A DNA stretch of 39,244 bases from Bolinopsis microptera (taxonomy: Eukaryota > Ctenophora > Tentaculata > Lobata > Bolinopsidae): assembly GCF_026151205.1 (NCBI RefSeq), contig NC_087076.1:15177675-15216918 (forward strand). The letters are read 5' to 3'. The position numbers and the translations under genes are program-made. The notes under the pieces were generated by a model. That model saw only the letters and a program-made list of their open reading frames with translations, was not told the origin of the DNA and ran no database searches. Numbering within the stretch: position 1 is the first letter of the stretch; each line of letters opens with the position of its first letter. Shown piece after piece: positions 1 to 39,244 of this stretch.

Positions 1-13
1 ACTTGGGGTTGCT

Positions 14-350
14 TCATAGATCCTCTATCGGGTCATCAGAACGGCTGACCACCCGTGCAGCGAAGTTGCTGTCTTTTCTGCGCTCCAGTTCAATAACGAA
101 TTCCCGTTCTGGCAACAATATCCAGTAACAGGAGGTTCGTCCGGATGATGTAACAAATTCCGTCAACAATGACTTGAAGCGTAGGGGGTCCTCGATAAGG
201 TGCAGGTTTGCGGGAATGATGTTCCACAATCGAGGCCCCATCACTACAAATGAGCTGTCAAAGATCGATTGATTCCTTTGGCTACTGGACGTTGACAAGC
301 TAGGGACTACTGCTTTCTGGCCATAACGGAGTGTATCTGTAAACTGAACG
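14..350 (-). mobile_element. Non-LTR retrotransposon, 3' end (reverse transcriptase C-terminus)
   Basis: The minus strand encodes about 110 residues ending at a stop near position 12-14. They carry the pattern typical of the region after the reverse transcriptase domain in LINE ORF2 proteins: an S-x-F-x-V-x-GPRLWNIIP block followed by a stretch with FKSLL. Reading frame homology seems to start near 350, just after an in-frame stop, so this is a 5'-truncated copy as usual for target-primed reverse transcription. No catalytic palm motif is present, so it cannot be active. The family (Jockey/CR1-like) is inferred from the C-terminal block only. Confidence 0.7.
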
Positions 351-1640
351 TTAGCTGGTTACACTTACAGGTTAAATTACAAGTGGTCCTTAGGTGCAAA
401 AAACGATGTTGCAGGATTAGTGAATAGTGCAACTCAATTGTTGGCCAACAATTTCAAAATTTGTATAAGTTTTAAGTTTTAATAATTAATAATTTCTCAT
501 CTTCCTGTAATTAGTTGGAGTTTGACCAATATAAAGCTAAAAAAGAAGCTGATAAAGGAAATAACGCACATAAATTATTTGAGTTTTCTTGTGGTGTACC
601 TGCGACGAAATTTTTTTGCCCTTGATAATGAGCCATCTCGATCTTTGATTTTTGTTTTTAAACATGAGTTCTGTTTTTTGGTTTATAGCGGTTCAGAGGA
701 AACTCCGGTCATGATCATTTTTCAACGGATTCTGGGTATGACGTTAGCACGAAGTTACCACTTACCAGCCTTCGAGCTATTTTTACATTAGGTACGTGTT
801 CGCATTTAAAACCTTTCTCCTGGTCTTTCCTGGAATGTGAAAATTTATTCTCAATTTCGATCAAAGTTGTAGATGATTCATTAGTTTACACGTTTTCTGC
901 AGCTGCATTTTGCAGAGTCATAATTTGATCTGGATCATATATGTTTTTTATATTAATTACAAATTAGGTCAAGAAAGATCACAAACACTGTTCATTTTCA
1001 TTCCTAGCCCGGTCATGAACTAAAGTTCGACACATACACTAAATTAATGGGCGGCGCTTAGCCTGTCATTCTGCCGCATCTTTATTCGGTTTATTATGTT
1101 TATGAACATAATAGATTGAGATTCCCAGGTAAAGCTGTTCCTAGGCAACGACGCAGTTAACCTTTGCTAAAATAACGCCATTATTTTAACGTTAATTTTA
1201 CCTCACTTCCAACGTTAATTATAAAAAATCTAAAGCCTAAATTGAAATTCTAAGAATGCTGTCTCCTATTCTTTTGTCTATAACCTTGCTAAAGATAAAA
1301 GTATGAAATTGTGTACTGCAAATATAATCATATAATGCATACGAGTTACCGGTAACGTACTGGGTGGCCCAAAAGTAACTGCCCACACGCAACCCTTTAA
1401 TAACTCACGTAATTCAATTCTTAGAATTGCACAGAAATTTCAGAGATTATGGATACTATAGCAGGAACCCGTATGGTGTGAAGACTCAAGAGACTAAAAT
1501 AATTATTACATATTTAATTCGCGTGCAGACTAACCTACCTGTGGCTAAAGCTCTAATAATAATATACAAAAACAATACATTGACACCACTTGGGGGTCCA
1601 AATTTTGGGCTCTAAAACTCCTATTCCTTTGCCAATTTTT
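351..1640. other. Intergenic stretch, no gene seen
   Basis: AT-rich sequence with only short, compositionally poor open frames (for example 522-791 and 1427-1615) that show no family pattern. A small palindrome lies around 1090-1115 (TTATGTTTATGAACATAA). I see no RNA gene and no clear promoter. Confidence 0.5.
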
Positions 1641-1902
1641 ATTTTTTCATGCTGATTTGGAGGCCATTAAAACATTTGACCCAGTCAAAAAATGTTTCAG
1701 TTGTACATCTTTTACGATTTTTGCGGAAAGTCGCGTTAAAGTTGATGCAGTGGAGTTCAGTAATAGCACATTCAGTTCAGTAATAGCACATTCACATTTG
1801 CTGCTGATTTGTTGCTCTCTTATCGCAAGGCTTATCTCTACTGTTATCACGACACCGCTCAGCCTGTCGCTCGTCTTGTATTGTGTAACTTTAACTGTAA
1901 TC

Positions 1903-2290
1903 ATGGAAAAGATGGACTTGGAAAGTATTAACTACAGGTGGGATGAGATTTATTCTTGGAGCAAAGAGCAGTTGCGGAACTTTGGCAAACCGTACGGAAA
2001 GATGACGGACATAGCAGATCCGAAGTTTGCGAAATCAGTGAATAAGCCAGAACTTGTTGGCATTTGTAGTCGGTCTTATGAGTACATTGGCTATTTAATG
2101 GAAACTTTGGAGTCGTACCGAAATTGCTGCACAACTCTTCAGGCAAAGTTGATTCAGAACCAGGAAACTCTCATCAGCGTTCAGCAGGAGCTCTCTCAGT
2201 GTCAGTCCGAGAAACTGGAATCTATGAAGAAAATCGTGGAAACCTCAGTCGCTGATTCATTTAAAGAGGAGATTAATCTCATTAAACTAT
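1903..2290 (+). pseudogene. LINE ORF1 protein, N-terminal piece (coiled coil)
   Basis: The ATG at 1903 opens a frame starting MEKMDLESINYRWDEI and running into a Leu/Gln/Glu-rich stretch around residues 60-110 that looks like a coiled coil, as in the trimerising N-terminus of LINE ORF1 RNA chaperones. The frame runs open from 1657, but the upstream part reads like 5' UTR and holds a direct repeat of GTTCAGTAATAGCACATTCA around 1755-1796. After about residue 125 the sequence becomes low complexity and stops at 2316. The match to ORF1 resumes near 2951, so the two parts are best read as one ORF1 split by an insertion. Inactive. Confidence 0.6.
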
Positions 2291-2299
2291 ATAAAAAAA

Positions 2300-2950
2300 A
2301 TAAGTATAAAGAATAAGGAAAAGGAACGGGAATGAAGCCAATACCAGAAGTGAAACCCCACCAAAGAATAATTGATCCTTAGGTAGACCTGGTGAAATAA
2401 AGTAACTGAACTGTAAGTTTAAGAAAAGACGGAAGGAATAAAGGAGAGAGGAAATAATGTTATGTGAACATCATCAGCAGATGACTTGGCACACCGGTTT
2501 CGGGGGTTTAATACCTGTACCGGTTTAATGTGCCAAGACCCCCTAGCAATCACTCGTCAGTGATCACCTGTTCACGTTAAATGTGATGTCAAGGATGTCG
2601 CTGACATCAAGTATACTGTATTTGTACAGAATACTAGGTCGGTCTTTCAGAAGCTTTCTGAATTTACTCTTCAGGAGTCTGTCATTATAACATCTTGAAA
2701 GAAGTGTCCTATAAAGGGTGTTGGTAGAACACAGAAAAGAATCAAGGTCAGAGATAATGGAAGAGTAACGAAGGACCTGACCGTAAAAAACATTATAACC
2801 AACAGAAGAGGAAATATTACTGTTAGGAAAGGTGTACATGACCACAGGAAAGTTGAAGTCATCAAGTTTGTTGTAAAGCTTGGTGGCGACGTGTCCGGAG
2901 TTATTCATCGAGATGTTGATGTCGAGATAGTTTACGGACTTATTGTCGTC
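2300..2950 (-). mobile_element. 5'-truncated retroelement (RT C-terminus plus 3' UTR) inserted in LINE ORF1
   Basis: On the minus strand, 2564-2950 encodes a reverse-transcriptase C-terminal tail: a YLDI block, then LYNKLDDFNFPV, then a block ending VLRYSS, then basic Leu-rich residues. I recall this block order from an invertebrate RT family common in cnidarians and molluscs. After the stop a 3' UTR runs leftwards to about 2300 and contains a potential stem-loop at 2485-2537 (arms CTTGGCAC / GTGCCAAG). The piece lies exactly between the two halves of the ORF1, which run the opposite way. The left boundary is uncertain by some tens of bases and no target-site duplication could be fixed by eye. 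Confidence 0.65.
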
Positions 2951-3412
2951 ACCACTCCTCTCTTACAGCGCAATTGTCAGCAATTCACAGACGGTAACTG
3001 CCCCAGTTATCTGCCCAGAAGCCCTAAAAAATGTTGTGAAGACCGTAGTCGCAGAAGAGGACCGTAGTCGAAATCTTCTTGTTTTCGGTTTGCCGGAGGA
3101 GGAGCAGGAAGAGTTAGAGGTAAGAATCGGCGAGGTTCTAGAGGAAATAGGGCAGAAACCGAAGGTGGAAGTAGAGCGACTCGGCAAGAAGAAAACTTCT
3201 ACCTGTACTCGCCCAGTGAAAGTCTGCCTGACCAGCTCCTTGATCGTACATCAAATCTTAGCAAACGCTCGGAAATTGCGACAATCAGCCAAGTTTAAGA
3301 CTGTGTTTTTGAGCCCTGACAGATCACTGGAGCAGCGGGAAGCCCGAAAGGAGCTGATTGCCAGCATGAGAGCTAAAGCTTTAGCGGAGCCGGACAAAAA
3401 GTTTTACATTAA
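2951..3412 (+). pseudogene. LINE ORF1 protein, C-terminal piece (RRM-like)
   Basis: The frame reads YSAIVSNSQ, then EEDRSRNLLVFGLPEE, a basic middle with ARPVKV-like residues (TRPVKVCL), and KTVFLSPDRS. This order (SYSAIVS, EEDR, NLLVFGLPE, R-L-G-K-K, PVKV, VFLSPDR) is the RRM-like and C-terminal part of ORF1 proteins of CR1/L2-type non-LTR elements. The open frame continues to 3476, but from 3413 onward the residues come from an inserted palindromic element. Across that insertion the original frame continues at 4820 and ends at a TGA at 4851-4853, the length expected of such a protein. No ORF2 follows. Confidence 0.7.
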
Positions 3413-4815
3413 GGGGAGATACACCAAAAACGTTTTTGCTCCGAACATCGATTTATTTTATATTATGGTTAAATAGACAAAAAGAATAAGATTGCACACC
3501 TTCAAAATTTTCTAAAAATATTCCCTCATCGAGAAAAAAAAATTTTTCTTTTTCGAAAATTTTTAAAATTTGGAGAAGTCTATCACTGTAATACCGATAG
3601 TTCAGTCATTTTAAAAGTTTTTTGGCTGATTTTTTTACTGAACATTACTTACACTCCGTACAGGACAACCCTTTAAAGGAGTATATAATTGAACAATAAA
3701 TGACCAAGTTACAGACCGAACAAGGTGAAAAAAGAAAAATTGGGATTTTTGCCTACCACCAAAGTTGTACATTTTACCACTCGCCTAGGTCATCAGATAT
3801 CGCTTCAAAAATTCTTGTGAGTGTAGCTGATGATCATATAAAACTTTTCGGAACAGGATTTCTCTCAGTTTTGAGTTTTAAGGTATGAAATGTGGCCTCA
3901 AAAGACTTAGTAAAATTCATTGTAAAAAAGGGCAAAAAAGGCAGATTTAAGGCTTAAAATGCCTATAACTCAAATAGTATCAGTTTTTTTTTGAAATAAT
4001 TATTACAGAATCGTAATCAGCTTGGTAAGACGAATCTTTTAGTACCAAATAGGTGCTTTTAGAAGACAAATTGTCTTAAATAATTTTCTAGCTCGAACAC
4101 AAGGGTCCCCCCTTGTATAAATTTTGTACAAATTGTACACATTTTTTTACAAATTTTGTGTCTTTAAATATTATAAATGTCATACTAAAAGATTCGTCTT
4201 ACCAAGCTGATTACGATCCTGTAAAAATTATTTCAAAAAAAACTGATACTTTTTGAGTTATAGGCATTTTAAGCCTTGAATCTGCCTTTTTTGCCCTTTT
4301 TTACGATGAATTTTACTAAGTCGTTTGAGGCCACATTGCATAGCTTAAAACTCAAATCTGAGAGAAATCCTGTTCCAAAAAGTTTGATATGATCATCAGC
4401 TACACTCACAAGAATTTTTGAAGCGATATCTGCTGACCCGGGTGATTGGTGAAATGTACAACTTTAGAAGTGGGAAAAATTTCAATTTTTATTTTTTCGA
4501 CCTTGTTTGGTCTGTAACTTCGTCATTTATCGTTCAATTATATAATCCGTTCAATTGCTTCTTGTACGGATTGTAAGTAATATTCAGTAAAAAAAAACAG
4601 CGAAAAAATGTTTAAAATGGCTGAACTATCGGTATTACAGTGACAGACTTCTCCAAATTTTAAAAATTTTCGAAAAAGAAAAATATTTTTTTTCTCGATG
4701 AGGGAATATTTTTAGAAAATTTTGAAGGTGTGCAATCTTATTCTTTTTGTCTATTTAACCATAATATAAAATAAAATCGATGTTCGGAGCAAAAACGTTT
4801 TTGGTGTATCTCCCC
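3413..4815. mobile_element. Palindromic (foldback) DNA element with TTAA ends
   Basis: Two arms of about 632 bp, 3413-4044 and 4183-4815, are near-perfect reverse complements around a loop of about 138 bp (4045-4182). The ends read GGGGAGATACACC and its complement and are flanked on both sides by TTAA (3409-3412 and 4816-4819). Removing the element and one TTAA leaves the LINE ORF1 frame open through to its stop, which fixes the boundaries. There is no transposase, so it is non-autonomous. TTAA targets are classic for piggyBac, but the nested TA also allows a Tc1/mariner-like origin; the terminal bases alone do not decide. Confidence 0.85.
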
Positions 4816-4819
4816 TTAA

Positions 4820-4853
4820 GGAGGGACAGATATTCAGCTGTAGTCGCAATTGA
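4820..4853 (+). pseudogene. LINE ORF1, last codons after the foldback insertion
   Basis: Directly after the second TTAA the ORF1 frame resumes (codon split 3411-3412 / 4820) and stops at TGA 4851-4853. About 10 residues, consistent with the end of an ORF1 protein. Confidence 0.6.
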
Positions 4854-4859
4854 GTGTAT

Positions 4860-5440
4860 TTATCAGTACATGTGTGATAATGCTTGTTTTTCAGTGTGAG
4901 TGAAGTTTTAGTTAGTGCTAAGCGGGTGCCTACTAGGCTTTTAACTTTCTATACAGGACTGGATAGTCTTCAGACTGTTTTAAAGCTTATTTTTAGTGCA
5001 AGAGTTGGTTGCTAGGCATTGCATTTATCTAAGCAGCGCCTGTATTCAATAATTAATGAAATCTTATTAGCGGATTTAGGTATATAATTATTGTATATAT
5101 TATTGTATGTATAAATTCTTGAGTAAACATTAACCAGTAAACAAAGCTGGTTCCCAATCAATCAGTAAAATGGCACGGATACATCCATTTATAAATGTAT
5201 ATATCGTCTCGCTTTATATACAGTAAAATTAAGATTTGTCAATGTTCCATCGTTTAACTGTAAGTCGGGTGAGCGACAGGCTTGTTCAAGAGCTTTGACT
5301 CTTTAGTCTTTACCCTTGGTGTAGGGCTCTTCGAATAGATATCGGAAGGGCCTGCCTGTATTTATAAGTTAAATGTTAAAATTCAAAGTAAGTTTTATCG
5401 TACAAAATGTGTCCAAAATGTGTACGAAAAGGGAAACAGG
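4860..5440. other. Probable LINE remainder and AT-rich spacer
   Basis: No open frame of note. The first 200-300 bp may be sequence between ORF1 and the lost ORF2 of the split LINE; nothing in it resembles endonuclease or reverse transcriptase. The rest is AT-rich spacer up to the start of a duplicated segment near 5445. Confidence 0.4.
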
Positions 5441-5721
5441 GCACATATGAGGGGAGTAGTCTTCGCCATGGAGCAACTTCCTACTTGCACCATAGGTTTG
5501 TTAAATAGTGAATGCAGATCGTATGGGTACCCGTACTGGGTAGAAATAAAGGCCCTCTTGATATAATTTGATTCTTTAAAGTCTGTTTCAATTATTCTCT
5601 ATTGTTTTGAAGAACAATTATTGTTGCATTCAATTTAATTAAATTATAAAAGTCCCGATCCCAAAATATGAATCATTTCGTTATTTTTATTCCCATCTTT
5701 AATTTTCATTCTGGCCCTCAG

Positions 5722-5907
5722 ATCAATGCAAAAGATTGCTGACAGAGAACTATCTCATCACTAACTCGGGTTTCCTTGTCGTATACGGGACCACGATCTC
5801 AGTGTCCTGTCAGCCAGGTTACTCCTTGATGGGGAGTAAGGAGATCACATGTGAGCAGGGAATATTTTTCTCTCACCAATCCACCCGTCCTAAGTGTGTC
5901 AACCCAG
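5722..5907 (+). pseudogene. Orphan sushi (CCP) exon
   Basis: A 186-nt exon with acceptor CCCTCAG at 5721 and donor GTGAGA at 5908, phase 1 on both sides, encodes an intact sushi domain: C-K-R-L-L, hydrophobic core, VSCQPGYSLMG, ITCEQG, and a final C. It is nearly identical to the exon at 17118-17303. The preceding sushi exon is cut at its 5' side (5445-5495) and no start or signal peptide lies upstream in the window, so it looks like a relic of a deleted neighbouring paralogue, though the reading frame itself is undamaged. Confidence 0.75.
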
Positions 5908-6112
5908 GTGAGACTTAATTCATCACTATCTCAGTTCACTGGATGTAAATTTCCATACAAATACAATTACTTATAAATAATATTCATCTTGATGTTTCAT
6001 TGATTAGAATTTGTCTATCATCTACACACTTCAACAAGTAGTTTGACTGTGTAGTGGTTTTGTGTTCGTACAATTACTGTGATCAACCTGTCTGATTAGT
6101 GATTATTGTCCT

Positions 6113-6600
6113 GTAGTTATGTTCACCTGTCTATGTACTCCCTTCAAAGGCGGCGTGAGAGATACACTATCATCCTAGTTTGGAAGATCTATAACAATCT
6201 CGCTCCAAACAGTATGAACATCAACTTCCGCGAGACCTCACGATACGGAACTACGTGCATACGACCACTAGGATCCTCCAAGTACACTAGTGTCAATAAC
6301 CTGAGGTTCAACTCCTTTGCCTCTAGAGCCTCTGCACTGTACAACGTGGTCCCTCCTAGCATCAAGTCCCTCCTTACCTTGACCACTTTCAAACCTGCTC
6401 TTGATGCTTTCCTCAATGAATTCCCTGACACTCCACCAACACCTGGGTACACTGGACAGAACAGGAACTCAATGCTGGAGTGGGCCGGTGGCACGTGTCT
6501 CTGACGCGCTACTACTTGGCGGTGGAGATGCAAGACATTCTTGGCTTGGTAGCACTCTAGCTCGGAACCCAACCCAAGTAACCCAAGTAAATAAATACTA
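6113..6600 (+). mobile_element. 5'-truncated non-LTR retrotransposon (RT C-terminus)
   Basis: About 130 codons ending at TGA 6502-6504 carry the block YSLQRRRERYTIILVWKIYN, then RASALYNVVPPSIK, FKPALDAFL, and TPPTPGYTG. This order is typical of the region following the reverse transcriptase in Jockey/CR1-type ORF2 proteins. A short 3' UTR with AAATAAATA follows. The palm motifs are absent, so it is a dead 5'-truncated insertion. It sits inside the duplicated segment 5445-6835 and is absent from the matching place near 17525-17690, so it inserted after that duplication. Confidence 0.75.
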
Positions 6601-6835
6601 TGATTTCGTATTTCGGATATCTTAACAACAGACATACCCAAATTCAAAAAGTGAATTTGGGAGGGCTCCACAAATTGGGGTAGTAAATAAATATGCTGAT
6701 TTACGATCCGAGCAACAAATATGCTTTTCTGGTGAACCACTAAATTAAATGTTATAATGATTATTTTGTGTTTTCTTATAAAGTATAGCTATCTGAAAAT
6801 GAAAGCCTTCAAGAAGTGATCCGTAATGTGGATTA

Positions 6836-7473
6836 AGTTTTTAGTGGTTAAACCAACCACTAAAAATGTATGAACACGTCGAGTAAATGTACGGTAAAGT
6901 CTAAGTACACGCGTGACGTGAGCTTGTTGGAAGTGGAACGTTCCAACAGAATTTTTGTCTTTTATTGTTATCTTACAGCCCGCTAATTTCGCATTTTTTG
7001 TATAGAAATTTGTTCTGTAGTATGTCATAAAAACGTTTATTGCTGTGAAAAGCTTTTTTTATTTACCGCGGTTTTCATTTCTTGGAATTGATAAAGTTTG
7101 CCGTACCGAACCAAACCGGTTAAAATCAGCCGAAACCCGAACCAAATCGGAAATTCGGTCGTTATCTAGTTATATTTATAAGTTTCAAAATTCAAAATTG
7201 GTGGGAAATAGATTCATTCTGATTCAGACAGAAAATTAAAACCAAAAACGGAGAATTAAGATACTAATTCTGCCTTTTTTAAATTATCATTCATGAAAGT
7301 CAGAGTATATCATTTGTGACTTTTTCACTATACACGCTGTGACACACTGTCACTATTATCCTCACCTTTAAATTGTATTTGGCATTGCTCCAAACAACAG
7401 AGAAATGGTTTTTAGACAATTTAATTACAACCGCCCGATTACAAAAACCTTTATTGGGGCACCCCCCTCTTTT

Positions 7474-7478
<5 letters not shown>
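6836..7478. other. Spacer, no gene seen
   Basis: AT-rich sequence without credible coding frames; it leads into a TC microsatellite. Confidence 0.4.

Positions 7479-7551
<73 letters not shown>
7479..7551. repeat. (TC)n microsatellite
   Basis: Uninterrupted TC dinucleotide repeat of about 73 bp after a short T run. The long Ser/Leu and Glu/Arg open frames over it are artefacts. Confidence 0.98.
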
Positions 7552-7553
<2 letters not shown>

Positions 7554-7706
7554 GTGCCACTTGACGCTCTACCAATGTAAATCCCCTTGATACTTGGTTC
7601 TCCGTGTGCTGTCTCATTACAGGAAAGTTTCCGAGCATTAGTACAAGGTCCTTGCTACTTTGCTGATATCCTTTTGTTCCCCAAGCTACTGGCTACAAAA
7701 CGGTGG

Positions 7707-7990
7707 TCCTCAGTTCTGTATGAAGACCGACTCATGACTCCCAGGAGGACCGACCATGTTCTTTTTCCACAGCAACTCCCTTTTTAATATACGATACTGT
7801 GACAAATGACTGATAAAGCGACTATAATAAACTTTGCTATCCGGTAAGGTAAGACCCAAAACCTCTTGTATGTTATCAGGTACTGAGGCATTCCTCTTAA
7901 CTGTCTGCCTGCAGATCATTTGTATCACCTGCTACTGAAAGACACCTTTTGCGTTTTTTAGCAACCAACGTTTTTAAACGTTTGATACGA
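7707..7990 (-). pseudogene. Possible broken coding remnant, unrecognised
   Basis: The minus strand has a frame of 72 codons ending near 7710, with a protein-like composition (SVPDNIQEVLGLTLPDSK and later RELLWKK). Just upstream in another frame is KKRKRCLSVAGDTNDLQ, so a frameshift near 7910 may join them. I do not recognise the family; a decayed transposon ORF is possible. No splice signals make a convincing exon. Confidence 0.2.
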
Positions 7991-8389
7991 TATTTGGTTG
8001 TACTGTATAGTGAACTGTATATGATTCCTTCAAAAGGTTTGTTCGTGGTTACATTAGTTTAGGTTAAAATAAGGAATGTGGTATCTGACTAGCTGTACGA
8101 TTATTAAAACCTTAACTTTAAGCGAATAACTTAATTAAGATATTCGACTATTGAGCCACGACTCAGTTAGATTTCGAATCGAGTAACCTTTTTTTTCGCG
8201 TCATATTACGTTTTTTTAACAACATGGTGATACTTCTTTTGCAAGTAAAACGACTTCTTGTCCAAAATGTTTATTTGTAAGATTTCTTTTGACATTTTTT
8301 CTCTCAATGTATTGTGAATAATTAAAATATATAATTTCTGGATTTGTGTAAAATATTACACTGCATTCTGTTTTTAGTTTGGTAAAAAG
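7991..8389. other. 5' flank of the lectin gene
   Basis: About 400 bp of AT-rich sequence before the ATG at 8390. TATA-like stretches (for example AAAATATATAA near 8325) occur, but in such AT-rich DNA they cannot be told from background. Transcription start and 5' UTR are not determinable by eye. Confidence 0.3.
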
Positions 8390-8456
8390 ATGAAATCAAT
8401 GGTCTTAAAGGCTTGGTTGCTACTTTTGAATTTATTACAACCTTCAAAAGGACTCG
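8390..8456 (+). CDS. Exon 1: signal peptide
   Basis: ATG at 8390 encodes MKSMVLKAWLLLLNLLQPSKG, a short basic N-terminus followed by a Leu-rich hydrophobic core: a classic secretory signal. Donor GTAAGC at 8457, phase 1. It joins in frame to the acceptor TTTTCAG at 8937. A second Met four residues in could also serve as start. Confidence 0.8.
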
Positions 8457-11400
8457 GTAAGCAACATAAATAAAAACACGCATATAGAACAATGAAAACT
8501 GCTTATGAATTCAAATTTGAAAAATTGTGCATATAAAAAAAACATATTGAATATTTTATTTCGATGACAAAAAATAATACCCCAGTTAAAAGATTTTTGA
8601 ATTTTGCACTAAAAACACGGCAGCGATTCTGTATGAAATTCTGTAAAATATCCAAAAATCACCATATTCAAAAACAATGTTAATATTGAGCCTGAATTTT
8701 TGCAGAGTCTCTCGACCTTGAGTCTTGACCAAATCGACTGAAAAAATTAAATAATATTTCTGTAAACTTGAAAGCATTTGTTGAAATTTAGCTTCGACTA
8801 TGTAAAATATTGTTTGACATTATCACCACTTGATGACGTCATCACGTTTTTAGATCTTGACTTTCTTTAAAGGAAAATGTTTGACCTTACATAAATCAAT
8901 TAACTAAAACTAATGTACTCCTTCATTCAATTTTCAGATTTAGATGCTGCTGACTCCCAAACGGTAGGAGCCAGTGGCTGCAGCGGCAATTTCATCATCT
9001 TCGTTGCTGCGAAATACTATGCACCTGGTAACCTGGCTTGTCCAGCTCTATCTAATGCGTTGGCAGTGATACAAGATTTGTGTGACTACAGGTTTTATTG
9101 TGAAATCCAGGTAGGAACGGTGTACCGGTACAATGATCCCTGCCCAGGCTATTCTAAAAAGTTAGAGGTGAGGAAACTGAAACTTCTTGACGACTTCTTG
9201 ACCATTTCTTGCATCGTAAACCAATGGAATTTTGTTAATTTGTAGCCCTTGGTTAAATTTGATCGACTATCAACACGTTTCGTACTAGGAACATGTAAAT
9301 AATTCAAATAACCAAAATTAAAATCCATCTTAGAAACATAAGTATTGATCCCCCTCTAGGCAACATATGGTTGTACTACTTGTCTTGGAGGATACCGTCT
9401 TGCGTACGGTACAAGTTGCACGATATGCGGACAGAGTTCTTACAATGCTAAAGGGGTATCGCAGACCTGTTCTAGCTGTCCTAGTGGAACTACGGTTAAG
9501 CCCGGTCAGGGAAAAAGTGTAGATGACTGCAAGCCGTGGGGTAGGTTATTTACCTTCCAGTTCCGATTATTTGAGTTTTTTGTTGAAAAGACGACAAACA
9601 TAAATTGCGAAATGTGTGGAATTTAGCAGTAGAATTAAGAAATCCTACAGACTTTGTATCATATAGTTAAGTTGTTAACTCTTTAACTCTTTTCTTTTGA
9701 GACCCTAATATTTCCGATCCCAGATCCTTGTGATGGTGGCAACTACCTAGACCAATCGTACGAGTGTCAACCATGTGCACAAGGAACATACAGCCCTGGA
9801 GTACAAACTTCAAGCTGTTATAATTGTCCCTCTGGGAAAACAGTGGCACCTGGTGATGGCAGATCAGTAAATGACTGCTCTTGGAGTAAGTCAGAATATT
9901 TGATAAACTTAATGTACGATGTTTCGAGCTGTATTGATTCAATAAAGTCAATGATCAACTGGACTGGTAAAAAGGGTGCTGGGGCCACAATTAAAACTGA
10001 GATCAGAATTTTTGACTCATTAAACTTACTTCTGTCTTGAAAATTCAGTAATAGAAATCAATTGAATTTGTATCTGCCTGGCCCTTCTTATTGACGAATC
10101 TAAATGTATGTACAGTGTATAATCTTGTTAAGATCGTTGTATCCGAACAACACTAACGAAGAATTCATAGTCCAACTGGAATGTGGCATCAAATAAAAAC
10201 AACTTTTAATAGTTGTGATAATCTAATTCAGTCGTGACGAATATAAGAAATAAGGAATAAAATGAGATTTATAAACATTGAAGAGCTTATGTTCCTTTAT
10301 ATGTAGTAGATAAATGTGATCAGAGCGAATATTTTGAACACCCTCTTCAATCTTCGTCAATCTTAATCAATCTAAAGCCTTCCTTACTAGATTTTTCCCG
10401 GATCGATCGTTGAATATAGATTATAGAGTATTAAATATTATAGTACCTATTATAGTACCTACCATGCAAATAACATTAATTTCAGTTCCTTCTTGTGCGG
10501 GGCACTCTATTTAAACCAAGCAACAGGATGTCAGAGGGACATTCTGTTGCTTGTTTTTTGCTGTTATGGTAAAGATATTAGCTCCTCAGATATTAGCTCC
10601 TATAAAAACTACCCCAGTTCCCTGTGTAAGCGGTAATTACCTTGACCAAGTGAACGGATGTACACTATGTGCACAAGGAACATACAGCGCTGGAGGAACT
10701 GTTTCATTGTGTTCTGATTGTCCTTCTGGTAAAACAGTGAGACGTGGTGATGGTAGTTCACAGAGTGACTGTACTTGGAGTAAGTCGATTTATGAAATAA
10801 ACCTCTTACATTAAATTTTAGGTTTGCTGCTTTAGAATTGAATAGTGAAAAAATCATTAGTAAACCCTGTAAACGTCATTATTTCAGTTCCTTGTGTGGA
10901 AGGACATTATCTAAACCAAGCAACAGGATGTCAGAGCTGTGAAGTTGGGACTTACAGCGCAGGAGGAACAGTTTCACAGTGTTCTAATTGCCCCTTTGGT
11001 AAAACTGTGGCTCGCGGTAATGGAGGATCAAAAAGTGACTGTACTTGGAGTAAGCCAGGATGTCAGAGCTGTGAAGTTGGGACTTACAGCGCAGGAGGAA
11101 CAGTTTCACAGTGTTCTAATTGCCCCTTTGGTAAAACTGTGGCTCGCGGTAATGGAGGATCAAAAAGTGACTGTACTTGGAGTAAGTTGGGATTTGAATT
11201 TATCCATCAAATCTCGAGGTTTGGTAGTATTATTATCAAATATCAATTAAGAAGAGTGAATGAAAAATCATTAAATCATATTAACTTCAATATTTCAGTT
11301 CCTTGTGTGGGAGGACAATATCTAAACCAAGCAACAGGATGTCAGAGCTGTGAAGTTGGGACTTACAGCGCAGGAGGAACAGTTTCACAGTGTTCTAATT

Positions 11401-14400
11401 GCCCCTCTGGTAAAACTGTGGCTCGCGGTAATAGAGGATCAAAAAGTGACTGTACTTGGAGTAAGTTGGGATTTGAATTTATCCATCAAATCTGGAGGTT
11501 TGGTAGTATTATTATCAAATATCAATTGAGAAGAGTGAATGAAAAATTATTAAATCATATTAACTTCATTTTTTCAGTTCCTTGTGTGGGAGGACAATAT
11601 TTAAACCAAGCAACAGGATGTCAGAGCTGTGGAGTAGGGACTTATAGCGCTGGAGGAACAGTTTCACAGTGTTCTAATTGTCCTTCTGGCAAAACAGTGG
11701 CTCGCGGTAATGGAGAATCAAAAAGTGACTGTACTTGGAGTAAGTTGGGATTTAAATTTATCCATCAAATCTGGAGGTTTGGTAGTACATATTATCAAAT
11801 ACCAATTAAGAAGAGTTAACAATCAAACTATATCAATTTAATTATTTCAGTTCCTTGTGTGGAAGGACATTATCTATACCAAGTATTCGGATGTATGATC
11901 TGTGGAGTAGGGACTTACAGCGCTGGAGGAACAGTTTCACAGTGTTCTAATTGCCCCTCTGGTAAAACAGTGGCTCGCGGTATTGGAGGATCATCAAGTG
12001 ACTGTACTTGGAGTAAGTTGGAATTTGAATTAATCCATCAAATCTGGAGGTTTGGTAGTATATATTATCATATATTAATTAAGAAGAGTTAACGATGAAA
12101 CTATGTTAACTTCATTATTTCAGTTCCTTGTGTGGGAGGACAATATACAAACCAAGCAACAGGATGCCAGAGCTGTGAAGTAGGGACTTTCAGTCCTGGA
12201 GGAACAATTTCCTCCTGTGTGAGCTGTTCTGAGGGAAAATCTGTTGCAGCAGGACAAGGTAGCTCGGAGAGTGACTGTTCCTGGAGTAAGTGTAAAACAG
12301 TATTTATTAACACATATTTCGAGACTAAATTTCTTATCTTGGCTATGGAATCAAGTTCCTGAACGTTTCTCTTTTATATAAAAATAATCAATTTCTTTTG
12401 AAACAAAAATGTTACTATCCCAGTTCCCTGTGATGTCGGAAAATACTTGAACCAAGTGAATGGATGTACACCATGTGCACAAGGAACATACAGCCCTGGA
12501 GGAACAAATCAAAAATGTTCTTTTTGTCCCTCTGAAAAAACAGTGGCACCTGGTCATGGCAAATCAGAGAATGACTGCTCTTGGAGTAAGTTAGAATACT
12601 TTTGAAACTTTATGTATCAACTTTCCAGCTTCGCCAATTCGATGAAGATTAATAATTACTATTGATAAACTAAATCAAAAATAAAACTTAATTATTTCAG
12701 TTCCTTGTGTGGGAGGACAATATTTAAACCAAGCAACAGGATGCCAGAGCTGTGGAGTAGGGACTTATAGCGCTGGAGGAACAGTTTCCTCCTGTGTTAG
12801 CTGTCCTGAGGGAAAATCTGTTGCAGCAGGACAAGGGAGCTCGGAGAGTGACTGTTCCTGGAGTAAGTGAATTTATTAAACAGATATTTAGCTAAAATAG
12901 GGCTAGAATTCTTGCAATAGAATCGATGAACCTTACGACTTTTGTTTCGCCCCTAAATATTGGAGTTTTTGCCAATTTTGCTGTCATTAGCTCCTAATGC
13001 TAACTATCCCAGTTCCGTGTGAAAGTGGCAATTACCTAGACCAAGTGAACGGATGTACACCATGTGGAGAAGGAACCTACAGCGGTGGAGGAACAACTTC
13101 AGAGTGTTCTAATTGTCCTTCTGGTAAAACAGTGGGACTTGGTGATGGTAATTCACAGAGTGACTGTACTTGGAGTAAGTCGAGATATTTCTATACTTTG
13201 TATGATCTATCACATGTTGAGTGACGATATTATCAAGGGTACACATTAAATATGCATATTCCAGAATGGTTTATAATTTGGCCAGCCAAATGAATTCATA
13301 TTAGGAAAATTATAGAAAATGATAACTGATAACTCTTTTGGCGCTTTTTAAAATATTTTGTTGAATACTTCCGGCACCAAAGATCTTATTCATATAAACG
13401 TGTAAAAATGGACCAAAAATGACCGATTTCAGACTAAAATGCATGTATATGATAATATTATAACCATTTGCGTATCAGTTGTTTAAAATGATTGTTATAG
13501 GATCATTATAGCTGGGTGAGATAAAACGTTTTGTACTAAGCTATAAAATATTGTACATATATGAACACATCCTTTTTGCTCAAAACTCGATCATTCGTTA
13601 TCTAATTTCAATTAAAGTCAGAAAACAATAATTACAAGAAAAGGACCATACGCTTGATCTTGGCCATTTTCAAAGGATTCGAAAATTTATCATGCAAAAA
13701 CGATTTTCATAAAAATAACATGGTGGACCACATTATCGACTTCACCATTGATTTCAGTTCCCTGCGAAGGTGGCAAGTACCTTGACCAAGTGAACGGATG
13801 TACACCATGTGGAGAAGGGACCTACAGCGCTGGAGGAAAAACTCAAAAATGTTCTAATTGTCCTTCTGGGAAAACAGTGGCATTTGGTCATGGCAGATCA
13901 GAGAATGACTGCTCTTGGAGTAAGTCGAGATATGAAAAACTCTATAACCCATCATACAAGAATATAAATTCAGAGTAATGAAAGAACCATTGTTCCACCA
14001 TATTAACTTAATTATTTCAGTTCCTTGTGTGGGGGCACACTTTCTAAACCAAGCAACAGGATGCCAGAGCTGTGAAGTAGGGACTTTCAGTCCTGGAGGA
14101 ACAGTTTCCTCCTGTGTGAGCTGTCCTGAGGGAAAATCTGTTGCAGCAGGACAAGGTAGCTCGGAGAGTGACTGTTCCTGGAGTAAGTGTAAAACAGTAT
14201 TTATTAACACATATTTAGAGATTCAAGACGGCAAACTCATTTTGAGCTGTTTCGTTAACTACCGGTTATTAAGGCATCATGCTTATGTCTAAATGTTCTT
14301 TGGTATTAACCTGGTCAGTGTACATATAAAAGGAGTTTAAAATGACAACTTTTTACTGTCAGTTCCATGTGAAGAAGGGACGTATCGGGATGCTTCTATG

Positions 14401-17303
14401 ACGAACTGTGATAAATGCGACGTTGGAGAGCAACCTAATATTGAAAAAACGGCTTGCAGTGAGCTCCTAAGAATATATTCTTGAAAATAGCACATCACAA
14501 GAGTGACCCAGTTTATGTCTACAAATATAAAACGATATACCCTCTCTTATTCTGGTTGGTGGTCTACTTACCAAACACCAATTTCAGTTCCATGCCAGGG
14601 AGGGACCTTTAAGGACGGTTCACTGTCAGTATGTCAACAGTGTCCCACAAACAGTTATAGTGCGGAGAGAGCAGGGCTGTGTATAACGTGTCCTAGAGGA
14701 TCGCATGCTTCCGAGGATCACATTCGCTGCGGTAATTTCTATAATAACCTTTATTAAGACATTTAATATATTTCACAGGTGACCTTCTGAGTTAAATCGA
14801 AATTGGTACTACAGATTTTGTTTTAAGATTGTTCATTTTAGCTTGCCCTTTTTTATATTCAATTATTCAAATCGTTCAGTTTCTTGTGAGAGTCTGCCTT
14901 CTAACTGGAAGGAGATTATAACAGAGACACAGTTCCCCCTCCCACCTGGGGCTGAAGTGTCCCTGAAGTGTAGTCCCGGACACACTCTGGCTGGAGACAG
15001 CACTGTCACATGTGTTGAGGGAACTGACTTTTCCTCAATTAACACCCCCTCTTGTGTCCTAGGTTCGAAGATAAAATGTTTTGTTTCTAATCTGTCGATT
15101 ATTAAAAGTGATTTTAGCAACTTTAAACTTTCTAAACAGGTGAATCACGTGATGACATTGCAACCCTCCTACAGAACAGATAAAATTAACATCTCACCAT
15201 TATAGACATGTGTGGGTCCCTCCCCGACACAGCAAAACTAGGAACGAGTACCGAGTTCCCGGTGCAGTACGGTGTTGTGATGACAGTGGACTGTGAGACT
15301 GCATACTATCTGTCAGGAGCTGATACTATCACCTGTATTAAAGATAGGATATACAAGTCACACCAGGATCCTGTTTGTATTGCAAGTGAGTACTCGAGGG
15401 TTTGTGAATCAGCAGACTTACTGAAATTGAGCTGGATTCCCGGGGTAAACATAATTTCTGATGAGCTCAAAGAATTAAAAAATCAAAATTAAAGATAAAC
15501 ATCTAATAAGCTAACAGTACTATCTGACCAGAGACCTGCACGCGGCTACCCCCGGAGATCACACACCTACAGACAGACACACAGTTCCCGGTGACTCACA
15601 GCACTACAGTACCAGTACAGTGTTCAGAGGGAAGGGAGCTAAGGGGGGATCTTGTGATAACGTGTGACCAGGATACTGACTTCCTCTTCCAGGAGAAACC
15701 TCGCTGTAATGAACTGGGTTCGTGAGCTGATCTTCTAGGTTACAAATAGATCAATTTGTTTTAACCTGTACCTGCCAAGTTGCTTGATATTGAAACAAAA
15801 TCATTATCCTGGAAATAATTCTGTGAGATTCAGAGGCTGACTTCTTCATATTGTGGGCTTTATCTGAATCTTAGTCATCTTTCACGCGGAGTTTTTAAAC
15901 ATAAATTAACAGTGACTCCATTGTCCAGGAACTTGCTCGGAATTACCGCTAGACAGTAATCTCTACAGTGACTCCCAGTTCCCTGTGAAGAAGGGGACAG
16001 CAGTGGATGTGAGCTGTGTGACTGGGTTCTCCTTAACCGGAGACAGAGCCATCACCTGCGTCCAGGACGCAGACTTCAACTCCCCCCGGAACTTCCCTAG
16101 CTGCTCTATCGACAAGTGCACTAGATTGCCGGATGAAATGTTCGACATGAAGACAAACATCCCTTTTCCAGTGGACTACGACACAAAAGTGGAACTGGAT
16201 TGTATCCCGGGGTACAGTCTGTCAGGAAACGGTCTGATCACCTGTATCAAGGAAAAGAACTGGGAGTATGAAGACATTCCTCGCTGTGTTTTAGGTGAGA
16301 TCCGATTGTTAATCACGGACCTAACTACGGTCGATTTTGTTGAGACATAAGAATTATACAGTGAATTGTTCCCCGCAGACACGTGTACAGAACTCCCAGC
16401 AGCTCTGTCAGAAATGACAACGACCAGCACCTTCCCCGTGATAGTAGGAACAGTGGTGGAAGTTGCCTGTAAACCGGGTCTCGCTCAAGCTGGGGACAAT
16501 GCTATTACATGTGAGAGGGGAGTAGTCTTCACCATGGAGCAACGTCCTACTTGCACCATAGGTCTGTTAAATAGCGAATGTACTAAGTATGATTGGGCAT
16601 GAGGGGCGTTTGATATCATTAAACCCTTTCAAGTCTAGGCAATTCGGTAGTGTGGCAAAGCACGGTTAACGCACGGTTAAGGCACGGTTAAAGCACAGTT
16701 AAGGCACGGTTAAGGCACAGTTAACGCACGGTTAACGCAGGTTAAGGCACAGTTAAGGCACAAACTGCCCAAAAGCAACCATTATGGTCGCTTAAGGCAC
16801 GGTTAACACACGGTTAACGCACGGTTGGGGAAATATAACATATAAACATACAAGTGGTTAACTAAGACACGGTTAAGGCACGGCTAGGGAACAAGGGTTA
16901 CATAAGGCACGGTTGAGGCACGGTCACTTAAGGCACGGTTAATGCACAGTTAAGGCACGGTTAAGGCACAAACTGCCCAAAAGCAACCATTATGGTCGCT
17001 TATGGTCGTTTCCAATTGTACAGCTTTGAAGGAAAGTTCTTGTAAAAGTCCCGATCCCGAAATATGAGTAATTGTATTCCTTTTATTCTTATCTTTAATC
17101 TTCACTCTGGCCCTCAGACCAATGTAGAAGACTGCTGACAGAGAACTATCTCATCACTAACTCGAGTTTCCCTGTCGTATACGGGACTACGATCTCAGTG
17201 TCCTGTCAGCCAGGTTACTCCTTGATGGGGAGTAAGGAGATCACATGTGAGCAGGGAATATTGTTCTCTCACCAATCCACCCGTCCTAAGTGTGTCAACC
17301 CAG
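8390..17303 (+). CDS. Secreted modular protein: SUEL lectin, ephrin-receptor-like array, sushi array
   Basis: Spliced gene of about 23 exons. In order: signal peptide (8390-8456); SUEL lectin domain (8938-9167); Cys-rich modules (9360-9540, 9724-9885, 10618-10779, 10888-11049 or to 11181, 11299-11460, 11578-11739, 11851-12012, 12124-12285, 12424-12585, 12701-12862, 13013-13174, 13758-13919, 14021-14182, 14363-14458, 14588-14731); sushi exons (14880-15062, 15206-15385, 15532-15717, 15929-16294, 16379-16561, 17118-17303). All internal phases agree, and after the lectin exon every junction is phase 1. No transmembrane segment was found, so secretion is likely unless further 3' exons exist. SUEL domains bind rhamnose or galactose, and sushi domains serve in adhesion and complement-like recognition; a role in cell-surface, matrix or immune recognition is inference. 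The end is open: the frame stops 15 nt past the last exon if unspliced (Thr then TAA), or a tiny final exon lies near 17706. Confidence 0.8.
8938..9167 (+). CDS. Exon 2: SUEL-type (rhamnose/galactose-binding) lectin domain
   Basis: The exon follows TTTTCAG and ends at donor GTGAGG (9168). It encodes about 77 residues with SGCSGNFIIFVAAKYYAPG, a spaced set of Cys residues, and the diagnostic C-terminal DPCPGYSKKLEV-type motif (DPCPG...K-x-L). In SUEL domains this DPCPGxxKyL signature forms the sugar-binding loop. The usual YG of AxYGR is replaced by KYYAPG, so ligand preference may differ. The exon lies directly after the signal peptide, the usual place for an N-terminal lectin domain. Confidence 0.75.
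9360..14731 (+). CDS. Exon array for ephrin-receptor-like (GCC2/GCC3) Cys-rich modules
   Basis: Fifteen intact exons each encode one module with the pattern C-x-x-G-x-Y-L-x-Q, GC-x-x-C-x-x-GTYS-x-GG, C-x-x-C-P-x-GK-x-V, DC-x-W, matching the ephrin_rec_like family found in ephrin receptors and many invertebrate extracellular proteins. Twelve exons are exactly 162 nt, symmetrical phase 1-1, starting after CAG with TTCC and ending TGGA before GTAAG. The last two are shorter (96 and 144 nt) and diverged. Two sequence types interleave: one with NQATGCQSC, one with DQVNGCTPC. Neighbouring introns are also near-identical (units of 273-279 bp from 11299 to 12124), so whole exon-intron units have duplicated recently. 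Modules at 12124, 12701 and 14021 share a VSC..EGKSVAAGQGSS end and form another subgroup. Confidence 0.8.
10486..10540 (+). pseudogene. Broken ephrin-like module exon
   Basis: After an intact acceptor (ATTTCAG) the sequence starts TTCCTTCTTGTGCGGGGCAC, a match to the module exons but with 2 extra bases near its start. The frame then meets a TAA (the Leu-Asn codons TTAAAC of other copies), and similarity ends after GGATGTCAGAGGG; the remaining two thirds and the donor are missing. It lies in the 730-bp gap between modules 9724-9885 and 10618-10779 and should be skipped in splicing. Confidence 0.75.
10888..11181 (+). CDS. Module exon with internal 132-bp in-frame duplication and two donors
   Basis: A 162-nt module exon (10888-11049) is followed at its donor GTAAGC (11050) by a tandem copy of its own last 132 bp (offset 132 between 10925 and 11057), ending in a second donor GTAAGT at 11182. 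Because 132 is a multiple of 3, use of either donor keeps phase 1. The long form reads through the first donor as Ser-Lys-Pro and yields nearly two modules in one exon. The copies are almost identical, so the event is recent or homogenised. Confidence 0.75.
14880..17303 (+). CDS. Sushi (CCP) domain array, seven domains
   Basis: Five single-domain exons of 180-186 nt plus one two-domain exon (15929-16294, 366 nt) encode seven sushi domains. Each shows four Cys: C-x-x-L-P at the start, V-x-x-x-C-x-x-G-Y/F after about 30 residues, L/G-x-x-x-I/V-T-C, and a final R/P-x-C before the splice site. All junctions are phase 1, like the upstream modules, so the array is shuffle-compatible. The usual sushi Trp before Cys4 is often replaced (for example by Phe-Ser or Tyr), although the fifth domain keeps NWEYEDIPRC. 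Donors at 15063 and 15718 (GTTCG) are weak but phase-consistent. Confidence 0.8.
16650..16990. repeat. Minisatellite, GGCACGGTTAA units
   Basis: Some 25 or more units of about 10-12 bp around GCACGGTTAA or GCACAGTTAA, in the intron before sushi exon 7. A higher-order repeat is visible: the block containing ACTGCCCAAAAGCAACCATT occurs at about 16767 and again at 16972, about 205 bp apart. Confidence 0.9.
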
Positions 17304-17705
17304 GTGAGACTTAATCTATCAGTAACTCAATCACGTCATTGATAACTAAAGTTGATTCTATTCGATGAAAGTTTTCGTTCAATTAGTATTACTGATACTC
17401 AATGGATAATCTGCATCTTAATGTTCCATTGATTCTTGTTTGTAACATGTCTAATGAAATTTGTGAACTTTAACGGGTTGTTTGACAGTTGTTTTGTGTG
17501 TCGAAAACTTGATGATTATTTTCCTGTTTAAAATAATAAAAACACCGATTATGATTCAAGTACTAATGTGATGGTGTTGTCCTTTGACCCTGATGGGTAT
17601 TTCAAAAGCGATTGTCTTAAAATCAAATCGAAATCATTTTGTGTCGAAGTTGAAGTTATGTATTATGATTTCTGATTTCGACAATAGTACAAATCTTAAC
17701 AACAG

Positions 17706-17784
17706 ATATACCTAAATTTTAAAGGTGATTTGAGTATGCTTCACAAATTAAACTGGAGTAGTGATGTATTGTGCAAGCAATAAA
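17706..17784 (+). CDS. Possible tiny terminal exon and polyadenylation signal
   Basis: After CTTAACAACAG (17695-17705) phase 1 gives Asp-Ile-Pro-Lys-Phe and TAA at 17720; an AATAAA lies at 17779-17784. In the duplicate at 6621-6700 the same CTTAACAACAG, a Asp-Ile-Pro-Lys-Phe start, a nearby stop and an AATAAA are kept, though surrounding bases differ. This conservation supports a 3' end here. The polypyrimidine tract is poor, so an alternative is that the last sushi exon simply reads into TAA 15 nt past its donor. Confidence 0.3.
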
Positions 17785-17849
17785 GATGCCTTTTTTATAC
17801 TCTTATAGTAAACCACTTTAATTATTAAAAAAGTGATCCGTAATAATCT

Positions 17850-18320
17850 CACTCATAAATACTTCAAAGCTTCCTACGGATATTTAGCTTCCAGTACCTC
17901 AATGGTGACTTGTCACTTGTGCCACTCACAATGAAATAATTGATAGGTTACTTGTCAAAAATTCAGTAAAAACTGTAAAGTTTCGATCAAGTAAACGGCA
18001 GAAAGGGTTATATTTAAAAATCTCCCAAAATGTCTCCTTCTATTCTGATAACTTTCGTTTTTTAATTGTATTTTGTTGGCAATCTAGCTTTCATTACCTC
18101 AATCTTGTCTTGTGTCATTTACAGTGAACTCATTAATTGGTCATTGAAGAAAAGTTGGGTCGAGGAAAGCTGATATCTGAAAACGACCGGTGACACATTT
18201 TCATGATTTTCTTTTCCTCAAAGCTTTCTCCAGATATTCAGCTTCCAGTACCTCGAGGCTTGATGGTGACCTGTAATTGTATGGTGGCCGAGGAGTGTCA
18301 TTTTTGTAATTTAAAAAAAA
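17850..18320. repeat. Degenerate tandem repeat, about 150-200 bp unit
   Basis: Three related stretches carry AGCTT(C)CAGTACCTC or CTTTCATTACCTCAAT followed by GTGACTTGTCACTTGTG-like sequence (17875, 18085, 18235). No coding potential. The repeat unit is old and imperfect. Confidence 0.4.
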
Positions 18321-18327
18321 GTATATG

Positions 18328-18530
18328 ACGAAAATGAGTCTCCTCGGCCATGGCCGAGCAGTACCAAACAATAAATGAGTCTCCTCGGCCATGACCGAGC
18401 AGTACCAAACAATAAATGAACCTCCTTGGCCAAGGCCGAGCAGTACCAAACAATATGACGAAAATGAGTCCCCTCGGTCATTGCCGAGCAGTACCAAACA
18501 ATATTCCGACCAAATGAGTCTCCTCGGGAG
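18328..18530. repeat. Tandem repeat of 40-50 bp with internal palindrome
   Basis: Four to five units of AATGAGTCTCCTCGG, CCATGGCCGAG, CAGTACCAAACAAT. Each unit centres on a palindrome, best as CTCGGCCATGGCCGAG, and unit length varies between about 40 and 50 bp because some carry ATGACGAA or ATTCCGACC at the junction. Confidence 0.85.
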
Positions 18531-18539
18531 TTGATGAAT

Positions 18540-19285
18540 CCCAGCACTCAAATACAGCCAGTACTTCGATGTTCCCATACTACCATGTTCCAAAAAAAGG
18601 AGATTTAATGGGACAAAATTGGAACATTTTCGAACATTGGTTACATCGGTTCTACTTCTAGACATACATTGATTCCCAAACTTGGTTTGAGTGGTCTTAG
18701 GACCAATATTAACTCTTTGCGAACAATTTTGAACCAATCTGAGAACGTTGAGGAGAATGTTCATTTTCGTTCATTTCTGGCCATTCCATGAGTAATTTTA
18801 TGCGATTTTTATAGCTCCTAGCCTCCTAGGCCTAGCTTACGGCTATATCTATATTAGAAAACCGAATTGAGGCTTCCCAGCACCCAAATACAGCCAATAC
18901 TTCGATGTCTCCATGTTCCAAAAATCTGGATAATCAGGACTCAGGAGGATTATTGGGACAAAATTGGAATATTGGTTACATCGCTTTTAGACATACATTG
19001 CTTCCCAAACTTGGTTTGAGTGGTCCTTGGTATGGACCAATATTAACTCTTTACGACCAATTTTGAGCCATTCTGAGCACGTTGAGGAGAATATGTTCAT
19101 TTTCGTTCATGTCTGGTTATTCATGGGTAATTTCATGCAACTTTTGATAGCTCCTAAGTCCTAGGCCTAGTTTTTAACTACATCCATCTAAGAAAACCGA
19201 ATTGAGGCTTCCCAGTACTCAAATACAGCCAATACTTCGATACAGCCAATACTTCGATACAGCCAATACTTCGATGTCCCCATTA
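18540..19285. repeat. 335-bp tandem repeat, two full units and one partial
   Basis: Units start at about 18540, 18876 and 19211 with CCCAGCACTCAAATACAGCC-like sequence and share ACTTGGTTTGAGTGGTC, AATATTAACTCTTT, and CCTAGGCCTAG. The third unit breaks off after a local triplication of TACAGCCAATACTTCGA. The minus-strand open frame at 18201-18764 runs through it and is not credible as a gene. Confidence 0.85.
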
Positions 19286-19417
19286 TACATGTGTAACCTC
19301 TATTATAGTTATACTACCAGTACAGTGTATTTATTTGTTAATATCGCGCGCGAGGCTCAATTATGTCAAACCGGCTGTTGTTATTGAAAAAAAGCACCTC
19401 TTAATTGCGAGCCCGCA

Positions 19418-19775
19418 CAGTGGCGTAACTTATAGGGCCCCGCGTAACTTATAGGGCCCCGCAGACCCCGCTGTGCGGGGGGGGGGGGCGCCGTATAATG
19501 TATAAGGGGGGCGCAATTTTCCTGAATTTTAGGCCCTTTCACTGAAAAAACGCCTTGTTTGTGTATTTCCCTGTCCAATTTAGCGTTCGGTCGACGCGAA
19601 AAAAATATTTGGGGTACCCTTTTTTGCTTCAGGGGGCGCAAAAAGCTGTATAGTAGGGGGGCGAGAAAAAAAGTACCCGACCTTTTTTTTTTTTTTTTTT
19701 AGGGACACAAAAAATTTAAGGGGGGCGCTTTTCGTCACTGAGCGGGGGGCGCCAAAAGGCAAAGTTACGCCACTG
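19418..19775. mobile_element. hAT-type MITE with perfect 8-bp target duplication
   Basis: Ends are CAGTGGCGTAAC and its complement GTTACGCCACTG, flanked by AGCCCGCA on both sides (19410-19417 and 19776-19783). An 8-bp duplication and CAGTGGCG-type ends fit the hAT superfamily. The 358-bp interior is G-run rich (GGGGGGGCGCC) and has no transposase. A short internal duplication of CGTAACTTATAGGGCCC follows the left end. Confidence 0.85.
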
Positions 19776-19783
19776 AGCCCGCA

Positions 19784-21724
19784 GCCGGTAATGTTCCACC
19801 CCCTCCCCCCCCCGCAATCATTTGGAGACCCCGTCTCCGTCCTAGCCCCCCTCGGCTGATTACGAATACGTAATATGTGAGTGACCCCTAAAGACACTAT
19901 TTAGGGCACCTTTCAGCTTCTAAAACACAGCACACTATCCAAAATTCTGCCACAATGTGCTCGGGTTGAATGGGCCCGACGCACGACGTCTGTATCCAGA
20001 TTGTAGGTTTACAACCTACCAGGACGCGCGCCGAGTTGGACTCGTCGACGGTCCAATATATGGAACAGATATTTTACGAGTATCACCCGTTAATATCCAG
20101 ACCCCAGCTGTATTGTGTAATACATGATTCATTGACTCATTCAATGTTCAACTCCTCGTGCTATCAAGTGCGCATCGCCAACCGCGCGCGTCGAATTTCG
20201 GTCACAGTAACGCTTCATAATGAAAGTTTGCATCACAAAAAGCGTACTCGCGCGCTCCAGCAAAATTTCAAGTAGAACTATTCTTTTCAGCCTATTCTTT
20301 AGAGGAAGTCCTTAGTCCCACTACAAAACGTCGATAAGTGGGTAATGAGTCAATAGATATCCGAAAATGAACAAATTATCGTCTACTTATTGAACGATAA
20401 AAGGTTTGGACAGTTAAAAGCCTAACAATCATGGTAAAATGTAATAGCCTATATCAATTATAAAGAACGAAGGAGTAAGATGGACAATATTTTACCTGTT
20501 GGTTTAAAAGTGATAAGTGGTTAGGGCTATTCAGAATGAGAGCTTTAAAGTTTACAATATTGTTCCAGTTAAGTCATACAAAGCTGCCATTAGAACCTGA
20601 GCCCTTACATTTAATCGGTAACAGGCAGTTCACCTTTAATTTCCCCATCTTTCGGACTGTTAATGCAGTATTCGGTCTACTACAGAGATGATAGGCCGTT
20701 AAATATCTTGCCTGAGAGGACGACAGTCTCTTAATCTCTCATCTCATAGCTCCATAACCATTTAATACTCTACACGCTACGCTAGCTCATAACGTATTTA
20801 CCTTAACCCGTTGCCATAGCAACGAACTTAAGTATTTCCGCCAGTGGTAATGACAGTGCGATGGGATGCAGAGTATTGGACTGTTCTCCTCTCCTGTTCT
20901 CCTCCTCTCAGCACTTGATGTGCTGTGAGTGGCGGGACTATATAGTTACAGTGATTAGGGCAGGGTAATAGTTGGAGGGACTATGCAGTATCCACTTACG
21001 TAGAGGTATGTTCTCTAGTGTATATTGTCTGTTATACGCCCCGTGTCTTACATACCTATGTTCAGAGGTTTAACTGAGTATAAATCCAGGGATCAGTTGT
21101 AAATACACAGCTGTACAGCGAATGAATGGGAAGGGACAGATTTACTGCGTTTTATAACAAAGGGCTTTGTCTCACGACAAAAGATTGTTTGAATATAGGA
21201 TATATCTCACTGATTTGCCGAATTTCGAGCGAGAATAAAAAACAAATTTCATGTACTACAACGAAACAGAATAATTCAAATAACATTATAATGATAAATC
21301 ACAATTCAAATCATCTCACTTGAAAATAAATACTAAATTCTTAAATTCATCAGTGATAGATCGGTGAAATAGAAGCTTTTGTAAAATGTAAATATTGTGA
21401 AATTCAGCTTGTACAACAGACCTAAAACTAAAACGAAATTAATCTAAAATATCTATTATCTATACAGTCATCTAAAAACGCGAATTATGGATCATCTCAT
21501 AGCTGTATAATATGTATTTGAACTAATTCTTTCGAGGGAAAAAATTCCGAAAATAAAATACAGCTCTCAAAGATTTTTCATGGATAAAAAGTCCATAAAC
21601 CTAAAATCAGGCATCTTCTCAAAAGAAAAACACGCAATATCTCCAGGAAATCACGCGTGACACCGTTTTCAAACCACGTGACTAAACTACACATACATAT
21701 ATATATATAACCTACAGATCTCCC
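19784..21724. other. Unassigned spacer with a CpG-rich part
   Basis: Between about 19950 and 20270 the sequence is richer in G+C and CpG (CGCGCGCCG, CGCGCGCGT) than its surroundings and holds a 101-codon plus-strand frame with no recognisable pattern. The rest is AT-rich. It contains the 3' flank of the minus-strand ankyrin gene at its right end; I could not find a convincing polyadenylation signal there. No tRNA or other RNA gene seen. Confidence 0.35.
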
Positions 21725-24700
21725 TCACTTGATGCTGACCATGGTGCGCTGTCTTTGTGAGGAAGGGGTAGGTTTATTAGAGGTTACAGGTCGGGCCTCG
21801 TTACTCCGGACCACTCTCATTATGGACTTGATAGTTTGTTGGTTTTGTTCCAGAGACAGGCCCCGTAACAGGTTCTTGTGGTTTTCACTGAGTGTGCCAC
21901 TGTTTATCCACTCATCGTAGTCCTGCAAGAGGGGCCGGGTGGTTAAAAATTTGAGATATGTTAAAAACCCGAAACATGGAAAAAGAAACCCAAAAAAATC
22001 TAAATTATCACCTAAAAATATGATTTAATGACTAAGAACACAAACCTCAATCAACTGGAAAGAGGTAAGTAACATCTTATTCTTGTGATTGATGTTAGCA
22101 CCAGCCTCAATGATAAGCTGAGCCGCGTGGAAGTTGTTGCTCTTGACGGCAGAGAAAAGGGGCGTCTCCCCCTCACTATTCTCACCCTCTATATCCGCCC
22201 CCATATCCATCAGCAAACACAATACTTCCGCAAATTTAGGATCTTTAGATGCGTAGTGTAACGGCTGGGGTGATTTATCAGTGAAGAGGATCTGCATTGT
22301 TTGAGTATAATTTCAAGCACAGTGTGAAGACTTATGATTTCCGTTAAAATTGGGTTTTCGGAACACAAGCATTTGTCCAGAATAGTAAATTTATATTTGA
22401 AAGCGGAACGAAAAGAATAGATTATCAATTAAAATCATCATGTCTGGAACTATATTGTCTACATCCTGAGTAGTAAACTGTAATATAGCCCTACTCCTAC
22501 CTGATTTCCAGTTTTAGGATTCTTGTAGCACGGATCAGTTCCCAGATCGATCAGGAAGTTAACGGTCTCCTGCGGATTTGTGTGGCTTATCTTCTGAGAT
22601 AACAAGTTCTCTAGAATCTTCTCCCCTTCTCCCTCCTTGAATCTGAAGGAGTTTTTCAGGAGCCATTCTGAGCACCTGAAAAGAAATAAACCACATGTTA
22701 ATCACAAAACTGCAAACTTTCAATGAAAAGTGTGTAGGCCACCGGTCACATATTACATAACCACAGATTGCACACGATTTGACGATTGTACTGTCGTGCT
22801 TGATTTAACAAGCTTAATTCTTTAATTAACAAGTCACGTGATCACATGAAATATGATCGCTAAAAGCACCGCATGACCGCCTACAAACACAAAACTACTT
22901 GAAAGCTCTAGCTCAAAAGCGGTACTCCGCACAGAATGAGAAGATGCAATCAATATTTTAATTAATATATTAAAAAGCTCTCAACAAGCAGCGTACTTCC
23001 AGTGTCCAGCTTCAGTGGAGAGACGCAACATGGAGATGACAGATCGCTCCTCGTTGTCAAGTTCTGCTCGTAGCTCACTTCCTCCAACACCCAGTATCAA
23101 CTTTATGTAGTCTGCTCTTCCTGCGACCAAGAGTGATGTTATATTTTGGTGACTTATATCGCAAAATTTAAACAATCGAATTCAGATTGACAAGCAAGGA
23201 AGAACAACTGTGATAAAAGTAAAACGAAATGTTATAAATCCAACCTAATTTGTACTACAAATTAACAATAAAAGTGACATTTACCCTGAATAGCACAGCA
23301 GTGAACTGGAAGCAGCCCCTTGTTGTTCCTGGCCAGCACTGAGGCTCCATTCTCAAGGAATAACTCTCCAACATCGAGCTGAATTATCTGGTTACATGTC
23401 ATGAACTAGCCTACCAGCAGCTATAGTGCCTCATCTAGTGTAGCCAGTATTGCTAGTCAAGTTAATGCTGTAAGGTGCAAAAGTGAAACTCTGAAAAGGT
23501 ACGGCCACACTTCTTTACACTTTTACAGTACAGCTCCACTGGACAGCTGCTTTAAAAAGTTAAAATAACTTGAAATATGCACAAATTTCAGAAAACACTG
23601 GCTAATACGTAATTTAAAATTTGGTTAAGAAATGCAAGGAGGATAGAAAATTGAAGAGAGAGATATAAAAAAGAGTGGAATGCTAGAAACACCACACATA
23701 CCTGGTCGTCGCCCTGGACACTATTACCCAGACACAGCGTGTGAAGGGGTGTGTTACCCTCGCTATCTGCGCAGGTCACGTCCGCGCGCGCTTCTAGCAG
23801 CATTCCCGCAGTTTGGAGGTCGTGTACGTAGTGTAGGGCTGTCTTCCCTTTATCGTCCTTTAGATCTATCTCTAACCTGGAAATATTGGATTTGTCTCAA
23901 AATATGTCTCGGTTAAATAGTTATTTACGTGACTGAATCTTTGTTCATTACAGTTCATTTGGCTTGTTTGGTTATTTATAATACTTTGTCTATACTCTAT
24001 ATTGCTTCCTAATCCTTTGGTGGTGTGTGGTAATTTTAAGTTTCATTTGATCTTGCTCGCCTTTGCTTTTAGGTTGCGTCTTTACAAATGGCATTTACCG
24101 AGGTTAACCAGATAAATATTGAACATTCACTAGATAAACAGATTGTTGTGAGTGAGCTATCCACAGTTTTATTTCAAAGGCAGTAATCAAATAATTAGTT
24201 ACAGTTAAGCTGAACTGCAATGTCTAACTCTATTGAGTCTAGATAATATATGGTAAATCCCACTCTACCAATAATAAGCCTCATATTCTTTGACATGAAA
24301 CTTTTGGGTAAGCTTATAGTTCGTATTTGCTCCTAAGTTTAACTATTAAGCTATTAGAGCACTTCGGAAGAAGAAATCTACCGAACATAGGTATACCTAA
24401 TATTTATAACTGATGTGTAATTTTAGAGGAAATTGGGGGTTGACGGGGATGTAATTTCAATATTGCAGCTAATTTGGTAAACAATGAACCCAGTGAATGG
24501 TGCTTACGTAAAATTAATTGCAGTAAATAGGGGCATAAAATATATCCGTGATATATGACTGACTACAGAACCAACCCCATAAAATATACCACATAAAATA
24601 TTCCCCTAAAACATTCCTTACTACAAAGTACCAACCTGTGCTCAAGTAGCAGCTCCAACACAGGAATAGCACCGAACTTTGCCGCCACATGGACCAGCGT

Positions 24701-27700
24701 CAACCCGTTAAACATGCGACTGCGCAGGGAGGCGAAGGGCCGCTGGTTGTGGTGGTGGTTAGTAACTGCCGTGATAAGCGCCACGTCATCTCCTGCAGCT
24801 ATAGCTGCTTGGAGCGTTTTTATCTGGTCGTACTTTATCAAGAGGAACTCTTTAAGAGCGTCGTTACGTGACAGTTTGACCACGTCTATGTTGTTGATGT
24901 TCTTTATGTAGATGTCTGCTCCCCATTCTATTAGTAAACTTGACATTTGCCGGTCTAAAGCTTCAACCTAAGAACGAGAAACTTGATTAACTATAATATG
25001 TTCGGTCGACTCAGCCGAATGTTAGGAAACTTGATTGAGGGTTAAATGAGGAGGGGTACCTGCTAAAAGATGGAGAATCTTACAAGAATACCCCTTCAGT
25101 AAATCTACATCGTAGTGTACTATAAACATAGTACTATTAACTATCTATATGTCATTAGAGTGGCTAAATGGCAATAATATCTGGACAGTTCACCAAGTGC
25201 CAATGAAAATTCTTTGACTAGATTGTCGAAACTGTACTCTTTGATCAAGTGGGAAGTCTTGGGAATCAACGAACTTGATTTTCAAATATAACGTCTGAGC
25301 TTATAAACATGAGTTTATAAGTTATTGACTGTTATTGTTTATTAGTAAATAGTGTTAAAAAAGCTATCTAACCGCTAAGAAAAGAGGTGTCTGCAGTATC
25401 TTGTTCTGCATGTTCACACCCGCACCTGATTCCAACAAAAACAGTGCTATCTTGAAGTGTGCTCCTTTCACCGCAAAATGCAGTGAACTGTTGCCTGGGG
25501 GAGGGTCCCAGTATCAGGTCAAATATTTCAAACAGGAAAAGTTTATCTCTTAACCATTATCAAATATCTAGGATTATTGGCACTATTTTGGATTAAATAC
25601 TCCAGCCTGCCAGACAGGTAACGAGGGGGCCCGTACTTCAGTTTCCTCTTCTCCGGAAGAAGATAAGAGTTATTAAAATTTGTGGTGGCTAATGTGGTGG
25701 CTAGGTAGATAATCAGGGTAACATGATATTTAGGGTTAGTTCAATACAGCCCTTCAGATCAAATACCGGATTTGATTAGTAGGTGTTTATTAGGAGGGCA
25801 TGTCACTACATGTTATGTATGACGTTATCTTACAAATCAGTTACGAAATTACCATTCAGAGCCTATCCAGTGGAGACAAAGTGTTACTGCTAAGTAACTA
25901 AGTTAGAACAAAATGTTTGATTTGGATCATTCTATTTGGTGGATACGACCCAGGGCCCACAGTCACAAACAAATTGGCGCCTGAACTTTGAGATACTCTT
26001 TGCATAGGCACATTTTAGGCAAATAAAACTTGGTCATGTCACCAGCAGAAACATTACTGATTACAACAAAATATCAAATGTAAATGCTAAAAGTACATTT
26101 GGAATGACCATCTGGTAAAATGGCCAAAAATTTATTTAAAAAGGTGAGCTAGAAATTAAGGATCCAACATTTCTGGCACACCCTTTTTAGTAGCCCCACC
26201 ATTTGCCAAATAAAATAACATACCAGTATCACGATAAGTAGCGTTCACGAAGGAAGGATCACACTTGTAGAAACGAATGAGTTTCTCGACAGTGTCCAAC
26301 TCTCCACTTTTAACTGCTTTGAAGAGGGCTCTCTCGCACTGGGTGGGTGATCCTGGAAATACCTGGAAATAGTTCAAATGTTAGCACCATTATCAAATCC
26401 TGTGTGGTTTGATGAAGAAGAAAACAAATTCTGGATTAGTTAACAATCTTATTTATTTTCACGAGACTGAGCTCTATAGTCGCCATTAGCCATTTAAAAA
26501 TCATGACATAATATATTGTTATGAAATATAACGGTCGAAATTGAATCATTACATTTTGTGTTACCTGTAGCGGTTTTTATTTTCAGTTTATTATAACATT
26601 CGTGAATCTCTTACTTTGTATTCATTGTCGTGGCATATATTTTTCTTGTCCAAATGTTAGGGCAACACTTTTTAGTTTGCATATTATGATTAATTCTTTA
26701 AATAACTAACTTGATGAATGTTCTGATTTTAGAATCTACAAAACAAACCCTGACCTCTGTTACAATTAAAATGACATGATTTTATCTTCAAGGATCTCCA
26801 AGAATTATGCTGCAATGTAAAGACTGCATACGCTTTGTTCAAGGGATGCTGACGGTTATTTCTCTTGGTCTGAGCGCTTACGCCTATAAATCCTACGACA
26901 TCCGTGCATATTATAAGTACCAAGTTGCAGAATTTCGGGATCGGGAGGGTTTCTATGACAGCCGTGCAGTTTATGCGTCAGAAAATGCAAGTTTTCAGGA
27001 GGGTTTCATTACGATTCAGTTTCTTGTAAGCGTAATTCAAGTTGGTTTGTTGTTGTGGACAATTAAGAGGTTCTGCGACAGGTACTGCTAGCCACTGTTA
27101 GTGCTTTAGTTGTTCATGACTCTCACTTCAAATGAAAACTAAAACATTTAAATGTCAATGTATTGAGAATTTTCTAAACATTTGTCGTTCAAATTAATTC
27201 AATTATGATTCACCTTTAGTCACGTTATACAGTATTCTAAAACGAGTATTATACTCAATTTGTATCTAAAAGTTGATTTAAATTGATGGGAGAGGAGAGG
27301 ACTCATACCTTGTTAATGACCATTATTCCGACTCAGAATGAAAAATAAGTCAACTTCCTTATCTCACTGTACAATTTTATACCGATCTATAAAGATAATG
27401 GACGAACTCGGCTTTATCTAATGACCCTTTAAATGTCTCTTACTTTTTATAGAATAACCTTGTCTACTCATTGAGTACTAATTACACAGAATACTGTCTC
27501 TTAAAACTGTTTATTTTTGTCTAACGTTATTTCCTTTGGATAACTTAAGGGATGCACCGTCAACATGAAGATGCTGCATTGAATAAGTAGTCCTCTGAGA
27601 AGGATCAACCGCAGATAAACCCCTTTTGAGACCTACAACTTGCAGAGTGCAGGATTCTCCTTGGGGACCCTCTTTATAAGCTCAAATACCAAGAAAATAC

Positions 27701-28989
27701 TTCCACCAAGGAAGTTATCGGTCCAACAATTATTCCGTTCAAGAGGAGCTCCCTTTGGATTGATCTCATTATATAATACTCGTTTTTCACTGGGTATCTG
27801 GCCATATGCCGTTAGACAGGGCTTCCAGCATATTGTGGCAATAAGGAATTCCGAGTATAAATCAACTGGGTAGGTTGTAATTTACAAAAATCTCTTTTAT
27901 TCATTTGATATGATTAACGAAATCGACCAATATATCGCATTTGCAGCTGAAGCAGCAGATTCCAGACAACGTAACAAATATCCCGCACATAGCAATAGTG
28001 TATACTATACACAGTATAGACTATAGCTGTTAAGTAGATGCGGTAGCAAAATGCGGTCTAGTGGTTACTTCTCAGCATTGAAGTATAGTGGAGTTAAACA
28101 GTTCAATGATCAATATGCATATTTTGTTTTATTGCAGCTATCGCGGCGTTGCTATCGCATCTTAAAATAACTAACAGACTTTAAGTTATTAAGTTATTTT
28201 AAAATTTTTACATCCGTAAGACGTTTGAACATTAGCAGTCTCATTCCACATAAGCAACCTCGACCGTCAGAGCCCAACTATTATACAACAATCCTAAAAC
28301 AATCTAACAACAATATTACAACGTATAAAATTTTACAATAATCTTACCTGGTACAGAAGCTTGGATCCTGCTTTGAGAAGTTTGTTTCTGGACGGACTCT
28401 CGTAGTAGATTATAAATTTGTCCTCGTACTGGTCACTCTTAACCTGGAAATGGAAAAGTACTGGTCACTCTTAACCTGGAAATGGAAAAGTACTGGTCAC
28501 TCTTAACCTAGAAATAGAAAGGTACTGGTCACTCTTAACCTGGAAATAGAAAATAAACTTTTGAGAATAATAAACAACAAAGAGCTGAAAAAGTGGAGTC
28601 CTTTTTAATAAATTGAAACAATAGATTTTGAATCTGATGCGGAGGTGAGGCATATTTTTTACATGTGACAGTTATTCTGAGGTTTGATTGGTCACGTGTC
28701 AAAAAATATGCCTCACCCTCACCAGAATCCACATCACATATCCAATATCCATCTATTAACAACATGATAATGTGGTCGAACACAAAACCTACCTCACAAT
28801 CTCCGTCGAACACAAAACCTACCTCCACAATCTCCCGTGAAGGAATATTAAGAAGCTGTCTCACTGACTGGCTACAGTTCTCAGCTCCGGAGAAGTCGTC
28901 GAAGAACTCTTTCTTTTTAAGATCATACAGGATTAACTTCCGTTCTGGTGACACAACCTCTTTGCAGTTGCTTGTGTAGAATGCGACAC
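21725..28989 (-). CDS. Ankyrin-repeat protein, at least 11 exons
   Basis: Minus-strand gene; exons in transcript order: 28989-28823 (or 28793), 28443-28348, 26362-26224, 25494-25373, 24967-24636, 23876-23702, 23378-23285, 23120-22997, 22675-22501, 22291-22046, 21922-21725 (stop TGA 21725-21727). Every junction has GT..AG and phases 0/0/1/0/2/0/1/2/0/0 fit throughout, giving at least 620 residues. The N-terminal 100 residues (ERKLILYDLKKKEFFDDF, then YEDKFIIYYESPSRNK) match no domain I recognise. Ankyrin repeats follow: SSLHFAVKGAHFKIALFLLE, GLTLVHVAAKFGAIPVLELL, GKTALHYV, GNTPLHTLC, LLPVHCCAIQG, PQPLHYASKD and GETPLFSAVKSN. The last 66 residues are charged and non-repeat, ending in a Ser/Thr/Arg-rich tail. 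No signal peptide is seen, so an intracellular scaffold is likely. The 5' end is not settled. Confidence 0.8.
26450..26705 (+). promoter_or_regulatory. Conserved 5' flank of small gene A (paralogous to 29320-29650)
   Basis: Shares long stretches with 29320-29650, including CGCCATTAGCCATTTAAAAA, GAATCATTACATTTTGTGTT, ATAACATTCGTGAAT, and CACTTTTTAGTTTGCATATT. The similarity stops shortly before each ATG while the proteins have diverged, so the shared part may hold promoter or first-exon sequence. The copy at B carries an extra insert near 29390-29445. Confidence 0.55.
26807..27091 (+). CDS. Small membrane protein A (94 aa), antisense within ankyrin intron
   Basis: Single open frame from ATG 26807: two hydrophobic segments, residues about 14-30 (LTVISLGLSAYAY) and 68-88 (ITIQFLVSVIQVGLLLWTI), with a Tyr/Arg-rich loop between (YYKYQVAEFRDREGFYDSR) and a basic tail KRFCDRYC. 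It lies in the ankyrin intron 26363-28347 on the other strand. Its 5' flank (26450-26705) is closely similar to the flank of small gene B (29320-29650). No known family recognised. A second in-frame ATG at 26846 (start MLTVIS) is also possible. Confidence 0.5.
   Translation: MLQCKDCIRFVQGMLTVISLGLSAYAYKSYDIRAYYKYQVAEFRDREGFYDSRAVYASENASFQEGFITIQFLVSVIQVGLLLWTIKRFCDRYC
27092..28347. other. Ankyrin intron remainder
   Basis: No convincing gene. A plus-strand frame of 77 codons at 27640-27873 shows no pattern. A loose inverted pair GATGCGGTAGCAA / TTGCTATCGCATC lies at about 28035 and 28148. Confidence 0.4.
28348..28545 (-). repeat. Fourfold 32-bp tandem repeat containing splice acceptors
   Basis: A 32-bp unit (plus-strand AACCTGGAAATGGAAAAGTA, CTGGTCACTCTT) is repeated from about 28430 to 28545. 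On the minus strand each unit supplies an acceptor (TTTCCAG or TTTCTAG) and the first bases of the exon, at 28443, 28475, 28507 and 28539. Since 32 is not a multiple of 3, only the acceptor nearest the exon body (28443) keeps the frame without an in-frame stop. Confidence 0.8.
28793..28822 (-). repeat. Duplicated splice donor, 30 bp apart
   Basis: Two copies of GAG then GTAGGTTTTGTGTTCGA end the exon 28989-28823: donors begin at 28822 and 28792 on the minus strand. The offset of 30 bp is 10 codons, so using the second adds 10 residues in frame (ending GDCE). Confidence 0.7.
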
Positions 28990-29319
28990 CTGTAGTAGTG
29001 TTGTAGATTAATATGCATGAGTTGTAAGAGTTGGTGTTTGAGTAGTTGTGTGGGGCCTAGTAGTTGTGTAGTTTGTGGCGCAAGTTTATTCTTAAATAGT
29101 TTACTTGCCATGTATACATTTTTTACACATTCTGTAGTTCCTTCGCAAAGTTGCATAAATTGATTTGGTCATAATTAGCCGGAAAGATTTATTCATTTTC
29201 ACGAGACTGAGCTAGGGGTGGGCAAGAAAATGCAAATTGTCCAAAATTTTAAACGGCCCTGTTTTTAGGTAAAGTGACCTCCAAAATGCTAAAATGAAAA
29301 AATAACTTGGTTTAGGGTA

Positions 29320-29650
29320 AAAAAGACTATACTCGCCATTAGCCATTTAAAAAACATGACATAATAGTTATATTGTTATGAATATTAGGACGCAATGAAA
29401 CAACCGGATCACGATGCATGGGAACTTGCCAACCCATGGCAACATTAAAATATAACATTATAATATAACGAAATTGAATCATTACATTTTGTGTTACCTG
29501 TAGCGTTTTGTATTTTTAGCTTAAATATTATAACATTCGTGAATTTTAATCTTTTTACGTTGTATTTATTGTCGTGGCATCAATTTTTCTTGTTCAAATG
29601 CTAGGGTAACACTTTTTAGTTTGCATATTATGATTAATTCTTATAGGATT
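29320..29650 (+). promoter_or_regulatory. Conserved 5' flank of small gene B
   Basis: Partner of 26450-26705, same orientation and similar distance to the ATG (about 130-140 bp from the end of similarity). A piece with TTCACGAGACTGAGCT also matches, at 29196 and 26459, but is separated from the rest here by about 115 bp of extra sequence. Confidence 0.55.
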
Positions 29651-29781
29651 TACTTTCATTCAATCATACTGATTATATTTCATTTATTGAACGATTCTTT
29701 TTATTTTTAAGTGAAAAATTACGATTTTATTCACATTAATTTGTTACCTAAGGTAGAAGACGTGTGACATTTCATACACCG

Positions 29782-29988
29782 ATGGATATAAAGACAAAGG
29801 TATCTTTAGGGCTTCTGGTGATAATGGTATTCACCTACTGGATCTGTTATAATCATGGAACTGAGGAGGAGAAGCAAATATCAGTGGAGCAGCATTTCAT
29901 GAACCTTCTGTCTTTTGCATTCAATGCAGTTAAAGCATTATGGCGACTTTTTACTCAACTTTGCCGTCTATCTAGTGACATTGAATAA
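29782..29988 (+). CDS. Small membrane protein B (68 aa)
   Basis: ATG at 29782 (the open frame runs 18 nt further upstream without a better start). N-terminal hydrophobic segment VSLGLLVIMVFTYWICY, then NHGTEEEKQISVEQHFMN, then a second weaker hydrophobic/aromatic stretch (LSFAFNAVKALWRLF). It resembles small protein C in order and motif: TM segment, short polar link, EEK-x-IS-x-x-QH-x-x-N, hydrophobic end. The 5' flank is shared with gene A. It lies on the plus strand, upstream of the first firm exon of the minus-strand ankyrin gene and inside a possible long first intron. Confidence 0.55.
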   Translation: MDIKTKVSLGLLVIMVFTYWICYNHGTEEEKQISVEQHFMNLLSFAFNAVKALWRLFTQLCRLSSDIE

Positions 29989-30336
29989 CGGTGACATGTA
30001 ACCATGTATTTACTTCTGCACTACAGTTTCTCGCTAGATGTAGTTATCATTTTTTATGTAATCTTTGTATTTCGAAGCATTTGAAAACTGATTTGTGTAC
30101 GATAAACTCTCCTGAATTTTCTGATTATAATCGATTGAAAACAATCAAATAGTAATTGATACAATTTTGTATCTTGCTATTATGAGTTAAGTGTATAGTG
30201 TATACCGAATGTGCCAACTGCCAGGCACAAAACCCCAAAACCCCAAAAGGGACCGAAGATTTTGCTTGTAATGCAAACTAGTTCTACTTTCATGGAACTA
30301 AGGAGGATAATTATCAACCTTAATAATCTCAAGAAA

Positions 30337-30684
<348 letters not shown>

Positions 30685-31399
30685 GTTGAAATTTCCGAAC
30701 GGTTATACAAAAAAACGGTAAGAGTTACGGGACTGGTTTTGCCGACAAAACTCTGACGAAGCCAATAAGCAAATTTTATAAAAATCGGCCGGTGGTAAGT
30801 GGTTTAATTGATGGTTTTGTACCACAAATGTTACATAAAATGGCTTGAGCAGAACGGCAAGAGTTACGGGGCTAGCTCTCTCTCTTGTTGTCGTATATAT
30901 TACATGGTCATGTAATACTATAAACTTATTAGGGGAGGAAGAGCTCAAACGGTCTGTTTGGACTGTAGAGAGATTTCATACTTTCATACGACAATGTAAT
31001 GCATGTTCACAAATATGATAGGCGGGTGTGGTGCATGGTGTTAAGGGTTAATTTCTATTGATTATTGTTTAAGATACTATCTTTTAAGGATACTATTGGA
31101 TACGTGAGGGCACTCTGAATAGAATTGCTCGCCTTATCCGGGTTTTGAGTTTTGACTCAGCGGGTAATTGCTCCTACCCTTTTTAACTGCGGCAGTGAAA
31201 TCCCGGTCGAAGGCCAGGTTACACTAGTATATCATACAAGCGACATTGGATGAATTTACTGTCTGTGGTCCAGGCACTCTTTTGACTCACTAACTCGAGA
31301 ATCAAACCTTTTACCTTTAATTATTGCATGAATTTAAGAATTTTCAGGAATTATGATTATTACCTTCTATTTTTACGTTGCATTGGATTCTATGCAGTG

Positions 31400-31680
31400 A
31401 CACCCAAGTCCCAACCATGTACGAACAACTTAATTATACCTTCTCGTTAGATGCACTTATGATACTTCATATGTTCACTTTTAGTGATTCAATAATATTT
31501 CAAACATCTGAAAACTGATTCATATAATTATCTTAAAATCTGCTGAATGTTTCGAGTTTCTTGTTTAATTTGTTTGATAACACCTCATACTCATAGTAAT
31601 AAGTATTTCATCTTGATATTATAATGGTTCTAATAGTGTATGATATACGTATCAGGTACAAAACTGTGCATGGAAGAAAA
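31400..31680 (+). pseudogene. Degraded copy of the small gene B 3' flank
   Basis: Matches 29990-30215 in order: ACCATGTA, TCTCG(C/T)TAGATG, CAT(C/T)TGAAAACTGATT, then a CAGG(C/T)ACAAAAC block. It lies in the loop of the inverted-repeat element. The coding part is not recognisable. Confidence 0.4.
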
Positions 31681-31764
31681 GCAATTGTGAGAGACAAGTA
31701 TATGACATAGTTTAGTTAAAAATATAATTCGTCTGCAGCATAGTTTGAAGAAATGTACAGTTCG

Positions 31765-31845
31765 TCATGACTTGCACCTACAGTCTTTGCACCTACAGTC
31801 TTTGCACCTACAGTTGCAGTCTTTGTAGCTACAGTCTTTCAAGAT
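31765..31845. repeat. Short tandem repeat, 16-bp unit
   Basis: Four to five copies of TTGCACCTACAGTC with variants (TTGTAGCTACAGTC at the end). Confidence 0.8.
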
Positions 31846-32608
31846 TCTGGCTGCTTTCACGATAAAGAACACGTTGTTTCTTAGGCACCTAAACACTATG
31901 CACATATAAAATGATATTTATATTTCATTATAATTATCTATATAACTATTGTAACCCGGCTTTCGGCCGGGATTTCACTGCCGCAGTTAAAAAGAGTAGG
32001 AGTATTTACCCGCTGAGTCAAAACCCGCATTAAGTGAGCAATTTTATTCGAAGTGCCGTCACGTATCCAATAGTATCTTAAACAATAGTATCTTAAACGA
32101 TAATTAATAGAAAGTAACCCTTATTAACTCCGCACCACACCCGCATACTTGAAAACATGCATTACATTGTCGTATGAAAGTATGAACTCTCTCTCTACAG
32201 TCCAAACAGACCGCTATGAGCGATCCCTCCCCTAATAAGTTTATAGTATTCATGACAGTGTAATTATGATATATATACCAATGCTACATAATATGCAGTA
32301 ATGAGAGAGAGAGCGAGCTCCGTAACTCTTACCGTTTTCTTGTTAAGCTGCTCAAGCCATTTTATGTAAAATTTGTGGTACAAAACCATCAATTAAACCA
32401 CTTACCACCGACCGATTCAAAAAACCTTTACCATTTGGCTTTGTCAGAGTTTTTTCGGCACTATACCGAAAAAACCAGTCCCATAACTCTAACCATTTTC
32501 TTGATTAAGCCGCTCGGAAATTACACACGCACGCACACACAGACAGACAGAAAACACACATTCTGAGATTATTGTTTAAGATATATAGACACAGGACACC
32601 AAACTTAC

Positions 32609-32719
32609 CCAGCTGAGTACAGGGACTGTTACACTGATAGTTATAGCACGTGTCGGACAAGAGTGGGATTGATATAGTTCTCGAGAGAGTTCCAACAGAG
32701 TTCCATCAGAGTTTAGGAT
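32609..32719 (-). CDS. Candidate upstream exon of the ankyrin gene
   Basis: Minus-strand stretch of exactly 111 nt between an acceptor TTCCTCTAG and a donor GTAAGT, open in one frame for 37 residues: ILNSDGTLLELSRELYQSHS and then TISVTVPVLSW. The composition is protein-like. It is phase 0-0, whereas the next known exon (28989) needs one base left over, so a further small exon between 29000 and 32600 would be required. Another reading is that it belongs to a different minus-strand gene. Confidence 0.35.
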
Positions 32720-33289
32720 CTAGAGGAAGAGGGACTTCAACTAAACTTGACCTCAAAGGTACTGAGACTGGTCCGTTATTTAACCCGTACGTGAGCTCTG
32801 AGGGCTTCGGGGTGTAGTGAAATTAAAAGGCTTTAGCCAGAGATTTTGCCCACCACGTACGACCTCTCTTCTCGCGATCACATACATCCTTACCCTTACT
32901 GATACTTTAATTGAATTATTGGGCGACACTGCGAAGGCCATAAATTTATTGCAATACACAGTCGAATGAGATGAACCTTTCAGAGTCATTCGTTACTCAT
33001 ATTTCGTGTACTTCTGCTTGTACATTGTACGTACATTGATAGGCACGGCATTTATCTAGTATGCACATTATTGCAATTTTCCAGAATTTTGTTTTGTTAA
33101 TTAAACATTTATTATATCATTAAATTAAACCCTGACTCGCAAAGTATATTTTAGTGCGGCCTGTCCTAGAATTTGTAGAATTTGATCATTTGTTTTATCT
33201 CATCATGATACCATCTACCATTTATCATTCGAGTCATAAGATTCAAATTTTAGCAAGAAAGCAGAAGGGAGCCAGAAACCCAGCACACG

Positions 33290-33469
33290 ATGGCACTGCT
33301 GGATACAGGTGTTAAGATGCTGTTTTCTGCTATAATCCTCACCACAATAATCTTCGTTTACATTGGCTACCACACGACTAGAACTGCGGAGGAGAAGACG
33401 ATCTCATCGGATCAGCACATGATCAACTTCTTCCTGGTGCTTTTAGGTGCACTTCAGGCATTCGGGTGA
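33290..33469 (+). CDS. Small membrane protein C (59 aa)
   Basis: ATG at 33290 opens 59 codons to TGA 33467-33469, too short for most ORF filters. MALLDTGVKML leads into a hydrophobic segment (FSAIILTTIIFVYIGY), then HTTRTAEEKTISSDQHMIN and a hydrophobic end FFLVLLGALQAFG. The AEEKTIS-x-DQHMIN block aligns with EEEKQIS-x-EQHFMN of small protein B, which argues for real homology and for this frame being coding. The spacing between the two hydrophobic parts is the same in both. Function unknown. Confidence 0.55.
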   Translation: MALLDTGVKMLFSAIILTTIIFVYIGYHTTRTAEEKTISSDQHMINFFLVLLGALQAFG

Positions 33470-33742
33470 ATCGAAACCTGTTCATCAGTTCGGAATTCGA
33501 CTGGAATAAGTAGATCTGACATTTGCAGTGGTACAGAGATGAGACAATGAGACATAATGGAATAAGACATAATGGGATGAGATCATTGTTGTTTATATCA
33601 TGAATTTCAACTATCTTGACTAGATCTCCGGCATTATAAACCATACATTATTCAGCTTTAAACACATAATTAATATTATGATTAGTTCTGTATTCTACAC
33701 AGTAGGACCCTCAACTCGTCCACAGTAGGTGTGTAGTGTACA

Positions 33743-33830
33743 CAGTGGCGTAACGAAGGGCCTCGCTGACCCCGCCGTGGGTGCACCATTTGAGGGGGGC
33801 GGGGCGCCAACAGGCAACGTTACGCCACTG
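33743..33830. mobile_element. Very short hAT-type MITE (88 bp)
   Basis: Ends CAGTGGCGTAAC and GTTACGCCACTG are the same as in the element at 19418-19775. Flanks AGTGTACA (33735-33742) and AATGTACA (33831-33838) differ at one position, fitting an aged 8-bp target duplication. The interior keeps GGGGCGCC. It is an internally deleted relative of the 358-bp copy. Confidence 0.8.
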
Positions 33831-33867
33831 AATGTACACTCCACTTTCTAAACTTAGAATAACTCAG

Positions 33868-34545
33868 TCCACACTTTTCTCACGGAGACCCTCTTGATAA
33901 CGGCGACACGTGTGTAATAGAAAGCTACAAATTATCTAACAAGATGATTACAAATTATAAAGGTTGTAAGTCTGAAACTTAGCACGGGGTAGTTAATTAA
34001 AAGCAGCTGGAACTGATTAAAAATTGCAGATTGGAGTTAATGGCCGTATCTGGGTTTTAAAAGATGGCAGTTTGTTTTTTTGTTTTTTTAGATGCAACCT
34101 GCCAAAACCCATGGTCCGTGGTGTGAGAGGAGTCCCAACTTTGCCACTCGTCAAGCTCTGTCACTGCAGAAGGCCAGCAGTCACCACTTATCGAGGTGAC
34201 AGCCCTTAGTGACAGACACGAAGATAAGAGACGAGAGTCACCTCCCACGTGGACCACACGGCTTTTGGCATGTGCCGAAGCAACAAAATAGATAAGATGT
34301 AGCAATTAAAATTGTAGGGAGTCTTCTCTAAGCTAATGAAAGCACTTTTCCTCACGGACACACTACTGTTTACGACGACACGTGGGTCATAGAGAGCTAC
34401 AAATTATCTAAAGAGATGTTTACGTCACAGAGCAAATTATAAAGGTCGTAAGTCTGAAATTGAGCACGGGGGTAATTAAAGGCAGCTGAAACTTGTTAAA
34501 AACAAATTGCAGACTGGGGTTAATGGCAGTTGCGTCTATTTTAAA
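33868..34545. repeat. Tandem duplication upstream of the GPCR gene (two copies, 472 bp apart)
   Basis: About 190 bp at 33868-34060 is repeated at 34343-34545: shared GCTACAAATTATCTAA, AAATTATAAAGGT, GTAAGTCTGAAA, AGCACGGGG, and AAATTGCAGA. The second copy ends about 100 bp before the GPCR start codon. The spacer 34060-34340 has a minus-strand open frame (LDEWQSWDSSHTTDHGFW) that could be an exon of another gene but has only a weak donor. Confidence 0.7.
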
Positions 34546-34647
34546 ACTTGGTGGTAATTTACTGGTAATTAACAGACATATAAATTGCACCTATCTGCTT
34601 AAAGCACGCTCAGTTCTTGAAGTTTTAATCGTAACCAGTTTGAAAAA

Positions 34648-35651
34648 ATGGCAGTTTTCAGTGATGGCGGTGTCAGCTCGCCTGACATTTACATCGCAGT
34701 ATCCTGTATCTGTGTTATCATTGTATGTACAGTCCTCAACTCCCTAGTCTTCGTTCACAACTTCAGAAGAAGAGCTCCGTGGCAAGAAACCTGTACCTCT
34801 TTCTATCTGCCGCAGATCTTCTGACATCGTGGGTGTTACTGGGGGCCAACTCGGTGGACTTTCTAAAAGAAAAGGAGGAGGAGTGCAGAACTAGCGACGA
34901 GGTGACTTGCAATGAAAGATATTTCTGGAAAGAAGTTGAAGCTACTCTTGGAATGAAACTTTTAACAGTCATCGGTTTGACCATGTCTCTTGCACCGGCT
35001 CACATCACAGCATTTCTGGCTGTGACACGTTTCCTCCAGATCAGATACCCTCTCAATCCATTACAGCTGAAACACGTGATAACATCACTTCTCGTGACAT
35101 GTACCTGGGTTCCAGTGGTTGTTAGCTTCTTTATGTTTGATGTGAGTGACAGAGAGGGTTGCAATCCACCCGCTAAAAGCAACTTACTTGCGTTCGCGTG
35201 GACTTACTGTCCGCGGGTGCTGGGAATTGATATGAATATCTTCCAATACTTCTGGTTCATGATTGCCATTCCTGTAATTTTACAGATTGGAGCCATGATT
35301 GCATCAATTCTTACAATCACTGAGCTGGTTAAGGTTTATCTTAACCCAGTTTCAGAAGGTACAGCAAAGAAACATAACAGGATAAGAAGTTGTTCGAAGA
35401 TATTGTTGACCAATTTGGGTAGCTTGATTCTTGTTACTATATCCGTGATAACAACATTTCAAGGTGAATCGAATGCGGATGAAGTTTCTGTAGGGGATGG
35501 TATAACTTATCTGATGTTCCAAACAGTTCTTCCTTCTCTTATCTCCACACTGAATCCCATTATCTACATGCTTCTTACCCCAAACTTTAAACTCAAATCA
35601 AAAATATCTGTTGCAGGCATCTCTACTACTACTGGAACAGTCAACAGATAG
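34648..35651 (+). pseudogene. Rhodopsin-like GPCR with a frameshift between TM1 and TM2
   Basis: Frame 1 from ATG 34648 encodes a short N-terminus and TM1 (IYIAVSCICVIIVCTVLNSL, Asn of TM1 present) to about 34755. The frame then shifts, in or near AGAAGAAGAGC (34760-34775), and TM2 (LYLFLSAADLLTSW, with the conserved Asp), TM3 ending TRFLQIRYPL, TM4 (with Trp), TM5 (with Pro), TM6 and TM7 (STLNPIIYMLL) follow open to TAG at 35649. The DRY motif is TRF, TM6 lacks the CWxP centre, and NPxxY is kept. Family: class A GPCR, ligand unknown. The coding sequence is intronless and otherwise intact, so a recent one-base loss, a 2-base gain, or a sequencing error in the purine run is likely. Confidence 0.8.
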
Positions 35652-37212
35652 ATGAACATTCTTCAAATGATTCTCACTGGCGCTTGGAGAACATAAAGAA
35701 TTATCAACGCGTATCGATGTCATATTTTATTTGCGTATCAGGAACGAGGTTGATAGACACATCAGTTCAGCGAGTGTCTACATTATAAAGAAGTAAAGAA
35801 GTCCGCAATTATTATTAAATAATTAGTTAATTAGTACGCAATTATTATTCTTCCGAAATCACACGCAACACAGACTCGTAGGGCGTAGAGTTAATTTAAA
35901 TGATTATTCGTTACTATCTGTAATTTCGACCAGATCAAAGTACGCACTTGCTGTTACAAAAGTAACAGACTTTCAAATACTAAATAAACTATATTTTCTT
36001 ACTTTTACTTTTTAGCCTATTCAATTGAAAAATGTGTGGAGTCATCAAAAATTTGATTTATTTTATTCATTACCTTGTTTTCTTTCTCTGTCCTCCTTGC
36101 AAAGTATGATACAAGTTGCGATTTATTTCTTGAATAAATGATAATCATAATGATATCAATATTATGATGAAAAAGTAAGGGCCGATTTGGCGGGAAATTC
36201 AAAAGATCTATTCCTCAGTGTTTGATCTGCACCAATAAATCCTAAAAGAGCTACGAAGCGCTAATAAACGCGTAAAACCAAAAAGATCAAGACGACAAAA
36301 TAATTTGAGTCACCCTGGCGTCACTGCCCCGAAAATGCTGTATCACAACTGTGCCACTCTTGTGCCACTCTTGTGCCACTCACCCTGGCATCGCTGCTCC
36401 AGCAGGTGACACAGACGAGTCGATGCAGTTATAGCGGGATGGTGTCTGGTGATGAAGGACCGAAATTTGGATGGATGTTACGTGGTATTATTATACTCTA
36501 CAGCATTATTTAATATTTATGAGTATTATATTACACAGCGGTGGTTTCAGATTGATCATCTCACTCTTCGTCCCTTTATCGCGTCGTTTACTCTTTTTGA
36601 TGAGCCATAAGCTTCATGATGGACGTAGTAATATGTACCAATTGTTGTCTTAATGTTGTCGTATTGTTGTCATGTCTTAGTGTTGTCTTATTGTTGCATC
36701 GGCATTCGTTCAAGAGGCTGTACCAACATTCCATATGGAAACCAGGTGGACTACTGACAATCTTACAGAGAATGAGATAAAACTTAAATGTCACACGCCT
36801 CTATTCAGTATTTATCTATTCAGTTCCTAGTTATTCATTTGACACTCCTACTACATGTAGGTATGTCCGTTACTCTCACAATAACTTAATAATTATATCA
36901 CAAGGCCTATCCGGTGTGTGTTGATATTACATTATATTCTGAGGTTTCGTACACACAGTAGCAGGTGTTATGCTCTACAATTACGTTGTGTCGCTCATTT
37001 TAGAATTGTTATTGAGTAATATATTTATGTATTCAGACTGATACAGATTTTGATAATCACAAATATTTGTAACTTATAAATCTACCTCGTCTAGTCATCT
37101 CACTTGTCGAGTTTACTACGTAGCAAAGCTAGAATTTAACTCATTTAATGCTCCCATTATGTTTCGTAAATTAATGAGATTTAGATACTGATAGTAAGAC
37201 TGTGGACGTGTA
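35652..37212. other. Intergenic region between GPCR and CH-BTB genes
   Basis: AT-rich and without credible coding frames. It contains a threefold short repeat of CTTGTGCCACT near 36355-36380 and a TTGTTGTC-rich tract near 36645-36700. The promoter of the gene starting at 37213 should lie at its right end, but no element is clear. Confidence 0.45.
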
Positions 37213-39244
37213 ATGGAGGAAAGCGATGTGGTTAGATGGGTGAACTCTAAAGTGATAACACCTGTAACTGATGGACTCTCATCGACAGAGTTTCGTAATG
37301 GTACGTCGCATAAACATTCCACTGACCACAACATAAACTCAAATTAGGATCCTGTTCTTCTAAAATCGTACTGCAGAATAACCTCTTTTTTCTTTCTATT
37401 TTCAGTGATGAGGCTTAATGCTAAGAACCGTTGTAGTGCTAGAATTTGCGTTGTATTGTAGATGCTTTTGAAGCTCACTTTTTGTCCAGGAACTGTGCTG
37501 GTAGAATTGGCAGTCCTGCTATTACCACACAACGAAACAGCAGTCTCACCAACTGGCATGACCGATTCTATCCGCAATATTAAAACGTTTCTGGCATGTC
37601 TTGCCGAAGATGAAACACAGATTGATGTTCAGCCTTTAGATATATTCAGGTTATTATAGATATTGAGAAATTATATATTTTAAGCAACCACTTTTTAGCA
37701 ATGACCAATCAAAACCCAGAATCAATATCACGTGTCAATATGGTTCACCTCCCCACCAGTATCCACATCTACAGACCGTTTTAATCTCATTAGTAGAAGT
37801 ATCAGAGTCCAGTTGATCATGTTGTAGCATCAAAGTATTAATCGGCTATACTTCTGCAATATGTATAACATAATTTCAGAGGTGACGAAGAAGCGATAAA
37901 AACAGTCCTGGAAAAATTGTGCGACAAATATGATAATAACAATTCTGATACGACATCGTTTACGTCTTGTCCTGATGAAGACAACGCCCTGCAGGGTATA
38001 TCTGAAGACACTGCACTAGATAATGCGAACACTGACACCCTTCTTGAGGCCATTGATTTGAGACCTGGTATTCAAGAAATCGTGGCACTGGCCTCTGATC
38101 AAGCGCTTGGCATTCAATATATTGTGGCCCCTGATCTGATGCCTGATGTGGATCTTGATGGTGAGTTACATCTTACTATTTTCACATACCTTAATCATAT
38201 AACAATCGTGAACACCTTACTATTTCTGAATATGACAAGAACGTTGAGTATGATAGAGATGTCGACTTGTTAAGAAAAAATAAAAGCGATCTGTAAAAAT
38301 TGGTTTATTTCAGCGAGACCAACGTTCATCGACAATATCATTATCAAGGTAAAAGAAAGTGACCCTTTACATGCTTTATGTGTGGACAAAAAGCGGTTGA
38401 CACAGGACAGCAGAGTTTTCAGGGAGATGATTGAGGAGCAGTTCCGGGAAGAAATAGATATGACGGATTTTGAACCAGACACAGTGAGATTATTTCTTAC
38501 CTTACTCGAAGATAGACAAGTTGATGACATCGAAAAGGTACACTTTAGGGAGCTCAATAAAATCTCTGAAGTCTTTGAAGTAGAATGGTTAAGAGTGAAA
38601 TGCTACACATGGCTTTCCGGCAGGATGAACAGAGATATGTTGGATGAAGAGAAACATTTCGTGTTCGAGGAATGCTGGTATATCCTCAGGAAATGGCACT
38701 GGAAGCATTGTGATTTGATGGATGTTTTGATTGGTAAAATAGCAGCGGGTGACAATTCATCCTTTATTTTGAAGTATTTTCAAGAATTTGACAACCTTGA
38801 CACAGTTCAGCTAGAACTGATGCTGAAACTTGGATATAGTAACAGTAAACTCTTTCTTCAAACAGTTCTAGATAATTTGATCAGTAAAAATGAGCTAGAA
38901 GAAAATATCAAGCATCTACTCCAGAAAATGAACCTGCCATTTTGTCATGAAGCAAACAATAAACTGTATACTGATATGTTGGATGCTATAGCCAAGCTAC
39001 CAGATATATCAGCAACTGATTTGAAATTTATTTTAGTACTGACCACGGAAACGACAAGATTAACACGCTCACGAAACGATAGAATGCTGAAAAACAAAGA
39101 AACCAGAGTGATACTTGATACAAAGAAACTGAAGAATTTGCGAGATAACTGTCAAACATTGAAAGACGTATTAGATGCAGTGAGCAATGAACAGGTGTCG
39201 TCTATGTTGGTGGTAGTTGAAATATTACTCTGGGTTTTCTTGCA
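37213..39244 (+). CDS. Calponin-homology-like plus BTB/POZ protein (5' part, runs off the window)
   Basis: Exons 37213-37300, 37490-37649, 37880-38160 and 38314 to the window end join in phases 1, 0+2, 1. Residues 1-100 (DVVRWVNSKVITPV, FRNGTVLVELAVLL, IRNIKTFLACL, then LDIFRGDEEAIKTVLEKL) follow the calponin-homology layout: an N-terminal W-V-N helix, the NG/DG-x-x-L-x-x-L helix, the N-I-x-x-F-L helix and the final helix. An acidic linker of about 75 residues follows. The last exon starts with a BTB domain (LHALCVDKKRLTQDSRVFRE, then DFEPDTVRLFLTLL, ISEVFEVEWLRVKC), then an alpha-helical BACK-like region still open at 39244. BTB proteins often are adaptors for ubiquitin ligases, and CH domains bind actin or signalling partners; the combined role is inference. 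Exon 2 could instead begin earlier at 37406, but that frame stops at once. Confidence 0.75.
38314..39244 (+). CDS. BTB/POZ exon, continues past the window
   Basis: Acceptor TTTATTTCAG at 38304-38313; open for 310 codons to the window end. BTB-like core about residues 15-90 of the exon, including H-A-L-C-V-D-K-K for the usual F-x-V-H-K strand, S-x-V-F-x-x-M helix, and the Y/L-x-W-L end. After it, repeated short helical segments (CWYILRKWHW, then Leu/Asp-rich) resemble a BACK-like extension. Confidence 0.7.

Follow-up and report, generated by a model that had tools for sequence, protein, structure and literature searches.

The window analysed here is a stretch of 39,244 nucleotides from the ctenophore Bolinopsis microptera (NC_087076.1, positions 15,177,675 to 15,216,918). 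It contains three tiny plus-strand ORFs of 59-94 aa, named A, B and C, which are all present where the first-pass annotation had placed them. The features of the locus are the following:

26156..28989, minus strand: presumed 5' exons of an ankyrin-repeat gene, from a reading of splice sites
26474..26731, plus strand: upstream block of A, its core (26625) preceding the ATG of A by 182 bp
26807-27091, plus strand: candidate ORF A, 94 aa, read from the sequence
29327..29677, plus strand: upstream block of B, its core (29569) preceding the ATG of B by 213 bp
29782..29988, plus strand: ORF B (ATG at 29782, stop ending at 29988), 68 aa, with IS-x-x-QH-x-x-N
29989..30230, plus strand: 3' flank of B, common with ORF D (92-94%) and more distantly with the broken copies E and E'
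30280..31285, plus strand: broken copy E', in pieces at about 30280-30316 and 31229-31285, with an in-frame stop upstream
33290-33469, plus strand: ORF C, 59 aa, with IS-x-x-QH-x-x-N

A search of the host genome revealed an intact ORF D of 79 aa, 5.2 kb beyond the end of the window, as well as two copies, E and E', that are broken by stops or an insertion. A (GT)n array together with an inverted-repeat arm (30651-31232) lies between the two pieces of E'. ORF F (64 aa, C5:15220652-15220843) is also located outside the window, 1.25 kb upstream of D. The whole cluster of intact, diverging and broken copies forms one 18-kb stretch, in which all members are encoded on the plus strand. The ORFs are unremarkable in length, as 104 plus-strand ATG ORFs of at least 59 aa occur in 179 kb, and also in hydrophobicity, which is equalled or exceeded by a fraction of 251 ORFs of 0.11 for A, 0.27 for B, 0.08 for C and 0.12 for D. 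AATAAA or ATTAAA was found within 700 nt downstream of none of A, B, D and E (0/4); C has two.

The similarity between B and C, which had been judged too good for chance, is borne out. BLASTP of the single pair gives E=3e-7, and none of 5000 shuffles within segments reached the observed score for C-B, nor for C-D or B-D. D and B have 51% identity over query residues 5-61. The proposed motif EEK-x-IS-x-x-QH-x-x-N holds in its second part, since IS-x-x-QH-x-x-N is common to B, C, D and E and follows the first hydrophobic segment in B and C, whereas EEK is not general and reads EKAN in D. The hallmark of B, C and D is a first hydrophobic segment, a polar link with IS-x-x-QH-x-x-N and a short second hydrophobic stretch that ends near Q-A/V-F. 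It is displayed by B, C, D and the fragment of E, with B departing at the C-terminus: C, D, E and E' stop two or three residues past the same glutamine, and B extends beyond this common end. E was recovered with an E-value of 1.9e-6 among 4108 frame segments by a profile to which only B, C and D had contributed. To judge from these similarities B, C, D and the broken E and E' are homologous, and the suggestion of an undescribed family comprising B and C is strengthened by the intact D and the two decayed copies from the genome search.

ISxxQH is not seen in the alignments of four weak genome matches (L026, L028, L029 and L030, E 1.0-4.3), although two of these alignments end before it; two of the four matches contain stops. 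No second copy of the 501 bases surrounding C was found in the genome. A transposon is not supported as the nature of the family, because the confident matches sit at one locus. A longer protein of which these ORFs would be exon-encoded pieces is likewise not supported, given the common end of C, D, E and E'. Given acceptor-like sites upstream of the ORFs, a non-coding first exon may precede them.

The ORFs A and B had been noted to share an upstream flank, and indeed 26510-26731 matches 29449-29677 with 79.6% and 26474-26525 matches 29327-29382 with 89% identity. The match ends at about 26731, short of the ATG of A. The core of this block is also found 202 bp upstream of the ATG of D. In the 264.65 Mb of the genome it has three matches with up to 3 mismatches allowed (reversed control: 0), a number that is, like all genome copy counts given here, a lower bound. 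A dispersed repeat was rejected because three copies of the block were found, those of A, B and D. The block is absent from C, F and E. It would act as a promoter or leader that gives A, B and D a common expression. That the block itself, as an enhancer, promoter or RNA, is the functional unit and the small downstream ORFs are mere passengers appears very unlikely to us. The block has an identity of 80-86% while the part of A downstream of it is unlike that of B, and 14% of 20,000 random sites have an ATG ORF of at least 59 aa within 250 bp downstream, as this explanation would have it; however, C, F and E carry homologous ORFs without a block, and no Rfam family is found in the window.

ORF A is a more difficult case. 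Its first-pass assignment to the family of B and C is not detectably reflected in the protein, as 2973, 4902 and 3714 of 5000 shuffles score at least as high as the observed comparisons with B, C and D, respectively; what ties it to B and D is the common upstream block, and its own relative F adjoins D. For A-F none of 2000 shuffles reached the observed score in either direction. With z 6.0 the pair ranks third of 136 pairs tested, at a level similar to that of true ankyrin repeats (z 5.7), while the remaining pairs have z values of at most 3.8, except H-C (4.7). The alignment covers both hydrophobic segments, and the loop of A is the longer one. A one-piece local alignment was equalled in 23 of 5000 shuffles, BLASTP of the single pair gave nothing and tblastn of the same pair gave only E 1.3-2.8. 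Judged by the aligned segments, A and F are homologous. An involvement of A and F in the recent B-D duplication was rejected, since positions 26000-34700 of the window have no DNA match to the F stretch at E<=1e-5.

The link between A/F and B/C/D at the protein level is only suggestive. Using hhalign, F against B/C/D gives P 0.023, A and F together P 0.06 over 20 columns, and A by itself a probability of 0.2 with P 0.26. In a search with the B/C/D profile F comes only 16th (E=1.8) and A is missing from the hits; once E and F are included in the profile, A appears at rank 24 (E=5.4). Against the link count the shuffles for B-F (906 of 1000) and A-C (763 of 1000). A was rejected as an established plain member of B/C/D, and may belong there through F. 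The neighbouring ORFs G, H and I may belong to the family, as H-C has z 4.7 and 6 of 1000 shuffles, but H is at chance with A, F, D and B (520, 907, 412 and 554 of 1000), and hhalign gave no useful result (P 0.42 against B/C/D; P 0.04 in the comparison with A, over 16 columns). We would assign the lowest probability of all to the widest reading, in which a cassette of about 200 bp was passed round the local array (A, B, D), and A/F, B/C/D/E and perhaps G/H/I form one undescribed superfamily that diverges fast by cell-surface recognition or conflict.

It had also been proposed that the ORFs are nested antisense in and upstream of an ankyrin gene. Antisense nesting could be seen for A only. On the minus strand there is a consensus donor after an exon ending at 28348, and acceptors precede the exon starts at 26362 or 26352, which places A in a roughly 2-kb intron (about 26363-28347). 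In a scan of the minus strand five of nine stretches match ankyrin models at E<=0.01, three of them above the curated cut-off, and all ankyrin Pfam matches are located at 22.0-25.0 or 25.4-25.5 kb. Neither of the two exons bounding the intron matches Pfam by itself, and their order and splice sites make them probable parts of the ankyrin gene. An acceptor marks the start of the exon near 28989, and the gene should therefore reach further upstream; for B and C no minus-strand exon could be placed in that direction.

Codon usage is a weak coding signal in these ORFs, as the fraction of 233 null ORFs with at least the same value is 0.30 for A, 0.10 for B, 0.08 for C and 0.29 for D. The protein similarity of C-D was reached in 1 and 4 of 800 neutral simulations and that of C-B in 18 and 27 of 800. 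For A-F it was reached in none of 1000 in either direction, in a test with an upward bias, protein similarity having been used to choose the register. The B-D similarity equals the neutral simulation (527 and 407 of 1500). The picture for purifying selection on the protein is thus mixed, with support from C-D, C-B and A-F and none from B-D. For the latter pair NG86 (dN 0.30, dS 0.29) and LWL85 (0.28/0.30) give similar rates, without a codon-position signal, while YN00 and ML give dN of 0.33 and 0.32 and dS of 0.23. Differences between B and D are seen at 36 of 147 coding-core sites, in comparison to 21 of 278 (Fisher p=4e-6) for the 3' flank and 31 of 226 (p=0.009) for the 5' flank. Judged from these alignments, B-D is evolving neutrally and faster than its own flanks. 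A dN/dS near 1 and stops, which the first-pass annotation had named as speaking against the genes, are thus seen in B-D and in E/E', but not in C-D or A-F.

The same numbers bear on two other explanations. The ORFs might be relics of a once coding family, of which most copies, B included, are drifting and only C and D, perhaps A and F, or none, still work. The broken state of E and E', the B-D dN/dS of about 1, the fast B-D core and the missing common end in B all speak for it; we nevertheless regard it as unlikely, with the frames of A, B, C, D and F still open and the C-D and A-F similarities above the neutral simulation. Diversifying selection, by which conserved flanks enclose a B-D core (mostly segment 1) that diverges two to three times faster as in an arms race, would explain the excess in the core and the dN above dS from YN00 and ML. 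It is very improbable, with dN close to dS by NG86 and LWL85 and one pair only on which it could be based. Moreover dS rises together with dN, so that gene conversion of the flanks or a mosaic copy fits at least equally well.

ORF A has a basic residue, a hydrophobic segment, a polar loop of 39 aa, a second hydrophobic segment and a basic C-terminus. The net charge of the polar link is -1 to -3 in all five ORFs (A, B, C, D and F). The charge N-terminal of segment 1 is +1 in A, B and F, 0 in C and -3 in D, and in view of this variation the topology is not uniform. D carries KK adjoining segment 1 despite its N-terminal charge. The product would insert with its N-terminus inside, a basic residue preceding segment 1, and with the short polar, net acidic link outside, followed by the second segment or an amphipathic tail. 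Many known microproteins are accessory or regulatory partners of larger membrane proteins or complexes, and as a tentative guess the products described here might likewise pack against such a protein or complex.

Taken together, A-D and F look like ordinary lineage-specific genes that are being gained and lost, and they are probable membrane proteins. On the basis of the sequence we lean towards a young, lineage-restricted tandem cluster of orphan small membrane proteins with two segments, under birth-and-death evolution. If the ORFs are translated, the cluster shows in compact and self-contained form how microproteins are born and lost, by pairs both old and young. It would then serve as a test case for the origin and regulation of small membrane proteins in an animal genome and would justify the annotation of ORFs below 100 aa in such a genome. 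Until then it is an annotation lead.

We also looked for relatives outside the cluster and found none elsewhere in the host genome or in the collections searched. The Pfam scan of A, B, C, D, F, G and H gave no family above the cut-off. The weak match of MARVEL (PF01284) to A reaches 14.4 bits (E=0.04), below the cut-off of 32.8 bits for this family; MARVEL domain proteins have four segments and A has two. The best PDB match has E=0.097 for the B/C/D profile, with none for A at E<=10, and the best match to PHROGs with A, B and C has E=0.079. With the B/C/D profile 85 pattern matches in prokaryote genomes and 240 in viral contigs were obtained, and with A four in viral contigs, none of which was confirmed. 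No published account of such a cluster was found in the literature surveyed by titles and the beginnings of abstracts, which is no proof of absence.

Sloth1 and Sloth2 (SMIM4, C12orf73) of Drosophila are described as microproteins encoded side by side, distant paralogues of each other, 60-80 aa long and with a single hydrophobic segment, which are bicistronic, mitochondrial and conserved across animals (PMC9681215). So described, they resemble the cluster as adjacent, distantly related small paralogues with a hydrophobic segment. In contrast to them the ORFs of the cluster are separate, at distances of hundreds to thousands of bp, have mostly two segments and have no relative found in the collections searched. 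Tandem families of orphan, i.e. taxonomically restricted, animal genes are characterized by local duplication, decayed copies, small size and no known homologue outside. The cluster is similar to such families in the local duplication, the decayed copies, the small size and the lack of any outside homologue found, but differs from them by the block common to three members, which also precedes A, an ORF that is not detectably similar in protein to B and D.

Small open reading frames (ORFs) A, B and C were confirmed on the plus strand at their positions. The first-pass annotation had taken them as one candidate microprotein family. The ORFs were rightly observed; the extent was under-called, since two further intact ORFs (D and F) and two broken copies (E and E') are also present, and the unity was over-called. 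The chromosomal order is A-B-E', then C, then F-D-E. Positions refer to the window (C5:15177675-15216918), and those above 39244 lie downstream on the same contig. The genome searched comprised 264,652,675 bases in 232 contigs.

26807, plus strand: A, 94 aa
29782, plus strand: B, 68 aa
30340-30680: long (GT)n array
30651-31232 and 31940-32560: inverted repeat, arms 78% identical, flanking the second piece of E'
31199-31282: E', broken copy
33290, plus strand: C, 59 aa
33872-34067 and 34343-34551: direct repeat, about 200 bp, 76% identity
34648-35651, plus strand: receptor-like gene
about 42600-42978: minisatellite-like repeat adjoining F on its upstream side, outside the window
42978-43172: F, 64 aa
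44425-44664 (C5:15222099-15222338): D, 79 aa
45031-45117: E, broken copy
C5:15235649-15235885: G, small ORF outside the window
C5:15236886-15237140: H, small ORF outside the window
C5:15372315-15372569: I, small ORF outside the window

The homology of B and C held; the membership of A in their family was over-called, as A is no more similar to B, C and D than its own shuffles (2973, 4902 and 3714 of 5000, respectively, reached the observed score). The B-C alignment runs from the last part of the first hydrophobic segment (segment 1) through the polar link into the beginning of the second stretch. D was found by a genome search with B, to which it is 51% identical across query residues 5-61, the aligned stretch crossing the stop of D. 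For C-B, C-D and B-D none of 5000 shuffles that kept the composition of each segment reached the observed score. Genome-wide, C was matched weakly by D (E 0.08) and B (E 0.43), and a search with C alone at E≤0.001 found nothing besides C.

A B/C/D profile built without E and searched against 4108 frame segments of the local 179 kb found E (E=1.9e-6) and, at rank six, E' (E=0.12). An in-frame stop lies immediately upstream of E; E' contains a different one, and the (GT)n array together with an inverted-repeat arm splits it in two. The same glutamine lies 2-3 residues before the end of C, D, E and E'; B extends further. The 3' flanks of B and D are 92-94% identical and those of D and E' 61% (E=4e-15); a profile made from the flanks of B, D, E and E' recovers all four by construction.

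F was spotted by reading ORFs near D. Both segments of A and F match, with a summed score reached by none of 2000 shuffles in either direction; the one-piece local alignment is weaker (23 of 5000). BLASTP of A against F as a single pair gave no match, tblastn gave E 1.3-2.8, and F used as a genome-wide query recovered nothing but itself. As a control for this choice by eye, the 179 kb were screened for ATG ORFs that are 45-120 aa long and have two hydrophobic stretches, giving a set of 47 ORFs (1081 pairs) which excludes B because it failed the two-stretch cut. A-F ranked fourth by score. After removal of two low-complexity SLSL ORFs, the 136 pairs passing a score cut of 44 were shuffled 200 times each: z was 13.1 for G-H, 8.7 for D-C, 6.0 for A-F, 5.7 for two ankyrin exons, 4.7 for H-C and at most 3.8 for all others.

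Between the groups, the observed score was reached in 42 (C-F), 106 (D-F), 906 (B-F), 319 (B-A), 763 (C-A) and 163 (D-A) of 1000 shuffles. In hhalign, B/C/D gave P 0.023 against F and 0.06 against A+F. The B/C/D profile ranked F 16th (E=1.8) and did not list A, which came 24th (E=5.4) once E and F were added; an A+F profile found no further ORF at E<1 in the 179 kb. Because of these shuffles, hhalign values and ranks, a single superfamily of A/F and B/C/D is rated as possible.

Three copies of the segment preceding B were found in the genome, upstream of A, B and D. Its 32-base core, with up to three mismatches, matched three times (reversed control: none), 182, 213 and 202 bp upstream of the respective ATGs. 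Searching the 179 kb with a profile of the three copies yielded no additional clear match, and C, E and F are therefore without the block. The DNA of A past about 26731 is unlike that of B, and no second copy was found of the 569 bases from 26732. A thus joins both groups, its coding part being related to F and its upstream block to B and D.

In favour of coding, C and D are more alike as proteins than in neutral simulations with equally many base changes (1 and 4 of 800, two directions); for C-B the values are 18 and 27 of 800. A-F gave 0 of 1000 both ways, with 16/12/32 differences per codon position, figures biased upwards because the register was picked by protein match. Codon-position differences are 22/15/31 for C-D (p=0.06), with p=0.40 for C-B. 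C against D and B gave dN 0.58-0.67 and dS 1.06-1.71 (NG86), maximum-likelihood values being saturated. The B-D similarity is at the neutral level (527 and 407 of 1500), which counts against coding. For this pair NG86 gave dN 0.30 and dS 0.29, and YN00 and maximum likelihood place dN above dS; differing sites number 36/147 in the core, 31/226 in the 5' flank and 21/278 in the 3' stretch, which starts at 29962 and takes in the last nine codons of B. Positive selection could have driven the core divergence, yet gene conversion of the flanks or a mosaic copy explains it at least as well, as dN and dS rise together (NG86). Also against coding, codon usage is no more than mildly coding-like in B and C and uninformative in A and D. 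Two AATAAA/ATTAAA signals lie within 700 nt downstream of C; none was found in that range for A, B, D and E.

Antisense nesting in an ankyrin gene, also proposed at first, is borne out for A, inside an opposite-strand intron of about 2 kb (about 26363-28347, read from consensus splice sites). The exons on either side of it match no Pfam family, and it is by their order that they are attributed to the ankyrin gene; at 22.0-25.5 kb, five of nine minus-strand stretches match ankyrin at E≤0.01, three above cut-off. For B and C nesting was over-called: they lie upstream of the last placeable exon (near 28989), which opens with an acceptor, so that at least one further exon lies upstream.

G, H and I make up another family of small two-segment proteins, cysteine-rich at the N-terminus and possibly linked to C. 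H and I differ at 9 of 255 bases (dN 0.015, dS 0.11), G and H over the first 39 codons by dN 0.16 and dS 0.82 (NG86), and the family bears signs of purifying selection. In the receptor-like gene, the first membrane-segment-like frame is, by reading, offset from the next long frame with no room for an intron, which would suggest a frame break, an assembly error or a pseudogene; the long frame has no Pfam match at E≤0.01.

Judged from their sequences, A-D and F are probably N-inside membrane proteins. Lysine or arginine adjoins segment 1 in all five; ahead of this segment A, B and F each carry a net charge of +1 and D one of -3, and in C the charges sum to 0. The link (net charge -1 to -3) is followed by the second hydrophobic stretch, which counts just 13 residues in C, perhaps too few to span the membrane. 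A and F, whose C-termini carry +2, are possibly membrane hairpins. Pfam gave no family above cut-off, PHROGs and PDB no convincing match, and the prokaryote and viral collections scanned no confirmed relative; from these collections and the own genome we infer that the cluster is lineage-restricted. The cluster is credible as an undescribed one of a familiar type, its expression and function being putative. The nearest known parallel is a pair such as Sloth1/Sloth2 (PMC9681215), likewise neighbouring paralogous microproteins, which are, unlike this cluster, bicistronic, conserved and mitochondrial.
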